From NCBI RefSeq assembly GCF_020510445.1, contig NZ_JAHBAG010000001.1, positions 4,812,501 through 4,876,500 on the forward strand: a DNA stretch of 64,000 bases. The letters run 5' to 3'. A model generated the notes under the pieces. That model saw nothing but the letters and a program-made list of their open reading frames with translations. It was not told the origin of the DNA and searched no databases. Below, piece after piece: positions 1 through 64,000 of the stretch. This DNA comes from Hydrogenophaga taeniospiralis. Its GTDB lineage: Bacteria; Pseudomonadota; Gammaproteobacteria; Burkholderiales; Burkholderiaceae_C. Made by a program: the position numbers and the translations under genes. Numbering within the stretch: position 1 is the stretch's first letter; the number at the start of each line of letters is the position of its first letter.

Positions 1-1182
1 GGGCTGCGCACCGTGCAGCTGGCCAACATCCTGGCCAGCTCCCAGGGCCACGGCCTGAGCGAACCCGAGCGACGCCAGCTGATCCAGACCCTGCTGCAGG
101 GCACGCCCGATGCCGAGGCGCGGGCCAACACGCTGGCCACCATCACCGCCGGCATGACCCCGGCCGAGATCACGCGCCTCATCGAACCCGGCAAGACCCT
201 GCCCACCGGCGACGCCGACCAGGAAGTGCTCCAGGTCATCCACGCGCGCAAGCGCGAGATGATCGAAAAAGAATGCGCGGGCCTGATCGAGTTCATCGAG
301 CCCAAACACGGCCTCTCGTCGGTCGGTGGGCACGAACACATCAAGCACGAGCTGATGGCGATCGCGCAGAACCTCAAGGCCGGCGAAACCACCCTGACCC
401 CGATGGGCCTGCTCGCGGTGGGCCCCATGGGCTCGGGCAAGACCTTCGTCATCAAGGCCTTCCTGAAAGAGGCGGGCCTGTCGGCTGTGGCGCTGAAGAA
501 CTTCCGCTCCAAGTGGGTGGGTTCCACCGAGGCCAACCTGGAGCGCGTGCTGGCGACGGTCAAGGCCATGGGGCCGATCGCCGTGATCATCGACGAGGGC
601 GACCGCAGCTTTGGCAACGGCGGCGGCGAAGACAGCGACGGCGGCACCAGCTCGCGCGTGATCGCGCGGCTCAAAGAGTTCATGGCCGAGCCGGAAAACC
701 GGGGCCAGGTGCTGTTCGTGATGATGACCAACCGCCCCGACAAGCTCGACACCGACATCAAGCGCCCCGGCCGGCTGGACCGCAAGATCCCGTTCTTCTA
801 CTGCGACACGGCCGCCGAGCGCGTCCAGGTGCTGCAGGCGGTGCTCTCGCGCTACGAAGAGCCCTGCGTGGCGAGCATGGAAGAGCTGCTGACCCTGTGC
901 GACACGCTGACCGGCTACTCCAATGCCGACCTCGAAGCGCTGGCCCTGCTGTCGGTGGAGCTGGCCCGCAACCGGGCCACGCCGCTGAACGCCGATGCGC
1001 TCACCGCCGCCGCGGCCGATTTCATGCCCCCGCAGGAGCGCGACATGATCGAGTTCATGGAGCTGCTCGCGGTATCCGAAACCTCGCGCCGCTCCATGCT
1101 GCCCCAGCGTTTCCGCGACATGGCCATCGCCGACATCCAGAGCAACCTGGTCGCCGCCAAACGGCGCGCCCTGACCCGCTGA
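1..1182 (+). CDS. AAA family ATPase, 5' end outside the window
   Basis: This is an AAA+ ATPase of unknown substrate. Counting from the GTG at 13, the Walker A motif GPMGSGKT lies at about residues 137-144. The Walker B-like AVIIDEGD lies at about 190-197, and an arginine-finger region (NRPDKLDTDIKRPGRLDR) follows. A helical N-terminal part of about 100 residues precedes the ATPase core. The frame is open to base 1 and no ribosome site precedes the GTG at 13, so the true start is probably upstream. The next gene starts 26 bases downstream with its own ribosome site and encodes a TerB-like protein, so the two are probably cotranscribed. Walker B ends in EGD instead of the usual hydrophobic-D form. 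The family is certain, the function is not. Confidence 0.85.
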   Translation, partial: GLRTVQLANILASSQGHGLSEPERRQLIQTLLQGTPDAEARANTLATITAGMTPAEITRLIEPGKTLPTGDADQEVLQVIHARKREMIEKECAGLIEFIEPKHGLSSVGGHEHIKHELMAIAQNLKAGETTLTPMGLLAVGPMGSGKTFVIKAFLKEAGLSAVALKNFRSKWVGSTEANLERVLATVKAMGPIAVIIDEGDRSFGNGGGEDSDGGTSSRVIARLKEFMAEPENRGQVLFVMMTNRPDKLDTDIKRPGRLDRKIPFFYCDTAAERVQVLQAVLSRYEEPCVASMEELLTLCDTLTGYSNADLEALALLSVELARNRATPLNADALTAAAADFMPPQERDMIEFMELLAVSETSRRSMLPQRFRDMAIADIQSNLVAAKRRALTR

Positions 1183-1208
1183 CCCACCACCCGATGAGGA
1201 GCCTTTCC

Positions 1209-1661
1209 ATGAACCCCATGCAAGACCAGAACCTGAGCACCACCCAGGTCATCCAGCTGACGCAAGCCATGCTCGCAGTGGCCCAGGTGGACGGCATCCA
1301 CCCCGCCGAAGCGGCCCTGATCGGCCAGTTCTACGAAAGCTCGCGCACGCCGGAAATGCCGACCACCGCCTCGGTGCTGTCGGGCAGCCACGCCTTTGAC
1401 GCCCAGGCCATGGCCGGTTGCCCGGCCGACGTGGCCGACACCGTGGTGCTGATGTGCCTCATGACCGGCCATGCCGACGGCCACCTGAGCGCCGAAGAGC
1501 GCGCCATGGTCAAGTCGTTCGCGACCGCCCTGGGCGTGGACGCCGCCCGCTTTGAAACCCTGCTGGGCCAGGTGCGCGACGAACTCATCGGCGCCATCTC
1601 GCACCTGCCAGACGCCGGATCGGTCGCGAACGTGGTGCACGAACTCACGACCGGCGGCTGA
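1209..1661 (+). CDS. TerB-like small helical protein
   Basis: The 150-residue product is all-helical and acidic. It contains two similar segments, AVAQVDGIHPAEAALI and TGHADGHLSAEERAMV, in which D-G is followed by an acidic helix. This pattern is typical of the TerB/DUF533 family, whose members are thought to bind metal or act as adaptors. I chose the ATG at 1209 because GAGGAG lies just upstream; a longer open frame reaching back into the ATPase gene is only a shadow. It follows the AAA ATPase by 26 bases, so it could be an accessory subunit of that ATPase. It converges with the P-type ATPase gene, with only 12 bases between the two stop codons. The family assignment rests on motif resemblance only. 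Confidence 0.65.
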   Translation: MNPMQDQNLSTTQVIQLTQAMLAVAQVDGIHPAEAALIGQFYESSRTPEMPTTASVLSGSHAFDAQAMAGCPADVADTVVLMCLMTGHADGHLSAEERAMVKSFATALGVDAARFETLLGQVRDELIGAISHLPDAGSVANVVHELTTGG

Positions 1662-1673
1662 GGCGACCCCGCC

Positions 1674-4376
1674 TCACATGCGCCGCACGCCCAGCCGGCG
1701 CAGCACCGCCTTCTCGATTTCCACCACCACGAACTTCGCGCTCGCCAGCGCGGTGATCAGCAGCCACGACCAGGCGTCCAGTGGAGCGGTGCCGAACAGC
1801 GCCTGCATCGGTGGCGCGTAGGTGAACAGTGCCTGCAGCCCCAGCGTGATGGCGCAGGCCCAGAGCGCGATGCGATTGCCCGCCAGGGTCTCCCAGCGGA
1901 AGGCGCTGGCGGTGAAGTGGCGCACGTTGAAGAGGTAGAAAATCTCGCTCATCACCAGCATGTTGACCACCGCGGTGCGCGCCACTTCGATGGAGCTGCC
2001 GCGCGAGAGCTCCCAGCCGTAGACCACGAAGGTGGCCGCCACCATCAGCACCGTGATGTAGGCGATGCGCAGGAACAGCAGCCGCGTGATCAGCGGTTCG
2101 CTGGCCGGGCGCGGCGGGCGGCGCATCACGCCGTCTTCGGCGGGCTCGAAGGCCAGCGCCATGTCCAGCGTGATGCTGGTGACCATGTTGACCCAGAGGA
2201 TCTGCCCGGCCGTGACCGGCAGCGCCAGCCCCGCGAACACCGCGATCAGGATCAGGCCGGCCTCGCCGCCGTTGGTGGGCAGGATGAACAGCAACGACTT
2301 CTTGATGTTGTCGAACACGCGGCGGCCTTCGCGCACCGCGTGGGCGATGGTGGCGAAGTTGTCGTCGGTGAGCACCAGGTCGGCCGCCTCGCGCGCCGCG
2401 TCCGTCCCGCGCTGGCCCATGGCCACGCCGATGTCGGCGGCCTTGAGCGCGGGCGCGTCGTTCACGCCGTCGCCCGTCATCGCCACCAGCTGGCCCTGGC
2501 CCTGGCTCTGCAGCGCGGCCACCAGGCGCAGCTTGTGTTCGGGGCTGGCGCGCGCGACCACGTCGGTCTGGCCCAGGCGGGTGCTCAGGGCCGCGTCGTC
2601 CAGGGTGTCGATTTCGCTGCCGGTGATCGGGTCGCCGTCGCGCAGGCCCAGGCTGGCGCCGATGGCGGCGGCCGTGGTGGCGTGGTCGCCGGTGATCATG
2701 AGCACGCGCACGCCGGCGCGCAGGCACTCGGCCACCGCGTCCACCGCCTCGGGGCGCGGCGGGTCCATCAGCCCCACCAGGCCGAGCAGGGTGAAGCGCG
2801 GCGTGATGTGCTCCAGCGTCAGCCCGGTCGTGCCAGCGGGCAGCTCGCATTCGGCCAGCGCCAGCACGCGTTGGCCCTGGCGCGCGGCCCCGTCCATGCG
2901 CGCCTGCCAGGCCGCTGTGTCCAGCGGCTGGCCCGCCGCGTCGCGCACGCACAGGCCCAACACGCGCTCGGGCGCGCCCTTGAGCAGGGCCAGCACGCGG
3001 CCGCGGTGGTCGTGGTGCAGCGTGGCCATGTAGCGGTTTTCCGACTCGAAGGGCAGGCAGTCGATGCGCGGCATGCGCGCGGCCTCCTCGGCCAGGTCCA
3101 GCCCGGCCTTGAGCGCCAGCGTGAGCAGCGCGCCTTCGGTCGGGTCGCCGGCCAGCGTCCAGCCGCCTTGTGCGTCGCGGTGCAACCGCGCGTCGTTGCA
3201 CAGCAGGGCGCAGCGCGCCAGGCGCATCACACCATCGTGGCGCTCGGGCGCGATGGTCTGGCCATCCACATGAAAACCGCCCTCGGGCGCGTAGCCGGCA
3301 CCGCTCACGTCCACGCCGTCGGCCACCACCAGCACGCGCACCGCGGTCATTTCGTTCTTGGTCAGCGTGCCGGTCTTGTCGGTGCAGATCACGCCCACCG
3401 AGCCCAGCGTCTCCACCGCCGGCAGGCGCCGCACGATGGCGCGCTGCCCGGCCATGGCGGCGGTGCCGATGGCCAGCGTGATGGTGACGATGGCGGGCAG
3501 GCCCTCGGGGATCGCGGCCACGGCCAGGCCCACCACGGCCAGGAAGATGTCCAGCGGCGGCAGGCCACCCACCCGGCTGCCCCACAGGAAGGTGGCCACG
3601 CTCACCAGCAGGATGAAGAAGGTGATCTGGCGCGCGAACTGGTCGAGCCGGCGCGTGAGCGGTGTGGCCAGGGTCTGAACCTCCGAGACCATGCGGCCGA
3701 TGCGGCCGATCTCGGTCTGCGCCGCGGTGGCGACCACCAGGCCGGTGCCCTGCCCCACCGCCACCACGGTGCCGGCGTAGGCCATGCCCGAACGCTCGGC
3801 CAGCGGCGCCAGCGCGGCCACCGGCGCGCTGTCCTTGTCCACCGGCAGCGACTCGCCGGTGAGCGCGGCCTCGTCGATGCGCAGGTTCCTGGCGGTCAGC
3901 AGGCGCAGGTCGGCCGGCACACGCGTGCCCGACTCGACCAGCACCACGTCGCCCGGCACCAGTTGCGCGGCGTCGACCTCGTGGCGCTCACCGTCGCGCA
4001 GCACCATGGCGTGGCTGGCCAGCATGGCGTGCACGGCTTCGAGCGCGCGTTCGGCCTTGCCTTCCTGGACGAAGCCGATCACGGCGTTGATGAGCACCAC
4101 GCCGAAGATCACAGCGGCGTCGATGAGGTCGTCCAACCAGAGCGTGGTCAAGCCCGCGGCCAGCAACACATAGATCAGCAGGTTGTGGAACTGCGCCGCG
4201 AAGCGCCGCAACCATCCCGGGCGCTCGGCGGCGGCGAGCCGGTTGGGGCCGTACCGCGCCAGGCGCTCACGCGCTTCGCGGCTGGACAGGCCGGTCTCGC
4301 TGGCGGCCAGGTGCTGCAGCACCTCGGCGGCCGCCTGCGCGTGCCAGGTTTCGGGGGGGATGGCGTCGCGGTTCAT
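1674..4376 (-). CDS. P-type cation-transporting ATPase (P2 type)
   Basis: This 900-residue membrane pump hydrolyses ATP to move a cation. An N-terminal cation-ATPase domain (about 10-75) precedes the first membrane pair. The actuator motif LTGES lies at about 172-176 and PEGLP in TM4 at about 290-294. The phosphorylation motif DKTGTLT begins at about 333, and the hinge motif TGDGVNDAPALKAADIG lies in the P domain. TM6 has NMVTSITLD, and the C-terminal bundle has about four helices. The layout matches P2A (SERCA-like) pumps, so Ca2+, Mn2+ or Mg2+ is plausible, but the ion cannot be read off. Start at 4376: the upstream extension of about 70 codons is Cys/Arg-rich shadow sequence. No metal sensor lies beside it. 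Confidence 0.92.
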   Translation of the reverse strand: MNRDAIPPETWHAQAAAEVLQHLAASETGLSSREARERLARYGPNRLAAAERPGWLRRFAAQFHNLLIYVLLAAGLTTLWLDDLIDAAVIFGVVLINAVIGFVQEGKAERALEAVHAMLASHAMVLRDGERHEVDAAQLVPGDVVLVESGTRVPADLRLLTARNLRIDEAALTGESLPVDKDSAPVAALAPLAERSGMAYAGTVVAVGQGTGLVVATAAQTEIGRIGRMVSEVQTLATPLTRRLDQFARQITFFILLVSVATFLWGSRVGGLPPLDIFLAVVGLAVAAIPEGLPAIVTITLAIGTAAMAGQRAIVRRLPAVETLGSVGVICTDKTGTLTKNEMTAVRVLVVADGVDVSGAGYAPEGGFHVDGQTIAPERHDGVMRLARCALLCNDARLHRDAQGGWTLAGDPTEGALLTLALKAGLDLAEEAARMPRIDCLPFESENRYMATLHHDHRGRVLALLKGAPERVLGLCVRDAAGQPLDTAAWQARMDGAARQGQRVLALAECELPAGTTGLTLEHITPRFTLLGLVGLMDPPRPEAVDAVAECLRAGVRVLMITGDHATTAAAIGASLGLRDGDPITGSEIDTLDDAALSTRLGQTDVVARASPEHKLRLVAALQSQGQGQLVAMTGDGVNDAPALKAADIGVAMGQRGTDAAREAADLVLTDDNFATIAHAVREGRRVFDNIKKSLLFILPTNGGEAGLILIAVFAGLALPVTAGQILWVNMVTSITLDMALAFEPAEDGVMRRPPRPASEPLITRLLFLRIAYITVLMVAATFVVYGWELSRGSSIEVARTAVVNMLVMSEIFYLFNVRHFTASAFRWETLAGNRIALWACAITLGLQALFTYAPPMQALFGTAPLDAWSWLLITALASAKFVVVEIEKAVLRRLGVRRM

Positions 4377-4452
4377 GGAAGGACCATAACCGAGACCCGA
4401 GACGCGAGCCACCGACCGGATCAAGCAGCGCGCGCAGCGCGGCGGGGGGCCC

Positions 4453-5190
4453 TCATGCCCAGACCAGCCGGTGGTGGTCGAAGCCCGCCTCCAGCGTCGG
4501 TTTGACCACCTGGAAATACGGCGAAACGTCGAAATCGCGCGGCGTGTACAGGCTGTGGTGGCGCACGTGCAGGATCTGGCGCACACAGTCCTGGCAGTGC
4601 GGATCGTTCAGTTGGGCCACCTCGATGATGGGCAGGATGGGGTAGTTGACCGACGCGAAGGCCTGCGCGATCAACGTCGAACAGATGGCACGCGTGGGGT
4701 CGCCACTGCCCAGCGCGAGCAGGTGGCGGCGCCAGCGTGTGGGCACGGGTGGCGTGGGAAACAGGTAACGCGCCAGATCGACGATGTTCTTCAGGTCGTA
4801 GTGGTGGCCCAGGCGCTGCAGGGTGAACCGGCACACGGCCTGCGCTTCGTCGGCGCGCAGGCTGGCCGGCCGGCAAATGCGGCAGTGCCGCCCGGCGAAC
4901 GCCGTGAGTGGCACCGCACGCACACCGGCGTTGATGTCGGCCTCGACCACGTTGAGCGCGTCGCTCCCGCCACCGGCGATCGGCCCCACGTAGAGCGCCG
5001 CGTGCGACCAGGTGGACTGGGTCAGGTACTTGATGGCCGTGCTCACGCGCGAGTTGCCCTCCACCAGGATCACGTCGCCCGGGCGCACACAGGCGGCCAG
5101 CAACACCATGTCGGTGGGAAAACCGATGCTCGCGGTGTGCCCCGGCGCGCCCAGGTAGCGCGCCAGCGCACTGCCTATCCATTGCCTCAT
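4453..5190 (-). CDS. YiiX/YebB-like permuted NlpC/P60 cysteine hydrolase
   Basis: The 245-residue protein has the circularly permuted papain-like arrangement of the YiiX/YebB group. A beta strand ending in GDVILVEG is followed by STWSHAALYVGP with the presumed catalytic His63. The presumed nucleophile Cys170 is in AICSTLIAQAF near the C-terminus. Family members are thought to cleave amide or ester bonds in lipids or cell-wall material; the substrate here is unknown. No clear signal peptide is visible. It lies 76 bases downstream of the P-type ATPase start on the same strand and is divergent from the TVP38 fusion gene, with 72 bases between starts. Confidence 0.75.
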   Translation of the reverse strand: MRQWIGSALARYLGAPGHTASIGFPTDMVLLAACVRPGDVILVEGNSRVSTAIKYLTQSTWSHAALYVGPIAGGGSDALNVVEADINAGVRAVPLTAFAGRHCRICRPASLRADEAQAVCRFTLQRLGHHYDLKNIVDLARYLFPTPPVPTRWRRHLLALGSGDPTRAICSTLIAQAFASVNYPILPIIEVAQLNDPHCQDCVRQILHVRHHSLYTPRDFDVSPYFQVVKPTLEAGFDHHRLVWA

Positions 5191-5262
5191 GCCTTGTCCC
5201 TTCCGGTGTAAGAATGGCGAACCCTGCGCGACTCACCAGGAAACCCACCCGAGAACCGTGCC

Positions 5263-7425
5263 GTGAACTTCCGCAAACTCCTGCTGCTGGTGGCCGTGCT
5301 GATGGCCATCGTCGCTTTTTTCACCTTCGATCTCAACCGGTATTTCAGCCTCGACTTCCTGCAGCAGAGCCAGGCCCGTTTCGCCGAGCTGCGGGCGCAG
5401 CAGCCCCTGGCGCTCGCGCTGGGGTATTTCGCGGTCTACGTCGCCGTCACCGCGCTCTCGCTGCCCGGCGCCACCATCGTCACGCTCGCGGGTGGCGCCA
5501 TCTTCGGCCTGGGTTGGGGTCTGCTCATCGTGTCGTTCGCCTCCAGCATCGGCGCCACGCTGGCGTTTCTGACCTCGCGTTTCCTGTTGCGCGACAGCGT
5601 GCAGACGCGCTTTGGCCAGCGCCTGGCCGAGGTGGACAAAGGCATCCAGAAGGAAGGTGCGTTCTACCTGTTCACGCTGCGGCTGATTCCGGTGGTGCCG
5701 TTTTTCCTGATCAACCTGCTGATGGGCCTGACGAAGATGAAGGCCTGGACGTTTTACTGGGTCAGCCAGCTCGGCATGCTGGCCGGCACGGCGGTGTACG
5801 TGAACGCGGGCACGCAACTGGGCCAGCTGACGTCGCTGCAAGGCATCCTGAGCCCGGCGCTGCTGGGCTCCTTTGTGCTACTCGGCCTGTTCCCACTGAT
5901 CGCGCGGCGCGTCGTGGAGGTGGTGCAAAAGCGCAAGGTGTACGCACGCTGGGCCAGCGTTCGGCCGGCGAAGTTTGACCGCAACCTGATCGTGATCGGC
6001 GCGGGCGCGGGCGGCCTGGTGTCGGCCTACATCGCCGCCGCCGTGAAGGCCAAGGTGACGCTGATCGAGGCCCACAAGATGGGCGGCGACTGCCTGAACT
6101 ACGGCTGCGTGCCGAGCAAGGCGCTGATCAAAAGCGCCACACTGGCGCACCAGATGCGCCACGCATCGAACTACGGCCTGAGCGATGCAAGCCCGGCTTT
6201 CAGCTTCAGGGCCGTGATGCAGCGCATCCACGACGTGATCAAAGCCATCGAGCCGCACGACAGCGTGGAGCGCTACACCGGTCTGGGCGTGGAGGTGCTG
6301 CAGGGTTACGCCAGGTTGCTGAACCCGTGGACGGTGGAGATCGCGCAGAGCAGCGGTGGCACACAGACCCTCTCCGCGCGCAGCATCGTGATCGCGGCCG
6401 GTGCCCGCCCCTTTGTGCCGCCGCTGCCCGGTCTGGACGAGGTGGGCTATGTCACCAGCGACACGCTGTGGGACGCCTTCGCGAAGCTCGACGAGGTTCC
6501 GCAACGCCTGGTGGTGCTGGGTGGTGGCCCCATCGGCTGCGAACTCGCCCAAGCCTTCGGCCGGCTGGGCGCGCAGGTGACGCAGGTGGAGATGGCGCCG
6601 CGCATCATGATCCGCGAAGACGAGGAGGTGAGCGCGCTCGCGAAAGCCGCGCTGGAAGCGGACGGCGTGGCGGTGCTCACCGGACACAAGGCGCTGCGCT
6701 GCGAGGCCGTGGGCGGCGAGAAGATGCTGATCGTCGAGCACGAAGGCACGGAAAAACGCATCCCCTTCGACCAGCTCATCTGTGCCGTGGGCCGCGTGGC
6801 GCGGCTGCAGGGCTACGGGCTGGAAGAGCTGGGCATCCCGACGAACAAGACCATCGAGACCAACGAGTACCTGCAGACCCTCTACCCCAACATCTACGCC
6901 GCCGGCGACGTGGCCGGTCCCTACCAGTTCACCCACGTGGCCGCACACCAGGCCTGGTACGCGGCGGTCAACGCCCTCTTTGGCGACTTCAAGAAGTTCA
7001 AGGCCGACTATTCGGTGATCCCCTGGGCCACCTTCATCGCCCCCGAGGTGGCGCGCGTGGGCCTGAACGAACAGGAAGCGAAGGAAAAGAACATCCCCTA
7101 CGAGGTCACGAAGTACGGCATTGACGACCTGGACCGCGCGATCGCCGACAGCGAGGCCCACGGCTTCGTGAAGGTGCTCACCGTGCCGGGCAAGGACACC
7201 ATCCTCGGCGTCACCCTCGTCGGCACGCACGCCGGCGATCTGCTGGCCGAATACGTGCTGGCCATGAAACACGGCCTGGGTCTGAACAAGATCCTGGGCA
7301 CCATCCACACCTACCCCACACTGGCCGAGGCCAACAAGTACGCCGCGGGCGAATGGAAGCGCGCGCACGCGCCGCAGCGGCTGCTGGCCTGGGTGGCGAA
7401 GTACCACGCCTGGAAGCGCGGATGA
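5263..7425 (+). CDS. TVP38/TMEM64 membrane domain fused to a mercuric-reductase-like FAD oxidoreductase
   Basis: This is a 720-residue fusion. Residues 1 to about 235 form a VTT (TVP38/TMEM64, DedA-like) membrane domain with the typical PGATIVTLAGGAIFG and LRLIPVVPFFLINLL segments. From about 238 a pyridine-nucleotide disulfide oxidoreductase begins. It has FAD motif VIGAGAGG, redox pair C277/C282 in GGDCLNYGCVPSKAL, NAD(P) motif VVLGGGPIGCELA, a second FAD motif IYAAGDVAGP, and a C-terminal HTYPTLAE that supplies the usual active-site His-Glu pair. Start is GTG at 5263 with only a weak ribosome site. The substrate is unknown; no mercury genes are nearby. It leads a rightward set with the DUF547 and DUF3047 genes, suggesting a membrane-linked thiol or lipid redox function. 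Confidence 0.9.
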   Translation: MNFRKLLLLVAVLMAIVAFFTFDLNRYFSLDFLQQSQARFAELRAQQPLALALGYFAVYVAVTALSLPGATIVTLAGGAIFGLGWGLLIVSFASSIGATLAFLTSRFLLRDSVQTRFGQRLAEVDKGIQKEGAFYLFTLRLIPVVPFFLINLLMGLTKMKAWTFYWVSQLGMLAGTAVYVNAGTQLGQLTSLQGILSPALLGSFVLLGLFPLIARRVVEVVQKRKVYARWASVRPAKFDRNLIVIGAGAGGLVSAYIAAAVKAKVTLIEAHKMGGDCLNYGCVPSKALIKSATLAHQMRHASNYGLSDASPAFSFRAVMQRIHDVIKAIEPHDSVERYTGLGVEVLQGYARLLNPWTVEIAQSSGGTQTLSARSIVIAAGARPFVPPLPGLDEVGYVTSDTLWDAFAKLDEVPQRLVVLGGGPIGCELAQAFGRLGAQVTQVEMAPRIMIREDEEVSALAKAALEADGVAVLTGHKALRCEAVGGEKMLIVEHEGTEKRIPFDQLICAVGRVARLQGYGLEELGIPTNKTIETNEYLQTLYPNIYAAGDVAGPYQFTHVAAHQAWYAAVNALFGDFKKFKADYSVIPWATFIAPEVARVGLNEQEAKEKNIPYEVTKYGIDDLDRAIADSEAHGFVKVLTVPGKDTILGVTLVGTHAGDLLAEYVLAMKHGLGLNKILGTIHTYPTLAEANKYAAGEWKRAHAPQRLLAWVAKYHAWKRG

Positions 7426-7468
7426 CGATGCCGGTGGAACCCACCGGCCGTGAAAGAATCGACACACC

Positions 7469-8281
7469 ATGATCCACCGCCGCCAGACCCTGGCCCTGCT
7501 CGCCGCCAGCGCGTTTTTTCCGCTCGCCGCGCGGGCCCAGCCCACGTTCGACCACGGCTACGCCGCCTGGGACGCGCTGCTGAAAAAACACGTGCGCTGG
7601 CTGGCCGACGGCAAGCAGTCGCGCGTCGGCTACGCCGGGTTTCTGGCCGACCGCGCCGCGCTGGCAACCGTGCTCGAGGCCTTGAGCGCCGTGCCCCAGG
7701 CCACGTTCGACGGCTGGAGCCGGCCGCAGCAGATGGCCTTTCTGATCAACGCCTACAACGCCTTCACGGTGGAACTCATCCTCACGAAATACCCGGATCT
7801 GAAGTCCATCAAGGACCTGGGCTCGTTCATCCAGGCGCCCTGGAAAAAGAAGTTCTTCCGGCTGCTCGGCCAGGAGCGCCACCTCGACTGGATCGAACAC
7901 GAGCAGCTGCGTCCGCGCTACCAGGAGCCGCGCGTGCACGCCGCGGTGAACTGCGCCAGCATCGGCTGCCCGGCGCTGCGCGACGAGGCCTTCACCGCCG
8001 CGAAGCTCGAGGCCCAGCTCGAAGACGGCATGCGCCGCTTCCTGGGCGACCGCACGCGCAACCGCGTGGTCGGGGGCCGGCTGGAAGTCAGCAGCATCTT
8101 CAAGTGGTTCCGCGAAGACTTCGAGGCCGGCCACCAGGGGTTCACGCGGGTGGAAGACGTGTTTGCCCGCTACGCCGAACAGCTGAGCGATCAACCCGCC
8201 GAGCAGGCCCGCCTGCGCGCGCGCAGCCTGCCCGTGAGCCACCTGGACTACGACTGGTCGCTCAACGACGCCGGCCGCTGA
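7469..8281 (+). CDS. DUF547 domain protein, exported
   Basis: The 270-residue product starts with a signal peptide (arginines, then LALLAASAFFPLAARA, cleavage near residue 24), so it should act outside the cytoplasm. The DUF547 core includes AFLINAYNAFTVELIL, the ASIGCPALRDEAF segment with its conserved Cys, and the late FKWFREDF segment. The family has no established biochemical role; its conserved Cys/His pattern suggests a papain-like fold, which is inference. It lies 43 bases after the TVP38-reductase fusion and 2 bases before the DUF3047 gene, so the three are probably one operon. Confidence 0.82.
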   Translation: MIHRRQTLALLAASAFFPLAARAQPTFDHGYAAWDALLKKHVRWLADGKQSRVGYAGFLADRAALATVLEALSAVPQATFDGWSRPQQMAFLINAYNAFTVELILTKYPDLKSIKDLGSFIQAPWKKKFFRLLGQERHLDWIEHEQLRPRYQEPRVHAAVNCASIGCPALRDEAFTAAKLEAQLEDGMRRFLGDRTRNRVVGGRLEVSSIFKWFREDFEAGHQGFTRVEDVFARYAEQLSDQPAEQARLRARSLPVSHLDYDWSLNDAGR

Positions 8282-8283
8282 CC

Positions 8284-9084
8284 ATGCGCGCCACCCACTG
8301 CCGCCGCACCACCCTGGCCGGCACCCTGCTCGCGCTGGCGCTGGTGGGCAGCGCCCCGGCTCAGACCCAGACCGGCGCCGCCTTGCCCCCGCTGCTGCAG
8401 GACGACGGCGCGCTGCACCCGGCTTGGCGCTTTGTCGGCTTTCCCCAGCAACACACCGAACTGCCGCCGACCCGCTTCGAGGCCGGCACGGTGGACGGCG
8501 AACGCGCGCTCAAGGTGTCCACCGCGTCGTCCTACGGTACGCTGGTGCACGGCTGGAGCGGCCCTGTACCTGCCGCGCGGCTGCAATGGCGCTGGCGGCT
8601 GGACCAGCCGCTCGTGGGCGCCCGGGTGCCGGTCGACATCCTCAGCAAGGCCGGCGACGACGCCGCGCTCAAGGTCTGCGTGATGTTCGACCACCCGATG
8701 GAACGCGTGCCATTCTGGGAACGCACCGTGCTGCGCCTGGCGCGCGGCGTGAGCGGCGAGGCGCTGCCTGCGGCCACGCTGTGCTATCTGTGGGACAGCT
8801 CGCACCCGGCGCTCACCGAAGGCGCCAACCCCTACAGCCGCCGCGTGCGCTTCATCAGCCTGCAAGGCCGCGGTGCGCCGTTGGCGCGCTGGGTGAACGA
8901 ATCTCGCGACGTGGCGCAAGATTTCGCCCGGCTCTTCGCCGACGAGCTGCCGCAGGGCGCCCAGACACCGCGCGAAGCCCTGCCCCGCATCTCCACCGTG
9001 CTGATCGGCGCCGACAGCGACAACACCGCGAGCCACAGCACCGGCTGGGTGGCCGGGCTGCGCTGGGCAGACCAAGCACCCTGA
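8284..9084 (+). CDS. DUF3047 domain protein, exported
   Basis: The 266-residue product has a signal peptide (about residues 1-27, ending around SAPAQ) and a beta-rich body. Features typical of DUF3047 are the WRWRLDQPLVGARV strand, KVCVMFDHP, the CYLWDSS segment, and ISTVLIGADSDNT near the end. The family is uncharacterised and may bind a ligand in the periplasm; this is inferred from the fold-like pattern and signal peptide only. The ATG at 8284 follows the DUF547 stop by two bases, implying translational coupling. An alternative frame through this region is a shadow. Confidence 0.8.
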   Translation: MRATHCRRTTLAGTLLALALVGSAPAQTQTGAALPPLLQDDGALHPAWRFVGFPQQHTELPPTRFEAGTVDGERALKVSTASSYGTLVHGWSGPVPAARLQWRWRLDQPLVGARVPVDILSKAGDDAALKVCVMFDHPMERVPFWERTVLRLARGVSGEALPAATLCYLWDSSHPALTEGANPYSRRVRFISLQGRGAPLARWVNESRDVAQDFARLFADELPQGAQTPREALPRISTVLIGADSDNTASHSTGWVAGLRWADQAP

Positions 9085-9137
9085 AGCACCCCGCTGGCCG
9101 CGCACAAAGGCGGGCCACCGGGCGCCGTGCGGACCGG

Positions 9138-9359
9138 TCAGCCCTTCTTGCCGCCCACAGCCAGCAGCACCGCGCCCACGACGATGGCGCCAATGCCCGC
9201 CCACACGGGCACATTGACCGTTTCCTTCTCCTCCACCTTGAGCTCGATCGGCCCGAGCTTGAGCGCGGTGGTGTCCTTGGTGTAGCTGAAGCTGCCGTAA
9301 ACCAGGCCCAGCGCGCCCCCGACGATGAAAAGAATGGCCACGATTCGGGTGATGTTCAA
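9138..9359 (-). CDS. Small two-helix membrane protein, DUF3185-like
   Basis: The product has 73 residues. Helix one (IVAILFIVGGALGLVYG) and helix two (AGIGAIVVGAVLLAVGG) flank a short charged loop rich in Lys and Glu. The layout resembles the DUF3185 family of small bacterial membrane proteins. I chose a TTG start at 9359 because GGAGA sits seven bases upstream on the minus strand and the first helix begins right after it. The longer open frame upstream lacks a ribosome site and reads as arginine-rich noise. It converges with the DUF3047 gene. Function unknown. Confidence 0.6.
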   Translation of the reverse strand: MNITRIVAILFIVGGALGLVYGSFSYTKDTTALKLGPIELKVEEKETVNVPVWAGIGAIVVGAVLLAVGGKKG

Positions 9360-9560
9360 GGGTGTATCTCCAGTATGCGACACCCGCCCCCGGTGCTGAC
9401 GGCACCGAGACGGGTGACAAAAAAACATTGAAACACACTTCGGTCGGCGCGCCCGACCTTCCTCGGGCACCGGCCGCGCGCAACGGGAAACCGCTCCCGC
9501 TGATGGCCGCGGGATGCACGCCCCAGCGGTCACCGCCGGGGCGGGCCGATGGCCCTGGCC

Positions 9561-10283
9561 TTATTTGCTGGCCGCCACCGGAGCGGCCTGCGCCGCCGCC
9601 GTCGGCTGCATGCCACCCTCCCACCAGCGCTGCACCGCCGCACGGTCGAACGGCGGGAGCGGCGCATTTTCGATGGTGGCCGTTGTGAGCACGGGGAAGT
9701 TGGAGCGGAACAGCGCAAGGTCCTTCTCCGACAGGTCTTCCGTGGTCACATCCCAGGTGCCGCCGGACAAGCCCGTCACCGACTGGTCAATCAAGGGAAT
9801 CACCGGTCCGGCACGGAACTCTTCCCCCTGCCGGGGTCGAAGCTTGGCCGTGAGCCGACCCACATAGGTGATCGAGTTCGGCTTCACATTCAGGTCCATC
9901 AACAGGGGAACCACGAAGCTCCCGACAAACGGGAACCCAATGGCCGAGCCCGTCACTTCGCCCATCTTGTACTGGCCTGGTTTCAGGGCCATGCGCGTCA
10001 GGTAGACGGTGCGGTCCCCTTCCTTGACGACGTCTGAGAGCGCACTGAGCGCGAAGTTCTGCCGCTCTTCCTTGCTTTGGGCGTTCGGCTGCTCGAGCTT
10101 CACCAGCACCGGCATCGGGACGTAGCGGCTGTCGTCGGATCGAGACACCTCGAGGGCCATCAGCACGACGGACTTCTCGCTGGTGTCGATGGTCTTGGCT
10201 TCTTTGTCAAAGGCCATTCGATTGACGGTTGCGCACCCGGCGAGGGCAACACAGATGGACATGGCGCCCAGAAATCGTTTCAC
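9561..10283 (-). CDS. Putative lipoprotein of unknown function
   Basis: The 240-residue product has a lipoprotein signal with lipobox LAGC (Cys17), so it is probably anchored in the inner or outer membrane. The mature part is beta-rich (VVLMALEVSR, VYLTRMALKPGQYKMGEV, SITYVGRLTAKLRP), and the tail is Ala/Pro rich. I do not recognise the family. The GQYKMGEVTG segment and the strand pattern could fit a carbohydrate- or peptide-binding beta-sandwich, which is a guess. It is a single-gene unit, with a 314-base gap upstream and 201 bases between it and the small membrane protein gene. Confidence 0.7.
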   Translation of the reverse strand: MKRFLGAMSICVALAGCATVNRMAFDKEAKTIDTSEKSVVLMALEVSRSDDSRYVPMPVLVKLEQPNAQSKEERQNFALSALSDVVKEGDRTVYLTRMALKPGQYKMGEVTGSAIGFPFVGSFVVPLLMDLNVKPNSITYVGRLTAKLRPRQGEEFRAGPVIPLIDQSVTGLSGGTWDVTTEDLSEKDLALFRSNFPVLTTATIENAPLPPFDRAAVQRWWEGGMQPTAAAQAAPVAASK

Positions 10284-10597
10284 TTTTTTCCTCCGATGAT
10301 GGGGTGGGGTTGTGACAGAAAACGCCGGAGTTGTTCGACAAACCCCGGGAATTACCGCTTCACAGCGGTCCCCGCAGTCGCGGGAGCCGACACGCTATCA
10401 CGGAAAAAGCGCCGCTTCGCCGAAGCACCTCGGGTTGTCCAAGCGCAGTGGATCAAAAGTCGTTGTTTCCACCGAAAGGGCGCCAACCTTTGGCGCGCAT
10501 GCAACACACCAAGGCGTCACCCCATCGCGACCCAGACCACCTCACCAGAGCGCCCCCCGGAAGCCCGCCACCAAGCGACCCCTCTCGCGCTCCCTGC
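10284..10597. other. Intergenic stretch with three perfect hairpins
   Basis: No gene is seen in these 314 bases. Three perfect inverted repeats are present. ACCGCT/AGCGGT lies at 10354-10369 with a 4-base loop. CCCGC/GCGGG follows directly at 10371-10384 with a 4-base loop. GCGCCAA/TTGGCGC lies at 10480-10496 with a 3-base loop. None is followed by a T run on either strand, so they are not simple intrinsic terminators. They lie between the 3' end of the alpha/beta hydrolase gene and the promoter side of the lipoprotein gene. Confidence 0.55.
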
Positions 10598-11359
10598 TCA
10601 CAACGCGGCGCGCAGTGCCTCCAGGTACTGCGGGCTGTTCGAGATCGTATTGTGGTCGGTGCCCGGTACCACGGAGAACGAGGCCACGCCTGAGGCAAAG
10701 CGTGTGCGCAGGCGGTCGGTGCTCCAGCGCGGGATCACGTTGTCGAACTCGGCCGCCAGCAGCAGCGTGGGCACCCGGATCGAGGGCGCGTAGCGCCACG
10801 ACTCGAACTTGTCGGTCAGCAGCCACCGCACCGGAAACGCCGGGAACTGCCGCGCCGCGAGCTCCACGATGCTGTCGTACGGCGTCACGAGCACGAGGCG
10901 CGACACCGGCCGCTGGCTCGCGAGGTGCACGGCCACACCGCTGCCCAGGCTGCGCCCCACCACGGCCACGTCCGGGTGGTCGGCATGCACCGAGTCAAAC
11001 AGGGCCTGTGCATCGCTCTTGAGCAGCGCTTCGGTGGGTGCCCCGGTGCTGGCGCCGTAGCCGCGGTACTGCAGCAGGTAGATGGCGTGGTCCGGAAACA
11101 CGCGGGCAAACCAGGGCAGTTGCTGCGACACGTCCTCGGCGTTGCCGCCGAAATAGATCAGGGCCTTCGGGCCGCTGTGCGGCCGGACCGACACCGCCAG
11201 TTCGGCCCCTGGCACCACCAGCTTGCGCGTGGTGTCCGGCCCCGCCAGGGCGCTGGGTTGGGGAAAGTACAGGAACGAGCGTTGAAACGCGTACAGGGCC
11301 ACGCAGGCACCGCCGTACACGAGGGCAACGAACGCAAGAAGCCAGAGGGTGATGCGCAT
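10598..11359 (-). CDS. Alpha/beta hydrolase, membrane-anchored
   Basis: This 253-residue hydrolase has an N-terminal hydrophobic anchor or signal (about residues 3-24). The fold is recognisable from the oxyanion region ALIYFGGNAED (about 66-76), the nucleophile elbow GRSLGS with Ser137, the acid D206 in AAEFDNVIP, and His236 in GTDHNTIS. This is the layout of the ABHD13/ABHD17-like (BEM46) group of esterases; the substrate is unknown. I chose ATG 11359 over one ten codons upstream because AAGG precedes it. It is the last gene of a leftward series of small enzymes that begins near 14490. Confidence 0.85.
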   Translation of the reverse strand: MRITLWLLAFVALVYGGACVALYAFQRSFLYFPQPSALAGPDTTRKLVVPGAELAVSVRPHSGPKALIYFGGNAEDVSQQLPWFARVFPDHAIYLLQYRGYGASTGAPTEALLKSDAQALFDSVHADHPDVAVVGRSLGSGVAVHLASQRPVSRLVLVTPYDSIVELAARQFPAFPVRWLLTDKFESWRYAPSIRVPTLLLAAEFDNVIPRWSTDRLRTRFASGVASFSVVPGTDHNTISNSPQYLEALRAAL

Positions 11360-11403
11360 GGGTCTGCCTTCGTTGAGCGAACGGTCCACCGTACGCCCGG
11401 GTG

Positions 11404-11814
11404 TTACGCCGCGGTGGCGATTTCGTCGTAGCCTCGGCCCACGAACTGGAGCAGGCAGAAACCGTGGCCAAACGGATCGGCCATAGGCGCGATCTTGCCC
11501 CAGTTGCTGGACCGGACCTCGGCTTCGAGCGTCGCGCCCGCACTCAGCGCCCGCTGCACCGAGGCATCGATGTCCGTCACCACCAGGTCCAGGTGCACCG
11601 GCGTCCAGTGCCGCCCGTAGTCGCGCACCTGGCTGGAGGCCTGGGTCGCCGGGCTGCCGGCGGGCTTCACCAGGAGATAGATCGCGGAGGAAGCGCCCAG
11701 CAGTTCAACCCCATCCGCGCCAAAGCGCCGCCCTACCTGCAGATCGAACGCGCTCGTGTAGAAACGCAGCGCCTTGTCCAGGTCATCCACATCGATGTTC
11801 ACGAGCAGTTCCAT
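11404..11814 (-). CDS. VOC family (glyoxalase/bleomycin-resistance fold) protein
   Basis: The 136-residue protein has the two beta-alpha-beta-beta-beta units of the vicinal oxygen chelate fold. The first unit has VNIDVDDLDKALRFYTSAF and the second has HLDLVVTDIDASVQRALSAGA, ending in DPFGHGFCLLQF. Such proteins include metal-dependent lyases, dioxygenases and antibiotic-binding proteins; the substrate cannot be assigned. It lies 44 bases upstream of the alpha/beta hydrolase and 19 bases downstream of the thioesterase-like gene on the same strand, probably one transcript. Confidence 0.85.
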   Translation of the reverse strand: MELLVNIDVDDLDKALRFYTSAFDLQVGRRFGADGVELLGASSAIYLLVKPAGSPATQASSQVRDYGRHWTPVHLDLVVTDIDASVQRALSAGATLEAEVRSSNWGKIAPMADPFGHGFCLLQFVGRGYDEIATAA

Positions 11815-11833
11815 GGCAGCACTCCTTGACCGA

Positions 11834-12286
11834 CTACGCGCCCGTGGTGCCCAGCGCGACGAATTCGCCTTCGAAATGGCCCGCTTCAGCGCCGTCGTAC
11901 CAGAGCGTTGACGAGACGGTGATTCTGGCCCGGCCCTTGCGCTCCAGCATGCGGGTGAACGCCTGCCATGCCTCGGGTGTCGGGCTTGGCGCGCGGGCCG
12001 TGAAGTGGCCCACGATCGCCTGCTCGTAGCTCATGGTGTTGCGCTGGATGACCAGCCGGGTCTTGTAGCCCGCCGCTGTCAGCTTGGTGTGCAACAGCGA
12101 CCAGGCCGACAGGATGGCCAGCGCGGAAGCGCTGCCACCGAACACGGTGTCGCGGTGGTTGATGTTGGGACGCAGCGGGGCGCCCAGCACCACCTGCGCG
12201 GGCGACGCCTCTTCCACGGAAACCTGCATTGCCAGCGACAGGGGAATGTGCTCGTGCAGGTACTGTTCCAGTTCAGCGGGTGTCAT
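11834..12286 (-). CDS. YiiD C-terminal-type thioesterase (hotdog fold)
   Basis: The 150-residue protein matches the putative thioesterase domain found at the C-terminus of E. coli YiiD. Typical features are LEQYLHEHIPLSLAMQVSV at the start, the central RPNINHRDTVFGGSASALAILSAW segment with the helix of the hotdog fold, and a late HFEGEFVAL strand. An acyl-CoA or acyl-ACP substrate is likely from the family but not shown. The start ATG overlaps the stop of the upstream GrpB gene by four bases (ATGA), indicating translational coupling. Confidence 0.83.
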   Translation of the reverse strand: MTPAELEQYLHEHIPLSLAMQVSVEEASPAQVVLGAPLRPNINHRDTVFGGSASALAILSAWSLLHTKLTAAGYKTRLVIQRNTMSYEQAIVGHFTARAPSPTPEAWQAFTRMLERKGRARITVSSTLWYDGAEAGHFEGEFVALGTTGA

Positions 12287-12885
12287 GGCTTTTTCTCCTC
12301 GGATGTCTGGTGTTTGAGCGGCAAGGGCAGGTCTTCATGATGCAACGGCCGCGCGGCGTCGGACACGCTGCGAACGAAACCGGCTTTGGCATCGGTGTAC
12401 GCCTCCCGGTCGCTCGCGTGTTGCTCGGCGGCGCTGGCTTTGAGCCCGGCGTAGCGGGCGGCGAGCGCAGGGTCGGCGCGCAGCGCATCGCGAAAGCGCA
12501 GCCGCTCGTGCCAGGCCTGGCCCTGGTGAACCACCACGTGCAGGTGGTGGGTGCGGTGGCCATCGGCCCAGCGCATGAACCATTTGCGGTCGCGCAGGGT
12601 GGCGTTGAATTCGGCCGAGGTGGTGTAGCCGCACGCGCACAGTGGCGCCGCCAAGGACTCGGCCACCGCCATGGACGCGACACCGGCCATGATGTCAATG
12701 ATGGGCTTGGCCGCCAGGCCTGGCACCGCCGTGCTGCCGATGTGCTGCAGATCGAGAAACACGCCGGGAATCACCCGCAGCAGGCGTTCCCGCTCGGTGG
12801 CGTACGCCGCAGGCCACGAGGAGTCGTAGGCCTGCAGCCTCACCGCTTCGTGGATGGCCGCCGCCAGCGACTGCTGCTCGTTCAT
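12283..12885 (-). CDS. GrpB/UPF0157 family protein
   Basis: The 200-residue protein belongs to the GrpB (UPF0157) group, which has a nucleotidyltransferase-like fold. The diagnostic core is the HIGSTAVPGLAAKPIIDI segment at about residues 48-65, preceded by DSSWPAAYATERERL and followed by HLHVVV. Members are of unknown function, sometimes fused to CoaE kinases. I chose the ATG at 12885; a longer frame upstream overlaps the FMN reductase gene and is arginine-rich shadow. It overlaps the YiiD-type gene by four bases and begins four bases after the reductase stop. Confidence 0.88.
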   Translation of the reverse strand: MNEQQSLAAAIHEAVRLQAYDSSWPAAYATERERLLRVIPGVFLDLQHIGSTAVPGLAAKPIIDIMAGVASMAVAESLAAPLCACGYTTSAEFNATLRDRKWFMRWADGHRTHHLHVVVHQGQAWHERLRFRDALRADPALAARYAGLKASAAEQHASDREAYTDAKAGFVRSVSDAARPLHHEDLPLPLKHQTSEEKKP

Positions 12886-12889
12886 GGCG

Positions 12890-13447
12890 CTATGCCACCG
12901 GAAACGAGGGGCCCTGCTCGGTCTGCCCCTGAAGCACGGCCGCGTGCAGCGCGGCCAGGGAGCGCCGGACGGTGGCACTGACCAGCGGGTCTTCGACCAT
13001 GCCGTCTTCGCCCAGATGGGCCCCGAGCAGCGGGACACTGAGCGAAGCCGGTTCGACGATCTCGGCCGACATGGTCTTGAGCGTTTCGCGCAGCGCCGCG
13101 TCGGCATGGTGCGCACGCGGCGAAGCGTTCAGGACCGCGACACGCTTGCCCACGAAGGGCTCAAAGCTGACCAGCCAGTCCAGCGTGTTCTTGATCGCGC
13201 CGGTAACGCCATGGGCATATTCGGGGCTCGCAATCAACAGCGCGTCCGACGCGGCAACCGCGGCGTGCAACGCGCGGACCGGCGAAGGCAGCTGCACCTC
13301 CAGATCGGGGTTGAAGAGCGGCAGATCGCCCACGCCAGCAAACACCGTGAGTTGGACCTCTGGCGGCGCCAGCCGCACCGCCGCACGCAGGAGCGCGGCA
13401 TTGATGGATGCGGCCCGCAGGCTGCCCGACAGGCACAGGATTTTCAT
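12890..13447 (-). CDS. NADPH-dependent FMN reductase
   Basis: The 185-residue flavodoxin-like reductase has the phosphate-binding loop LSGSLRAASIN at about residues 6-16 and the characteristic SPEYAHGVTGAIKNTLDWL segment near 94-112. The family (ChrR, ArsH, SsuE relatives) transfers electrons from NAD(P)H through FMN to quinones, metals or dyes. Its specific acceptor is unknown. The start ATG at 13447 directly precedes MKILCLSGS, the usual N-terminus. It sits in the leftward cluster between MOSC and GrpB genes. Confidence 0.88.
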   Translation of the reverse strand: MKILCLSGSLRAASINAALLRAAVRLAPPEVQLTVFAGVGDLPLFNPDLEVQLPSPVRALHAAVAASDALLIASPEYAHGVTGAIKNTLDWLVSFEPFVGKRVAVLNASPRAHHADAALRETLKTMSAEIVEPASLSVPLLGAHLGEDGMVEDPLVSATVRRSLAALHAAVLQGQTEQGPSFPVA

Positions 13448-13502
13448 GGTGTCCACGTGTGAGGAAAGAAGAGAGCAGCGCGGCGCGGCCTGGCGGCCCT
13501 GG

Positions 13503-14045
13503 TCAAACGCGATCCAGCATGCGGTGGGGCCCTGCCGGCAGCCGCACGGAAATGGCATCACCCGGTCGCACGACCCCGCCGGCCACCACGACCCCCATGA
13601 CACCGGCTTTGCGAACCAGCGCCCCCTCGGGCGTGCGGCCGAGCACCGCGGCCATCAGACCCGACTGAAATCGGTTCAGTTGTTCGCAGGGGTTGCGCAG
13701 ACCGGTGAGTCTGACGATGGCCGAAGGGCCGATGTGCAACTCGGAATCCACCGGCAGCGCCAGCAGCTTGAGATGGCGTGTGGTGATGTTCTCGCCGATC
13801 TGGCCGGGTGCCACCTCGAACCCCTGCGCGGCCAGTTCCTCGAACAGCTCGGCATGGATGAGGTGAACCTGGCGCAGGTTCGGCTGCGTTGGGTCTTGCG
13901 CCACCCGCGAGCGGTGCTGCACGGTGACCCCGCAATGCGCGTCCCCCTCCACACCCAGGCCCGCCAGCAAGCGGATCTGCGAGGCAACGCCCTTGGTGAA
14001 AGCGTGGGCCGGGCTGGAACTGACGGCAACGACCTGAGGGCTCAT
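13503..14045 (-). CDS. MOSC domain protein
   Basis: The 180-residue protein carries a MOSC domain, the beta-barrel found at the C-terminus of molybdenum-cofactor sulfurases and in YiiM/YuaD-like proteins. Visible features are GVEGDAHCG at about 31-39, the NLRQVHLIH strand, GQIGENITT, and the conserved NPCEQL with the cysteine expected to contact the cofactor. The C-terminal GVVVAGGVVRPGD completes the barrel. It probably binds a molybdopterin-type cofactor or handles sulfur, by family. It is cotranscribed with the neighbouring reductase (55-base gap). Confidence 0.87.
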   Translation of the reverse strand: MSPQVVAVSSSPAHAFTKGVASQIRLLAGLGVEGDAHCGVTVQHRSRVAQDPTQPNLRQVHLIHAELFEELAAQGFEVAPGQIGENITTRHLKLLALPVDSELHIGPSAIVRLTGLRNPCEQLNRFQSGLMAAVLGRTPEGALVRKAGVMGVVVAGGVVRPGDAISVRLPAGPHRMLDRV

Positions 14046-14076
14046 GTGCGTGGCGAGCGTTCTGCGCTTCGGTGGC

Positions 14077-14490
14077 CTACTTCGCTCGCCTGGGCTTTGC
14101 TTTTGCGGCGGTATTGAGGGCGATGGCGGCACGGATGAGCGCTTTGAACTCAGCCGCGTCAACCACCTCGCCCTCACGAATGTCCATCGCGCGCCTGGTG
14201 TTGCCGTCAAGGCTCGAATTGAACAGTCTGGCCGGGTCGTCCAGCGAAGCCCCCTTGGCGAAGGTCAGTTTCACGACCGACTTGTAGGACTCGCCGGTGC
14301 AGAGGATCCCGTCGTGCGACCACACAGGCGTGCCCATCCACTTCCACTCCTCGACGACCTCCGGGTCGGCCTCCTGGATGAGCTTGCGCATCCGGCCCAA
14401 GGTCTGCCCGCGCCAGTCCGCGAGATCGGCGATGCGTTGGTCAATCAGCGCAGAGGCCAACAGGCCCTCGGTCGAATCGGGTTTTTTCAT
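14077..14490 (-). CDS. DUF1801 domain protein
   Basis: The 137-residue protein has the YdhG-like DUF1801 fold. Diagnostic features are RMRKLIQEADPEVVEEWKW followed by GTPVWSHDGILCTG and VKLTFAKGASLDDPARLFNSS. The C-terminus is lysine-rich (AKAKPRRAK). The function of the family is unknown; iron-sulfur or nucleic-acid roles have been guessed for related YjbR/CyaY-like folds. It lies 31 bases upstream of the MOSC gene and may head the leftward operon. Confidence 0.85.
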   Translation of the reverse strand: MKKPDSTEGLLASALIDQRIADLADWRGQTLGRMRKLIQEADPEVVEEWKWMGTPVWSHDGILCTGESYKSVVKLTFAKGASLDDPARLFNSSLDGNTRRAMDIREGEVVDAAEFKALIRAAIALNTAAKAKPRRAK

Positions 14491-14620
14491 GGGTGCCTCC
14501 TGAAGCTTCTGGACTCTAAAGCACTATGAAAATCTGTTGTTGCATGGTGTTTTAGAAGGCCGAAGGCGCGCCCGGCACCATCATCCAGGAAGCGGCGGTT
14601 AACAGCACTCAGGACCCCCT

Positions 14621-14911
14621 TCAAACCCGAATGACCTCGACTTCGTGTGGCCTCTCGGTGGAAAAGCTTCGGGCGAACTCGATGACCTCGGCCTCTGATT
14701 CGCCAGGATGCGAGGTGGTGGTGATGAATGTGGCCTCCGAGCCGTCGGCTCCCATGCACATCCAGTCCAGCGCATCCTCCCATTTTTCGGCGTCGACACC
14801 CAGGGCGCAGAACAGCTCAATCTGGCTCTCGATCAGTTCCCGCAACAACGGATCATCCCGGCTCGCGACGTAGCCGGAGGTAGAAACCAGAACGATCTTC
14901 CCGCTGTGCAT
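14621..14911 (-). CDS. Small conserved hypothetical protein
   Basis: This 96-residue acidic protein begins with a strand, GKIVLVSTSGYV. It continues with a helical region (LLRELIESQIELFCALG) and a WEDALDWMCMG segment, then a strand, ATFITTTSHPGES. It looks like a small soluble alpha/beta domain with several Cys and Trp residues. I do not recognise it. It lies 27 bases after the selD start on the same strand, so it could be the last gene of the senB-selD transcript, but nothing in the sequence links it to selenium. Confidence 0.6.
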   Translation of the reverse strand: MHSGKIVLVSTSGYVASRDDPLLRELIESQIELFCALGVDAEKWEDALDWMCMGADGSEATFITTTSHPGESEAEVIEFARSFSTERPHEVEVIRV

Positions 14912-14938
14912 GGCAACCGCCTGAGCCCTAGCCCCGTC

Positions 14939-16018
14939 TCAAACCACCTGCAGCCGCACCCCGCCAGCCACAGGCGCCACGATCTCGCCCACTTCGGCGG
15001 CGGCGGCGAAACCGTGGCGCTCGAAGATGGCCAGCACCTCGGCCACCGCGTCGGGCGCGCAGGCCACGAGCAGGCCGCCGCTGGTCTGGGGGTCGCTCAG
15101 CAGGGCCTGGTCCACCGGTTGCAGGTGGTCGCCCAGGCGCACTTCGTGGCCATAGGCGGCCCAGTTGCGGCCGGAGGCGCCGGTCACCATGCCCTGGGCG
15201 GCCAGGGCGCGCACGCCTTCGATCAGCGGCACGCGGTCCATGCTGAGGCGCACGGTGGTGTGGGCACCGCGCGCCATCTCCAGGGTGTGGCCGGCCAGGC
15301 CAAAGCCGGTGATGTCGGTGAGCGCGTGCACACCGTCGAGCGCCGCCAGGTCGGGGCCGGGGGTGTTGAGCTGGGTGGTGGTGGCGATCATGCGGGCGTA
15401 GCCCTCGGCGCTGAGCGCGTCCTTCTTGAGCGCGGCCGAGAGCACGCCCACGCCGATGGGTTTGCCCAGGATCAGGCGGTCGCCCACTTGTGCGTCGGCG
15501 TTGCGCTTGACGCGCCGGGGGTGCACCAGCCCCAGGGCCACCAGGCCGTAGATGGGCTCAACGGAGTCGATGGTGTGGCCGCCCGCGATGGGGATGCCGG
15601 CGGCGCGGCAGACGCTCTGGCCACCTTCGAGGATTCGGCCGATGGTCCCGGTGCTGAGCACGCCGATGGGCATGCCCACCAGGGCCAGCGCCATGATGGG
15701 CGTGCCGCCCATGGCGTAGACGTCGCTGATGGCGTTGGTGGCGGCGATGCGGCCGAAGTCGAACGGGTCGTCGACGATGGGCATGAAGAAGTCGGTGGTG
15801 GCGATCAGGGCCTGTTCGTCGTTGAGCCGGTACACAGCGGCGTCGTCGGCGGTTTCGATGCCCACCAGCAACTCGGGCGGCATGGGCATGGCAGCCGTGC
15901 CTTTGAGGATGTCGCTGAGCACGCCGGGGGCGATCTTGCAGCCGCAGCCACCACCGTGCGAGAGGCTGGTGAGGCGGGGTTCTTTGGTGGCGGCGGGTTG
16001 GGGCATGGGTGCGTTCAT
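14939..16018 (-). CDS. selD: Selenophosphate synthase (SelD/SenC)
   Basis: This 359-residue enzyme makes selenophosphate from selenide and ATP. The N-terminal glycine-rich segment HGGGCGCKIAPG holds the catalytic Cys25 (cysteine form, no UGA codon) and Lys28. Further signatures are DDAAVYRLND, TTDFFMPIVDDPFDFG, the AATNAISDVYAMGG helix, GGHTIDSVEPIYGLVALG and LTDITGFGLAGH. It lies 50 bases downstream of senB on the same strand. In known selenoneine clusters the selD homologue beside senA and senB is called SenC and supplies selenophosphate to SenB. Whether it also serves selenocysteine or selenouridine synthesis cannot be told here. Confidence 0.95.
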   Translation of the reverse strand: MNAPMPQPAATKEPRLTSLSHGGGCGCKIAPGVLSDILKGTAAMPMPPELLVGIETADDAAVYRLNDEQALIATTDFFMPIVDDPFDFGRIAATNAISDVYAMGGTPIMALALVGMPIGVLSTGTIGRILEGGQSVCRAAGIPIAGGHTIDSVEPIYGLVALGLVHPRRVKRNADAQVGDRLILGKPIGVGVLSAALKKDALSAEGYARMIATTTQLNTPGPDLAALDGVHALTDITGFGLAGHTLEMARGAHTTVRLSMDRVPLIEGVRALAAQGMVTGASGRNWAAYGHEVRLGDHLQPVDQALLSDPQTSGGLLVACAPDAVAEVLAIFERHGFAAAAEVGEIVAPVAGGVRLQVV

Positions 16019-16068
16019 CGGCGGGTTCGGGTTCGGTGCGGCGGAAGGTTGGGATGCGGCGGCGCGGC

Positions 16069-17076
16069 TCAGGGAGGTTGCCGCCCGGTGGGGTGTCGCA
16101 GTTCGCCCAGCAGGCTCAGCAAGGCGGCCCGCTCGGCGGCCGGTTCAAACCGGGTGGCTCTGATCGCGCATTGTGCTTGCAGCGCGGCGAGCCAGGCGCC
16201 GCCGCTGGCGAGGTCCTGGCGGCCCTGGCGCAGCAGCGCGGCCAACGCGGCGGCGTCGCCCGCGGAGAAGTAGCCGCCGTAGTCGGCACCGAGCATGCCC
16301 ACGTTGCCCGCGATGCGCGAGGCCAGCACGGGCGTGCCACTGAGCGCGGCTTCCATGATGACGTGGGCGCCCCCTTCCATGTGGCTGGGGTGCACCAGCA
16401 GGTGCGCGCGCTGGATGCGCTCTCGCGTGCGGGCGTGTGGCTGGCCGCCGAGCCAGCGGTAGTGCGGGCAGTCGCGCATGCACTGGCGCGCGGCCTCGCC
16501 CAGCGCGGTGTCGAGCGCATCGCCGATGTGGTCGATCTGGATGCCTTCGTCGGGCCGCAACAGGCGCGCCGCGGCCCACAGCGTCTGGGGCGACTTCTCC
16601 TCGCGCAGGTGCCCCACCATGAGCACGCGCAGCCACGCCGTGGTCTTGGCCAGGGTCCGACGCGGGGTGCTGGACTGGAAGACCACCCGGGCCTTGCCGC
16701 GCAGGGCCTCGGGCAAGGCCAGCGGGCCCTGGTCCTGCAGCACGATCAGCCGCTGCGCCAGGGCCAGCGAGCGCTGCGCGCTGGCGTCGGTGGCGATGTC
16801 GCGGTACAGGTCGGTGCCGGTGAGCGCGAGCACCAGCGGCCGCCCGGGGTGCGCCTGCTGCGCCCACGCGGCCACGGAGGCGGCCGAACGCCGCGCGTGC
16901 AGGGCGAGCAGGATGTCGGTGCCGTCGGCGGCGGCGTCGCCATCGGGCCACCGCTGGGCCAGGCGAACCCGATAATGGCCCGACAGCATCTGCGCCCAGC
17001 GGCGCGCGGTCTGCCAGTTGCCGTTGTTGGCATCGGCCAGCGCGGGAGTGACGATGCAGAGAGCGGGTTTTTTCAT
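16069..17076 (-). CDS. senB: Selenosugar synthase SenB
   Basis: This 335-residue GT4-like glycosyltransferase-fold protein begins with IVTPALADANNGNWQTARRW, the conserved start of SenB. GTDLYRD at about 86-92 and HPSHMEGGAHVIMEA in the C-terminal half (donor-site loop) are also typical. SenB is known to use selenophosphate and a UDP-sugar to form a 1-seleno-sugar, the first step in which selenium becomes bound to carbon in selenoneine synthesis. It precedes selD on the same strand and is head-to-head with senA, with 12 bases between the two start codons. A trosR-like TIGR04348 annotation would be the same family. Assignment relies on sequence pattern and context together. Confidence 0.9.
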   Translation of the reverse strand: MKKPALCIVTPALADANNGNWQTARRWAQMLSGHYRVRLAQRWPDGDAAADGTDILLALHARRSAASVAAWAQQAHPGRPLVLALTGTDLYRDIATDASAQRSLALAQRLIVLQDQGPLALPEALRGKARVVFQSSTPRRTLAKTTAWLRVLMVGHLREEKSPQTLWAAARLLRPDEGIQIDHIGDALDTALGEAARQCMRDCPHYRWLGGQPHARTRERIQRAHLLVHPSHMEGGAHVIMEAALSGTPVLASRIAGNVGMLGADYGGYFSAGDAAALAALLRQGRQDLASGGAWLAALQAQCAIRATRFEPAAERAALLSLLGELRHPTGRQPP

Positions 17077-17088
17077 GGGGGTGCGTCG
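17077..17088. promoter_or_regulatory. 12-base spacer between divergent senB and senA starts
   Basis: The start codons of senB (17074-17076, minus strand) and senA (17089-17091, plus strand) are separated by 12 bases. Both proteins begin with conserved residues almost at once, so neither start can move far inward. Each promoter and ribosome site must therefore lie inside the other gene's coding sequence. No classical -35/-10 pair is obvious. Confidence 0.6.
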
Positions 17089-18366
17089 ATGGCGGTGATT
17101 GTGTCCGAAGCCGAACAGGCCCGTTGCGCCGGCAAGGCCGCGCTGGCGCAGGCGCTGGTGGGTGCGCGCGAGCGCACGCTGCGCCTGTTCGCCGCCTACC
17201 AGGCCGCGCTGGGGCCGGCCCTGCGCGTGCCCTGCACGCCCGAGCTGAACCCGCCGCTGTGGGAGCTGGGCCACATCGGCTGGTTTGCCGACTGGTGGAT
17301 CGCGCGCAACCCGCAGCGCGGGCAAGGCACGCAGGCCGACCCGCTGGCGCCGCGCGCGCCAGCGCGGCAGGCCACGCACGGCGTGAACGCAGACGCGCTG
17401 TACAACTCCAGCACCGTGCCACACGACCGGCGCTGGCAGCTGGACCTGCCGGACGCCGAGGCGGTGCGCACCGACCTGGCCCACGGCCTGGCCGACACGC
17501 TGGCGCTGCTGGCGCAGACGCCCGACGACGACGCTGGCCTGTATTTCTTTCGCCTCGCGCTGTTCCACGAAGACATGCACGCCGAGGCGGCGGTCTACAT
17601 GGCGCAGACGCTGGGGTTGGACGCTCTGGACGCCACTGTGTCCACCGCCGCGCCGCCCCCAGAGCAAACCCTGCCACAAACCCTGTCCGTCGCCGCCACT
17701 CCCTGGACCCTGGGCCGCAGCGGCCCGGGCTTCGCTTTTGATAATGAGCTGGGCCCGCACGCCGTATCGGTGGCGGCTTTCGAGATCGACGCGCGCGCCG
17801 TCAGCTGGGCGCGGTTTCTGCCGTTCGTGGCGGCGGGCGGTTATGCGCAGCGGCGTTTCTGGAGCGAGGCGGGCTGGGCCTGGCTGCAGGCCGGCGCAAC
17901 GGTGGAGCCCGGGCGCAGCGCTTCGGGCGCAGAGCCTTGGCGCTACCCGCGCCATCTGCGCCCGTCAACCGATGGCGGCTGGGAGCGGCAACGGGGCGGG
18001 CATTGGCAGCCGCTGGACATGGCCGCGCCGGCCTGCCACCTCACGGCGTTCGAGGCCCAGGCCTGGTGTGCCTGGGCCGGGCGGCGCCTGCCCAGCGAAG
18101 CCGAATGGGAAGTGGCCGCGGGCCACCCGGGTTTCCAGTGGGGCGAGGTGTGGGAATGGACCGCCAGCGCCTTCGCGCCCTTCCCCGGTTTTCAGCCGCA
18201 CCCCTATGTGGACTACTCCCGGCCCTGGTTCGACGGCCGCCCGGTGCTCAAAGGCGCGAGCCACGCCACCGCACCGCGCATGCGCCACCCCCAGTACCGC
18301 AACTTCTTCACGCCCGAGCGCAACGACATCTTTGCCGGTTTTCGCAGCGTGGTCGGTCAGCGTTGA
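17089..18366 (+). CDS. senA: Selenoneine synthase SenA (EgtB-like non-heme iron enzyme)
   Basis: This 425-residue protein has an N-terminal DinB-like helical domain and a C-terminal formylglycine-generating-enzyme fold, as in EgtB. The three presumed iron ligands are His62 in ELGHIGWF, and His160 and His164 in FHEDMHAEA. The C-terminal part has RRLPSEAEWEVA, GEVWEWTASAF and RMRHPQYRNFFTPERNDIFAGFRSV. SenA is known to join the SenB selenosugar to hercynine with oxygen, giving the selenoxide that becomes selenoneine. The FF-TPER-DIF-GFR ending and adjacency to senB separate it from the true EgtB at 19547. It converges with egtD across a repeat element. Confidence 0.92.
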   Translation: MAVIVSEAEQARCAGKAALAQALVGARERTLRLFAAYQAALGPALRVPCTPELNPPLWELGHIGWFADWWIARNPQRGQGTQADPLAPRAPARQATHGVNADALYNSSTVPHDRRWQLDLPDAEAVRTDLAHGLADTLALLAQTPDDDAGLYFFRLALFHEDMHAEAAVYMAQTLGLDALDATVSTAAPPPEQTLPQTLSVAATPWTLGRSGPGFAFDNELGPHAVSVAAFEIDARAVSWARFLPFVAAGGYAQRRFWSEAGWAWLQAGATVEPGRSASGAEPWRYPRHLRPSTDGGWERQRGGHWQPLDMAAPACHLTAFEAQAWCAWAGRRLPSEAEWEVAAGHPGFQWGEVWEWTASAFAPFPGFQPHPYVDYSRPWFDGRPVLKGASHATAPRMRHPQYRNFFTPERNDIFAGFRSVVGQR

Positions 18367-18382
18367 CGGGTTCCCACCAGCA

Positions 18383-18460
18383 CACACCGCGGAACCGGCT
18401 CCGCCGGGCCGCTGGTGTGGCCCCCTTGAGGGGGTCGCGGGCGCAGCCCGCGGCAGGGGT
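18383..18460 (-). repeat. Post-stop hairpin repeat, copy a
   Basis: This copy of an eight-member repeat family lies 2 bases past the egtD stop, read on the minus strand. It carries the CCCCC-tcaa-GGGGG stem and the longer GC-rich stem around CCGGC/GCCGG. It sits between convergent senA and egtD and may terminate either transcript. Confidence 0.8.
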
Positions 18461-18462
18461 GG

Positions 18463-19464
18463 TCAAGCAGCTCCCCAGAACACACTGAACCAGTCGTGCG
18501 GGTCGCTCCAGTGGCGCACGGCGCCAAAGCCCGCGTCGTGCAGCAGGGCTTCGAAATCGGTGGGTTCCCACTTGTAGGAGTTTTCGGTGTGCAGGCGCTC
18601 GCCGGCCGCGAAATGGCGTTCACCACCGGGCCAGCGCACGGTCTGCGCGCGGGTGGGCTCCAGGTGCATCTCGATGCGCGAGGCCTCGGCGTTGAAGAAC
18701 GCCACGTGCCGCCAGGCCTGGGGGGCGAAGTCGGCGCCCAGCAGGCGGTTCACGTTGAGCAGCAGGTTGCGGTTGAAGGCGGCGGTCACGCCCAGAGCAT
18801 CGTCGTAGGCGGGTTCGAGCACGGCGCGTGGCTTCACGCGGTCCACGCCGATGAGCAGGCCCCCGCCCGCGCCACCGGCGGCGCACACCGCGTGCGCCTG
18901 GCACAGCAGGGCCAGGGCCTCGGTGGGCGAGAAGTTGCCGATGCTGGAGCCGGGGTAGAACACGGCGCGCGGCAGCCGCGCGGCGCCGCTCGTGGCCAGC
19001 CAGTCCGCCGCCTGCGGGCCGAGCGCGAGCCGGGCCGAGAAGTCCATGCCCAGGCCCAGCATGGGCAGCGCCGGGTGGCGCTGCTGCAGGGCGTCGAGCG
19101 CGGCGCGCAGGTAGTCCACCGAGATGTCCACCGCCACGTAGGCGGCGGGCCGCAGCGCGGGAAACAGGCGCGCGGCCTTGGCGCAGCTGCCCGCGCCCAG
19201 GTCGATCAGCACCGCGCCGGCGGGCAGGGCCTGGGCCATGTCGGGCGCGTGCTGCGCGAAGATGGCGGCCTCGGTGCGCGTGGGGTAGTACTCGGCCAGT
19301 TCGGTGATGGCGTCGAACAGGCGCGAGCCCAGCGCGTCGTACAAAAACTTGGGGGCGATGCGCGGCGGCGTGAGCGCCAGCCCGCCCGCCAGTTCGGCGC
19401 GCACGGCGTCGTCGTCGGGGCGGTGCAGCTGGACAAAGCTGGGCAGACAGGGTGTGGACGGCAT
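18463..19464 (-). CDS. egtD: L-histidine N-alpha-methyltransferase EgtD
   Basis: This 333-residue SAM-dependent enzyme converts histidine to hercynine (trimethylhistidine). Recognisable features are PPRIAPKFLYDALGSRLFDAI and the ELAEYYPTRTEAAI stretch. The SAM loop is VLIDLGAGSCAKAARLF at about 89-105, and later come FYPGSSIGNFSP, a LLIGVD-type strand and RIEMHL with GERLHTENSYKW. Hercynine is the shared acceptor for EgtB (sulfur) and SenA (selenium), so this gene serves both branches. It lies 82 bases downstream of egtB on the same strand. The ATG at 19464 matches the usual N-terminus; an upstream extension is Arg/Ala-rich shadow. Confidence 0.95.
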   Translation of the reverse strand: MPSTPCLPSFVQLHRPDDDAVRAELAGGLALTPPRIAPKFLYDALGSRLFDAITELAEYYPTRTEAAIFAQHAPDMAQALPAGAVLIDLGAGSCAKAARLFPALRPAAYVAVDISVDYLRAALDALQQRHPALPMLGLGMDFSARLALGPQAADWLATSGAARLPRAVFYPGSSIGNFSPTEALALLCQAHAVCAAGGAGGGLLIGVDRVKPRAVLEPAYDDALGVTAAFNRNLLLNVNRLLGADFAPQAWRHVAFFNAEASRIEMHLEPTRAQTVRWPGGERHFAAGERLHTENSYKWEPTDFEALLHDAGFGAVRHWSDPHDWFSVFWGAA

Positions 19465-19546
19465 GGCAGGCCCTGGGGGTTGCAGGCCCGTGGGCCCGGT
19501 GTTGAACACATCCCGGGCCGCGCTGGGGCGGGCCGGGGCGACGGGG

Positions 19547-20896
19547 TCAAAGACTGCGCGCCAGGCGCAGGCCGCTGAACTGCCAGCGGGCGCTGGCGGG
19601 AAAGAAGTTGCGGTAGCTCGCGCGCAGGTGCGACAGCGGCGTGGCGCAGGAGCCGCCACGCAGCACCAGCTGGTTCACCATGAACTTGCCGTTGTACTCG
19701 CCCACCGCGCCTCCGGCCGGCTGGTAGCCCGGGTAGGCGCTGTAGCTGCTGTTGGTCCATTCCCACACGTCGCCATATATCTGCAGCAGCGCGCCGGGCG
19801 CGGCGGCCGCGCGCGCGGGCATGGGGTGCAGAGCGCCGCTGTCCTGGCAGTTGCCCTGCACCGGCAGGGCCGCGGCGCTGGCTTCCCACTCGGCCTCGCT
19901 GGGCAGGCGCGCGCCGGCCCATTCGGCACGGCTGGCCGAGGCCCAGCGCGCGAAGGCGTCGGCCTCGTAGTAGCTGATGTGCGTCACCGGGGTGTGCGGG
20001 TCCAGCGGCATGTCGCCGTGCAGGGTGAACACCGTGGGCAGCGCGGCGCTGTCGGCCGGCAGTGTCCAGTAGAGCGGCGCGGCCAGGCCTTCGGCGCGCA
20101 GCCAGTCCCAGCCGGCGGCGAGCCACCAGCGCGGGTCGGTGTAGCCGCCGTCCCGCACGAAGGCCAGCCACTCGCCGTGGGTCACCGGCCGGTTCATCAG
20201 CGCATGGGGTTGCAGCCACTGGGGGTGGCGCGGGCTTTCGTTGTCGAACGCAAAGCCCGGCCCGGCGTGGCCGATCTCGACCAGCCCCCCGGGGCGCTCC
20301 ACCCACTGCGCCGGCACGCTGGCCACGCTGCTGAGCGGCCAGGCGCGCCGGTACACCGGGTGCAGCGGGTTGATGGAGAGCAGGTGCTTGATGTCGGTGA
20401 GCAGCAGTTCCTGGTGCTGCTGCTCGTGCTGCACACCCAGCTCGATCAGGGCCAGGGCCTCCGGTTGGCTGGTGTGGCGCAGCAGCCGGGCCACCCGCTG
20501 GTCCACCTCGGCGCGCCAGCGCAGCACCTCGGCAAAGTCGGGGCGGGTCAGCGGGCCGCGCTGGGGCCGCGAAAAGGGTTCGCCCACGCCGTTGTAGTAG
20601 CTGTTGTAGAGCGCGCGAAAGGCCGGGTGGAAGGGCTGGAAGCAGGGCTCGAAGCGCTCCAGCACGAAGGTCTCGAAAAACCAGGTCACGTGCGCCAGGT
20701 GCCATTTGGCGGGGCTGGCGTCGGGCATGGACTGGGCCTGGCAGTCTTCGGGCGAGAGTGGCGCCACCAGCGCCAGGCTGCGCTCGCGCACCGCCTGGTA
20801 ACGCCGGGCCAGGGCGGCGCGCTCCAGGTCGAGGCCGGGCGCGGGGCGCGCTGCGTGTGCGGCGGGTGCCTTGGCGGCGGCCGGTGGGGTGGGCAT
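19547..20896 (-). CDS. egtB: Ergothioneine biosynthesis sulfoxide synthase EgtB
   Basis: The 449-residue enzyme oxidatively couples hercynine to a thiol donor. The N-terminal DinB-like domain has the iron ligands H69 in WHLAHVTWFFETFVL and H157/H161 in HEQQHQELLLTDIKH. The NSYYNGVG segment and the C-terminal FGE-fold (RLPSEAEWE, GDVWEWTNSSYSAYPGYQP, RGGSCATP, SYRNFFPASARWQFSGLRLA) complete it. The type resembles proteobacterial EgtB. No EgtC glutaminase or EgtE C-S lyase gene is present in the window, so later steps must be encoded elsewhere or the donor may be free cysteine. It shares a strand with egtD, with an 82-base gap. Confidence 0.94.
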   Translation of the reverse strand: MPTPPAAAKAPAAHAARPAPGLDLERAALARRYQAVRERSLALVAPLSPEDCQAQSMPDASPAKWHLAHVTWFFETFVLERFEPCFQPFHPAFRALYNSYYNGVGEPFSRPQRGPLTRPDFAEVLRWRAEVDQRVARLLRHTSQPEALALIELGVQHEQQHQELLLTDIKHLLSINPLHPVYRRAWPLSSVASVPAQWVERPGGLVEIGHAGPGFAFDNESPRHPQWLQPHALMNRPVTHGEWLAFVRDGGYTDPRWWLAAGWDWLRAEGLAAPLYWTLPADSAALPTVFTLHGDMPLDPHTPVTHISYYEADAFARWASASRAEWAGARLPSEAEWEASAAALPVQGNCQDSGALHPMPARAAAAPGALLQIYGDVWEWTNSSYSAYPGYQPAGGAVGEYNGKFMVNQLVLRGGSCATPLSHLRASYRNFFPASARWQFSGLRLARSL

Positions 20897-20906
20897 GGCG
20901 GTCCTT

Positions 20907-22055
20907 TCAGCGCGCGGGCAGCAGGCGCAGCAACTGGCCGTTGCGTTCGTCGGTCAGCAGGTAGATGAAGCCGTCCGGGCCCTGGCGCACGTCGCGCACG
21001 CGCTGGCCCAGCGTGGGCAGCAGTTTTTCCTCGCGGCGCACGCGGGTGCCGTCGAGCTCCAGCCGGGCCAGGTAGCGGAACTTGAGCGAACCCACCAGCA
21101 GGTTGCCGCGCCAGGCCTTGCCGTAACGATCGCTGTGCACGAAGGCCATGCCGGCCGGAGCGATGGACGGCACCCAGTAGTGCAGCGGCTGCTCCAGCCC
21201 GGGTTTGGCGGTGAGGCCTTCGCCGATGGGGCCGCCGCCGTAGTTTTCGCCGTAGGTGATGAGGGGCCAGCCGTAGTTCTTGCCGGCCTCGGGGCGGTTG
21301 ATCTCGTCGCCGCCCTGCGGGCCGTGTTCACCGGTCCACAGGCGCCCGTCGGCCGCGAGCGCGGCGCCCTGCAGATTGCGGTGGCCCAGGCTCCAGATCT
21401 CGGGCAGCGCGCCCGCGCGGCCCACGAAGGGGTTGTCGGGCGGCACGCTGCCGTCGGGCCGGATGCGCACCACCTTGCCGAGGTGGTTGTCCAGGGTCTG
21501 TGCGTCGGCCATGCGGCTGAAGCGGTCGCCCAGCGTGAGGAACAGGTTACCGTCGCGGGCCTGCACGATGCGGCAGCCGAAATGCGCGCGGCTGCTGACC
21601 TTGGGTTTCTGGCTGAACAGGACCTTCACGTCTTCCAGCCGCGTGGCGTCCTTGGACAGGCGGGCCGAGGCCAGCGCGGTGGAGTTGCCGCCGCCGCTGG
21701 CGGCGGGCTCGGCGTAACAGAAATAGAGGGTGCGGTTACGCGCGAAGTCGCGGTCGGTGGTCACGTCGAGCAGACCGCCCTGCCCGATCACGTCCACCTG
21801 GGGCACACCGGCCAAGGGCTCGCCGAGCGTGCCATCGGGCGCCACCACGCGCATGCGCCCGGGCCGCTCGGTCACCAGCATGCGGCCCTCGCCGATGAAG
21901 GCCAGGCCCCAGGGGTTCTGCAGACCGCGCGCCACCACCTCGGTGGTGACGCCACCCGCCTGGGCCTGGGCCTGGGCCTGGGCGGCTGGCGCGGCGGCGG
22001 CGAGCGCGGCAAGGGCTGTGGTGAGCGAAAGGCTGAACAGACGGGGGATTGTCAT
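20907..22055 (-). CDS. PQQ-dependent sugar dehydrogenase (YliI/Asd type), exported
   Basis: This 382-residue periplasmic beta-propeller has a signal peptide with a run of Ala-Gln repeats before the mature start GGVTTEVVARGLQNPWGLAF. Typical features are LVTERPGRMRVV, GGLLDVTTDRDF, AHFGCRIV with LTLGDRFSRM, EIWSLGHRNLQGAA, TGEHGPQGGDEIN and KNYGWPLITYGENY. Family members oxidise aldose sugars with pyrroloquinoline quinone. Start 22055 has GGGAG seven bases upstream. It ends 11 bases from the egtB start on the same strand, so read-through into egtB is possible. No PQQ synthesis genes are nearby. Confidence 0.9.
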   Translation of the reverse strand: MTIPRLFSLSLTTALAALAAAAPAAQAQAQAQAGGVTTEVVARGLQNPWGLAFIGEGRMLVTERPGRMRVVAPDGTLGEPLAGVPQVDVIGQGGLLDVTTDRDFARNRTLYFCYAEPAASGGGNSTALASARLSKDATRLEDVKVLFSQKPKVSSRAHFGCRIVQARDGNLFLTLGDRFSRMADAQTLDNHLGKVVRIRPDGSVPPDNPFVGRAGALPEIWSLGHRNLQGAALAADGRLWTGEHGPQGGDEINRPEAGKNYGWPLITYGENYGGGPIGEGLTAKPGLEQPLHYWVPSIAPAGMAFVHSDRYGKAWRGNLLVGSLKFRYLARLELDGTRVRREEKLLPTLGQRVRDVRQGPDGFIYLLTDERNGQLLRLLPAR

Positions 22056-22126
22056 GGTCGGCTCCCTGGCCATGGATGGAGGGTCAGACGGGGTTGGTTC
22101 GGGGTCGGGCCACAGGGTTCCCGGGC

Positions 22127-22723
22127 TCAGCCAAACGGCCGCACCCCGAACAGCCAGGCGTGCAGCCAGAGCACGAACACCCCATAAACCACGAGCCCGC
22201 CCACCAGCGCGATCACGTCGTTGCGCGCCCGCGCCGGCCCCAGCGGCAGGCTGCGCAGCAGACCGGCGGCGGCGCGGCGTTTGAGCGAGACGCGGTCGGC
22301 CGCGGCCCAGACCAGAAAGCCGCCGAACAGCAGCACGTCGGCCAGCGTGCCACCGGTGGCCGACTGTGCCAGCAGGTGGGCCAGGGCCCACAGCTTCACG
22401 GCCAGCAGCATGGGGTGTTTCGTCGCGCTCTTGATGCGCCCGGGCAGGTAGGCCGCGAACAGCAGCACGAACACCGGCAGCATCAGCAGCGCGGCCAGGT
22501 GCCGAAAACCGCTGGGCAGGGCGTAGAGCAGCACCGGCGCTTCGCGCGCCAGCCCGTAGCCCCAGACGATGAGCCCCAGGCCCACGAACGCGACCAGCGC
22601 GTACAGGCCCTTGAAGGTGTGCTCGCCCATGCGCTGCGCGAGCTGGTTGCGCCCGGTGGGCGAGACGATGGACACGGTGTGCACACCCAGAAACAGAACC
22701 AGCCCCAGAACCAGCCACGCCAT
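22127..22723 (-). CDS. NnrU family membrane protein
   Basis: The 198-residue protein has about six hydrophobic segments. It begins MAWLVLGLVLFLGVHTVSI and includes FKGLYALVAFVGLGLIVWGYG, KHPMLLAVKLWALAHLL and FLVWAAADRVSLKRR. These match NnrU, an integral membrane protein first found near denitrification genes and probably involved in heme or sterol-like chemistry. The ATG at 22723 was chosen because AGGAGG lies eight bases upstream; the longer frame adds a soluble shadow. No denitrification genes are nearby. Confidence 0.88.
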   Translation of the reverse strand: MAWLVLGLVLFLGVHTVSIVSPTGRNQLAQRMGEHTFKGLYALVAFVGLGLIVWGYGLAREAPVLLYALPSGFRHLAALLMLPVFVLLFAAYLPGRIKSATKHPMLLAVKLWALAHLLAQSATGGTLADVLLFGGFLVWAAADRVSLKRRAAAGLLRSLPLGPARARNDVIALVGGLVVYGVFVLWLHAWLFGVRPFG

Positions 22724-22895
22724 GCGAAACGCCTCCTGTGCCCACGCGGGGCTGCGGGACACCATGCCCCGCTTGGGCGAACTGTAGCGGCTTGGGCTCA
22801 AGTCCGCAGCGTGCCGGGTCTTGCTGCACGATTCGCTCATGGCGTCATATGTATGGCGCCGGAGCGTCGCGCTGGTGGGCATGAGGTGGCTCAGC

Positions 22896-22976
22896 CCAGG
22901 GCACGCCGGGCCGGCTTTGCCGGACGGCCAGTGCCGCCCCCCTGGGGGGGGTAGCGCGAAGCGCTGCGGGGGTTGC
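22896..22976 (-). repeat. Post-stop hairpin repeat, copy b
   Basis: This minus-strand copy ends directly next to the stop codon (22978-22980) of the ferritin-like gene. It contains the GCGCTTCGCGC-like stem, the CCCCCC/GGGGGG stem and the CCGGC/GCCGG stem. Confidence 0.8.
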
Positions 22977-22977
22977 T

Positions 22978-23517
22978 TCAGCCGTTCATGCCTTCGAGCA
23001 GGTCGGCCAGCTCGTCGGCGTGTTCTTCTTCCACCGCCAGGATCTGCTTGAGCAGCACGCTGGTGGTGGGGTCCTGGTCGCCCAGGTACTGGACCATGTC
23101 GCGGTAGCTGTCGATGGCGATGCGCTCGGCCACCAGGTTCTCCTGGATCATCTGCGTCAGCGTATCGCCGGCCACGTATTCGGCGTGGCTGCGTTCGCTC
23201 AGGCTGTCGGGCGAGAAGTCGGGCTCGCCGCCGAGCTGCACGATGCGCGCGGCCAGCAGATCGGCATGGCCTTGCTCTTCCACCGAATGCGCGAGGAACT
23301 CAGCCCCCACGCTCTGGCCGTGGATGCCCCGCGCCATGAAGTGGTGGCGCCGGTAGCGCAGCACGCACACGATCTCGGTGGCCAGCGCTTCGTTGAGCAG
23401 CTTGAGCACCTGGTTGCGGTCGGCGCTGTAGCCGGCCGTCACGGCGCCGCGCTCCAGGTGTTTGCGCGCCTGGCTGCGCAGGGTGGCAACGGAGGTGAGT
23501 GGGTGGGGAGTGGTCAT
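22978..23517 (-). CDS. Ferritin-like domain protein (bacterioferritin-like)
   Basis: The 179-residue four-helix protein has paired carboxylate/His motifs typical of ferritin-like diiron or Dps-related proteins. They are NEALATEIVCVLRYRRHHFMARG, EEQGHADLLAARIVQLGGEP, ENLVAERIAIDSYRDMV and EEEHADELADLL. Ligand spacing E-x6-Y and E-x2-H repeats in helices 2 and 4. Likely roles are iron storage or protection from peroxide. ATG 23517 has AGGA nine bases upstream. It lies 43 bases from the BON-domain gene stop on the same strand. Confidence 0.87.
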   Translation of the reverse strand: MTTPHPLTSVATLRSQARKHLERGAVTAGYSADRNQVLKLLNEALATEIVCVLRYRRHHFMARGIHGQSVGAEFLAHSVEEQGHADLLAARIVQLGGEPDFSPDSLSERSHAEYVAGDTLTQMIQENLVAERIAIDSYRDMVQYLGDQDPTTSVLLKQILAVEEEHADELADLLEGMNG

Positions 23518-23560
23518 GGTGGGGTTCCTGGTGGGGTGGCGGGTCGTTGTGTTCACAGGT

Positions 23561-24139
23561 TCACTGCTTGATCAGCAACCCGTTCTTGACGCTGCTGGCG
23601 CCTTCGGTGGCAGCGGCGATCTGGACGGCCCGGTCGATCTGGGCCTGGCTGTTCACGAAGCCGGTGAGCTGCACCTCGCCCTTGTGGGTGAGCACGCTGA
23701 TGTCAAAGCTCCTGATGTCGGGGTCGGCGAGCAAGGCGGTCTTGACGCGGCCGGTCACGGTGGCGTCTTCGATCTTGGTGCCCGCGGTGCTGGGCACGCC
23801 CTTCAGGCTCACGCTGTTCTCGATCTCGGTCACACCGGTCACGGTGCGCGCAAGCGCCACGGCCTGGTCGATCTGGGCCTGGCTGTCCACGAAGCCGCTG
23901 AGCTGTACCACGCCCTTGCGGGTTTCGACCTGCAGGTCAAAGCCCTTGACCCGCGGATCGGCCACCAGCGCCGACTTGACGCCCGAGGTGATGACGGCAT
24001 CGTCCACCTGGGCGCCCAGCGTGATCTCCGGGGCCGGTGGTGCCACCGCTTCGGGCGGCCTGTCGCAGCCCGCCAGGGTCAAGGCGGCCAAAGTGGCCAG
24101 GGCAGTGGCGAGCTGGAAGGTGTGGGGGCGTGAGGCCAT
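23561..24139 (-). CDS. Two-BON-domain lipoprotein (OsmY-like)
   Basis: The 192-residue product has a lipoprotein signal with lipobox LAGC (Cys25). Two BON domains follow: ITSGVKSALVADPRVKGFDLQV...GVVQLSGFVDSQAQIDQAV and VTGRVKTALLADPDIRSFDISV...GEVQLTGFVNSQAQIDRAV. These domains are thought to bind membranes or phospholipids, and OsmY-like proteins respond to osmotic or envelope stress. The two repeats are clearly homologous. It lies upstream of the ferritin-like gene, which fits a stress-related transcript. Confidence 0.92.
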   Translation of the reverse strand: MASRPHTFQLATALATLAALTLAGCDRPPEAVAPPAPEITLGAQVDDAVITSGVKSALVADPRVKGFDLQVETRKGVVQLSGFVDSQAQIDQAVALARTVTGVTEIENSVSLKGVPSTAGTKIEDATVTGRVKTALLADPDIRSFDISVLTHKGEVQLTGFVNSQAQIDRAVQIAAATEGASSVKNGLLIKQ

Positions 24140-24176
24140 GGTGTGCGGGTCCGCAACGGTGAAGGAAAAGAGGGGC

Positions 24177-24926
24177 TCAGCGCGCGAGGTAACCGCCGTC
24201 CACCGGGTAGTACGCACCGGTGACGAAGGACGCGCGCTCGGACGCGAGCCAGAGCACCAGCTCGGCCACCTCGTCGGCCCGGCCCAGGCGCCCGATGGGG
24301 TGGGCCGCGACCAGCATGGCGTTGACGGCGGGGTCTTCTTCGAGACCGCTGATCATGGGCGTGTGGATGAAGCCGGGGCCGACGGCATTGATGCGCACGC
24401 CCTGGGCGCCGTATTCGAGCGCGGCCGCCTGGGTGAGCCCGACCACGCCGTGTTTGGCCGCGGTGTAGGCCGACGCGGTGGCAAAGCCGACCGCGCCCAG
24501 GATGGACGCCACGTTGACGATGGCGCCGCCCCCGTGCAACAGCATGGCGGCGATCTGCGCGCGCATGCCGTAGAACACGCCGTTGAGGTTGGTGTTGATC
24601 ACCTGCGCCCAGGCGTCCAGCGGGTAGTCGGCCAGCGGCGCGGCCACGCCGCCGATGCCGGCGTTGTTGACGGCCACGTCAAGGCGACCGTAGTGCGCCA
24701 TGGCCTGAGACACCAGGGCCTGGCACTCTTCGGCATGGCCCACGTCGGTCGCCACGAATATGGCCTCACCGCCCTGGGCCTGCGCCAAGGCGGTGGTTTC
24801 CAGACCGGCCTCGGCGGCAATGTCCGACAGCACCAGGCACGCGCCTTCGCGCACCGCCAAGAGCGCAACCGCCCTGCCGATGCCCGAGGCCGCACCGGTG
24901 ACGAGCACCACCTTCTTTTTCAGCAT
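24177..24926 (-). CDS. SDR family oxidoreductase
   Basis: The 249-residue short-chain dehydrogenase has the cofactor loop TGAASGIG near residue 10, NNAGIGG near 88, the catalytic Ser in VASILGAVG, and YTAAK (Tyr/Lys) near 153-157. The ending LASERASFVTGAYYPVDGGY is typical of classical SDRs. Acidic Asp35 in LSDIAAE suggests NAD rather than NADP. The substrate is unknown. It lies 37 bases upstream of the BON gene on the same strand and may head that transcript. Confidence 0.9.
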   Translation of the reverse strand: MLKKKVVLVTGAASGIGRAVALLAVREGACLVLSDIAAEAGLETTALAQAQGGEAIFVATDVGHAEECQALVSQAMAHYGRLDVAVNNAGIGGVAAPLADYPLDAWAQVINTNLNGVFYGMRAQIAAMLLHGGGAIVNVASILGAVGFATASAYTAAKHGVVGLTQAAALEYGAQGVRINAVGPGFIHTPMISGLEEDPAVNAMLVAAHPIGRLGRADEVAELVLWLASERASFVTGAYYPVDGGYLAR

Positions 24927-25281
24927 GGGTTCACTCCAGTTCGTGCAGCACCGTGCCGCCGCCCGGGTGACAAAAAACCACCGCCGGGTCATCCCCCCGG
25001 CCGCATGGGCCAAAGGAATGAGGTGAACTTACCGGCCCTTCTAACGTGCGTCTGTGCGCTGACAAACAGACGCGCGCCGCGCGGTGAACCACCCTATGGC
25101 GCGGGGTGCGTGAGAACGGAAGAAAAGCCCGAATTCGACGGCGCTTTCCAGCGTTTGGCTTCGTTGGAGGATGCCGAAAATTCAGCTGTGCCTTGGCTGA
25201 GCGACTGAAGGCAAACGGGGCCCGCGGCAGTGGGTACGGACCCCGGTGAACACGGGTAGCCGCTCAGTACAGGAGACCGAT
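24927..25281. other. Intergenic stretch with one inverted repeat
   Basis: In these 355 bases I see no convincing gene. A perfect 8-base inverted repeat GCGTCTGT/ACAGACGC with a 10-base loop lies at 25048-25073. It may belong to the divergent promoter region between the SDR gene (minus) and the small plus-strand gene at 25282. AAGGAATG near 25013 is isolated and starts no long frame. Confidence 0.45.
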
Positions 25282-25494
25282 ATGACCTCTCCCTCGAACC
25301 CATGCGAACACCGGTTGCTCTTCGCATCGCTGTTCCATCCCGGCCGCGGCGTTTCCGTGCCGTGCGACGCCCGCGGCGAAGTGCACCTGGATGAACTTTC
25401 CGAGCGCTTGAAGAACGCTTACCTGGGCGCCCGCGCCCTCGTCGGGCGGGAGTACGCGTTGCCGATCGTGGAACCGATGCATTCCTTGCATTGA
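25282..25494 (+). CDS. Small conserved hypothetical protein
   Basis: The 70-residue product contains HRLLFASLFHPGRGVSVPCDARGEVHLDELSERLKNAYLGARALVGREY. This pattern of a FHPGRG strand and helix resembles small proteins that are common in Comamonadaceae; I recall the pattern but cannot name a family. A strong AGGAGA lies seven bases before ATG 25282, supporting translation. There is no signal peptide. It is a single gene between divergent and convergent neighbours. Function unknown. Confidence 0.65.
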   Translation: MTSPSNPCEHRLLFASLFHPGRGVSVPCDARGEVHLDELSERLKNAYLGARALVGREYALPIVEPMHSLH

Positions 25495-25583
25495 ACCCTG
25501 CGGGCGCGCACGGACCGGGTTCGTGCGCCGCCCCACCAGGCTGCGCAAAAACCCCATGCCGGCCCCCTTGAACGCCTCGCCGC

Positions 25584-27059
25584 TCAGCAGGGAACGCCCT
25601 GCCGCGCCAGCAGCCAGGCAGGTGCGTCCTGCAGGCTGATCGGGCGCAGGAAGCGGTCGAGCGCGGCGTCGCCCACTGAGGTGGTCATGGGGGCGCTGGA
25701 CGCGGGCCAGGGGCCGCCGTGCTGCTGGGCGGCGGTCACGGCCACGCCGGTGGGCACGCCGGCAAACAGCACGCGCCCGGCGATGGCGGTGGCCGCGCGC
25801 ACCAGGGCGCGGTTCTCGGGGGTGTCGTCGTCCACGCCCCACAGCGTCACCGTGAGGCTGCCGCCCACCGCGGCCAGCACCTCCAGCAGCTCGGCCTGGC
25901 TGGTCGCGCGCACGATCAGGCTGGCCGGGCCGAACACCTCTTCACGCAGGGCGGTGCGTTCGAGGAAGCGCGCCGCGCTCACCTGCAGCAGGTGCGGGCC
26001 GGGCGCTGGCGCGGCGCCCTGGGCCGCCAGCAGCGCCTGCGCGCCCTGGTCCATCATCTGGCGCACACCGGCGTCGAACGCGCGCTTCATGCCCGCGGTG
26101 AGCATGGGGTGGGGTTTCTGGGTCGAAAGGGCCTGGGTCAGTTGTTCGACGAAGGCGTCCGACTCGGGACCGTCCAGCAGCACGATCAGGCCCGGGTTGG
26201 TGCAGAACTGGCCGCAACCCAGCGCGATGGAACCGGCCAGCGCGGTGGCCAGTTCGGCGCCCCGGGCGGCGAGCGCCTTGGGCAGGGCCAGCACCGGGTT
26301 GATGGAGCCGAGTTCGCCGTAGAACGGGATCGGGCGCGGGCGGGCGTTGGCCTCGGCCTGCAGCGCCGCGCCGCCGCGCGTGGAGCCGGTGAAGGCACCG
26401 GCGGCGATCAGCGGGTGGCGGATCAGTTCCACGCCCACCTCAACGCCGGCCCCCTGCACCATGCCCACCAGCCCGGCCGGCAGGCCCTGGGCCTGGAGCA
26501 CCTGCTGGATCAGGCCGAACACGCGCCGCGACAGCAGCGGATGGCCCGGGTGGGCCTTCACCACCACCGGGCAGCCCGCGGCCAGCGCTGAAGCGGTGTC
26601 GCCACCAAGCACGGAGAACGCGAACGGGAAGTTGCTGGCGGCGAACATGGCCACCGGCCCCAGCGGCACGCGCTGGCGCACCATGGCCGGGTGGCCCACG
26701 GGCGGCCCGCCGGCGACGGCGGGATCGTCCAGGGTTTCGAAGGGCACGCCGCGCTCGGCCAGGTCGGCGAAACGGCGCAGCTGGAAGGTGGTGCGGTCGA
26801 GCTCGCCGCTCAGGCGCACCGGCCCCAGCGCGGTTTCCAGGTCGGCCCAGGCCACCAGGGCCTCACGATCGGCTTCGAGCGCTTCGGCCAGCGCCCGCAG
26901 CAGGGCCGCGCGTTGCGCCCCGCTGCTGCTGCCCCAGACCTCAAACGCCTGGTGCGCGGCGCCCACGCTGTCGTCGATGTCCTGGCTGGACGAGGCGGAC
27001 AGGGCTTCTTGATGGGGCGCGCCGGTGCGCGCGTTGAAGGATTGCAGCAGGGTGGTCAT
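25584..27059 (-). CDS. Aldehyde dehydrogenase, probable 2,5-dioxopentanoate (alpha-ketoglutarate semialdehyde) dehydrogenase
   Basis: The 491-residue enzyme has the aldehyde dehydrogenase core: SNFPFAFSVLGGDTASALAAGCPVVVKAHPGHP, FTGSTRGG, the general base E249 in PFYGELGSINP, and the nucleophile C286 in GCGQFCTNPG. The QFCTNPG form and LREEVFGPASLIV match the NADP-type dehydrogenases acting on 2,5-dioxopentanoate. That compound is the product of KdgD (34257), so this enzyme would finish the aldarate pathway by making 2-oxoglutarate. It lies downstream of the regulator gene on the same strand with repeat copy c between. Start 27059 was chosen over an ATG 57 bases upstream. Confidence 0.9.
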   Translation of the reverse strand: MTTLLQSFNARTGAPHQEALSASSSQDIDDSVGAAHQAFEVWGSSSGAQRAALLRALAEALEADREALVAWADLETALGPVRLSGELDRTTFQLRRFADLAERGVPFETLDDPAVAGGPPVGHPAMVRQRVPLGPVAMFAASNFPFAFSVLGGDTASALAAGCPVVVKAHPGHPLLSRRVFGLIQQVLQAQGLPAGLVGMVQGAGVEVGVELIRHPLIAAGAFTGSTRGGAALQAEANARPRPIPFYGELGSINPVLALPKALAARGAELATALAGSIALGCGQFCTNPGLIVLLDGPESDAFVEQLTQALSTQKPHPMLTAGMKRAFDAGVRQMMDQGAQALLAAQGAAPAPGPHLLQVSAARFLERTALREEVFGPASLIVRATSQAELLEVLAAVGGSLTVTLWGVDDDTPENRALVRAATAIAGRVLFAGVPTGVAVTAAQQHGGPWPASSAPMTTSVGDAALDRFLRPISLQDAPAWLLARQGVPC

Positions 27060-27116
27060 GGGTTTGAAAGAAAAGAGAAACGCGGGATGGTAACGAAGGT
27101 TCAAGGTACAACTCAA

Positions 27117-27171
27117 GGCACCGCCGGGCCGCCCCCCTTGAGGGGGTCGCGCGCAGCGCGGCGGGGGTGCT
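27117..27171 (-). repeat. Post-stop hairpin repeat, copy c
   Basis: A shorter minus-strand copy abuts the GntR-family regulator stop (27172). It contains the CGCGCAGCGCG-type stem and the CCCCCTTGAGGGGG stem, with CCGCCGGGCC at the far end. It lies between the regulator and the aldehyde dehydrogenase gene and may reduce read-through. Confidence 0.75.
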
Positions 27172-27948
27172 TCACGCCCCTTCGGGCTGTGCGCGGCGCA
27201 GGCGCTCGCGGCTGTTGGAAAGGTGGGTGCGCATGGCCGCGCGTGCGGCGTCGGCGTCGCGCGCGCGGATCGCGTGGTAGATGGCCTCGTGTTCGTGGTG
27301 CACCCGCTGCAGGTAGGCCAGCCGGCCTTCGGGTGCGCTGTTGGCGGTGTTGACGCGGGTGCGCGGAATGATCATGGTGCCCAGGTAGGTCATGAGGTCG
27401 GCGAAGTGGCGGTTGCCGGTGGCGCGCGCCACTTCCATGTGGAACTGGAAGTCGGAGGGCACGGCGTCGGAGTCGCCGTGGATCGACAGCTCGAACGCCG
27501 CCAGCGCGGCGGCCATGTTCTGCAGGTGGGTGTCGTCGCGGCGCTGGGCGGCCAGGCTGGCGGCTTCGCTCTCCAGGCTGATGCGCAGCTCCAGCAGCGA
27601 GATCACGTCGGCCACGGTGGCGAAGTCTTCGGGCGCGATGCGGAAGTTGGCCTGCGCCTCGCTCGGCGCCATCACGAAGGTGCCGATGCCGTGGCGCGTT
27701 TCCACCAGGCCCGAAGCCTGCAGCCGCGAAATCGCCTCTCGCACCACGGTGCGGCTCACGTCGAAACGGCCCATCAGCTCGGACTCCGTGGGCAGCTTGT
27801 CGCCCGGCCGCAGGCGGCTTTCGCGGATGTCGCCGCCCAGCGCCTCGACGATCTCGGGCACCAGCCCGCGCTGGCGGCGCGGGCGCTGGACCACCGGCTC
27901 CGGGGCGGCGGGCATCAGGGCATCACCTAGGGTTTTCACGGAGAGCAT
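27172..27948 (-). CDS. FadR-subfamily GntR regulator of the uronate/aldarate genes (GguR-like)
   Basis: The 258-residue regulator has a winged-helix DNA-binding domain at about 28-95: LRPGDKLPTESELMGRFDVSRTVVREAISRLQASGLVETRHGIGTFV. An all-helical FCD ligand domain follows, with metal-site-type residues in DFQFHMEVARATGN and HHEHEAIYHAI. Start 27948 has AAGGA eight bases upstream. It is divergent from udh with 143 bases between, and that gap holds a perfect GTTGTC-A-GACAAC palindrome. In related proteobacteria the GguR regulator of galactarate/glucarate genes occupies this position; the name is inferred from context, as is repression relieved by an aldarate intermediate. Confidence 0.88.
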   Translation of the reverse strand: MLSVKTLGDALMPAAPEPVVQRPRRQRGLVPEIVEALGGDIRESRLRPGDKLPTESELMGRFDVSRTVVREAISRLQASGLVETRHGIGTFVMAPSEAQANFRIAPEDFATVADVISLLELRISLESEAASLAAQRRDDTHLQNMAAALAAFELSIHGDSDAVPSDFQFHMEVARATGNRHFADLMTYLGTMIIPRTRVNTANSAPEGRLAYLQRVHHEHEAIYHAIRARDADAARAAMRTHLSNSRERLRRAQPEGA

Positions 27949-27994
27949 TCTTTTTTCCTTGACAGGACCCACCCGGGTTCACACAATTCGCTCA

Positions 27995-28007
27995 GTTGTC
28001 AGACAAC
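27995..28007. promoter_or_regulatory. Palindromic operator between regulator and udh
   Basis: GTTGTC-A-GACAAC is a perfect 6-1-6 palindrome in the 143-base divergent gap. This odd-spaced form with TNGTC/GACNA arms is the usual architecture for FadR-type GntR proteins. A further half-site GACAAC follows at 28016-28021. It lies about 85 bases before the udh start and 47 before the regulator start, so one site could control both directions. Confidence 0.75.
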
Positions 28008-28091
28008 GTATGACAGACAACAAAACATCAGTGAACTGTAGCAAACACCCGGTCGCGTGTCCAAGCCCTTCTCGAAAAAAGCCAGATATCC

Positions 28092-28892
28092 ATGGAAACC
28101 CCTATGAAAACCCACCACAGACTGCTGCTCACCGGGGCTGCGGGCGGCCTGGGAACGGCCCTGCGCGAGCGGCTCAAGGCGAACTGCGATGTGCTGAGGT
28201 TGTCTGACAAGTCGGCCTTTGGCGAAGCCCAGCCGGGCGAAGAGATCGTGCTGGCCGATCTGGCCAACGCCGCCGAAGTGGACGCCATGGTGGCCGGCTG
28301 CGACACCATCGTGCACCTGGGCGGCATCTCGGTGGAGGCCCCGTTTGGCGCCATTCTGCAGGCCAACATCCTGGGCGCCTACCACCTCTACGAGGCGGCG
28401 CGCCAGCACGGCGTCAAGCGCATCGTGTTCGCCAGCTCCAACCACGTGACCGGTTTCTACAAGCAGAGCGAGACCATCACCGCCGACCACCCGGCCCGCC
28501 CCGACAGCTTCTACGGCCTGAGCAAGGCCTTTGGCGAAGACCTCTCGCGCTTCTACTTCGACCGCCACGGCATCGAGACCGCCTGCGTGCGCATCGGCTC
28601 CTCGTTCCCCGAACCGCGCGACCGCCGCATGCTCGCCACCTGGCTGAGCTTTGACGACCTGCACCGCCTCATCAGCGCCTGCCTGTCCACCCCGGTGCTG
28701 GGGCACAGCATCGTGTTCGGCATGTCGGACAACGCCGTGACCTGGTGGGACAACAGCCGCGCGCGCCACATCGGCTACGTGCCGCAGGACAGCTCGGACG
28801 TGTTCCGCGAAGCGGTGTACGCCCGCACCAGCGCGCCGGATCTGAACGACCCCGCCGCCATTTATCAGGGTGGTGGTTTCGTGAAAGCATGA
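28092..28892 (+). CDS. udh: Uronate dehydrogenase
   Basis: The 266-residue extended SDR oxidises D-galacturonate or D-glucuronate with NAD to the aldaro-lactone. It closely follows known Udh proteins: LLLTGAAGGLG near the N-terminus, LRLSD, HLGGISVEAPF, the catalytic FASSNHVTGFYK, YGLSK (Tyr/Lys near 141/145), RIGSSFPEP and RRMLATWLSFDDL. A second possible ATG is at 28104; neither has a strong ribosome site. It is the first plus-strand gene after the operator and is followed directly by repeat copy d. Confidence 0.95.
   Translation: METPMKTHHRLLLTGAAGGLGTALRERLKANCDVLRLSDKSAFGEAQPGEEIVLADLANAAEVDAMVAGCDTIVHLGGISVEAPFGAILQANILGAYHLYEAARQHGVKRIVFASSNHVTGFYKQSETITADHPARPDSFYGLSKAFGEDLSRFYFDRHGIETACVRIGSSFPEPRDRRMLATWLSFDDLHRLISACLSTPVLGHSIVFGMSDNAVTWWDNSRARHIGYVPQDSSDVFREAVYARTSAPDLNDPAAIYQGGGFVKA
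28200..28210. promoter_or_regulatory. Second operator-like palindrome inside udh
   Basis: TTGTC-T-GACAA repeats the arms of the intergenic operator with a one-base centre. It lies within udh, about 204 bases centre-to-centre from the first site. It encodes part of the conserved LSDK of the protein, so it could be coincidence; the spacing would also allow looping repression. Confidence 0.35.
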
Positions 28893-28974
28893 AACACCCC
28901 CGCGCCGCCTTCGGCGTCACCCCCTCCAGGGGGCGACACCAGCCGTCCGGCAAAGCCGGCCCGGCGGTGTCCTG
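28893..28974 (+). repeat. Post-stop hairpin repeat, copy d
   Basis: This plus-strand copy begins at the base after the udh stop codon. It has GCCGCCTTCGGCG, then CCCCCTCCAGGGGG-like and CCGGCAAAGCCGG stems, ending in CGGTGTCCTGG. The GACACC/GGTGTC ends pair as an outer stem. Confidence 0.82.
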
Positions 28975-29013
28975 GCCGAAGCCACCGCTCACGCAACCCG
29001 CACCGATCAACCC

Positions 29014-29922
29014 ATGACCACCCACACACAAGCCGAACTGGTGCTCGACGCGCGCAACGGCGTGGGCGAAAGCCCCGTCTGGGACGGCGTGCGTGGCTGC
29101 CTGTGGTGGGTGGACATTCCGGGCCGGGCCCTGTGGTGCTGGAACGCCACCACCGGCGCGGCGCGCTCCTGGCCCACACCCGAGCAGACCGGCTGCATCG
29201 CCCTGGCCGAAGGCAGTGACGCCCTGCCCCACGGCCAATGGATCGCGGCCATGGAAAGCGGCGTGGCGCGCCTCACCCCGCAGGACGACGGTTCGGTGGA
29301 CAGCGCATGGATCGCCCGCGTCACGCACCCGCAAGCCGGCATGCGCTTCAACGACGGCCGCTGCGACCGCCAGGGCCGCTTTCGCGCCGGCACCATGGTG
29401 GCCGACATGGCGCTCGCGGCTCCGGCCGGCAGCCTGTATGCGCTGGACGGCACGCCACCACGTCCGTTGGACACCGGCTTCATCACGCCCAACGGCCTGG
29501 CCTTCAGCCCCGACGGCCGCACGATGTACCTCTCGGACTCGCACCCGAACGTGCAGACCGTCTGGGCCTTCGACTACGACACGGACACCGGCACACCCCA
29601 CAACCGGCGCGTCTTCATCGACTTCAAGCCCCTGCCCGGCCGGCCCGATGGCGCCGCGGTGGACGCCGAGGGCGGCTACTGGATCTGCGGCAACGACGCC
29701 GGCCTGGTGCACCGCTTCACGCCCGACGGCCGGCTCGACCGCTCGCTGGCCGTTCCGGTGAAAAAACCGGCCATGTGCGCCTTTGGCGGCACCGGCCAGG
29801 GCACCTTGTTCGTCACCTCCATCCGGCCCGGCGGCGATCTCGCCGACCAGCCGCTGGCCGGTGGCGTGTTTGCACTGCGTCCAGGCTTGAGGGGCCTGGA
29901 CGAACCGCGCTGCGCCATCTGA
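29014..29922 (+). CDS. SMP-30/gluconolactonase family lactonase
   Basis: This 302-residue six-bladed beta-propeller lacks a signal peptide and so acts in the cytoplasm. Metal-site features are the N-terminal GVGESPVWD (Glu ligand), MRFNDGRCDRQGRFRAGTM, ITPNGLAFSPDGRTMYLSDS, and a PDGAAVDAEGGYW strand near the end. In this context it most likely opens the aldaro-1,4-lactone made by Udh to galactarate or glucarate; equivalents in other uronate clusters are called UxuL or UxuF. It follows udh by 121 bases (repeat copy d between). Confidence 0.9.
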   Translation: MTTHTQAELVLDARNGVGESPVWDGVRGCLWWVDIPGRALWCWNATTGAARSWPTPEQTGCIALAEGSDALPHGQWIAAMESGVARLTPQDDGSVDSAWIARVTHPQAGMRFNDGRCDRQGRFRAGTMVADMALAAPAGSLYALDGTPPRPLDTGFITPNGLAFSPDGRTMYLSDSHPNVQTVWAFDYDTDTGTPHNRRVFIDFKPLPGRPDGAAVDAEGGYWICGNDAGLVHRFTPDGRLDRSLAVPVKKPAMCAFGGTGQGTLFVTSIRPGGDLADQPLAGGVFALRPGLRGLDEPRCAI

Positions 29923-29972
29923 CGCAAGCGCGGCAGCTTTCACCTCGTTCATTCAAACCCAACGGAGACATC

Positions 29973-30947
29973 ATGAAAACGCATCGCCGACTGATCCTGA
30001 GCATGGCCATGGCCGCCCTGCTGCCCCTGAGCGCCCAGGCACAGACCGTGCTGAAGTCGCACGACACCCACCCGGCCGGCTACCCCACCGTGGCCGCTGT
30101 CGAGAGCATGGGCAAGAAGCTCGACGCCGCCACCCAGGGCCGCATCAAGATCCAGACCTTCCCGGGCGCCGTGCTGGGCCAGGAGAAGGAAGCCGTGGAG
30201 CAGGTGCAGCTGGGCGCGATCCAGATGGCCCGCATCTCGCTGGGCGTGATCGGCCCGGTGGTGCCCGAGGTGGACGTGTTCAACATGCCCTTCGTGTTCC
30301 GCGACGTGGCCCACATGCGTGCGGTGATCGACGGCGCCGTGGGTGACGAGTTGCTGGCCAAGGTGACGGCCAGCCCGGCCCGCCTGGTGGCTCTGGGCTG
30401 GATGGACGGTGGCGCCCGCAGCCTCTACACCAAAAAGCCGGTGCGCACGCCCGCCGACCTCAAGGGCCAGAAGGTCCGCATGATGGGCAACCCGCTGTTC
30501 GTGGACACCATGAACGCCATGGGCGGCAACGGCATCGCCATGGCCTACGGCGAAGTCTTCACCTCGCTGCAGACCGGTGTGATCGACGGCGCGGAGAACA
30601 ACCCGCCGAGCTACTTCACCGCCAACCACTACAACACCCCGGCCAAGTACTACAGCCAGACCAACCACCTGATCATTCCCGAGATCCTGGTGATGTCCAA
30701 GGTGGCCTGGGACAAGCTCACGCCCGCCGACCAGACCCTGGTGAAGAAGCTGGCGCGTGAAGCCCAGCTGGAACAGCGCCAGCTGTGGGACAAGAGCGTG
30801 GCCGAGTACACCGCCAAGCTCAAGGCCGCCGGCGTCGAATTCATCAACATCGACAACAAGCCCTTCTACGACGCCACCGCGCCGGTGCGCGCCAAGTACG
30901 GCGCCAAGCACGTGGATCTGATGAACCGCATCGCTGCTGTGAAGTAA
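29973..30947 (+). CDS. TRAP transporter substrate-binding protein (DctP family)
   Basis: The 324-residue periplasmic receptor has a signal peptide (LSMAMAALLPLSAQAQ). Family signatures are DTHPAGYPTVAAVESMGKKL, GQEKEAVEQVQLGAIQM, MPFVFRD, GWMDGGARSLYTKKPV, LKGQKVRMMGNPLF, AYGEVFTSLQTGVIDGAENN and YYSQTNHL. Residues of the VRMMGN segment normally clamp the carboxylate of the ligand. The surroundings suggest a hexuronate or aldarate ligand. It starts the three-gene TRAP operon and is separated from the permeases by repeat copy e. Confidence 0.93.
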   Translation: MKTHRRLILSMAMAALLPLSAQAQTVLKSHDTHPAGYPTVAAVESMGKKLDAATQGRIKIQTFPGAVLGQEKEAVEQVQLGAIQMARISLGVIGPVVPEVDVFNMPFVFRDVAHMRAVIDGAVGDELLAKVTASPARLVALGWMDGGARSLYTKKPVRTPADLKGQKVRMMGNPLFVDTMNAMGGNGIAMAYGEVFTSLQTGVIDGAENNPPSYFTANHYNTPAKYYSQTNHLIIPEILVMSKVAWDKLTPADQTLVKKLAREAQLEQRQLWDKSVAEYTAKLKAAGVEFINIDNKPFYDATAPVRAKYGAKHVDLMNRIAAVK

Positions 30948-30949
30948 AT

Positions 30950-31031
30950 CCCCCCTGCGCCGCTCCGCGGCTTCCCCCCGAAGGGGGGACCACACCAGAG
31001 GCCCGGCGAAGCCGGTTCCTCGGTGTGTGCT
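30950..31031 (+). repeat. Post-stop hairpin repeat, copy e
   Basis: This copy follows the TRAP receptor stop by two bases. It contains CCGCTCCGCGG, CCCCCCGAAGGGGGG and CCGGCGAAGCCGG stems. The placement between receptor and permease genes could lower permease expression relative to the receptor or stabilise the receptor mRNA 3' end. Confidence 0.82.
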
Positions 31032-31092
31032 GGACGCACGCGCTGCCTCACCTCCAGCTGGCCGCCCCCCTGTTTCACTCAAGAGCTTGTTC

Positions 31093-31647
31093 ATGAGCCA
31101 CTCATCTCACAGCGGACACCCTGTTTCGCGCCTTCTCGACTCGGTCTACCTGGCCTGCATCTGGGTCGCGGGGGCCTGCATCTTTTGCATGTCGATCTTC
31201 ATTCCCTGGGGCATTTTTTCGCGCTACGTGCTGGGCACGGGTTCGCAGTGGCCCGAACCGATTTCCATTCTGCTGATGGTGGTGTTCACCTTCCTCGGCG
31301 CCTCGTGCAGCTACCGCGCCGGGGGCCACATCGCCGTCGAAATGATCACGCAGCGCCTGCCGTCGTCGGTTCAACCCCCGCTGCGTGCGGTGGTGCATGT
31401 GCTGATGCTGCTGGTCAGCCTGTTCATGCTCTGGTACGGCATCCAGCTGTGCATCGGCACCTGGGGGCAGTCCATTCCCGAACTGCCCTGGATGCCCGTG
31501 GGTTTCACCTACCTGCCCGTGCCCATCGGCGGCGCCGTGACCGCGCTGTTCGTGCTCGAGCACATCCTCCTGGGTGACCAGCGCCAGCGCGCGGTCGTCA
31601 CCTTCGACCACGAAAGCGTCGCGGCCGACGCAGAAGGAGCTGCGTGA
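31093..31647 (+). CDS. TRAP transporter small permease (DctQ family)
   Basis: The 184-residue protein has four membrane helices in the DctQ pattern: SVYLACIWVAGACIFCMSIFIPWGIFSRYVLG, the WPEPISILLMVVFTFLGASCSYRAGGHIAVEM region, VVHVLMLLVSLFMLWYGIQ and FTYLPVPIGGAVTALFVLEH. It forms the membrane complex with the large permease. The start ATG 31093 follows a 62-base gap after the repeat copy. Its stop overlaps the next start (TGATG at 31645-31649), giving translational coupling. Confidence 0.92.
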   Translation: MSHSSHSGHPVSRLLDSVYLACIWVAGACIFCMSIFIPWGIFSRYVLGTGSQWPEPISILLMVVFTFLGASCSYRAGGHIAVEMITQRLPSSVQPPLRAVVHVLMLLVSLFMLWYGIQLCIGTWGQSIPELPWMPVGFTYLPVPIGGAVTALFVLEHILLGDQRQRAVVTFDHESVAADAEGAA

Positions 31648-32933
31648 TGGAAGCCTGGGTCCTGCTTGGAAGCTTTCTCGTGCTGATCCTGATCGGCACC
31701 CCCGTGGCCTACGCCATGGGCATGGCCGCACTGATCGGCGCCTGGTGGATCGAGATCCCGCTGGACGCGGTGATGATCGCGGTCGCCAACGGCGTCAACA
31801 AGTTCTCGCTGCTCGCGATTCCCTTCTTCGTGCTGGCCGGCGCCATCATGGCCGAAGGCGGCATGGCGCGGCGCCTGGTGGCCTTCGCCAACGTGCTGGT
31901 GGGCTTCATCCAAGGGGGGCTGTCGCTGGTGAACATCCTGGCCTCCACCTTCTTCGGCGCCATCTCCGGTTCGTCCATGGCCGACACCGCCTCGGTCGGC
32001 ACCGTGCTGATCCCCGAAATGGAGAAGAAGGGCTACCCGCGCGATTTCGCCACCGCCGTCACCGTCAGCGGTTCGGTGCAGGCCATCCTGATCCCGCCCA
32101 GCCACAACGCGGTCATCTACTCGCTGGCCGCAGGCGGCACGGTCTCCATCGCGGCGCTGTTCATCGCCGGTGTGCTGCCGGGCCTGCTGCTGGGACTGAC
32201 ACTGGCCATCATGTGCCTCTACATGGCGCGCAAGCGCAACTACCCCAAGGGTGACGTGATCCCGCTGCGCCAGGCGCTGAAGATCTGCGCCGACGCGCTC
32301 TGGGGCCTGGCCACCATGATCATCATCCTGGGCGGCATCCTCAGCGGCGTGTTCACCGCCACCGAGTCGGCGTCGATCGCGGTGCTCTGGGCCTTCTTCG
32401 TGACCATGTTCATCTACCGCGACTACAAATGGAACGAGCTGCCCAAGCTGGTCCACCGCACGGTCAAGACCCTGTCCATCGTCATGATCCTGATCGCGTT
32501 CGCCGCGAGCTTCGGCTACATCATGACCCTGATGCAGATCCCGATGAAGATCACCGCGGCGCTGACATCGCTGTCGGACAACCGCTACGTGATCCTGGCG
32601 CTGATCAACGGTCTGCTGCTGGTGCTGGGCACGCTGATGGACATGGCGCCGCTGATCCTGATCCTTACGCCCATCCTTCTGCCGGTGATCACCAGCATCG
32701 GCGTCGACCCGGTGCACTTCGGCATGATCATGATGGTCAACCTGGGCATCGGCCTGCTGACCCCGCCGGTCGGTGGTGTGCTGTTCGTGGGGGCCGCCGT
32801 GGCCAAGCTGCCGATGGAGCAGGTGGTCAAGGCGCTCATGCCCTTCTTCGGCGCCCTGTTGCTGGTGCTGATCGCGGTGACCTACATCCCCGCGCTGTCG
32901 CTGTGGCTGCCGGCCGTGCTGGACGTGAAGTGA
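31647..32933 (+). CDS. TRAP transporter large permease (DctM family)
   Basis: The 428-residue protein has about 12 membrane helices with DctM signatures: PVAYAMGMAALIGAWW, SLLAIPFFVLAGAIMAEGGMARRL, NILASTFFGAISGSSMADTASVGTVLIPEM, VSGSVQAILIPPSHNAVIYSLAAGG, and MAPLILILTPILLPVITSIGVDPVHFG with NLGIGLLTPPVGGVLFVG. It carries the Na+-coupled transport path. Its ATG overlaps the small permease stop and its own stop overlaps the next gene's ATG (TGATG), so transport and catabolism are translated together. Confidence 0.94.
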   Translation: MEAWVLLGSFLVLILIGTPVAYAMGMAALIGAWWIEIPLDAVMIAVANGVNKFSLLAIPFFVLAGAIMAEGGMARRLVAFANVLVGFIQGGLSLVNILASTFFGAISGSSMADTASVGTVLIPEMEKKGYPRDFATAVTVSGSVQAILIPPSHNAVIYSLAAGGTVSIAALFIAGVLPGLLLGLTLAIMCLYMARKRNYPKGDVIPLRQALKICADALWGLATMIIILGGILSGVFTATESASIAVLWAFFVTMFIYRDYKWNELPKLVHRTVKTLSIVMILIAFAASFGYIMTLMQIPMKITAALTSLSDNRYVILALINGLLLVLGTLMDMAPLILILTPILLPVITSIGVDPVHFGMIMMVNLGIGLLTPPVGGVLFVGAAVAKLPMEQVVKALMPFFGALLLVLIAVTYIPALSLWLPAVLDVK

Positions 32934-34225
32934 TGACCTCGCACGCCATCCGCCACGTCCGGATCACGCCCATCGCGTTCCGCGACCCGCCGCTGCTCAA
33001 CGCGGCGGGCATCCACGAGCCCTGGGCCCTGCGCTCGATCATCGAGATCGAGACCGACTCGGGCCTGGTCGGCATCAACGAGAGCTACGGCGACCTGCCC
33101 ATGTTGCAGGCGCTGGCCAAGGCCGCGCCCGCGCTGGTCGGGCTCTCGCCCTGGGCGCTGAACGAGATGGACACCCGAGTGACCGCGCTGGTGGCGCCCA
33201 AGCAGATGTCCGAGTCGGAGTTCCTGGGCCAGCAGGTCTCGCTGGCGCCGGGCACCCACGTGTCCAAGACCGTGGCCAAGGTGATCAGCGCCTTCGAGGT
33301 CGCGATGATGGACCTGCAGGGCCAGTTGGCCAACGCGCCGGTGGTGGACCTGCTGGGCGGCGCCGCGCGCCCGGCCGTGCCCTTTTCCGCCTACCTGTTC
33401 TTCAAGTACGCCGAGCACATCGAGAAGCCCTACGCGCCCGACCCGTTTGGCGAAGGCATCGCGCCCGAACAGATGGTGGCGCAGGCGCGCCGCATGATCG
33501 ACCAGTACGGCTTCAAGAGCATCAAGCTCAAGGCCGGCGCGCTGCCGCCCGAACAGGAGGTGGCCGCGATGCTGGCGCTGGCCCAGGCCTTCCCCGGCGC
33601 GCCGCTGCGCATCGACCCCAACGCCAACTGGACCGTAGCCACCAGCCTGAAGGTGGTGGAGCAGCTGCGCGGCGTGCTGGAGTACTACGAAGACCCGGCC
33701 CCAGGCCTGGACGGCATGGCCGCCGTCGCCGCGGCGTGCGACGTGCCGCTGGCCACCAACATGGTGGTGACCGATCTGAAGGAATTCCGCCGCAACGCCG
33801 AGATGGGTTGCCCGGTGAAGATCGTATTGAGCGACCACCACTACTGGGGCGGGCTGCGCGCCACGCAGCGCCTGGCGCTGATGTGCGAGACCTTCGGCCT
33901 GGGCCTGTCCATGCACTCGAACTCGCACCTGGGCATCAGCCTGATGGCCATGACCCACTTGGCGGCCTCGGTGCCGCAGCTGTCCTACGCCTGCGACACG
34001 CACTACCCCTGGCAGGACGACGAGGTGGTACAGGGCGGGCGCCTGAAATTTGAAGACGGCAGCCTGCGCGTGACCACCACCCCCGGCCTGGGCGTGGCCA
34101 TCGACCGCGAGGCCCTGGCCCGCCTGCACGACAACTACCTGCGCACCCCCATCCGCAACCGCGACGACCTGGCGCAGATGCGCAAGTACGACCCCTCATT
34201 CACCGGTCATCAACCGCGCTTCTGA
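32933..34225 (+). CDS. Enolase-superfamily dehydratase, glucarate-dehydratase-like
   Basis: The 430-residue protein belongs to the mandelate racemase/glucarate dehydratase branch. The KxK base pair is K198/K200 in FKSIKLKAG, metal ligands include D228 in RIDPNANW and E253 in YYEDP, and the His base is H328 in [12 protein letters not shown]. It differs clearly from the GudD at 37279 (for example HSNSHLG rather than HSNNHFD). It probably dehydrates an acid sugar, perhaps glucarate, idarate or a related diacid. It overlaps the TRAP large permease by one base, so its substrate is probably what that transporter imports. Confidence 0.88.
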
Positions 34226-34256
34226 CCTCTTCTTTGTTCACACAAGAAAGCCCACC

Positions 34257-35174
34257 ATGCAATACACACCCCAGGACCTCAAGCAGGTCATGTCCTCCGG
34301 TCTGCTGTCGTTCCCGCTGACCGACTTCGACGCCAACGGCGACTTCAACGCCCGGGCCTACGCCGAGCGCCTGGAGTGGCTGGCGCCCTACGGCGCCACC
34401 GCGCTGTTCGCCGCCGGCGGCACGGGCGAGTTCTTCTCGCTCACCGGCGAGGAGTACCTCGGCATCATCCAGACCGCGGTGGACACCTGCCGCGGCAAGG
34501 TGCCGATCATCGCCGGCGCCGGTGGCCCCACGCGCTTCGCCATCCAGTGCGCGCAGGCGGCCGAAAAGGCCGGCGCCCACGGCATCCTGCTGCTGCCGCA
34601 CTACCTGACAGAAGCCTGCCAGGAAGGTCTGATCGCGCACGTGGAAGCGGTGTGCAAGAGCGTGAAGTTCGGCGTCATCGTCTACAACCGCAACGTCTGC
34701 AAGCTCACGCCCGAGTCGCTGGCCATCCTGGCCGATCGCTGCCCCAACCTGATCGGCTTCAAGGACGGTGTGGGCGACATCGAGCTCATGTCCAGCATCC
34801 ACATGAAGATGGGCGAGCGCTTCGCCTACCTGGGCGGTCTGCCCACGGCCGAGGTCTACGCCGCGGCCTACAAGGCACTGGGCACACCGGTGTATTCGTC
34901 CGCCGTCTTCAACTTCATCCCCAGGACGGCGATGGACTTCTACGAGGCCGTGCGCACCGACGACATGGCCACGCAACACAAGCTGCTCAAGCAGTTCTTC
35001 ATGCCCTACCTGCAGATCCGCAACCGGGCACAGGGCTACGCCGTGAGCATCGTCAAGGCCGGCGCCACCCTGGTGGGCCACACGGCCGGGCCGGTGCGCG
35101 CACCGCTGACCGAACTCAAGCCCGCCGAGATGGAACAGCTCAAAGCGCTGATCGACGCGCTGGGGCCGCAATAA
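34257..35174 (+). CDS. kdgD: 5-dehydro-4-deoxyglucarate dehydratase
   Basis: The 305-residue aldolase-family (DapA-like) enzyme converts 5-keto-4-deoxyglucarate to 2,5-dioxopentanoate, CO2 and water. Signatures are [27 protein letters not shown] with the carboxylate-binding loop, Tyr143 in VIVYNRNV and the Schiff-base Lys169 in [11 protein letters not shown]. It receives the product of GudD, GarD and related dehydratases, and its product feeds the aldehyde dehydrogenase at 25584. It starts 31 bases after the preceding dehydratase and is followed by a strong intrinsic terminator. Confidence 0.96.
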
Positions 35175-35206
35175 AACCCGGCGGCCCGCGGGGCCGGCGG
35201 GTTTTT
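35174..35206 (+). terminator. Intrinsic terminator after kdgD
   Basis: The stem pairs AAACCCG.CGGCCC with GGGCCG.CGGGTTT, with one G-G mismatch and a GCG loop, followed by five T. It starts at the last base of the kdgD stop codon and closes the udh-TRAP-kdgD block. Confidence 0.9.
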
Positions 35207-35278
35207 CAACCGTCTCTTTTCACCAGCCCCGGCAGGGGTTGACGGAAGCGGACTTCTTTTTTTCGACAGGAGCCCGAC

Positions 35279-36256
35279 ATGCACAAACGCAGATTCGCCC
35301 TCGCCATCGCCGCCTCGCTGCTGGCGCTCACCGGCAGCCAGACCCTGGCACAGGGGGCCGGCTACCCCAGCAAACCCATCCGGATCGTGGTGCCCTTCCC
35401 GGCCGGTGGCACGTCCGACGTGCTGGCCCGTCTGCTGGGCATCAAGCTCACGGAGTCCCTGGGTCAATCGGTGCTGGTGGAAAACCGGGCCGGTGCCAGC
35501 GGCAACCTGGGCGCCGACCTGGTGGCCAAGTCGGCACCCGACGGCCACACGCTGCTGCTGATGGACGTTGGCAACCTGGTGATCAGCCCCTCGCTGTACA
35601 AGCTGCCGTTCAATGTGATGAGCGATTTCGCCCCGGTCGCGATGGTGGGTTATTCGCCGCACCTGCTCGTGGTCAGCAGCGCGCTGCCGGTGAACTCCAC
35701 GCAGGAACTGGTGGCCCTGGCCAAGTCGCAGCCGGGCAAGCTGAACTTCGCCGCCGCCGCGGGCATGGGCAGCGCGACGCACCTGGCGGGCGTGCAGTTC
35801 GCGCAGCGCAACGGCATCCGCTGGAACTATGTGCCCTACAAGGGCGGCTCGCAGGCCATGAGCGACCTGATCGCCGGCCACATCGACGTCACCTTCAACG
35901 GCATGGTGGCCACCTACCCGCACGTGAAGGCGGGCAAGATCAAGCTGCTGGCGGTCTCCAGCGCCCAGCGCTTTGCCGAACTGCCGAACACGCCCGCCGT
36001 GGGTGAAACGGCGCCCGGCTTCCACACCGGCAGCTGGCAGGGCCTGCTGGCCCCCACCGGAACGCCCAAGGCGATCGTCGACAAGCTCAATGCCGAGGTG
36101 CAGCGCATCACCGCCCTGCCCGAGGTGCGCGAGAAGCTGCAGACCCTGGGCGCCGAGCCCTCCAACATGAGCCCGGCCGAGTTCGGCGCCTGGATGAAGG
36201 CCGAAATCCCGGCCATGGCCAAGATCGTGAAAGACGAAAAGATCACCCTCGAGTGA
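35279..36256 (+). CDS. Bug-family (TctC-like) tripartite tricarboxylate receptor 1
   Basis: The 325-residue periplasmic receptor has a signal peptide (FALAIAASLLALTGSQTLAQ). Bug-family features are YPSKPIRIVVPFPAGGTSDVLARLLG, ENRAGASGNLGADLVAK, PDGHTLLLMD, VPYKGGSQAMSDLIAGHIDVTFNG and GLLAPTGTPKAIVDKLN. The ligand is a carboxylate; the neighbours suggest an aldarate. ATG 35279 has AGGAG eight bases upstream. The membrane partners TctA and TctB are not in this window, so it must borrow a permease encoded elsewhere or act as a sensor. Confidence 0.93.
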   Translation: MHKRRFALAIAASLLALTGSQTLAQGAGYPSKPIRIVVPFPAGGTSDVLARLLGIKLTESLGQSVLVENRAGASGNLGADLVAKSAPDGHTLLLMDVGNLVISPSLYKLPFNVMSDFAPVAMVGYSPHLLVVSSALPVNSTQELVALAKSQPGKLNFAAAAGMGSATHLAGVQFAQRNGIRWNYVPYKGGSQAMSDLIAGHIDVTFNGMVATYPHVKAGKIKLLAVSSAQRFAELPNTPAVGETAPGFHTGSWQGLLAPTGTPKAIVDKLNAEVQRITALPEVREKLQTLGAEPSNMSPAEFGAWMKAEIPAMAKIVKDEKITLE

Positions 36257-36267
36257 TCGACCCCGCG

Positions 36268-36292
36268 GCGGCCCGCCCGGGCCGCTCCTTTT
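36268..36292 (+). terminator. Terminator-like hairpin between two Bug receptor genes
   Basis: GCGGCCCG and CGGGCCGC form a perfect 8-base stem around CC at 36268-36285, followed by TCCTTTT. It lies 12 bases after the first receptor stop and 23 before the second receptor start. Confidence 0.7.
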
Positions 36293-36314
36293 CTGAATCT
36301 CCGGAGACATCGAC

Positions 36315-37271
36315 ATGAAAAAGCTCTTGTGCGCGCTCACCGCGGCACTCTCCCTTTCCAGCGCCTTCGCCTGGCCCGACAAACCGGTCACGCTCGTCGT
36401 GCCCTTCCCGCCCGGCGGCTCCACCGACCTGATCGCGCGCACGCTCTCGGGCAAGCTGCCCGAGAAGCTGGGTGGCGGCGCGACGGTGGTGGTGGAAAAC
36501 AAGGCCGGTGCCACCGGCACCATCGGCGCGGCGCACGTGGCGCGCGCGCCGGCCGACGGCCACACCCTGTTCGTCTCCTCGCTCGGCCCCTTCGTGATCG
36601 CGCCGCACCTGTTCAAGGTGAGCTACGACGCGCTCAAGGACTTCGACACCATCACCGTGGTGGTGCAGGCGCCCAACGTGTTGGTGGTGCCCGCGGTCTC
36701 GGCGCACAAGTCGATGGCCGACGTGATCGCCTACGTGAAGGCCAACCCAGGCAAGATGACGTTTGCGTCTTCGGGCAACGGCAGCAGCGACCATCTGACG
36801 GCCGAACTCTTCTGGCAGCAGACCGGCACCAGCGGCGTGCACGTGCCCTACAAGGGCGGCGGCCCGGTGATGAGCGACCTGCTGGGCAACCAGGTGGACT
36901 CGTCGTTCATGAACATCAACACCGCCATGCCGCAGATCAAGGCCGGCAAGCTGCGCGCCCTGGCCATCACCAGCGCCAAGCGCTCGCCGCTGCTGCCCGA
37001 CGTGCCCACGCTGGAGGAAAGCGGCGTGAAGGATGCCAACGTGCAGTCCTGGCAAGCCGTGGCCGCACCCAAGGGTCTGCCGGCCGACGTGAAGAAGCGC
37101 GTGCACGAGGCCATCGTCAGCACCTTCAAGGACCCGCAGGTCAACGGCAAGCTGCTGGAGCTGGGCTTTGAACTGGTGCTCAACACCCCCGAGCAGTTCG
37201 CGGCCTTCCAGGCCAGCGAATTCGCGCGCTGGCAGAAGCTGATCACATCGCGTGGCATCAAGGCAGATTGA
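36315..37271 (+). CDS. Bug-family (TctC-like) receptor 2
   Basis: The 318-residue receptor has a short signal peptide ([19 protein letters not shown]) directly before [27 protein letters not shown]. Further family signatures are [46 protein letters not shown] and [18 protein letters not shown]. It ends seven bases before gudD, so it is cotranscribed with glucarate dehydratase, making glucarate or galactarate a likely ligand. It is only moderately similar to receptor 1. There is no permease gene nearby. Confidence 0.93.
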
Positions 37272-37278
37272 GTTCACC

Positions 37279-38604
37279 ATGACCGCACCGATCGTCCAGT
37301 CGATGCGTGTGGTCCCGGTCGCCGGCCGGGACGGCATGCTGCTCAACCTCTCGGGCGCGCACGCGCCCTTCTTCACGCGCAACATCGTCATCGTCACCGA
37401 CAACGCGGGCCACACCGGCCTGGGCGAGGTGCCGGGCGGCGAGAAGATCCGCCAGACGCTGGAGGACGCACGGCCGCTCGTGGAAGGCCAGACCGTCGGC
37501 AACCTGCAGGCGATCCTCAACGCCATGCGCGCAAAGTTCGCCGACCGCGACAGCGGCGGGCGCGGCCTGCAGACCTTCGACCTGCGCACCACCATCCACG
37601 CCGTCACTGCCGTGGAGTCGGCCCTGCTGGACCTGATGGGACAACACCTGGGCGTGCCCGTCGCGGCCCTGCTGGGCGAAGGCCAGCAGCGCGATGCGGT
37701 GCAGATGCTGGGCTATTTGTTCTTCGTCGGCGACCGCAACAAGACCGACCTTCCCTACGCGAGCGAACCCGACAACGCCGATGACTGGTGCCGCCTGCGC
37801 CACGAGGCGGCCATGACGCCCGAGGCCGTGGTGCGCCTGGCCGAGGCGGCGCAGAAGCGCTACGGCTTCCAGGACTTCAAGCTCAAGGGCGGCGTGCTCG
37901 CGGGCGACGCCGAGGTGGAGGCCGTGACCGCGCTGCACGAGCGCTTCCCCGAGGCCCGCGTGACGCTGGACCCGAACGGCGGCTGGCTGCTGAAAGACGC
38001 GATCCGCCTGGGCCACAAGATGCGCGGCGTGGTGGCCTACGCCGAAGACCCGTGCGGCGCCGAAGAGGGCTTCAGCGGCCGCGAGGTGATGGCCGAGTTC
38101 CGCCGCGCCACCGGCCTGCCCACCGCCACCAACATGGTCGCCACCGACTGGCGCCAGATGGCGCATTCGCTGGCGCTGCAAAGCGTGGACATCCCGCTGG
38201 CCGACCCGCATTTCTGGACCATGGCCGGCAGCGTGCGCGTGGCGCAGACCTGCCGCGACTGGGGCCTGACCTGGGGCAGCCATTCCAACAACCACTTCGA
38301 CATCTCGCTCGCCATGTTCACCCACGTGGGCGCGGCGGCCCCGGGCAAGGTCACGGCCATCGACACCCACTGGATCTGGCAGGACGGCCAGCGCCTGACC
38401 AAGGACCCGCTCAAGATCGAAGGCGGCTACGTGCAGGTACCGAAGAAGCCCGGCCTGGGCATTGAGATCGACATGCCCGAGGTCGAGAAGGCCCACCAGC
38501 TCTACCTGCAGCACGGCCTGGGCGCGCGCGACGACGCGATGGCCATGCAGTACCTGATCCCGGGCTGGAAGTTCGACAACAAGAAGCCCTGCATGGTCCG
38601 ATGA
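37279..38604 (+). CDS. gudD: Glucarate dehydratase
   Basis: The 441-residue enolase-superfamily enzyme dehydrates D-glucarate (and L-idarate) to 5-keto-4-deoxyglucarate. It follows E. coli GudD almost throughout: [49 protein letters not shown]201/K203 in DFKLKGG, D231 in TLDPNGGW, E256 in AYAEDPCG and the His base H335 in [12 protein letters not shown] match the known catalytic set. The ending [15 protein letters not shown] is also conserved. ATG 37279 agrees with the family N-terminus. It shares a transcript with receptor 2. Confidence 0.97.
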
Positions 38605-38605
38605 C

Positions 38606-38684
38606 GCTCCCCCCGCGCCGCCTTCGGCGTCACCCCCCAGGGGGCGATGCCTGCCGACTGGCGGAGCCAGATCGGCGGCATCCC
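38606..38684 (+). repeat. Post-stop hairpin repeat, copy f (diverged)
   Basis: This copy begins just after the gudD stop with CCCCCCGCGCCGCCTTCGGCG and the CCCCCCAGGGGG stem. Its second half is altered: GATGCCTGCCGACTGGC...GCCAGATCGGCGGCATC forms a different but equally long stem. The paired change keeps the fold while the sequence differs from the other copies. Confidence 0.78.
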
Positions 38685-38779
38685 CGGTTCGGTGACTTCT
38701 CGCGAGGCAGGTGCGGCGTCGTTGAAGCAGATGGCTGAAGTGATGAACAGAACCGCCCGATGAACACGAGGAGACAGAC

Positions 38780-39892
38780 ATGAACACCCCCGCTCCCGAC
38801 ACCCGCCGCCAGTTCCTGAAAGCCGCCAGCGCCGCCGGCCTGGCCGCCACCGGCGCGCCCGCCTTCGCGCAGGCCTTCGCCTTCGTCCCCAACCAGCGCT
38901 ACCCCGATCCGTCGGTGCAGATCCTCGACCCATCGTTCGCGAAGTACCGCATCTACAGCAGCACCGTCGAGCAGGTCGCCACCGGCATGCGCTGGGCCGA
39001 AGGTCCGGCCTACTTCCCGGGCGCGGACGGTGCGCCGGGCTATCTGCTGGTCAGCGACATCCCGAACAACCGCATCATGAAGTTCGACGAGAAGACGGGT
39101 GCCTTCAGCGTCTTCCGCGGCAAGGCCAACTGGGCCAACGGCAATACCCGCGACCGCCAGGGCCGCCTGATCACCTGCGAACACTCGGTCACGCGCCGCG
39201 TCACCCGCACCGAGACCAACGGCAAGCTCACCGTGCTGGCCGACAGCTTCGATGGCAAGCGCCTGAACGCGCCCAACGACATCGTGGTCAAGAGCGACGA
39301 CTCCATCTGGTTCACCGACCCGCTGTTCGGCATCAACGGCGAGTGGGAAGGCTTCAAGGCCAAACCCGAGCAGGCCACCACCAACGTCTACCGCATCGCC
39401 GCCGACGGCAAACTGACCGCCGTCATCACCGACCTCGTCAACCCCAACGGCCTGGCCTTCAGCCCCGACGAGAAGAAGCTCTACGTGGTGGAGTGGAAGG
39501 GCACGCCCAATCGCAGCATCTGGGCTTACGACGTCAACGCCGACGGCACGGTGACCAACAAGAGCAAGCTGATCGACGCGGCCGACTTCGGCGCCCTCGA
39601 CGGCTTCAAGGTGGACCGCGACGGCAACCTCTGGTGCGGCTGGGGCAGCAACGGCGCCCTGCAGGCCGAGCCCAGCGACGTGGATGGCCGCAAGGTCTAC
39701 CAGCTCAAGGGCAAGCCCGAAGACCTGGACGGCGTGATGGTGTTCAGCCCCGCCGGCAAGCCGCTGGCCCACATCCGCCTGCCCGAGCGCTGCGCCAACC
39801 TCTGCTTCGGCGGCCCCAAGGGCAACCGCCTCTACATGGCCAGCTGCCATTCGCTGTACGCGCTGTACGTCGAGGCACACGGCGCCGTCTGA
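38780..39892 (+). CDS. SMP-30/gluconolactonase family protein with Tat signal
   Basis: The 370-residue beta-propeller has a twin-arginine-type leader (RRQFLKAASAAGLAATGAPAFAQ), so it is probably folded before export to the periplasm. Lactonase features are ATGMRWAEGPAYF (Glu ligand), LVSDIPNNRIMKF, LNAPNDIVVKSDDSIWFTDPLFG, LVNPNGLAFSPDEKKLYVVEW and DGFKVDRDGNLWCGWG. It may open sugar-acid lactones before uptake. The cytoplasmic homologue at 29014 would act after Udh. ATG 38780 follows GAGGAG. It is separated from gudD by repeat copy f and about 95 bases. Confidence 0.91.
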   Translation: MNTPAPDTRRQFLKAASAAGLAATGAPAFAQAFAFVPNQRYPDPSVQILDPSFAKYRIYSSTVEQVATGMRWAEGPAYFPGADGAPGYLLVSDIPNNRIMKFDEKTGAFSVFRGKANWANGNTRDRQGRLITCEHSVTRRVTRTETNGKLTVLADSFDGKRLNAPNDIVVKSDDSIWFTDPLFGINGEWEGFKAKPEQATTNVYRIAADGKLTAVITDLVNPNGLAFSPDEKKLYVVEWKGTPNRSIWAYDVNADGTVTNKSKLIDAADFGALDGFKVDRDGNLWCGWGSNGALQAEPSDVDGRKVYQLKGKPEDLDGVMVFSPAGKPLAHIRLPERCANLCFGGPKGNRLYMASCHSLYALYVEAHGAV

Positions 39893-39922
39893 CCCTTACC
39901 CCCTGCCTCCGCCACCCCCCGC

Positions 39923-40882
39923 ATGACCGCGTCCACCGCCCCCGGTTCCACCGTCCTGCAGATCGGCCCGCTGATGCCGGCGCTGGAGGCCGTCCTGCGC
40001 GAACAGCACGAGGTGCTGGGTGCGCAAGCGCTGACCGCCGCCACGCCGCTGGCCGACATGGGCGATGCGGCGTGCATCACGGCGGTGGTGACCTCGGCGC
40101 CGGTGGGTGTGCCGGCGGTCTGGCTGGCGCAACTGCCCTCGCTGAAGGTGGTCTCTTCTTTCGGCGTCGGTCTCGACCAACTGCCGCTGGACGCCGCCCG
40201 TGCCCAGGGCCTGCCCGTGGGCTACACGCCCGATGTGCTCAACGACTGCGTGGCCGACCTGGCCATGGGCCTGCTGATCGACGGCGCGCGCCGCATCGCC
40301 GCGGCCGACCGCTTCGTGCGGCGCGGCGACTGGCTGCAGGGTCGCTACCCGCTGACCACCCGCGTGAGCGGCAAGCGGCTGGGCATCGTGGGCCTGGGCC
40401 GCATCGGCCAGGCGGTGGCCCGCCGCGCGGCCGGTTTCGACATGGACATCGCCTACAACAACCGCCGCCCGGTGGATGGCGTGGCCTGGCGCCATGAGCC
40501 CTCGCTGCCTGCGCTCGCACAGTGGGCCGACTTCCTCGTGCTCACCGTGGCCGGTGGCGCCGGCACGCGGCACCTGATCAACGCCGAGGTGCTGCGCGCG
40601 CTCGGCCCCAAAGGCCTGCTGGTCAACGTGGCTCGCGGCAGCGTAGTGGACCAGGCCGCGCTGATCGCCTGCCTGCACAGTGGCGAACTCGGCGGCGCAG
40701 CGCTGGACGTGTTCGACGACGAACCTCACGTGCCCGCCGCGCTGCTGGCAATGGAGAACGTGGTGCTGGCGCCGCACATGGCCAGCGGCACCCACGATAC
40801 CCGCCAGGCCATGGCCGACCTGGTGCTGGCCAACCTGCACGCCGGCCTGGCGGGTGAACCCTTGCCCGCCCGCGCGGTCTGA
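39923..40882 (+). CDS. D-2-hydroxyacid dehydrogenase (GhrB/hydroxypyruvate-reductase type)
   Basis: The 319-residue enzyme has the NAD(P) loop [17 protein letters not shown] near 153-169. The N-terminal part contains [31 protein letters not shown]. The catalytic Arg is in [11 protein letters not shown], the Glu in [10 protein letters not shown] and the His in [10 protein letters not shown]. It would reduce a 2-keto acid such as hydroxypyruvate or glyoxylate. Its exact role in the aldarate island is unclear; it may handle keto acids from side reactions. It sits between the Tat lactonase (30-base gap) and garD (31-base gap), apparently in one operon. Confidence 0.9.
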
Positions 40883-40913
40883 ACCCCATCGCATTCGACA
40901 AGGCCCTTTCCCG

Positions 40914-42461
40914 ATGAACGCCCCCGACACACCCCGCACCATCCGCATCCACCCCGACGACAACGTGGCCGTGGTGGTCAACGACGGCGGCCTGCCCGCC
41001 GGCACCGCCCTGCCCGGTGGCCCCACGCTGGTGCAAACCGTGCCGCAAGGCCACAAGGTCGCGCTGAGCGACCTGCCCGCCGGCACCGCCGTGCGGCGCT
41101 ACAACGTGGTGATCGGCCACACGGCGGTGGACATTCCCGCTGGCGGCTGGGTCAACGAACAACGGCTGGTGATGCCCGAGGCCCGCTCGCTGCAGGGCCT
41201 GCCGGCGCCGCAGCCGCCGGCCGATCTGCCACCGCTGGAAGGCCACACCTTCCAGGGTTATCGCAACGCCGACGGCAGCGTGGGCACGCGCAACCTGCTG
41301 GCCGTGACCACCACGGTGCAGTGCGTGGCCGGCGTGCTGGAGTTCGCTGTCGAGCGCATCAAGAAAGAGCTGCTGCCGCACTACCCCAACGTGGACGGCG
41401 TGGTGGGCCTGACGCACAGTTACGGCTGCGGCGTGGCCATCGACGCGCCCGATGCCATCATCCCAATCCGCACGGTGCGCAACCTCGCGAGCAACCCCAA
41501 CTTCGGCGGCGAGGTGATGGTGCTCAGCCTGGGCTGCGAGAAGCTGCAGCCCGAGCGGCTGCTGCCGCCCGGCAGCATCCCGATTTCGGACGAGCGCCAG
41601 GGTCCGGACGTGGTCGTGCTGCAGGACGAGAAGCACGTCGGCTTCATGTCGATGATCGATTCGATCCTCACGCAGGCGAAAACCCATCTGGAACGCCTGA
41701 ATCGCCGCCAGCGCGAAACCTGCCCGGTGAGCGAACTGGTGGTGGGTGTGCAGTGCGGCGGCAGCGACGCCTTCTCCGGCGTGACCGCCAACCCGGCCGT
41801 GGGCTTTGCCACCGACCTGCTGGTGCGCGCGGGCGCCACGGTGATGTTCAGCGAGAACACCGAGGTGCGCGACGCGGTGGACCAGCTCACCCGCCGCGCC
41901 GCGACGCAGGCCGTGGCCGACGCCATCGTGCGCGAACTTGGCTGGTACGACGCCTACCTCGCGCGCGGCCAGGCCGACCGCAGCGCCAACACCACGCCCG
42001 GCAACAAGAAGGGCGGCCTGTCCAACATCGCCGAAAAAGCCATGGGCTCCATCGTCAAGAGCGGCAACGGCCCCATCCACGGCGTGATCGGGCCCGGCGA
42101 GAAGGTGAACCGCAAGGGCCTGATCTTCGCCGCCACGCCCGCCAGCGACTTCATCTGCGGCACGCTGCAGCTGGCCGCCGGCATGAACCTGCACGTGTTC
42201 ACCACCGGCCGCGGCACGCCCTACGGCCTGGCCGAATGCCCGGTGATCAAGGTGGCCACGCGCAACGACCTGGCGCGCCGCTGGCACGACCTGATGGACG
42301 TCAACGCTGGCCGCATCGCCAGCGGCGAGGCCAGCATCGACGAGCTGGGCTGGGAGCTGTTCCACCGCATGCTGGCCGTGGCCAGCGGCGAGAAGACCTG
42401 GGCCGAAAAGTGGGGCCTGCACAACGACCTCGTCCTCTTCAACCCCGCGCCGATTACATGA
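40914..42461 (+). CDS. garD: Galactarate dehydratase (UxaA/GarD family)
   Basis: The 515-residue metal-dependent dehydratase turns galactarate (meso) into 5-keto-4-deoxyglucarate. An N-terminal SAF-like domain (about 1-100) is followed by the catalytic domain with [77 protein letters not shown], and the C-terminal TTGRGTPYG with [10 protein letters not shown]. Conserved Cys and His residues probably bind iron. Length fits E. coli GarD (about 520). The product converges on KdgD. It is followed immediately by repeat copy g. Confidence 0.94.
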
Positions 42462-42545
42462 AACACCCCCTGCGCCGCTTCGCGTCACCCCCCTCAAGGG
42501 GGGCGGCACTGGCCGTCCGGCAAAGCCGGCCCGGCGGTGCCCTGG
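42462..42545 (+). repeat. Post-stop hairpin repeat, copy g
   Basis: This copy starts the base after the garD stop. It has GCCGCTTCGCG, CCCCCCTCAAGGGGGG and the long stem GGCAC...CCGGCAAAGCCGG...GGTGCC. It is nearly identical to copies d and h. Confidence 0.83.
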
Positions 42546-42609
42546 AGTCCTTCACCTCATAGCCGGCTGTTCGACCGGTCTTTCTTCCATCCACCCCGGA
42601 GACACCACC

Positions 42610-43578
42610 ATGATCCACCGCCGACACCTGATCGCCGCGTCCGCACTCGCTGCCCTGCCCCTGGGCGCCTTCGCGCAAAGCGACTACCCCAGCAAACCGA
42701 TCAAGATCATCGTCGCCTTTCCGCCCGGCGGCACCAGCGACGTGATGGCCCGCATGGTGGCCGACCCGCTGTCCAAGATCCTCGGCCAGCCGGTGGTGAT
42801 CGAGAACGTGGGTGGCGCCGGTGGCGTGATCGGCACCGAGCGCGGCGCCAAGGCCCCCGCCGACGGCTACACCATCGTCCAGACCGGTGTGGGCCAGAAC
42901 GCCGTGGCGCACGGCCTGGACCCCAACCTCAAGTACGACTCGGTCAAGGACTTCATCCACATCAGCCATGTGCACAGCGGTCCCAACGTGCTGGTGGTCA
43001 ACGCCAGCCAGCCCTACAAGACCCTGGCCGACCTGGTGAAGGCCGCCAAGGCCAACCCCGGCAAGCTGGACTACGGCTACACCCACGCCGCTTCGGGCCA
43101 CATGGCGATGGAGCTGTTCAAGCAGACCGCTGGCATCTTCATGACCGGCATCCCCTACCGCGGCGGCGGCCCCATGATGACCGCGCTGCTGGGCAACGAG
43201 ATCCCGATGATGTTCATCAACCAGGACGTGGCCCTGCCCCACATCGAGGCCGGCAAGCTGCGCCCGCTGGCGGTCTCCAGCCTGCAGCGCAATAGCCTGT
43301 ACCCGGACGTGCCCACGGTGGCCGAGTCCGGCTACCCGGGCTTCGAGGCGCTGAGCTGGTCGGGCATGTCGGTGCCCAAGGGCACGCCCGCGCCCATCGT
43401 GGCCAAGCTCGAAGCCGCGTTCAAGGAAGTCATGTCCATGCCCGCCATCAAACAGAAGATGGAAGGCAACGGCTTCGTGGTGCCGGTGCAGGGCTCCAAG
43501 CCCTACTCGGACTTCGTCGCCAGCGAACTGCAGCGCTGGGTCAAGGTGATCAAGACCGCGGGCATCAAGCCGCAATGA
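42610..43578 (+). CDS. Bug-family (TctC-like) receptor 3
   Basis: The 322-residue receptor has a signal peptide (LIAASALAALPLGAFAQ) before YPSKPIKIIVAFPPGGTSDVMARMVAD. Other signatures are ENVGGAGGVIGTERGAKAPADGYTIV, PYRGGGPMMTALLGNEIPMMF and GMSVPKGTPAPIVAKLEAAF. It lies 19 bases upstream of the talarate/galactarate dehydratase gene, suggesting its ligand is that enzyme's substrate. Like the other two receptors in this island it has no TctA/TctB genes beside it. Confidence 0.93.
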   Translation: MIHRRHLIAASALAALPLGAFAQSDYPSKPIKIIVAFPPGGTSDVMARMVADPLSKILGQPVVIENVGGAGGVIGTERGAKAPADGYTIVQTGVGQNAVAHGLDPNLKYDSVKDFIHISHVHSGPNVLVVNASQPYKTLADLVKAAKANPGKLDYGYTHAASGHMAMELFKQTAGIFMTGIPYRGGGPMMTALLGNEIPMMFINQDVALPHIEAGKLRPLAVSSLQRNSLYPDVPTVAESGYPGFEALSWSGMSVPKGTPAPIVAKLEAAFKEVMSMPAIKQKMEGNGFVVPVQGSKPYSDFVASELQRWVKVIKTAGIKPQ

Positions 43579-43597
43579 CGACGGGAGCCGCCCGCCC

Positions 43598-44731
43598 ATG
43601 AGCCAGCTTGCCGACCGCATCGCCTGGATGCGCATCTCCTCCTGTGTCCTGCCGCTGGCCACCCCGATCAGCGACGCCAAGGTGCTGACCGGGCGCCAGA
43701 AGCCCATGACCGAGATCGCGATGCTGTTCGTCGAACTGCAGACCGAGCAAGGCCACGAAGGCCTGGGCCTGAGCTACAGCAAGCGGGCGGGCGGGCCGGG
43801 GCAGTTCGCGCACGCGCAGGAGATCGCACCGAACCTCATCGGCGAAGACCCGAACGACATCGCCCGCCTGTGGGACAAGCTGTGCTGGGCGGGTGCGTCG
43901 GTGGGGCGCAGCGGCCTGTCCACCCAGGCCATCGGCGCGTTTGACGTGGCGCTGTGGGATGTGAAGGCGCGGCGCGCGAACCTGTCGCTGGCCAAGCTGC
44001 TGGGCGCGCACCGTGAGTCGGTGCGCTGCTACAACACCTCGGGCGGCTTCCTGCACACGCCCATCGACCAGCTCAAGGTGAACGCCGCCGCCTCGGTGGC
44101 GCGCGGCATCGGCGGCATCAAGCTCAAGGTGGGCCAGCCCGACGGGCGCATCGACATGCAGCGGGTGCAGGCCGTGCGCGAACACCTGGGCGACGGTGTG
44201 CCGCTGATGGTGGACGCCAACCAGCAATGGGACCGACCCACCGCGCAGCGCATGTGCCGCGCGCTCGAGGGCTTCAACCTGGTCTGGATCGAGGAGCCGC
44301 TGGACGCCTACGACCACGAGGGCCACGCCGCGCTGGCGCAGCAGTTCGACACGCCGATTGCCACCGGCGAGATGCTGACCAGCGCCGGTGAGCACTGGGA
44401 CCTGATCCGCCACCGCGCGGCCGACTGGCTGATGCCCGACGGCCCGCGCGTGGGCGGCATCACACCCTTCCTGAAGATCGCTGGCCTGGCGCAGCACGCC
44501 GGCCTGATGCTGGCGCCGCACTTCGCGATGGAGCTGCACGTGCACCTGGCCGCGGCCTACCCGACCGAGCCCTGGGTCGAACACTTCGAGTGGCTGGAGC
44601 CGCTGTTCAACGAGCGCATCGAAATCGCCAACGGCCGCATGCAGGTGCCGACGCGCCCCGGCCTGGGCCTGTCGCTGAGCGAGCAGGCGCGGGCATGGAC
44701 GCGCGAGCGCGCCGAGATCGGCCAGCGCTGA
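43598..44731 (+). CDS. L-talarate/galactarate dehydratase (enolase superfamily)
   Basis: The 377-residue enzyme closely resembles the TalrD/GalrD group: IGGIKLKVGQPD (K175, K177), PLMVDANQQWDRPTA (D206), NLVWIEEPLDAYDHEGHA (E232), TPIATGEMLTS (E258), PDGPRVGGITPFLKIAGLA and LAPHFAMELHVHLAAAYP (H308). These residues form the metal site and the Lys/His bases. Known members dehydrate L-talarate and galactarate to 5-keto-4-deoxyglucarate, giving a second, non-GarD route for galactarate. It is cotranscribed with receptor 3 and the mutarotase four bases downstream. Confidence 0.9.
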   Translation: MSQLADRIAWMRISSCVLPLATPISDAKVLTGRQKPMTEIAMLFVELQTEQGHEGLGLSYSKRAGGPGQFAHAQEIAPNLIGEDPNDIARLWDKLCWAGASVGRSGLSTQAIGAFDVALWDVKARRANLSLAKLLGAHRESVRCYNTSGGFLHTPIDQLKVNAAASVARGIGGIKLKVGQPDGRIDMQRVQAVREHLGDGVPLMVDANQQWDRPTAQRMCRALEGFNLVWIEEPLDAYDHEGHAALAQQFDTPIATGEMLTSAGEHWDLIRHRAADWLMPDGPRVGGITPFLKIAGLAQHAGLMLAPHFAMELHVHLAAAYPTEPWVEHFEWLEPLFNERIEIANGRMQVPTRPGLGLSLSEQARAWTRERAEIGQR

Positions 44732-44735
44732 CCCC

Positions 44736-45767
44736 ATGCACCCCACCCCCGCCCTGGACCCGCGCCGATTCGAAGCCAGTGTGGCCGGACGGCCGGTGCG
44801 CCTGTACCGGCTGAGCAACCGCCACGGCATGGAGGTGGCCATCACCAACCTCGGTGCCAAGATCCTGCAGCTGCTGGCGCCCGACCGCCACGGCGTGCTG
44901 GGCGACGTGGTGCTGGGCTACGACAGCCTGACCGCGCTGCAAGCCGGCGCGCCGTCCATGGGCGCTTTCATTGGCCGCTACGCGGGGCGCATTTCGCAAG
45001 CGCGTTTTGACTGGGACGGTGTGCCCCATGCGCTGCAAGCCAACGCCGGGCCGCACAGCATCCACGGCGGGCCGGCCGGCCTGCGCTTTCAGGTGCTGAA
45101 CGCCGAGCAGCCCGGCGCACAGACGCTGGCGCTGACGCACCGTTTTGAGCAGGCGGTGGACGGCTTCCCGGGCAACATGGACCTGCGCCTGGTCTATCGC
45201 CTTACCGACGACAACGAACTGGTCGTCGAACACGAGGCCAGCATGACCGAAGGCAGCAGCCCGGCCAGCTTCGCCTGCCACGCGTTTTTCAATCTGGACG
45301 GGCCGGGCAGCGACATCAACGGCCAGCGCCTGCAGCTGAATTCACGCGAGCTGCTGGCCACCGATGGCGACAACGTGCCGACCGGCGCGCTGCACTCCCT
45401 GCACGGCCACGCGCTGGACCTGCGCAGCCCGCAGCAGCTGGGCGCCCTGCCCGACATCGACCACGCCTATGTGCTGGCCGCGGGCGACGGCCCCGCAGCG
45501 CGGCTGGTGGCCCCGCAGAGTGGCCGCACGCTTGAGGTCTGGACCGGCGAGCCGGTGCTGCAGGTCTACGGCGCGGGCCAGCTGGGCAACGGTGAGGTGC
45601 CCGACACCGGCAAGGGCGGTGCGGTGCACCGCCCGCGCGCCGCGATCTGCCTGGAGGCCCAGCAGTACCCGAATGCGGTCAACTGCCCGGGCTTTCCACA
45701 GAACCGGGTGAGCCCGGAGCGGCCGTACCGGGCGGTCACGCGGTACCGGTTTGGTGTGGTGGCTTGA
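44736..45767 (+). CDS. Aldose 1-epimerase (galactose mutarotase)
   Basis: The 343-residue beta-sandwich enzyme interconverts sugar anomers. Features are the ITNLGAKILQLLAPDRHG start, AFIGRYAGRIS, NAGPHSIHGGPAGLRFQVL (catalytic His), FACHAFFNLDG, DIDHAYVL and the C-terminal CLEAQQYPNAVNCPGFP with the catalytic Glu. Anomer conversion could supply the beta-pyranose form used by Udh or act on sugars freed from pectin. It closes the aldarate island and begins four bases after the preceding stop. Confidence 0.92.
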   Translation: MHPTPALDPRRFEASVAGRPVRLYRLSNRHGMEVAITNLGAKILQLLAPDRHGVLGDVVLGYDSLTALQAGAPSMGAFIGRYAGRISQARFDWDGVPHALQANAGPHSIHGGPAGLRFQVLNAEQPGAQTLALTHRFEQAVDGFPGNMDLRLVYRLTDDNELVVEHEASMTEGSSPASFACHAFFNLDGPGSDINGQRLQLNSRELLATDGDNVPTGALHSLHGHALDLRSPQQLGALPDIDHAYVLAAGDGPAARLVAPQSGRTLEVWTGEPVLQVYGAGQLGNGEVPDTGKGGAVHRPRAAICLEAQQYPNAVNCPGFPQNRVSPERPYRAVTRYRFGVVA

Positions 45768-45795
45768 TGGGTGGGTGTTGGGGTCTCACCCCAAC

Positions 45796-46692
45796 CTACG
45801 GCGTGGGACTCAGGCTCAACAAGGCGGCCAAGCCGCCATCGGCTTCGAATCTCTGGTTGCGGTAGGCCAGGCGGGTCGGCCCAGGCCAGGCGCGCTGCGC
45901 CACGCTGTGGCGCGGGTCGCCGGGGTAGCAAATCACACGCACGCCGTCTTCGTCATCAAACGGCTCGGGCTCGATCAGCGCGGGCGGACGGCTGCGCGCG
46001 GTGGCCAGGACCTGGGCCACGTCCGCGTGGCGGCCGAGCTGGCTCAGGCTCATGATCTGCGGCGGCGCCAGGTCGATCTCGCCGGCCCAGAAGCGTTCCA
46101 GCGCGCCGCGCGGCGTCAGCCACACGGCTTCGGTGGCTTCGAAGGCGCAGTGTTGCGCGGTCTGCTCCGGCGGGGCCACGGCGACGAAGAAGCGGGTGTC
46201 GAAACGCTTGTTGGTCACCGAGGGCACACGCGGCGTGACCCAGCGCGACCACGGCAGCAGGCTCGATACCGCCAGCGGCAGGCCCAGGCGCCGCAGCGCG
46301 GTGGCGAAGCCGAGGCCGCCCGCCGTGTGTTCGCGCAGGCGGTGCAGCGCCCCGGGCTGCACCGCCAGGCCCAGCAGCAGGCCACATTCTTCAAAGGTCT
46401 CGCGCAGCGCCGCCGCGTGCAGGCCCACCGCGGTGTCCGGGTCCAGCCCGGGCTCGCCCAGCCCGCGCAGGCAGTGCGCCGCCGGCCGGTCCAGCGCGGC
46501 CGGGTCCACCTGCCGGTCCGCGGCGTCGAGCTTGCCGCCGGGGAACACGTGCACGCCGCCCAGCACGCCCGAGTTGCCGTGGCGCCGCACCATCAGCACC
46601 TGCGGCCCGGTGGGCCCGTCGCGCAGCACCATCACGGTGGCGGCGGGCACGGGCGGGGTGTGGACGGTCTCGGCGTTGATGGGGATGGCCAT
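45796..46692 (-). CDS. Nudix hydrolase, NUDT19-like with interrupted box
   Basis: The 298-residue protein has the Nudix start VMVLRDGPTGPQVLMVRRHG, then GGVHVFPGGKLDAADRQ. About 30 residues later comes the catalytic helix AALRETFEECGLLLG (consensus REXXEEXG as RETFEECG). The insert between GG-x and RETFEE separates the two halves of the box, as in eukaryotic NUDT19-type CoA diphosphatases and their bacterial relatives. The likely substrate is a CoA or nucleoside diphosphate derivative. It converges with the mutarotase gene, with 28 bases between, and has MscS upstream on the same strand. Confidence 0.85.
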   Translation of the reverse strand: MAIPINAETVHTPPVPAATVMVLRDGPTGPQVLMVRRHGNSGVLGGVHVFPGGKLDAADRQVDPAALDRPAAHCLRGLGEPGLDPDTAVGLHAAALRETFEECGLLLGLAVQPGALHRLREHTAGGLGFATALRRLGLPLAVSSLLPWSRWVTPRVPSVTNKRFDTRFFVAVAPPEQTAQHCAFEATEAVWLTPRGALERFWAGEIDLAPPQIMSLSQLGRHADVAQVLATARSRPPALIEPEPFDDEDGVRVICYPGDPRHSVAQRAWPGPTRLAYRNQRFEADGGLAALLSLSPTP

Positions 46693-46731
46693 GGCGCGAT
46701 TGTCCCCGAGGCCCGCCGGGCCACGCGTCGC

Positions 46732-47895
46732 TCACGTGTGGCTGCTGCGGCTCCGCGGCGTTTCCATCTGCTCGGCGCCGCCCTCCACCGGCTCGGCGGG
46801 CGCGGGCGCCTCACCCACGGGCCGCGGCGCAACCCGTGGTTCTTCGAGCACCACGTCCGAGCGCTGCCGCGGCAGGCACTGCGGGTATTCGCGCTGGATG
46901 AAGTGGATCAGCTGTTCGCGCACATGGCAGCGCAGGTCCCACGCGGCCGGGGCCGAGGCCGCGGTCACCAGACAGCGCAGCTGCATGGCGCGCTCGCCCG
47001 CTTCGGTCACCTGCAGCAGCGCGAGCCGCCGGTCCCAGTGCGGGGACGACTCGCAGGCCTGCTGCAGCGCCTCGCGCAACGGCTCCAGCGGCATGCGGTA
47101 GTCGACCCACAGGAACACGGTGCCGATGAGTTCGGAAGTGCTGCGGGTCCAGTTCTGGAACGGTTTTTCGATCCAGTGCTGCAGCGGCACGATCAGGCGG
47201 CGCTGGTCCCAGATGCGCACCACCACGTAGGTGCCTGTGATTTCCTCGATCACGCCCCATTCGTTTTCGACGATCACCACGTCGTCGATGCGGATCGGCT
47301 GACTCAGCCCGATCTGCAGGCCGGCGATGAGGTTGCCCAGCACCGGGCGCGCCGCGAAGCCCGCGATGATGCCGACCACGCCGGCCGAGGCCAGCAGGCT
47401 GGTGCCGACCTGGCGCACGGCCGGGAAGGTCATCAGCATCAGGGACACCCCGATCAGCACCACCAGGCCCTGCGACACGCGCGACAGCACCAGGGTCTGG
47501 GTCTGGATGCGGCGCGCCGCGAGGTTGTCCGCGCCGGCCAGCGGGTTGGCCTCGATCACACCCCGGGCCACACCATGGACGGCGCGGGCCAGCAGCCAGG
47601 TCACGGCGCCGATCAGCAGCAGCGCCGTCCAGCGCTCCGCGCCCGGCAGCCAGGCCACACCGGCGGGCACCCGCTGCCACACCGGGTTGAGCGCCAGCAG
47701 GTAGAGCAGCACGTGGGCGGGCGCCTGCACGGCCCGGCCCATGCTGGCGGTCACCGGTGCGGCGCGCGTGGCCCGCAGGAAGATGCGTTTACCGGCCTGG
47801 TAGACGGTCTCGGCGATCAGCGCCACCAACAGGGCCACGCCCAGGGTGGGCAACCATTCGATCAGGGAGGGGGGCAACCAGCTGAAAAATTCCAT
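46732..47895 (-). CDS. MscS-type mechanosensitive channel family protein
   Basis: The 387-residue membrane protein has about four hydrophobic helices (LIEWLPTLGVALLVALIAETVY, VLLYLLALNPVW, ALLLIGAVTWLLARAV, GLVVLIGVSLMLMTF). The pore helix and beta domain follow: VGTSLLASAGVVGIIAGFAARPVLGNLIAGLQIGLSQPIRIDDVVIVENEWGVIEEITGTYVVVRIWDQRRLIVP. A cytoplasmic alpha/beta part and a charged tail follow. It belongs to the larger MscS-like type found in many proteobacteria and probably opens on osmotic downshift. It shares a strand with the Nudix gene but has its own start after a 39-base gap. Confidence 0.92.
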   Translation of the reverse strand: MEFFSWLPPSLIEWLPTLGVALLVALIAETVYQAGKRIFLRATRAAPVTASMGRAVQAPAHVLLYLLALNPVWQRVPAGVAWLPGAERWTALLLIGAVTWLLARAVHGVARGVIEANPLAGADNLAARRIQTQTLVLSRVSQGLVVLIGVSLMLMTFPAVRQVGTSLLASAGVVGIIAGFAARPVLGNLIAGLQIGLSQPIRIDDVVIVENEWGVIEEITGTYVVVRIWDQRRLIVPLQHWIEKPFQNWTRSTSELIGTVFLWVDYRMPLEPLREALQQACESSPHWDRRLALLQVTEAGERAMQLRCLVTAASAPAAWDLRCHVREQLIHFIQREYPQCLPRQRSDVVLEEPRVAPRPVGEAPAPAEPVEGGAEQMETPRSRSSHT

Positions 47896-47923
47896 GCCGG
47901 TTTATAGCCCGGACCGAGAAGGG

Positions 47924-48166
47924 TCAACCAACGCCACCGCCTTCGACGGGCTCGCGGTCACGCTCGTCCGCCTTGCGGAACACGACCTCGCCCGTGGGCA
48001 CGTGCACCACGCGGATTTCCCGGCCGCCCGGCACGGTGTGGCTCTTGGCGGCCACCACCACCGCCAGCTCGCCATCGTCCAGCCAGATTTCCGCCTGACC
48101 CGACTCGGGCAGCAACGGACTCACGATGGGAGATTCGCTCTCGATGCGGTAGGTCTGGCCTGACAT
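47924..48166 (-). CDS. Small hypothetical protein
   Basis: The 80-residue product is mostly beta strand (AEIWLDDGELAVVVAAKSHTVPGGREIRVVHVPTGEVVFRK) with an acidic N-terminus. It has no signal peptide or membrane helix. I do not recognise it. The start at 48166 is preceded by AACGGAG on the minus strand, which supports it. It lies 28 bases upstream of the MscS gene on the same strand. Confidence 0.6.
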   Translation of the reverse strand: MSGQTYRIESESPIVSPLLPESGQAEIWLDDGELAVVVAAKSHTVPGGREIRVVHVPTGEVVFRKADERDREPVEGGGVG

Positions 48167-48485
48167 GGTGAACTCCGTTGGGGGTAAGCGCCGAATCGTG
48201 AACCGACAAGTTTCCGATCAAACCCTGGCCGCTTCTGTGTGGCAACGCACACCAGCGCCATCCTCGCTCGCCACGGTTGCCTGGGATTCTTCGGGTCGGT
48301 CGCCACCGGGCGGGCTGTGGAGCGCGTAGTGTGGGTGTTGTGGAGGCGGTATGCAATGGCTGCCCGCGTACCCACACACGCGGTCCGGTCTGTCGCAGAC
48401 GCCCAGGCCGGAAAATGGGAACCTCTGACTGCAAGGGCGCGGGCAACGGAAAACACGCCGTTACACAAGAAACAAGAAGGACAGC
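48167..48485. other. Intergenic stretch, no gene seen
   Basis: These 319 bases separate divergent genes, the small protein (minus) and the NDH-2-like gene (plus). I see no coding pattern, hairpin or repeat that stands out; it presumably holds both promoters. A GAAGGA ribosome site lies just before the plus-strand gene. Confidence 0.5.
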
Positions 48486-49784
48486 ATGAACATTCGCATC
48501 GTGATCGTGGGCGGTGGCGCAGGCGGCCTGGAACTGGCCTGCAAGCTGGGCCGAAAGCTCGGCGTGGAGCAGGTCACCCTGGTGGACCAGCAGCTGTTCC
48601 ACATCTGGAAGCCCTCGCTGCACGAGGTGGCCGCGGGCACGCTGGACATCCACCAGGAAGGCCTGTCCTACGAAATGCTGGCGCACGACAACCGCTTCAA
48701 CTTCTGCCTGGGCGCCCTGACCGGGCTGGACCTGGCGCGCAAGGAGATCCAGGTGGCACCGGTGCTGGACGAACACGGCGAGGAGCTGGTGCCCGCGCGC
48801 AGCCTGCCCTTTGACCAACTGGTGCTGGCGGTGGGCAGCACGGCCAACCATTTCAACGTGCCCGGGGCGGCCGAACACACGCTGTCGCTGAACCGGCCGG
48901 CCGACGCCGAACACTTTCGCCTGCGCATGCTCAAGCTGCTCACGGCCGCCGAGCTGCGCAAGAGCGCGGGCGTGCCGGGCCAGGTTCGCGTGGTCATCAT
49001 CGGCGGCGGCGCCACCGGCGTGGAGCTGGCCGCCGAGTTGCGCGAGGCCAGCGTGGTGCACTCGCGCTACGGCTTTCGCCGGCTCGACCCGCAGCGCGAC
49101 GTGCAGATCACCCTGATCGAAGGCGCCGATCGCATCCTCGCGCCCCTGCCCGAGAAGGTGTCGCAGGCGGCCACGAAGCTGCTGAAGGAACGCCATGTGG
49201 CGGTCGAGACCGGTTGCCGCGTGGCACGCATCACGCCGGCCCAGGTGGAAGACGCCGGGGGACGCGTGTTCCCCGCCGACCTCGTGGTGTGGGCCGCCGG
49301 CATCAAGGCGCCCGAGATGCTGGCCACGCTGGGCCTGCCCACGAACCGCAGCGGGCAGCTGGAGGTGGAGCCGACGCTGCGGGTGAAGGGCCAGAGCGAC
49401 ATCTTCGCCCTGGGCGACTGCGCGGCCTGCCCCACGGCCAGTGGCGGCTGGGTGCCCCCGCGCGCGCAGGCCGCGCACCAGCAGGCCAGCCACCTCTACC
49501 AGACGCTGATGGCGCGCGCCATGGGCCGGCCCGAGCGGACCGGCGCCTACGTCTACCGCGACCACGGCTCCCTGGTGTCGGTGGGCACGCAGACCTCGGT
49601 GGGCAACCTCATGGGCAACCTGTTCCGTTCCACCTGGTATGTGCAGGGCGCGCTGGCGCGCACCATGTACGTGAGCCTGCACCTGATGCACCACCAGGCG
49701 GTGCTGGGCAGCCTGCGCACCGCCGTGCTGGCGGTGGCGCGCTTCCTCGTCAAGCGCGCCACGCCGCTGGTCAAGCTGCACTGA
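48486..49784 (+). CDS. NDH-2-like NAD(P)H:quinone oxidoreductase
   Basis: The 432-residue flavoprotein has the FAD loop IVGGGAGGLELACKLGR at the start, the NAD loop VIIGGGATGVELAAELRE near residues 170-190, and the second FAD motif DIFALGDCAACP. The N-terminal HIWKPSLHEVAAGTLD segment with GLSYEML is typical of type II NADH dehydrogenases. A hydrophobic C-terminal stretch (NLMGNLFRSTWYVQGALARTMYVSLHLMHH...) would attach it to the membrane. It probably passes electrons from NADH to the quinone pool without pumping protons. It is monocistronic. Confidence 0.92.
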   Translation: MNIRIVIVGGGAGGLELACKLGRKLGVEQVTLVDQQLFHIWKPSLHEVAAGTLDIHQEGLSYEMLAHDNRFNFCLGALTGLDLARKEIQVAPVLDEHGEELVPARSLPFDQLVLAVGSTANHFNVPGAAEHTLSLNRPADAEHFRLRMLKLLTAAELRKSAGVPGQVRVVIIGGGATGVELAAELREASVVHSRYGFRRLDPQRDVQITLIEGADRILAPLPEKVSQAATKLLKERHVAVETGCRVARITPAQVEDAGGRVFPADLVVWAAGIKAPEMLATLGLPTNRSGQLEVEPTLRVKGQSDIFALGDCAACPTASGGWVPPRAQAAHQQASHLYQTLMARAMGRPERTGAYVYRDHGSLVSVGTQTSVGNLMGNLFRSTWYVQGALARTMYVSLHLMHHQAVLGSLRTAVLAVARFLVKRATPLVKLH

Positions 49785-50141
49785 GAGGCTGGGCACGGCA
49801 CGGGCGGGCACCAACAACGGGCGGTCGGCAGCACCACGCACCGCTCCAGCCGCACCAGCTTGGGGTTTCCGAACCGGTCGCCACGGCGCGCCAGGGGCTG
49901 TGCCCCTGCGGTGCGGGCTGGCATGGTTTCTGCTGATAGCCAACCCGCAAGAAGAGCGGTTTGGGGTCTGACCTGCAAATCCTCAGCACACAGGTGCACT
50001 AGGGTTCCGATCACGCGTGGCGTGGTGTCTGGTCCGAGAGTGTGCCGGCCTCATCGCAGGCTCCACGGAGGGACAAAAGCCCGGGAGAACGATCACCGAT
50101 CGGTTCTTCTGCACGTCCCACCAACCCTTGGAGTCCCTCTG
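49785..50141. other. Intergenic stretch with one hairpin
   Basis: I see no convincing gene in these 357 bases. CAGGGGC-TGT-GCCCCTG forms a perfect 7-base stem at 49892-49908, not followed by T residues. It lies between the NDH-2-like gene and the ABC binding-protein gene. Short frames crossing here have no ribosome sites. Confidence 0.45.
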
Positions 50142-51170
50142 ATGAAAAACACCGCCTTCACCGCCAGCAGCCTGCGTTCTTCTTCGCGACGCCACCATTT
50201 CCTCAAGCCCGCCCTGGGCCTGGCACTCACGCTGGCCACCGCTTCGGCCTTCGCGCAGACCTCGATGAAGCTGGCCACCGTGGTCTGGGTGGGTTACGGT
50301 CCGTTCTATGTGGCCGACGCGCTGGACCTCTACAAGAAGTACAAGCTCAAGGTCTCGCTGCAGGTCTTCAACGACCCGGCGCTGATTCCAGCGGCCATCG
50401 CCTCGGGCGCGGTCGACGGCGGCATGCTGACCTACGACCAGGTGGTGGGCCAGGTGGCGGCGGGCCGCGCCATGAAGGTGGTGATGCCCATCGACTACTC
50501 CAACGGCGGCGACGCCATCGTGGCCGACGGCAGCATCGGCAAAGTGGCCGACTTCAAAGGCAAGAAGATCGGCTACAACCCGCTTTCGCCGAGCGACTTC
50601 CTGCTCTCCTACGCGCTCAAGACGGTGAACCTGAGCGAGAAGGACATCAGCCCCGTGAGCATGACGCCCGAAGCGGTGCCGGCCGCGATGGCCTCGGGTG
50701 CACTGCCCATCGGCGTGACCTACGAACCCAGCCTGTCGCAGGTGCTCGGCCAAGGCGGTGGCAAGAAGTTCAAGGTGGTGTTTTCGTCGAAGGACGCGCC
50801 AGGCCTGATCGCCGACGTGCTGGTGTTCGACGACAAGGTCATCAAGGCCAAGCCCACCGAGATCACCGGCATCATGAAGGCCTACCTTGACGGCCTGGCC
50901 TACATGAAGGCCAAGCCCGATGAGGCCAACAAGATCATCGGCAAGTTCATGGGCGTGTCGGCCGCCGAGGTGAAGGAACAGCTCGGTGGGGTCTACAACA
51001 TCCCCGCCGCCGAGATGCCCAAGGCCTTCATGAAGGCGAAGGAAACCACCTCGTACTACGCCAGCGGCGACATCATCGGCCAGCTGCTCCTGGCCAAGGG
51101 CCAGATCAAGACCGTCCCGGCCACCGAAGCCACCTTCGACGCCGCGCTCGTCAAGGCGCTGGCCAAGTAA
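50142..51170 (+). CDS. ABC-type NitT/TauT-like substrate-binding protein
   Basis: The 342-residue periplasmic protein has a long leader ending in ALGLALTLATASAFA. The mature part has KLATVVWVGYGPFYVADALDLYKKYKLKVSLQVF, DPALIPAAIASGAVDGGMLTYDQV, FKGKKIGYNPLSPSDFLLSYAL and PVSMTPEAVPAAMASGALPIGVTYEPSLSQVL, the NMT1/THI5-like pattern that includes nitrate, sulfonate and pyrimidine binders. No ABC permease or ATPase gene follows. Its downstream neighbours are a desaturase and an SDR. The ligand is unknown; an N-containing compound fits the amidase genes further on. Confidence 0.9.
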   Translation: MKNTAFTASSLRSSSRRHHFLKPALGLALTLATASAFAQTSMKLATVVWVGYGPFYVADALDLYKKYKLKVSLQVFNDPALIPAAIASGAVDGGMLTYDQVVGQVAAGRAMKVVMPIDYSNGGDAIVADGSIGKVADFKGKKIGYNPLSPSDFLLSYALKTVNLSEKDISPVSMTPEAVPAAMASGALPIGVTYEPSLSQVLGQGGGKKFKVVFSSKDAPGLIADVLVFDDKVIKAKPTEITGIMKAYLDGLAYMKAKPDEANKIIGKFMGVSAAEVKEQLGGVYNIPAAEMPKAFMKAKETTSYYASGDIIGQLLLAKGQIKTVPATEATFDAALVKALAK

Positions 51171-51259
51171 ACCCCGCTCAGAGATTTCCGCCGCCCGTGC
51201 CGCTGGCACGGGTGCGCGGAGCGCTGGCCACCCCGCGTTCCCCGCATGGAGTTCCCGCC

Positions 51260-52273
51260 ATGACACAAGCCCTTTTCCGCCACGCCGACGGCGTGTGGCC
51301 CAACACCGCTGCGCTGGCGTTCACCGTGCTCGGCTGGCCACTGGGCATCGCCTTGCTGGGCCAGAGCCACTGGACGCTCAACGCGCTGGGCGTGCTGCTG
51401 GTCGCACTCACGCTCACCTGGTCGGCCTACTTCATCCACGAGTTCGCACACCACGCCATCTTCCGCACACCGCAGGCCAACGAGCGCTGGGGCCGGTTCA
51501 TGAGCTGGATCAACGGCAGCGCCTACGCCAGCTTCGCCGACCTGCGCCGCAAACACATGCGCCACCACATCGAACGCGCCGACGTCATCACCTTCGACCT
51601 GCAGGGTTTCCTGCGCGCCCACCCGCTGGTGCGGCGGGTGGTGCTGGCGCTCGAATGGCTGCACGTCCCCGCGGTGGAGTTCGTCATGCGCGGCTTCGTG
51701 ATCGCGCTGCCCTTCCTGGGCGAACGCAAGAAGGCGGCGCGCGGCCGCGTGATCGGTGTCGCCGTGGTGCGGCTCACGGCCTGGGCGCTGCTGGCCTGGT
51801 GGTCGCTCAAGGCCCTGGCCCTCTACGCGCTGGCCTACCTGCTGTTCGTGCACCTGCTGCGTTTTGCCGACTGCTTCCAGCACACCTACGACGCCTACCC
51901 CATCCTCGACGACAAGCCGATCCCGCAGGACAAGCTGCGCGACCGCGCCTACGAGCAGGCCAACACCTACAGCGACGTGGTGGGCCTGGACGCCAAATGG
52001 CTCAACCTGGTCTGGCTCAACTTCGGCTTCCACAACGCGCACCACGAGCGCCCGGTCGCACCCTGGTACCAGCTGCCGCGGCTGCACCGCGAGCTCTACC
52101 CCGAGGGCAATGCCCAGGTGGTCACGGTGGGAGAGCTGCTGCGCGCCTACCACCGCCACCGCGTGACCCGCGTGCTGGCGAGCGACTACGGTGCGGTGCT
52201 GCCGCCCGGCGCACCGCACCGGGCCGATGGCTTCATCGGTGCCGTGGGTGTTTCTTTTCTGACGGCGGTTTGA
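51260..52273 (+). CDS. Fatty acid desaturase family membrane enzyme
   Basis: The 337-residue protein has the three histidine clusters of membrane di-iron desaturases and hydroxylases: HEFAHH in FIHEFAHHAIFR, RRKHMRHH and HNAHHE in GFHNAHHERPVAPW. Hydrophobic helices surround them (ALGVLLVALTLTWSAYFI, LTAWALLAWWSLKALALYALAYLLFVHLL). The HNAHHERP form is found in rhizopine-oxygenase (MocD)-like and related members, so hydroxylation of a small compound is possible instead of lipid desaturation. ATG 51260 has GGAG nine bases upstream. Its stop overlaps the next start (TGATG). Confidence 0.87.
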   Translation: MTQALFRHADGVWPNTAALAFTVLGWPLGIALLGQSHWTLNALGVLLVALTLTWSAYFIHEFAHHAIFRTPQANERWGRFMSWINGSAYASFADLRRKHMRHHIERADVITFDLQGFLRAHPLVRRVVLALEWLHVPAVEFVMRGFVIALPFLGERKKAARGRVIGVAVVRLTAWALLAWWSLKALALYALAYLLFVHLLRFADCFQHTYDAYPILDDKPIPQDKLRDRAYEQANTYSDVVGLDAKWLNLVWLNFGFHNAHHERPVAPWYQLPRLHRELYPEGNAQVVTVGELLRAYHRHRVTRVLASDYGAVLPPGAPHRADGFIGAVGVSFLTAV

Positions 52274-53037
52274 TGACGTCGCCGCACTACGGACTGCAGG
52301 GCAAGACGGTGCTGATCACCGGGGCCGCCACCGGCATCGGCCGCGCCACTGCGCTGCTGTTCGCGCAGGCCGGCGCACGTGTGGTGGTCAACCACCTTCG
52401 GCAAGACGCCGAAGCCGCTTCGCTGGTGCAGGCCATCGCAGCCGCAGGTGGCCAGGCCACCGCGATCAGCGCCGACGTGAGCCAGGCGGCCGAGGTGCAA
52501 CGCCTGGTGGACGGTGCCCTCGCGGCCTTCGGTGCGGTCGACGTGCTCGTGAACAACGCCGGCATCATCCAGGAAAAGGCCTTCCTCGACACCACCGAAG
52601 CCGAGTGGGACCAGATGCTCGGCACCGATCTCAAGTCCGTCTTCCTGGTGTGCCGCGCGGTGCTGCCCGGCATGGTGGCGCGCGGTGGCGGCGCCATCGT
52701 CAACATCGCGTCCGACCTCGGCATCCTCGGGCGCGAGCGCTACGCCCCTTACTGCGCGGCCAAGGCTGGTGTGATCGGGCTCACACGCTCACTGGCGCGC
52801 GAGTTCGCGCCGCAGCAGATCCGCGTCAACGCCATCGCGCCCGGCCCCGTGGCCACCGCCATGGTCTCGCTCGACCACATGAGCGCCGAGTGGGTGGAGA
52901 AGGAACTCGCGATCCCGCAGCACCGGCTGGGTGACCCGGCCGAGATCGCGGCCAGCGCGCTGTTCCTCGCGTCCGACCTCTCGCGCTTCTATTGCGGCCA
53001 GGTGCTCGGCCCCAACGGCGGCTCCGTCATGACATGA
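52273..53037 (+). CDS. SDR family oxidoreductase
   Basis: The 254-residue classical SDR has TGAATGIG near residue 17, NNAGII near 92, catalytic Ser in NIASDLGILG, and YCAAK (Tyr/Lys). The C-terminus is LASDLSRFYCGQVLGPNGGSVMT. Substrate unknown. It is translationally coupled to the desaturase-like gene through TGATG, so it may oxidise the product of that enzyme. It is followed by repeat copy h. Confidence 0.91.
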   Translation: MTSPHYGLQGKTVLITGAATGIGRATALLFAQAGARVVVNHLRQDAEAASLVQAIAAAGGQATAISADVSQAAEVQRLVDGALAAFGAVDVLVNNAGIIQEKAFLDTTEAEWDQMLGTDLKSVFLVCRAVLPGMVARGGGAIVNIASDLGILGRERYAPYCAAKAGVIGLTRSLAREFAPQQIRVNAIAPGPVATAMVSLDHMSAEWVEKELAIPQHRLGDPAEIAASALFLASDLSRFYCGQVLGPNGGSVMT

Positions 53038-53043
53038 GGATGG

Positions 53044-53125
53044 AACACCCCCCGCGCCGCTTCGCGTCACCCCCCTCAAGGGGGGCGGCACCAGAGGCCC
53101 GGCGAAGCCGGTTCCTCGGTGCCCT
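53044..53125 (+). repeat. Post-stop hairpin repeat, copy h (best preserved)
   Basis: This copy lies six bases after the SDR stop. CCCCCC-TCAA-GGGGGG spans 53070-53085. The longer stem GGCACC(a)GAGG...CCTCGGTGCC encloses CCGGC-GAA-GCCGG at 53099-53111. It is the clearest reference copy for the family. Confidence 0.85.
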
Positions 53126-53158
53126 TGGGTGTCGCTGCTCCGGCGCCATGGAGAACCG

Positions 53159-54097
53159 ATGACATTCCTGCCCGCCCGCCCGTCCGACCGCCTCGCCACC
53201 GGCGTGCTGCTGTTCTCGGCCTCGCTCTGGGGCCTGTCGTGGATACCCCTCAAAGGGTTCATTGCGCAGGGCCTCTCGGGCCCGCTGGTGGCGTTGATCA
53301 CCTACGGTTCGGTGGGCCTGCTCGCCGTGGCGCTGCTCTGGTGCGACCGCGCCGCCTGGCGCGCGCAGTGGGGGCTGGTTCTCGCGCTGCTGCTCGTGGG
53401 TGGCTGGGCCAACACCTCGTTCGTCAACGCGCTGATGGTGGGCGACGTGGTGCGGGTGATGTTCCTGTTTTACCTCTCGCCCGTGTGGTCGGTTCTGGGC
53501 GGCTGGCTGTTCCTCAAAGAGCGCATTCCGCTCACGCGCTGGCTGGCCGTGGTCGCGGCCATCGTGGGGCTCTGGATGGTGCTCGGCGGGCCGGGTCTGG
53601 GGGATTCCGCGGCGCTGGCCCTCACCTGGGTGGACGCGCTCTCGCTCTCGGCCGGCTTCGCCTTCGCCGCCAACAACGTGATCGCGCGCGCCGCGCACCG
53701 CGTGCCCCTGCGCACCAAGACCTTCTCGGTGTTCATCGGCTGCGGTCTGCTCTCGGCGCTGGCCACCGGGCTCAGCGGCCCAGGCCTGTCCGCGGTGCTG
53801 TCGGTGATGGGGCCGCTGGTGTGGCTGGCGCTGCTGGCCTACGGCTTTGGCTGGATGCTGCTGGCCACCGTGACCTGGCAATACGGCGTGAGCCACCTGG
53901 AGAGCAGCCGCGCGGGGGTGATCCTGCTGGCCGAGCTGCTGGTCTCGGTCGGCACCGCCATCGCCTTCGGCGGCGAAAGCCTCACGCCCCTGGGCTGGGC
54001 CGGTGGCGCGCTCATCGCTGCGGCGGCCCTGGTGGAGGCGCTGGGCGGAACGCCCGCCGAAGCCCCCGTCGCACCCACCACCAAAACCACCGCCTGA
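53159..54097 (+). CDS. EamA/DMT family transporter
   Basis: The 312-residue protein has ten membrane helices in two EamA halves: one starts LLFSASLWGLSWIPLKGFI and the second starts WVDALSLSAGFAFAANNVIARAAH. VRVMFLFYLSPVWSVLGGWLFLKERIPLTRW and SRAGVILLAELLVSVGTAIAFGGE are the paired helix-4/5 signatures. Such proteins export or import small metabolites; the substrate is probably the compound degraded by the amidase genes next to it. ATG 53159 follows GGAG. It begins a tight four-gene operon. Confidence 0.92.
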   Translation: MTFLPARPSDRLATGVLLFSASLWGLSWIPLKGFIAQGLSGPLVALITYGSVGLLAVALLWCDRAAWRAQWGLVLALLLVGGWANTSFVNALMVGDVVRVMFLFYLSPVWSVLGGWLFLKERIPLTRWLAVVAAIVGLWMVLGGPGLGDSAALALTWVDALSLSAGFAFAANNVIARAAHRVPLRTKTFSVFIGCGLLSALATGLSGPGLSAVLSVMGPLVWLALLAYGFGWMLLATVTWQYGVSHLESSRAGVILLAELLVSVGTAIAFGGESLTPLGWAGGALIAAAALVEALGGTPAEAPVAPTTKTTA

Positions 54098-54111
54098 ACC
54101 CGGAGACCCCG

Positions 54112-54903
54112 ATGAACAACAACACCGTGTGGATGAACCAGCTGTCCTGGCTGGACTACCAGCAGCGCATCCGCGCCGACCAGCCTCCCGTGCTGCTGCC
54201 CGTGGGCGCGCTCGAACAACACGGCCCGCACCTGCCGCTGGGCACCGACGGCCTGCTCGCCAGCGCCGTGGCCGCCGACACCGCGACGCGCGTGGGCGGG
54301 CTGGTCGCGCCCACGCTGAGCTACGGCTACAAATCGCAGCCCAAGTGCGGCGGCGGCCAACACTTCTGCGGCACCACCAGCGTGGACGCCGCCACGCTGA
54401 TCGGCCAGGTGCGCGACGCGGTGCGCGAGTTCGCGCGCCACGGCCTGACCAAGCTCGTGATCGTGAACGGCCGCTACGAGAACCAGTGGTTCCTGATCGA
54501 GGGCATCGACCTCGGCCTGCGCGATGCGAAGGCCACCGACCCGGCCAACGCGCTGCAGGTGATGCGGCTGGAGTACTGGGATTTCATGACGCCACAGACC
54601 CTGGGTGACGTGTTCCCCGGCGGCTTCCCAGGCTTCGCGCTGGAGCATGCCGCCGTGCTGGAGACGTCCATGATGCTGCACCACCACCCCAGCCTGGTGC
54701 GTTTGGACCTGCTGCCCGACGACGGCCCGGCCGACTTCCCGCCCTACGACATGTACCCCAGCCGCACCGACTGGGTGCCGCCCTCGGGCGTGCTCTCGTC
54801 AGCCAAAGGCTCCGACGCCGCCAAAGGCAAACTGCTCGCCGACGAGGTGGCGCGCCGCATGGCCGAAGCCATCACCACCGGATTCACCCGCCCCGCGCCA
54901 TGA
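54112..54903 (+). CDS. Creatininase-like amidohydrolase with a changed metal ligand
   Basis: The 263-residue protein follows creatininase closely: LLPVGALEQHGPHLPLGTD (E35, H37, D46), PTLSYGYKSQPKCGGGQHFCGTTSVDAATL, VNGRYENQWFLIEGIDL and LEYWDFMTPQTL. Known creatininases bind two metals through Glu, His, Asp, a second His in NGHYEN, and Glu. Here that second His is Arg121 (CGC at 54472-54474), while E123 is kept. The enzyme may bind one metal, prefer another cyclic amide, or be less active. It lies 14 bases after the transporter and overlaps the next gene by four bases. Confidence 0.88.
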   Translation: MNNNTVWMNQLSWLDYQQRIRADQPPVLLPVGALEQHGPHLPLGTDGLLASAVAADTATRVGGLVAPTLSYGYKSQPKCGGGQHFCGTTSVDAATLIGQVRDAVREFARHGLTKLVIVNGRYENQWFLIEGIDLGLRDAKATDPANALQVMRLEYWDFMTPQTLGDVFPGGFPGFALEHAAVLETSMMLHHHPSLVRLDLLPDDGPADFPPYDMYPSRTDWVPPSGVLSSAKGSDAAKGKLLADEVARRMAEAITTGFTRPAP

Positions 54904-55571
54904 ACGCCCTGCCCGCCTTCGACCCCGTCAGCACCGCGCTGATCGTCATCGACATGCAGCGCGACTTCTGCAGCCCCGGCGGCTATGCGCACCAGGCCGG
55001 CATCGACATCTCGCGCATGCAGGCGGTGGTGCCGCAGGTGCAGCGCCTGCTGGCCGCAGCGCGCGCCGCCGGCCTGCGGGTGGTGCACACGCGCGAAGGG
55101 CATCTGCCCGACCTCTCGGATTGCCCGCCCGCGAAGATGGCGCGCAGCGTGGCAGCCGGCGCGCCCATCGGCAGCCCCGGCCCGCTGGGGCGCCTGCTGG
55201 TGCGCGGCGAACAGGGTCACGACTTGGTGGACGCGCTGCGCCCGCTGCCCGGCGAAGCGGTGATCGACAAGCCTGGCTACGGTGCCTTCTACCTCACCGG
55301 TCTCGACAGCCTGCTGACGCGGCAGGGTGTGCGCCAGCTCATCCTCTGCGGCGTGACCACCGAAGTCTGCGTGCACTCCACCCTGCGCGAAGCGGTGGAC
55401 CGTGGCTACGTCTGCACCACCGTGGGCGACGCGACCGCCGCCAGCCAGCCCGAACTGCAGGCACCCGCGCTGGCCATGATCGGCGTCGAAGGCGGCCTCT
55501 TCGGTTCGGTGCTGGGCACCGACGAATGTGTGCAGGCGCTGCAAGCGCTGCACGTGCAAGCCTCCGCATGA
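54900..55571 (+). CDS. Isochorismatase-family cysteine hydrolase, biuret-hydrolase-like
   Basis: The 223-residue amidase has the Asp in IVIDMQRDFCSPGGYAHQAG, the Lys in AVIDKPGYGAFY and the nucleophile Cys in CGVTTEVCVHSTLREAVDRGY. The stretches HTREGHLPDLSDCPPAK and GSPGPLGRLLVRGE strongly recall biuret hydrolase (BiuH), as does the ending GGLFGSV. Such enzymes release ammonia from carbamoyl amides. It overlaps the creatininase-like gene and the following gene by four bases each, so the three proteins are made together and probably act in one pathway for a small N-rich compound. Confidence 0.87.
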   Translation: MNALPAFDPVSTALIVIDMQRDFCSPGGYAHQAGIDISRMQAVVPQVQRLLAAARAAGLRVVHTREGHLPDLSDCPPAKMARSVAAGAPIGSPGPLGRLLVRGEQGHDLVDALRPLPGEAVIDKPGYGAFYLTGLDSLLTRQGVRQLILCGVTTEVCVHSTLREAVDRGYVCTTVGDATAASQPELQAPALAMIGVEGGLFGSVLGTDECVQALQALHVQASA

Positions 55572-56347
55572 ACACGCCCACCCGCCCCGACGTGCCCGCC
55601 GCGTACCACGGCGTGTGGGCGCGCACCCTGCTGGAATCGCCCGAGGGCCGCGACACGACCACCTGGGTGCGCTGGCTGCAGACCGGCCTGTGGCACGGCG
55701 ACCTGCGTGTGCCTGCGGAGGCTGCACGCGACACGCCCGACGGCCTGGCGCTGCAGCAAGGCTTTGGCGGCACCACCGCCATCACCCGGCCCGACCCGGC
55801 CTTGCCCGAGATCTGCACCTGGCAGCGAACGATCGACTTCCAGCCCCCGCGCAGCACACCCGACGCCGGCCACATGGTGTTCGAGACGCCGGACCGCGTG
55901 ATCGAGACCGGCGTCCACGGCCGCTACCTCGAAGTGTGGGAGCGCCTGCCCGCTTCGCTCGGCCGACGCATCGCGCTCGCGCGGCTCGATGCGGGCGGCC
56001 AGCCCACCGCCGAGCGCCTGCTGGTGGCCGGCGTGTACGGCTTGCACCTGCGCCCGCGCGCTGCCGCCTGGCCGGCCGATCTGGTGCCCGACGAAACCCT
56101 GGGCGATGTGCTGCAGCGCCGCCCGGCTCAGGCCGCTGCGTTGCTGGATTTCACCATCGGCTTTGGCACGCTGGCGCACGGCGTGTGGACGGTGGAGCGC
56201 GCCACCCGGCCCGCACTGGAAGGCCAGGCCCTGCCTTGCGCGCTGCACCGGGTGGACACCGAGCACGCCCGCGTGGAACGGGGTCCGCTCGCGGGCGACT
56301 GGCAGGTGTTGGAGTGGGTGGACGACGAACGGCCAGCCCACGGGTAG
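55568..56347 (+). CDS. Conserved protein of unknown function, beta-rich
   Basis: The 259-residue product is not recognised. It starts YHGVWARTLLESPEGRDTTTWVRWLQTGLWHGDLRVP. It has strands such as ICTWQRTIDFQPP, AGHMVFETPDRVIETGVHGRYLEVWERLP and RIALARLDAG, suggesting a lipocalin-like beta barrel, which is inference. It lacks a signal peptide. Position is telling: it overlaps the biuret-hydrolase-like gene by four bases and ends an operon with an EamA transporter and two amidases. A role in binding or modifying their substrate is possible. Confidence 0.75.
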   Translation: MNTPTRPDVPAAYHGVWARTLLESPEGRDTTTWVRWLQTGLWHGDLRVPAEAARDTPDGLALQQGFGGTTAITRPDPALPEICTWQRTIDFQPPRSTPDAGHMVFETPDRVIETGVHGRYLEVWERLPASLGRRIALARLDAGGQPTAERLLVAGVYGLHLRPRAAAWPADLVPDETLGDVLQRRPAQAAALLDFTIGFGTLAHGVWTVERATRPALEGQALPCALHRVDTEHARVERGPLAGDWQVLEWVDDERPAHG

Positions 56348-56386
56348 GTTCACCAGATGTGCCTGGAGGTGGGCGGACCCACCCGG

Positions 56387-58675
56387 TCAACGGCCTCGCT
56401 TGGCGGGCTTGCTCGGGGGTGGCGTGTCCTGGTCGGGATCGAAGGTGGTGAACGCCGCGCTCGCTTCGCCCTTGCTGCGGCCGTCGGTGACGACCACCCT
56501 GGCTTCGTGCCGCCCGGGCTTCGGTGCGCGGATCCACAGCTCGCGCCCGCGCCCCACCGTTTTGCCGTCCAGCTGCCACTCGAAGGCCTCGCCCTCGATG
56601 CGCTCGCCCGAGCTGCTCATCGCGTTGGCCCACAGGCGCATCGGCGTGGCGGTTTCGATGAGCGCGCCGGCACTGGGGTACATCACGGCCACGTTGGGCG
56701 CGCGCACAGCGATCTCCACCGCGTCCGAGGTGCGCACCGCCGTGTCAAAGCCGTCGTGCGCGAGCACCCGGAACTGCAGCTTGCCGCTCGGCAGCGCGTC
56801 GGCCGGGATCAGCGCCTTGCCATCGGTGATGCCGACCGCACAGCCGTTCCACGAACGCCCGCCGTCTTTGCTGAACTGCACCGAGCAGCTCACCGCACCC
56901 TCGGCGCCCGCGCCGTCGAGCTTCCAGGCCAGGGCCACACCGCGTGCGCCGGGTTTCACAGCGATCTCACCGAGCTTGACCGCCCGCCCGGCCGCCTTGC
57001 GTTCCCAGGCCACGGTGAGCGGGCGCTTCAACCGGCCCTCGGCATCGTCCAGCGCGCCGACGTGCACGATGCGCAGCACCGCGCCACGGCCCACGTTGGG
57101 GATCATGGCCTGGAAGCCGAACACCGGCGGCTCCCCGTCGCCGCAGCCGCCGCCGCACCCACAGCCACCGCTGCCATGGGCGTCGGCGGGGATGCGCATC
57201 ACCGGCGCGCTCGCCAGCACATCGCCGTTGGCGCCGACCAGCTCGGCCACCATCTTCGTGGGCACGCCGGTGGCGACGGTGGACTGGGCGTCCACACGCA
57301 TCACGTGCTGCATGGTGATCGAGGCGTCGCGCTCGAAGGTGCCGATCAGGGTGATGACGGGTCGCATGCGCAGGTCCTCGATGCGGTTTTTCCAGTGTTC
57401 CCAGGGCTCCGGGGCCGGGTCGGGGATGTACTCCCAGGGCCACAACCACGGATCGTAGAGCTCCGGAATGCGAAAGCGGGGGTTGGTCGTGGTCGGGGCG
57501 AAGATCGCATTGTCGATCAGCACCTGGTGCGTGAAGATCGACGTCCACCGCGGGCCGCAGTAGGACATGAAGTCTTTCTGGCTGGGCTGGTGGAGCGTGC
57601 CGTCGTTGATGTCCAGCCCGTATTCACCGATGGACGCCGTGGGGGTGCCGGCCGGGTCGTAGGGTTCGTAGGCCGGGTAGGCGGCGTTGCCCGGCGTGCC
57701 GCAGGGCGCGTGGGGCAGGCCCGCGAAATGCCCGAGTTCGTGCGCCATCGTCACGCCATTGCCGACCCCGCCCGAGGTCACACCGTTGCTCGCGCATCCG
57801 ATCACCGGCCCCATGGGCACGCCGTTGGGCAGCAGGCCGTAGTACACGACGTCGGTGCGGTTGCCGTCGTTGGCCTTGGCCGCCGCGAGCTGGCCGTTGA
57901 GCGTGATCCAGCCCGCCGAGCAGCCACCCGGATTCGGCGGGGCGCCGGTGAGCGGCACCGTCAGGGTCACGGTGCCGGCGCTGGAAAACACGCCCTCGGC
58001 CTGCACGGGGAACACGGTGTGCGACCAGGCCGCGGTGGTCTGCAGCTCGCCCACCGTGGGCGCGGCGATGTTGAGCGTGCCGTTGCCGGCCGCGTTGGGG
58101 CCGTTGTAGGCCACCATCAGGCCACGCACGCGCAAGGTCTGCAGCAGGGTGACATCGGCCTCCACCGTTTCACTGTCCACGATGGCCGCGGTGGCGTCGT
58201 CGGCGCGCCAGATGTTGGCCTTGAAGGCCATCCGGCCCACCATGTCGTCCGCGGGCACGATGAAGTTGAGCGTGGCGGTCATGGTGCCGCGTTCGGTGGC
58301 GTAGTCGGGCAGCGTTTGCGCCGCCACCGTGCCGGGTGTCTGGGGTGTCAGCGTGCCCACGTCCACCCACAGGGGCAACCACCGGTTGCGCCGCGCGCTG
58401 ATCTGCAGATTGCCGGTCAGGTTCACCGCCCCGCCCCAGCCCGCGCGCACATACACCCGCACCCAGGCGGTCTTGTAGGCCACCAGCCGCAGGGAATTGT
58501 TGGGGCCCCTGTCGGCGGGGTCGGTCAGGTGGCGCGATGCACGGAAGTACTGGATACATTGCGTCACTTCAATGCCCAGAATGTGCGGGCCGATGAAGTA
58601 ATGCTCACGCAGCTTCAAGGCCCATGCGTCGGACAATGCGGCCTTGTCGATGGCGCTGGAAATGTCGATGCCCAT
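56387..58675 (-). CDS. Large protein with metzincin zinc-protease motif
   Basis: The 762-residue protein contains HELGHFAGLPH at 312-322, the exact HExxHxxGxxH zinc motif of metzincins (H312, H316, H322, base E313). It is followed about 60 residues later by DFMSYCGPRW, a likely Met-turn. The first 240 residues are beta-rich with no signal peptide. The C-terminal half has Ig-like repeats (for example LIETATPMRLWANAMSSSGE...FEWQLDGKTVGRG) and a CGCGGGCG cluster near 500. It is therefore probably a secreted or extracellular peptidase using a non-classical route, or a cytoplasmic one. The nearest named family is unclear. It is divergent from the MBL gene. Confidence 0.78.
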   Translation of the reverse strand: MGIDISSAIDKAALSDAWALKLREHYFIGPHILGIEVTQCIQYFRASRHLTDPADRGPNNSLRLVAYKTAWVRVYVRAGWGGAVNLTGNLQISARRNRWLPLWVDVGTLTPQTPGTVAAQTLPDYATERGTMTATLNFIVPADDMVGRMAFKANIWRADDATAAIVDSETVEADVTLLQTLRVRGLMVAYNGPNAAGNGTLNIAAPTVGELQTTAAWSHTVFPVQAEGVFSSAGTVTLTVPLTGAPPNPGGCSAGWITLNGQLAAAKANDGNRTDVVYYGLLPNGVPMGPVIGCASNGVTSGGVGNGVTMAHELGHFAGLPHAPCGTPGNAAYPAYEPYDPAGTPTASIGEYGLDINDGTLHQPSQKDFMSYCGPRWTSIFTHQVLIDNAIFAPTTTNPRFRIPELYDPWLWPWEYIPDPAPEPWEHWKNRIEDLRMRPVITLIGTFERDASITMQHVMRVDAQSTVATGVPTKMVAELVGANGDVLASAPVMRIPADAHGSGGCGCGGGCGDGEPPVFGFQAMIPNVGRGAVLRIVHVGALDDAEGRLKRPLTVAWERKAAGRAVKLGEIAVKPGARGVALAWKLDGAGAEGAVSCSVQFSKDGGRSWNGCAVGITDGKALIPADALPSGKLQFRVLAHDGFDTAVRTSDAVEIAVRAPNVAVMYPSAGALIETATPMRLWANAMSSSGERIEGEAFEWQLDGKTVGRGRELWIRAPKPGRHEARVVVTDGRSKGEASAAFTTFDPDQDTPPPSKPAKRGR

Positions 58676-58751
58676 GGTGAACTCCTGAAAGTGGCGACAT
58701 GCCGTGGAGCAGCCATGCTAGGCAGGCGGGTGCGAGCGCACATCAACAAAG

Positions 58752-58781
58752 GGAGGGAACGTTTCCTCCATGCGATGGAGG
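58752..58781. promoter_or_regulatory. Overlapping alternative hairpins in divergent promoter region
   Basis: GGAGG at 58752-58756 can pair with CCTCC at 58765-58769 (near-palindrome GGAGGGAAC-GTTTCCTCC). The same CCTCCAT (58765-58771) pairs perfectly with ATGGAGG (58775-58781) across GCG. Only one can form at a time. It lies about 50 bases before a sigma-54-like motif. Confidence 0.55.
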
Positions 58782-58830
58782 TATGACCCACCGTGACGTC
58801 GCGCGCGACGCCACCCAGATGCGCCGGGCA

Positions 58831-58846
58831 TGGCGCACAACTTGCA
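58831..58846 (+). promoter_or_regulatory. Sigma-54-like -24/-12 promoter motif, copy A
   Basis: TGGCGCACAACTTGCA keeps the GG-N10-GC core of sigma-54 promoters and 15 of 16 positions of the extended consensus except for the fifth base and a degenerate seventh. It lies directly upstream of the 21-codon leader ORF and the MBL-fold gene. The predicted start falls near the leader ATG, leaving almost no 5' leader, which argues for caution. Confidence 0.5.
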
Positions 58847-58857
58847 TCGGAGAACGC

Positions 58858-58923
58858 ATGAATTTCGACCACGCCCACCCAGGTGCACGAGACGAGAGCC
58901 CGCGCTGCGGGCTGCCGCTGTGA
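58858..58923 (+). CDS. 21-codon leader ORF before the MBL-fold gene
   Basis: The ORF encodes MNFDHAHPGARDESPRCGLP plus a final Leu. GGAGA lies five bases upstream. Its TGA overlaps the ATG of the MBL gene (TGATG), so translation could be coupled. Its first 12 residues match the N-terminus of the AraC-type regulator at 62913 (MNFDHSHKRARD). It is either a translated leader peptide or a remnant of a duplicated regulator start. Confidence 0.5.
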   Translation: MNFDHAHPGARDESPRCGLPL

Positions 58924-59735
58924 TGCCAGCCACCACCCCACTGCCCACAGCCCCGGGCGACTGGTTCACCTTTCGCAGCCTCGGCGAAGGCATCACCCTC
59001 ATCACCGAACCGCACGTCATCCCCTTGCTCCGCTGCAACATCTGGCACATCCGCGGACGCGGGCTCGACCTCATGGTCGACACCGGTCTGGGCGTCAGCA
59101 GCCTGCACGCCGCCTCGCGCCACCTGTTCGGCCAGCGCGTGGCCGCGCTCGCCACGCACGTGCACCTGGACCACGTGGGCGGCCACCACGAGTTCGAAGA
59201 ATGCTGGTGCCACCGCCTCGAAGCCGACGCACTTGCCCACGCCGACCCCGACGGCACGCTGGCCGACCTTGACCTCAACGAAGTCAACATCGAAGTGCCC
59301 GGCTACACCACCGGCGGCCCCGCGCTCACCGCCCTGCCCACGCCCGACTACGACCTCTCGGCCTGGGAAGTCCGGCAAGCCACCGTCACGCGCCGGCTCG
59401 ACGAAGGCGACGTCATCGACCTCGGCAACCGCCACTTCGAGGTGCTGCACCTGCCCGGCCACTCGCCCGGCAGCATCGGACTCTGGGAAGCGAAAACCGC
59501 CACGCTGTTTTCCGGCGACGCCATCTACGACGGCCCGCTCATCGACGACCTGCACCACTCTGACCGCGTGGCCTACGCGCGCACCATGGAGCGCCTGCTG
59601 GCACTGCCCGTGAGCGTGGTGCACGCGGGACACGACCCGAGCTTCGGGCGGGCGCGGCTGCGCGAGCTGGTGCGGGCATATCTGGACCGGAACGACGCGG
59701 GCTTAGGCCTGCGAAAGGCTTCTGTCTGGCGCTGA
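58923..59735 (+). CDS. MBL-fold metallo-hydrolase
   Basis: The 270-residue protein has the metallo-beta-lactamase metal motif THVHLDHVGGHHEF (HxHxDH) near residues 74-87. FEVLHLPGHSPGSIGL (metal His), LFSGDAIYDG (metal Asp) and VVHAGHDPSFG (last His) follow. It hydrolyses an ester, thioester or lactone of unknown identity; glyoxalase II and quorum-quenching lactonases share the fold. No signal peptide. The longer frame from 58830 is excluded because it would read through the promoter-like block; ATG 58923 overlaps the leader-ORF stop. It converges with the glycine-zipper gene. Confidence 0.86.
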   Translation: MPATTPLPTAPGDWFTFRSLGEGITLITEPHVIPLLRCNIWHIRGRGLDLMVDTGLGVSSLHAASRHLFGQRVAALATHVHLDHVGGHHEFEECWCHRLEADALAHADPDGTLADLDLNEVNIEVPGYTTGGPALTALPTPDYDLSAWEVRQATVTRRLDEGDVIDLGNRHFEVLHLPGHSPGSIGLWEAKTATLFSGDAIYDGPLIDDLHHSDRVAYARTMERLLALPVSVVHAGHDPSFGRARLRELVRAYLDRNDAGLGLRKASVWR

Positions 59736-59788
59736 AGTCGTTCAGCAATACGCCTTGCGCTGCAGGTCGGCATCCATCAAAAAGCCGG

Positions 59789-59827
59789 CATAGATGATTA
59801 GTCAATCGTCAAAAAATGACATCTATG
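59789..59827. terminator. AT-rich hairpin between convergent genes
   Basis: ATAGAT and ATCTAT arms, with inner GTCA/TGAC arms after a small bulge, enclose ATCGTCAAAAAA. On the plus strand a TTTT follows eight bases after the stem. This is the most AT-rich spot nearby. It lies between the convergent MBL and glycine-zipper genes and probably terminates one or both. Confidence 0.55.
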
Positions 59828-59836
59828 CATGTTTTC

Positions 59837-60394
59837 CTAAACTGCCGAACGCATCTCGGGCGGCGGTGTGACCACCACCTGGCCGTCCTTCACCGGCAGC
59901 GTGGCGCCCGGTTGGAAGGAGGTGCGCACCTGGGCGTCCTGGCCGTTGAGCCGGTAGGTCACGTCGTACCCGACCAGCTTCTGCGACTTGAGCTTCACCG
60001 TCCTGCAGCGGCGCTCCGTCGTCGTGACCACGTCGTTCTGCTGCATGTTCTTTTGCACTTGGTTACCCGCATAACCGCCGGCCACCGCCCCGGCCACGGT
60101 TGCCAGCTTCTTGCCGTTGCCGCCGCCGATGTTGCTGCCCAGCAGCCCACCCGCCACGCCACCGATCAACGTGCCCGCGACGCGGTGCTCGTCCTTCACC
60201 GGCGCCTGCCGCCGCGCCTGCACGTTCTCGCAGCGCTCCCGTGGCGTCACCACGGTCTCCGTCACTTCCTTCACCGCGACCACGTCGGCAAACTTCGGCT
60301 GGTTCAAGGTCTTGTACCCGGTCACAGCGCTGGCCCCCAGCACCACCATGGCCAACCCGCCCACGGCGATGCCCTTCATCATTGACTTGTCCAT
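59837..60394 (-). CDS. Glycine-zipper 2TM-domain outer-membrane-type protein
   Basis: The 185-residue protein has an N-terminal membrane or signal helix (GIAVGGLAMVVLGASAVTG). The glycine zipper is VAGTLIGGVAGGLLGSNIGGGNGKKLATVAGAVAGGYAGNQVQKNMQ, followed by a beta-rich tail with CRTVKLKSQKLVGYDVTYRLNG. This matches the YMGG/SlyB-like or RcnB-neighbour 2TM family linked to the envelope. ATG 60394 is preceded by AAGGAG, eight bases upstream; the frame continuing to 60475 is not needed. It has 111 bases separating it from the amine oxidase gene on the same strand. Confidence 0.87.
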   Translation of the reverse strand: MDKSMMKGIAVGGLAMVVLGASAVTGYKTLNQPKFADVVAVKEVTETVVTPRERCENVQARRQAPVKDEHRVAGTLIGGVAGGLLGSNIGGGNGKKLATVAGAVAGGYAGNQVQKNMQQNDVVTTTERRCRTVKLKSQKLVGYDVTYRLNGQDAQVRTSFQPGATLPVKDGQVVVTPPPEMRSAV

Positions 60395-60505
60395 ATCAAC
60401 ACTCCTTCTTGTGTGGAGGGGAATGTAGGTTGGCTGTGTCAACGCATGATGACCAATGGTTTCCAAATGCTGCAAGGGCCTGTCGGGTGGTTGCGTGGAA
60501 GGCGC

Positions 60506-62782
60506 TTACTTCGCGGGCTTCGCTGGCTGCACCAGCCCCAGCGTGGGCGTCTCGTTGAAGAAGTTCCAGGGCTTGAGCAGCACGTTCACCCACTCCGTCG
60601 GCATGATCGGCCATTCCTCGGCCCGCGCCACGTGGGTGGTGCCGGTGGTGAGCCAGACCACGTTGTCGGTGTTCACGATGGGCTGGTCGTCGGCGCTGAA
60701 CTGGCCCAGGCCGGTGTCCTTGTTCGAACGGTTCGGGAACCTCCCTTCGGGGAAGCGCTCGTCCGTGTGGTAACGCGTGACCCAGATCTGCTTGTCCATG
60801 AAGTTCAGGCGGTTGTAGATCCACTCGTCCTTGCCGAAGTTGGCGCCCTTGGCCACCGGGTGCGTGCCACCGGCGTAGGGGATCAGCTGGTACGACACCG
60901 GGTTGCCCACCTTGTTGGTCTTGCCGCCGTTGCTCAGCAGGCGGATGGTGGCGGGGTCGAACTTCTGCGCCGCCTGCTTCTCGGTCGCCACCGTGCGCAT
61001 CGTCGTCTGCATGGTGCTGGTGCGCGGGCCGCCGGCCGTGTTGGGCAGCACCACCGGGTCCATCTCGGTCAGCGAGTTGGCCTCGCCGTCCACGTCCATG
61101 TCGAGGCGGAAGTTGTAGATGTGCTGGTGCGTGGTGCCGACGATGTGGTGGTCCAGCAGCGTGCCGTACTTCGTGTCGTCGGCGGCGCTCGCGTCCTGCA
61201 TGGTGCGCGCCTTCACGCCCTTGACCGCCTCGATGCCGGTGGCGCCCGCGTTGATGCCGATGGTGCCGTTCTCGGCGAACACCCAGTCGAACATGTAGTC
61301 GTAGTTGCCCACCGTGCTGATCCAGCGCACCACGAGTTCGCGGCGCTCGGTGCTCACGTTGGGCTTGCCCATTTCCTGGTGCTTGTACTCGGGGCCGGCG
61401 TAGCGCTCGAACACCGCGATCGCGTTGGGGATCGTCATCGGCGCGCCGGTGAAGTCGGCGATGGTGGCGTCCAGATACACCGCGTTCTGCGGCGCGTCCT
61501 TGCCCGGCTCGATGCTCGAGGTCAGCGTGCCCATGCCGTACTCGCCCGAGTCCAGGTAGGCCTTGAAGTACCAGCCCACGTCCGGGTCGCCGTAGGGCAC
61601 GATCATGCCGCCCAGCGTGCCCTCGTACATCACCTTGCGTTTGCTGCCCTTGTCGTTGTAGGTCACGGTCGAGAGCGTGAGGCCGGTGCGCGAGTTCAGG
61701 CCGATGTGGAAATCCCAGCTGCGCCAGCTCAGCGTGTTGCCGCTGATGGTGTAGTTCTTGCCCTCGGGCTCGGTGATGTGCAGCGGCTTGCGCGGCGCGC
61801 TGGTCTGCCCGGCGCTGCCGTCGTAAGGCGTGGGCTTCATGGGCACCGGGACCACACCCGCGTCTTCGATCTGGATGACCTGCTTTTTCTCCAGGTCCAC
61901 CACCGCCACCAGGTTCTCGATCGGGTGCGCCCAGTAGTTGTTGTCGCCCACGTCCAGGTAGCTCACCACCTTGAGCAAGCGCGCTTCCTGTTTCAGCCCG
62001 TCCTTGCCGTCGAAGTAACCCACGGTCAGCGGCGTGGCCACCACCTTTTTCACGTCGTTGATGCCGCGCAGCGCCAGCGCCTTCGCGTACTCCGGGCTGC
62101 CCTCGATGGCGGCCTGCACCGCGCCGAAATCGTCGATCAGCACCATGCCGTGCGCGCCGGGCACCGGCTGCCACTGCGTGAGCCGCTTCGTGGCCAGGTC
62201 CACCGTGCCCTCGATCAGCTTGCGGCCGTCGAGGATGACGAACGCCGCCTGGCGGGGCGCCTGCACCGGTGTGCCCTCCAGCGCGTGCGCCCACACCTGG
62301 TCTTTCGGCGGCGCCTTGAGCACGATCTCGGTGAAGCGGTGGCCGGGCTTGAACTGGCCCGAGGCCTTCAGAACCTCCAGTGTGGCCTGGATCTCGTCCG
62401 CGGTCAGCGGGTTCAGCGGGTTGGGCTTGCGCTCGACCACGAAGGTCTTGTCCAGGCCCGACTGGAACACCTGCTGGAAAAAGTCGGCCGCCACATACGC
62501 CCTGCCCTTGCGCAGCACCACCGGCACGGCCAGCCGCAGCGGCGCGCCGTTCACCTGCGCCGTCTTCGCGCCCGGCTTCACACGCACCAGCGTGCTGTTG
62601 CGCGCGAGCGTGAACACCCGGGCATAGCTGTCCCACTGTACGGTGGCTTTGAAGTCTTTGGCGGCCTTTTTCAGCGGCACCATCTTGGCGGCAGCGCCGT
62701 GCGCCAGCGCCAGGGGCGACCACAGCGCGGCGACGGCCAGGGCGACGGCACTCAGTGCCAGGGGGAGGGAGCGGGTGGGCAT
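60506..62782 (-). CDS. tynA: Copper-containing primary amine oxidase (tyramine oxidase type)
   Basis: The 758-residue enzyme oxidises primary amines to aldehydes with H2O2 and ammonia released, probably in the periplasm (signal peptide LALSAVALAVAALWSPLALA). The topaquinone precursor is Tyr494 in GNYDY. The copper ligands are His552 and His554 in THQHIYNF and His672 in RYHTDERFPEG. D2/D3 domains precede the large beta catalytic domain, as in E. coli TynA. It is divergent from an AraC-type regulator, the arrangement of tynA and feaR. No phenylacetaldehyde dehydrogenase gene is next to it. Confidence 0.96.
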   Translation of the reverse strand: MPTRSLPLALSAVALAVAALWSPLALAHGAAAKMVPLKKAAKDFKATVQWDSYARVFTLARNSTLVRVKPGAKTAQVNGAPLRLAVPVVLRKGRAYVAADFFQQVFQSGLDKTFVVERKPNPLNPLTADEIQATLEVLKASGQFKPGHRFTEIVLKAPPKDQVWAHALEGTPVQAPRQAAFVILDGRKLIEGTVDLATKRLTQWQPVPGAHGMVLIDDFGAVQAAIEGSPEYAKALALRGINDVKKVVATPLTVGYFDGKDGLKQEARLLKVVSYLDVGDNNYWAHPIENLVAVVDLEKKQVIQIEDAGVVPVPMKPTPYDGSAGQTSAPRKPLHITEPEGKNYTISGNTLSWRSWDFHIGLNSRTGLTLSTVTYNDKGSKRKVMYEGTLGGMIVPYGDPDVGWYFKAYLDSGEYGMGTLTSSIEPGKDAPQNAVYLDATIADFTGAPMTIPNAIAVFERYAGPEYKHQEMGKPNVSTERRELVVRWISTVGNYDYMFDWVFAENGTIGINAGATGIEAVKGVKARTMQDASAADDTKYGTLLDHHIVGTTHQHIYNFRLDMDVDGEANSLTEMDPVVLPNTAGGPRTSTMQTTMRTVATEKQAAQKFDPATIRLLSNGGKTNKVGNPVSYQLIPYAGGTHPVAKGANFGKDEWIYNRLNFMDKQIWVTRYHTDERFPEGRFPNRSNKDTGLGQFSADDQPIVNTDNVVWLTTGTTHVARAEEWPIMPTEWVNVLLKPWNFFNETPTLGLVQPAKPAK

Positions 62783-62856
62783 GGTGGGGTTCCTCGTGAA
62801 GCGGGTTCGGACAAGGCCCGCACCTTAGGGTTCGCCGACACCGAGGGGTTATCCGT

Positions 62857-62867
62857 ATTTGGCAAAT
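62857..62867. promoter_or_regulatory. Inverted repeat in amine oxidase/regulator gap
   Basis: ATTTG-G-CAAAT is a perfect 5-1-5 palindrome about 20 bases upstream of sigma-54-like motif B and 75 bases from the amine oxidase start. It is a candidate site for the AraC-type regulator or another activator. Confidence 0.4.
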
Positions 62868-62885
62868 CTGCGCCGGCCCCAACAA

Positions 62886-62901
62886 TGGCGCACAACTTGC
62901 A
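62886..62901 (+). promoter_or_regulatory. Sigma-54-like -24/-12 promoter motif, copy B
   Basis: It has the same 16 bases as copy A, with the GG-N10-GC core, oriented toward the AraC-type gene. The predicted transcript start would fall at or within two bases of the ATG at 62913, so either the mRNA is nearly leaderless or this is not a functional sigma-54 promoter. Confidence 0.5.
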
Positions 62902-62912
62902 TCGCGGCCGGC

Positions 62913-63860
62913 ATGAACTTCGATCATTCCCACAAACGTGCACGCGACGCCGGCGAGCAGGCCGCCAGCCTGCCCGACTGGGACCAGCGCTACGAGCAGC
63001 TGTCGGCCGGACGCTTCGAAGGCGAGGTGGACGAACTGCGCGTGGGCCCGGTGCAGGTGTTTGCCGAGCGCGCCAACCAGACCGTCATGCAGGCGGGCCG
63101 CGTCTGCGCCGATCGCGTCTCCGTCGCCCTCGTGCGCGCCGGGCGATCGCCCGGCTGGTTCGGTGGCCACCGCCTGCAGGGCGAACAACTCATCGGCGTG
63201 TCGTCCCAAGGCGAGTTCGATCTCGTGGCCAGCGCCGACACGCAGATCCTCGCGCTCTCGGTCGACCAGGCGGCCCTGCGCGAGCTGGTGGCGCAGGTGG
63301 ACGGCCACGGGGCGGAGCTGCCCCCGGTGCCCCTGTTGCTCAAGCCCACGAGCGCGGCCTGCGTCGAATACGGCCGGCTGCTCAACGCCGCCCTGCGGCT
63401 CGCGCAAACCCCGAGCGACCTCAGCGCCCACCCCGCCGCGCGCCGCATGCTCGCACTCTCGCTCTGCGACGCCCTGCTCGCCAACCTGCGCTCGGGCGAG
63501 CCGGCGGGCGCGCTGCCCGCTTCGGCCACCAGCCGCCGCCGCATCGTCGCCCGCGCCCGGCAGTACATGCAGGCCCACGCCCACGAAGTGATCGCCGTGC
63601 CCGACCTCTGCCAGGCCATCGGCACCTCGCGCCGCGCGCTGCAGTACGCGTTTGAAGAAGTGATGCAGATCAGCCCCGTGACCTACCTGCGCGCCATGCG
63701 CCTCAACCAGGTGCGCAGCGAACTGCGCCAGAACCGGGCAGCGCCCGTGGGCGACATCGCGGCGCGCTGGGGCTTCTGGCACCCCTCGCGCTTCGCGAGC
63801 GACTACAAGGCCCTGTTCGGCGAACTGCCGTCGGCCACGCGGGGGACGGTGGCGGCCTGA
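62913..63860 (+). CDS. AraC-family regulator of the amine oxidase (FeaR/EutR-like)
   Basis: The 315-residue regulator has an N-terminal sensing domain (RYEQLSAGRFEGEVDELRVGPVQVF...) and a C-terminal AraC HTH pair. These are DLCQAIGTSRRALQYAFEEVMQISPVTYLRAMRLNQVR and GDIAARWGFWHPSRFASDYKALFGELPS. The helix-two form SRRALQYAF fits the EutR/FeaR branch. By position it probably activates the divergent copper amine oxidase in response to an amine or its aldehyde. ATG 62913 gives the N-terminus shared with the leader ORF at 58858; an ATG at 62859 is less likely because it reads through the promoter-like block. No strong ribosome site is visible. Confidence 0.88.
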   Translation: MNFDHSHKRARDAGEQAASLPDWDQRYEQLSAGRFEGEVDELRVGPVQVFAERANQTVMQAGRVCADRVSVALVRAGRSPGWFGGHRLQGEQLIGVSSQGEFDLVASADTQILALSVDQAALRELVAQVDGHGAELPPVPLLLKPTSAACVEYGRLLNAALRLAQTPSDLSAHPAARRMLALSLCDALLANLRSGEPAGALPASATSRRRIVARARQYMQAHAHEVIAVPDLCQAIGTSRRALQYAFEEVMQISPVTYLRAMRLNQVRSELRQNRAAPVGDIAARWGFWHPSRFASDYKALFGELPSATRGTVAA

Positions 63861-63942
63861 GGCTCAGCGACGGGTGTCCGATCACGCGATGGAGTTCGCA
63901 CCGGAGATTTGGAAATCGATGCCTGGTGCCGACCCAAGCGGA

Positions 63943-63965
63943 CCTTGCAACCCGTGCCTGCAAGG
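63943..63965 (+). terminator. Hairpin downstream of the AraC-type gene
   Basis: CCTTGCA and TGCAAGG form a perfect 7-base stem with a 9-base loop about 80 bases after the regulator stop. No T run follows, so termination is uncertain. The bases from 63861 to 64000 otherwise hold no visible gene. Confidence 0.45.
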
Positions 63966-64000
63966 CGCGGGGCACCGCCTCTCCATGCCGACATCCGGCA

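Follow-up and report, generated by a model that had tools for sequence, protein, structure and literature searches.

The five genes at positions 14939-20896 of the window, i.e. the 64,000-nucleotide stretch of Hydrogenophaga taeniospiralis DNA analysed here, are selD/senC, senB, senA, egtD and egtB (Table 1). All five are open, intact and contiguous, and each protein exceeds its own curated NCBIfam cut-off. A preliminary description of this DNA had listed the same five names and an uninterrupted order; coordinates and family models bear out both.

Table 1. Genes and intergenic regions of the sen-egt locus, in window coordinates.
Feature	Position	Strand	Predicted function or description	Basis
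selD/senC	14939..16018	-	Stand-alone selenide water dikinase (selenophosphate synthetase), Cys form	TIGR00476, NF002098, GGCGCK
senB	16069..17076	-	Selenosugar synthase (Se-glycosyltransferase)	TIGR04348, structures, aligned residues
senB-senA gap	17077..17088	.	12 bp between divergent start codons	Sequence
senA	17089..18366	+	Selenoneine synthase (non-haem iron selenoxide synthase)	NF041186, structures, tree, residues
senA-egtD gap	18367..18462	.	96 bp between convergent 3' ends	Coordinates
egtD	18463..19464	-	L-histidine N-alpha-methyltransferase, hercynine maker	TIGR03438, PF10017
egtB-egtD spacer	19465..19546	.	82 bp; transporter cassette site in relatives	Coordinates
egtB	19547..20896	-	Hercynine sulfoxide synthase, Chloracidobacterium class	TIGR03440, structures, NSYY, tree

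SelD scores 429 bits against TIGR00476 (cut-off 125) and 547 against NF002098 (cut-off 299), and in its N-terminal motif GGCGCK the codons GGC TGC GGC TGC specify Cys, not Sec. That this selD supplies selenoproteins only was considered as well; the genome also encodes an Ndh-fused SelD (at C1:3921809), SelB and MnmH. With a second SelD in the genome, the sen-linked protein is not the sole supplier of selenophosphate. SenB (438 bits against TIGR04348, cut-off 300) has 8jjq and 8fbx as its nearest structures (about 399 bits). Its residues N20, T23, K161 and E234 of EGGAHV align with N20, T23, K158 and E231 of SenB from Variovorax paradoxus, where roles are given for N20, T23, K158 and EGGAHV in the available part of PMC10891094.

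The product of the gene at 17089 has the Pfam families PF03781 and DinB_2 as well as an HExxH motif in common with EgtB, which is what would speak for a second EgtB. Yet this protein lies above the cut-off of the SenA model NF041186 (518 bits, cut-off 420) and below that of the EgtB model (231/360), while the neighbouring EgtB shows the reverse pattern (546 bits against TIGR03440, cut-off 360, and 365/420 against the SenA model). The nearest structures of the 17089 protein are those of selenoneine synthase, 8k5i and 8ryz (392 bits). The preliminary description had named as a counter-finding a phylogeny that places this protein inside EgtB. In a tree of 95 rows, from which SenA hits of up to 340 and EgtB hits of up to 380 residues were left out (as they were from the motif counts), a branch (96/67) has the 57 SenA rows, among them the biochemically proven V. 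paradoxus SenA and the 17089 protein, all on the same side, whereas the EgtB of the window belongs to a set of 36 with the Chloracidobacterium enzyme (100/100). The tyrosine signatures differ likewise: P-[YF]-x-x-Y-[ST] occurs in 52 of the 55 named SenA and in 0/12 named EgtB, and NSYY in 12/12 named EgtB and 0/55 named SenA; in the remaining genus loci the two signatures are found in 36/36 and 22/22 cases, with none crosswise. Since the gene also stands start-to-start with senB, a second EgtB is extremely improbable, and model scores, tree and signature together argue for SenA.

The iron ligands proposed earlier, H62, H160 and H164 in SenA and H69, H157 and H161 in EgtB, are all present and align with histidines of the solved SenA 8k5i and of solved EgtB, respectively, and by this alignment are predicted to bind iron. 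The HExxH pair is found in 55/55 named SenA, and in 32/55 the residues next to the first ligand fit a strict pattern. Y373 of SenA lies at the position of Tyr377 of MthEgtB.

EgtD (354 bits against TIGR03438, cut-off 291; 331 bits against PF10017) is the one protein of the genome that matches TIGR03438 at E 1e-30. Its proposed role as hercynine source, common to both branches, is supported by the search. EgtB is much closer to the Chloracidobacterium EgtB (6qki/6o6l, 469 bits) than to MthEgtB (4x8b, 136 bits). It carries the NSYY signature with Y100-Y101 at the position of the Tyr93-Tyr94 pair of CthEgtB, an enzyme for which a preference for cysteine is reported and this pair is named in the available text of PMC10903977. 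Judged from its class alone, the EgtB of the window would use cysteine rather than gamma-Glu-Cys. With the signature of the cysteine-preferring enzyme, EgtA and EgtC are not expected, so that the absence of egtC needs no explanation. Only one EgtB in the genome exceeds the cut-off, and the only further match to the model is SenA. A third PF03781 protein is encoded at C1:1895606.

By strand, the locus divides into three blocks, egtB-egtD (-), senA (+) and senB-selD (-). A single sen-egt operon would require all genes to be co-directional, and senA opposes the other four: it points away from senB and towards egtD. Of the "compact unit" of the preliminary description the contiguity stands, whereas the joint expression that the term suggests is unsupported. 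With 12 bp between the two divergent start codons, the promoter of senB must be situated within senA or close to it, and that of senA likewise with respect to senB; among 58 named loci that contain the pair, 54 have an estimated start-to-start gap of 2-110 bp. A consensus scan of 14400-21300 gave no sigma-70-like promoter, a result not above chance, and a terminator scan, likewise not above chance, gave four terminator-like sites, none of them in 18367..18462.

The selenoneine and ergothioneine pathways themselves are already known, and the closest systems are the senA-senB-senC cluster of V. paradoxus DSM 30034 (PMC9814287; also in the available parts of PMC10702425 and PMC10891094) and the cysteine-dependent EgtB pathway of Chloracidobacterium thermophilum. 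With the former our locus has in common the SenA, SenB and SelD/SenC families, the key residues of SenB and the iron-ligand histidines of SenA; in the window, egtD and egtB directly adjoin the sen genes and senA is divergent. With the C. thermophilum pathway it shares the two tyrosines of the active centre and the three histidines of the iron site, but here egtB stands beside sen genes and no EgtE homologue was found. The H. taeniospiralis locus L017 has the same five-gene order and orientation at 89-94% protein identity, and the differences noted in the five genes are in sequence and spacer lengths only. Compared with the H. taeniospiralis locus L101, which is free of internal stops in the five genes, dN/dS values of 0.20-0.33 show that the genes are undecayed and under purifying selection.

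We analysed 67 Hydrogenophaga genomes, 43 of them senB-positive, this one included. Of 49 loci, 2 were dropped for holding fewer than two out of three genes. Co-location of sen and egt genes is common in the genus, not unusual: SenB has EgtD within 8 kb in 31/43 and EgtB within 12 kb in 23/43 senB-positive genomes. Among the matches listed in the ergothioneine and selenoneine literature, no mention of Hydrogenophaga was found. The compact layout is an uncommon form of the locus, present in 5/43 senB-positive genomes including this one, and because it recurs it is not due to chance. In 18 of the 23 loci with EgtB near SenB, a cassette of the PhnE-PhnE-PhnC-like-TIGR04553 type, a "putative selenate" ABC transporter, separates egtB and egtD; it is absent from five, including this genome. 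In the gene maps, hits overlapped by a better hit were left out, so that several loci are shown without one or two of their cassette genes. Six of the 18 cassette loci (L117, L118, L122, L124, L128 and L137) have egtB in the orientation of the window. Other Hydrogenophaga loci that bear the cassette, for example L028/L117 and L029/L128, share with the window the flank of a PQQ-type dehydrogenase and egtB as well as the order and orientation of egtD, senA, senB and selD, but between egtB and egtD they additionally carry TIGR04553-type ABC transporter genes and a YHS-domain gene on the opposite strand.

Tight packing goes with the absence of the cassette. The TIGR04553 binding protein exceeds the cut-off in 42/67 genus genomes, yet in 0/5 compact as against 34/38 other senB genomes (Fisher p 1.3e-4). 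In our genome its best match stays below the cut-off (57/250), and one cassette permease as query gave no match there in a search run without a positive control. Forcing the compact loci into one clade fits worse (AU p 0.045 for EgtD+SenB+SelD and 0.041 for EgtB), albeit marginally and for a group chosen after the data were seen. The trees require three (EgtD+SenB+SelD) and two (EgtB) cassette changes, whereas the starred branches force only one; the placement of L107 lacks resolution in the former tree. Cassette genes also occur in other lineages of the genus and outside Hydrogenophaga, with at least three of the four in 41/80 named loci, which favours loss over ancestral absence. The cassette was likely lost more than once, with marginal support that still allows a single event.

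From a comparison with characterised homologues, the locus very probably turns one betaine into two chalcogen derivatives, selenoneine and ergothioneine. EgtD would trimethylate histidine to hercynine, SelD would convert selenide to selenophosphate, and SenB would transfer selenium to a UDP-sugar. SenA, with O2 and iron, would join the selenosugar to hercynine, and the selenoxide so formed would decompose to selenoneine. Alongside this, EgtB, as a sulfoxide synthase, would combine cysteine with hercynine, and a further C-S lyase would complete ergothioneine (reactions in PMC9814287; also in the available portions of PMC10702425, PMC10903977 and PMC10891094). SenA and EgtB would thus compete for hercynine, the SelD-SenB branch would make the product split depend on selenide, and it is plausible that selenium or sulfur supply decides the product.

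Such competition presupposes that SenA and EgtB are made together, and three blocks allow separate control. That the sen and egt blocks respond separately, for example to selenium or oxidative stress, with little real competition and an adjacency owed to the shared need for EgtD, is a realistic reading, though not one we favour. The opposite strands and the conserved divergent senA-senB spacing are in line with it, as are the two orientations of egtB across the genus and the egtB-egtD pair that lies away from senB, or occurs without it, in 15/67 genomes. Against this, the single EgtD match serves both branches, so that hercynine would be shared whatever the regulation, and no regulator or promoter was identified.

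The last step of the sulfur branch bears on whether two products are made at all. The preliminary description had found no egtE in the window and suggested a genome-wide search; this likewise was negative, the best TIGR04343 score being 64.6 bits (cut-off 400), and no match at E 1e-40 was obtained in any of the 67 genus genomes, both searches being run without a positive-control genome. The three best matches in our genome (C1:2513217, 2525120 and 3844507) proved to be IscS/NifS-type desulfurases. As no C-S lyase was identified, EgtB could end at hercynylcysteine sulfoxide, and one might suppose that in vivo the selenium branch alone yields its product, EgtB being a conserved neighbour whose sulfoxide stays uncleaved or is otherwise used. 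The proximity of EgtD to SenB (within 6 kb in 50/80 named loci), compared with that of EgtB (within 9 kb in 12/80), would fit. We nevertheless regard this as quite unlikely: EgtB is intact and under purifying selection (dN/dS 0.22), it is present in 30/34 good-quality senB genomes, the EgtE searches lacked a positive control, and the available part of PMC11993508 suggests that yeast with a single fungal gene can do without a dedicated EgtE/Egt2, the C-S bond being cleaved abiotically or through an inherent activity.

In Hydrogenophaga the sen-egt locus could be a chalcogen-balance island. The TIGR04553 cassette between egtB and egtD, as a dedicated high-affinity selenium importer, would feed SelD-SenB-SenA, and EgtB would offer a sulfur alternative that draws on the same hercynine pool; in lineages like the present one, where the importer was dropped, probably at least twice, the selenoneine/ergothioneine ratio would follow incidental selenium entry. 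We put this forward as a speculative and rather doubtful extension. The name TIGR04553 was not found in the literature searched, and according to the available parts of reviews of 2022 and 2026 (PMC9312934, PMC13188914) a specific high-affinity selenium transporter has yet to be identified in any prokaryote.

The window is a clean, intact example of the locus, to which that of H. taeniospiralis is very closely related, and the genus as a whole offers natural genotypes: selenium and sulfur branches with or without the putative importer, a selenium branch but no egtB, and egtB-egtD but no senB. With these genotypes it can be tested whether the antioxidant that is made depends on the supply of selenium and the sharing of hercynine, and they also allow a test of the TIGR04553 cassette as a bacterial selenium importer.

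The five genes at window positions 14939-20896 proved to be real and are well identified by NCBIfam cut-offs, Pfam and solved structures, as the preliminary description had it. The closest solved structures are SenB (8jjq, 8fbx), SenA (8k5i, 8ryz) and Chloracidobacterium EgtB (6qki, 6o6l) for the window SenB, SenA and EgtB, respectively, and the window SenB retains counterparts of the catalytic K158 and of the EGGAHV and N20/T23 elements described for SenB in passages of PMC10891094. The genome (5.28 Mb, 3 contigs) has its best named relatives in Hydrogenophaga. Pairwise comparison of the window with a sister locus of H. taeniospiralis revealed no stops in the five genes of the latter and dN/dS values of 0.20 (SelD), 0.20 (SenB), 0.33 (SenA), 0.26 (EgtD) and 0.22 (EgtB). 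Neither the two pathways nor any of the five families is new; in V. paradoxus it is established that SelD provides selenophosphate and SenB the selenosugar, from which SenA forms selenoneine with hercynine (PMC9814287; PMC10702425).

Genes of the sen-egt locus and transporter cassette regions of two other sen loci
Feature	Position	Strand	Identification
selD/senC	first along the + axis of window 14939-20896	-	over NCBIfam cut-off, Pfam concordant
senB	second along the + axis of window 14939-20896	-	over NCBIfam cut-off, Pfam concordant
senA	third along the + axis of window 14939-20896	+	over NCBIfam cut-off, Pfam concordant
egtD	fourth along the + axis of window 14939-20896	-	over NCBIfam cut-off, Pfam concordant
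egtB	fifth along the + axis of window 14939-20896	-	over NCBIfam cut-off, Pfam concordant
cassette region	L028:2735-7069 (YHS_seleno_dom gene included)		
cassette region	L031:5966-9392		

The protein encoded at 17089, previously designated SenA, is indeed SenA and not EgtB, since the phylogeny that had been set beforehand as the refuting test places it with V. paradoxus SenA. In a 95-row tree that included four reference proteins, a branch (96/67) has all 57 SenA rows, the V. paradoxus sequence among them, on the same side, and the window EgtB joins Chloracidobacterium EgtB and 34 further rows (100/100); according to a tool warning, the position of the long MthEgtB and OvsA branches in this tree is unsure. 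Printed chain positions were converted to published numbering by an offset anchored on the iron ligands, numbered H51 in MthEgtB and H62 in CthEgtB. Thereby, SenA Y373 aligns with MthEgtB Tyr377, and the Y100-Y101 pair of the EgtB NSYY motif with CthEgtB Tyr93-Tyr94, residues whose roles are covered in passages of PMC10903977. These tyrosines agree with the split in the tree. The pattern P-[YF]-x-x-Y-[ST] occurs in 52 of 55 SenA sequences of the named loci (from the best 80) and in 36/36 of the genus loci, NSYY in 12/12 and 22/22 EgtB sequences of the same two sets, and neither signature was found crosswise among these proteins. All SenA and EgtB sequences scored have HExxH, and a strict first-iron-ligand pattern is present in 32/55 SenA of the named loci (from the best 80) and 36/36 of the genus loci. 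Besides SenA and EgtB, the genome encodes a third PF03781 (FGE-sulfatase) protein, in an open frame of 1095 aa (G000:C1:1895606-1896448).

The locus had been regarded as a compact unit, a description to be corrected, as the genes fall into at least three blocks: egtB-egtD, senA and senB-selD. Only 12 bp separate the start codons of senA and senB. In 54 of the 58 named loci having both genes (from the best 80), these point away from each other and their starts, extrapolated from alignment to the window proteins, are an estimated 2-110 bp apart, so this arrangement is a conserved trait. A consensus scan of the locus turned up no promoters, and no more terminators than chance would give.

Named genomes yielded at least 567 SenB-encoding stretches, and the 80 best loci were taken further. 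Among these 80, 56 have SenA no more than 2.5 kb from SenB, 50 have EgtD no more than 6 kb and 12 have EgtB no more than 9 kb from it; egtB, egtD and senA are directly contiguous beside senB only at L017 and L030. At L060:5143-8508 senA, egtB and egtD are contiguous, and one ORF, which by eye looks like a pyridine-nucleotide-disulfide oxidoreductase, parts them from senB; the L060 EgtB falls with Chloracidobacterium EgtB in the tree, apart from Hydrogenophaga EgtB. At seven loci (L039, L042, L048, L053, L074, L080, L090) EgtD adjoins SenB, with SelD at six of them (none in the locus DNA of L080), and no SenA- or EgtB-like gene was found even at E 0.01 in the locus DNA (4.9 kb for L048). Either SenA is encoded elsewhere in these cases or a different enzyme couples the selenosugar to hercynine.

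Of 67 Hydrogenophaga genomes, 43 have a SenB above cut-off, 44 an EgtB, 53 an EgtD and 42 a TIGR04553 binding protein. EgtD lies within 8 kb of SenB in 31 and EgtB within 12 kb in 23 of the 43 senB genomes. SenB and EgtB co-occur weakly (EgtB in 33/43 genomes with SenB vs 11/24 without, p 0.016; 30/34 vs 7/10 among the 44 good-quality genomes, p 0.32). SenB is present in 34 of these 44, all of which have EgtD (34/34). In four senB genomes (G003, G005, G008, G032), egtB and egtD form a separate pair elsewhere, whose EgtD scores lower (299-308 bits); their sen locus lacks egtD and has cassette genes beside senA.

The compact form, with no transporter genes between egtB and egtD, occurs in five of the 43 senB genomes (G000, which is the window's own, G022, G051, G061 and G066); this layout is uncommon, but it accompanies absence of the cassette. 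In the 18 non-compact cases among the 23 genomes in which EgtB is near SenB, cassette genes always separate egtB from egtD, the TIGR04553 gene included. As seen at L028 and L031, the cassette comprises two PhnE-type permeases, a PhnC-like ATPase and the TIGR04553 binding protein; L028 additionally encodes a YHS_seleno_dom protein (NF041384, 114/70 bits; 2735-3397) between egtB and the transporter genes. Six of the 18 (L117, L118, L122, L124, L128, L137) share the egtB orientation and dehydrogenase flank of the window, and egtB is reversed in the other 12. Because ATPase and binding protein overlap and the genus-locus map omitted overlapping hits, some loci show only one of the two; an ATPase-sized gap remains in the five same-orientation loci without a mapped ATPase.

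No cassette genes matched in the five compact loci, and the TIGR04553 protein stays below cut-off throughout the five genomes (57 of 250 bits in the window's own; G061 is 87% complete), i.e. 0/5 vs 34/38 other senB genomes (p 1.3e-4). Of the four exceptions among these 38, G033 has a fragment at a contig edge (L136), G025 and G063 are 67% and 80% complete, and G027 (99% complete) seems truly to lack it. Across the genus, TIGR04553 co-occurs with SenB (34/43 vs 8/24, p 4.5e-4; good-quality genomes 29/34 vs 3/10, p 0.0017). NCBIfam names the family, by predicted substrate, 'putative selenate ABC transporter substrate-binding protein'; according to passages of two reviews (PMC13188914, PMC9312934), a specific transporter with high affinity for selenium has yet to be identified in prokaryotes. 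The cassette extends to sen loci far outside Hydrogenophaga, as 41 of the best 80 (of at least 567) named loci have at least three of its four genes.

Among the EgtB rows of the 95-row tree, those of the compact loci L111 and L139 fall together with four from cassette-bearing loci (98/93) and not with those of the window, L101 and L107. Constraining all five compact loci together cost 37 log units for EgtD+SenB+SelD (AU p 0.045) and 14 for EgtB (AU p 0.041), both values being marginal and the group having been picked after the data were seen. From these trees, at least two events, probably of cassette loss, are the better reading, albeit not a proven one.

Apart from the sen genes, the genome encodes SelB (456/242), MnmH (353/220) and a second SelD (L006, G000:C1:3921809) fused to an Ndh-like domain, a label assigned from its sequence; therefore, the genome has two selenophosphate synthetases and likely three outlets for selenium. 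Among the best 80 named loci (of at least 567), 43 have a stand-alone SelD near senB and 22 a low-identity SelD. SenC seems to have these two forms. Three low-identity ORFs that were read, those of L078, L087 and L095 (762-793 aa), start in a manner resembling the L006 fusion, and the window genome carries both forms, the fusion being far from sen.

The absence of egtE from the window, noted earlier, extends to the genome-wide search, where the three best candidates were rejected as cysteine desulfurases; nor did EgtE match in the 67 genus genomes at E 1e-40, in a search without a match in any control genome. As CthEgtB favours cysteine according to passages of PMC10903977, neither EgtA nor EgtC would be expected. 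The genome has a single TIGR03438 match (at E 1e-30), egtD itself, so the hercynine for SenA and for EgtB must come from a common pool. That the supply of selenium or sulfur would decide the product is a good idea, to be taken as a hypothesis.
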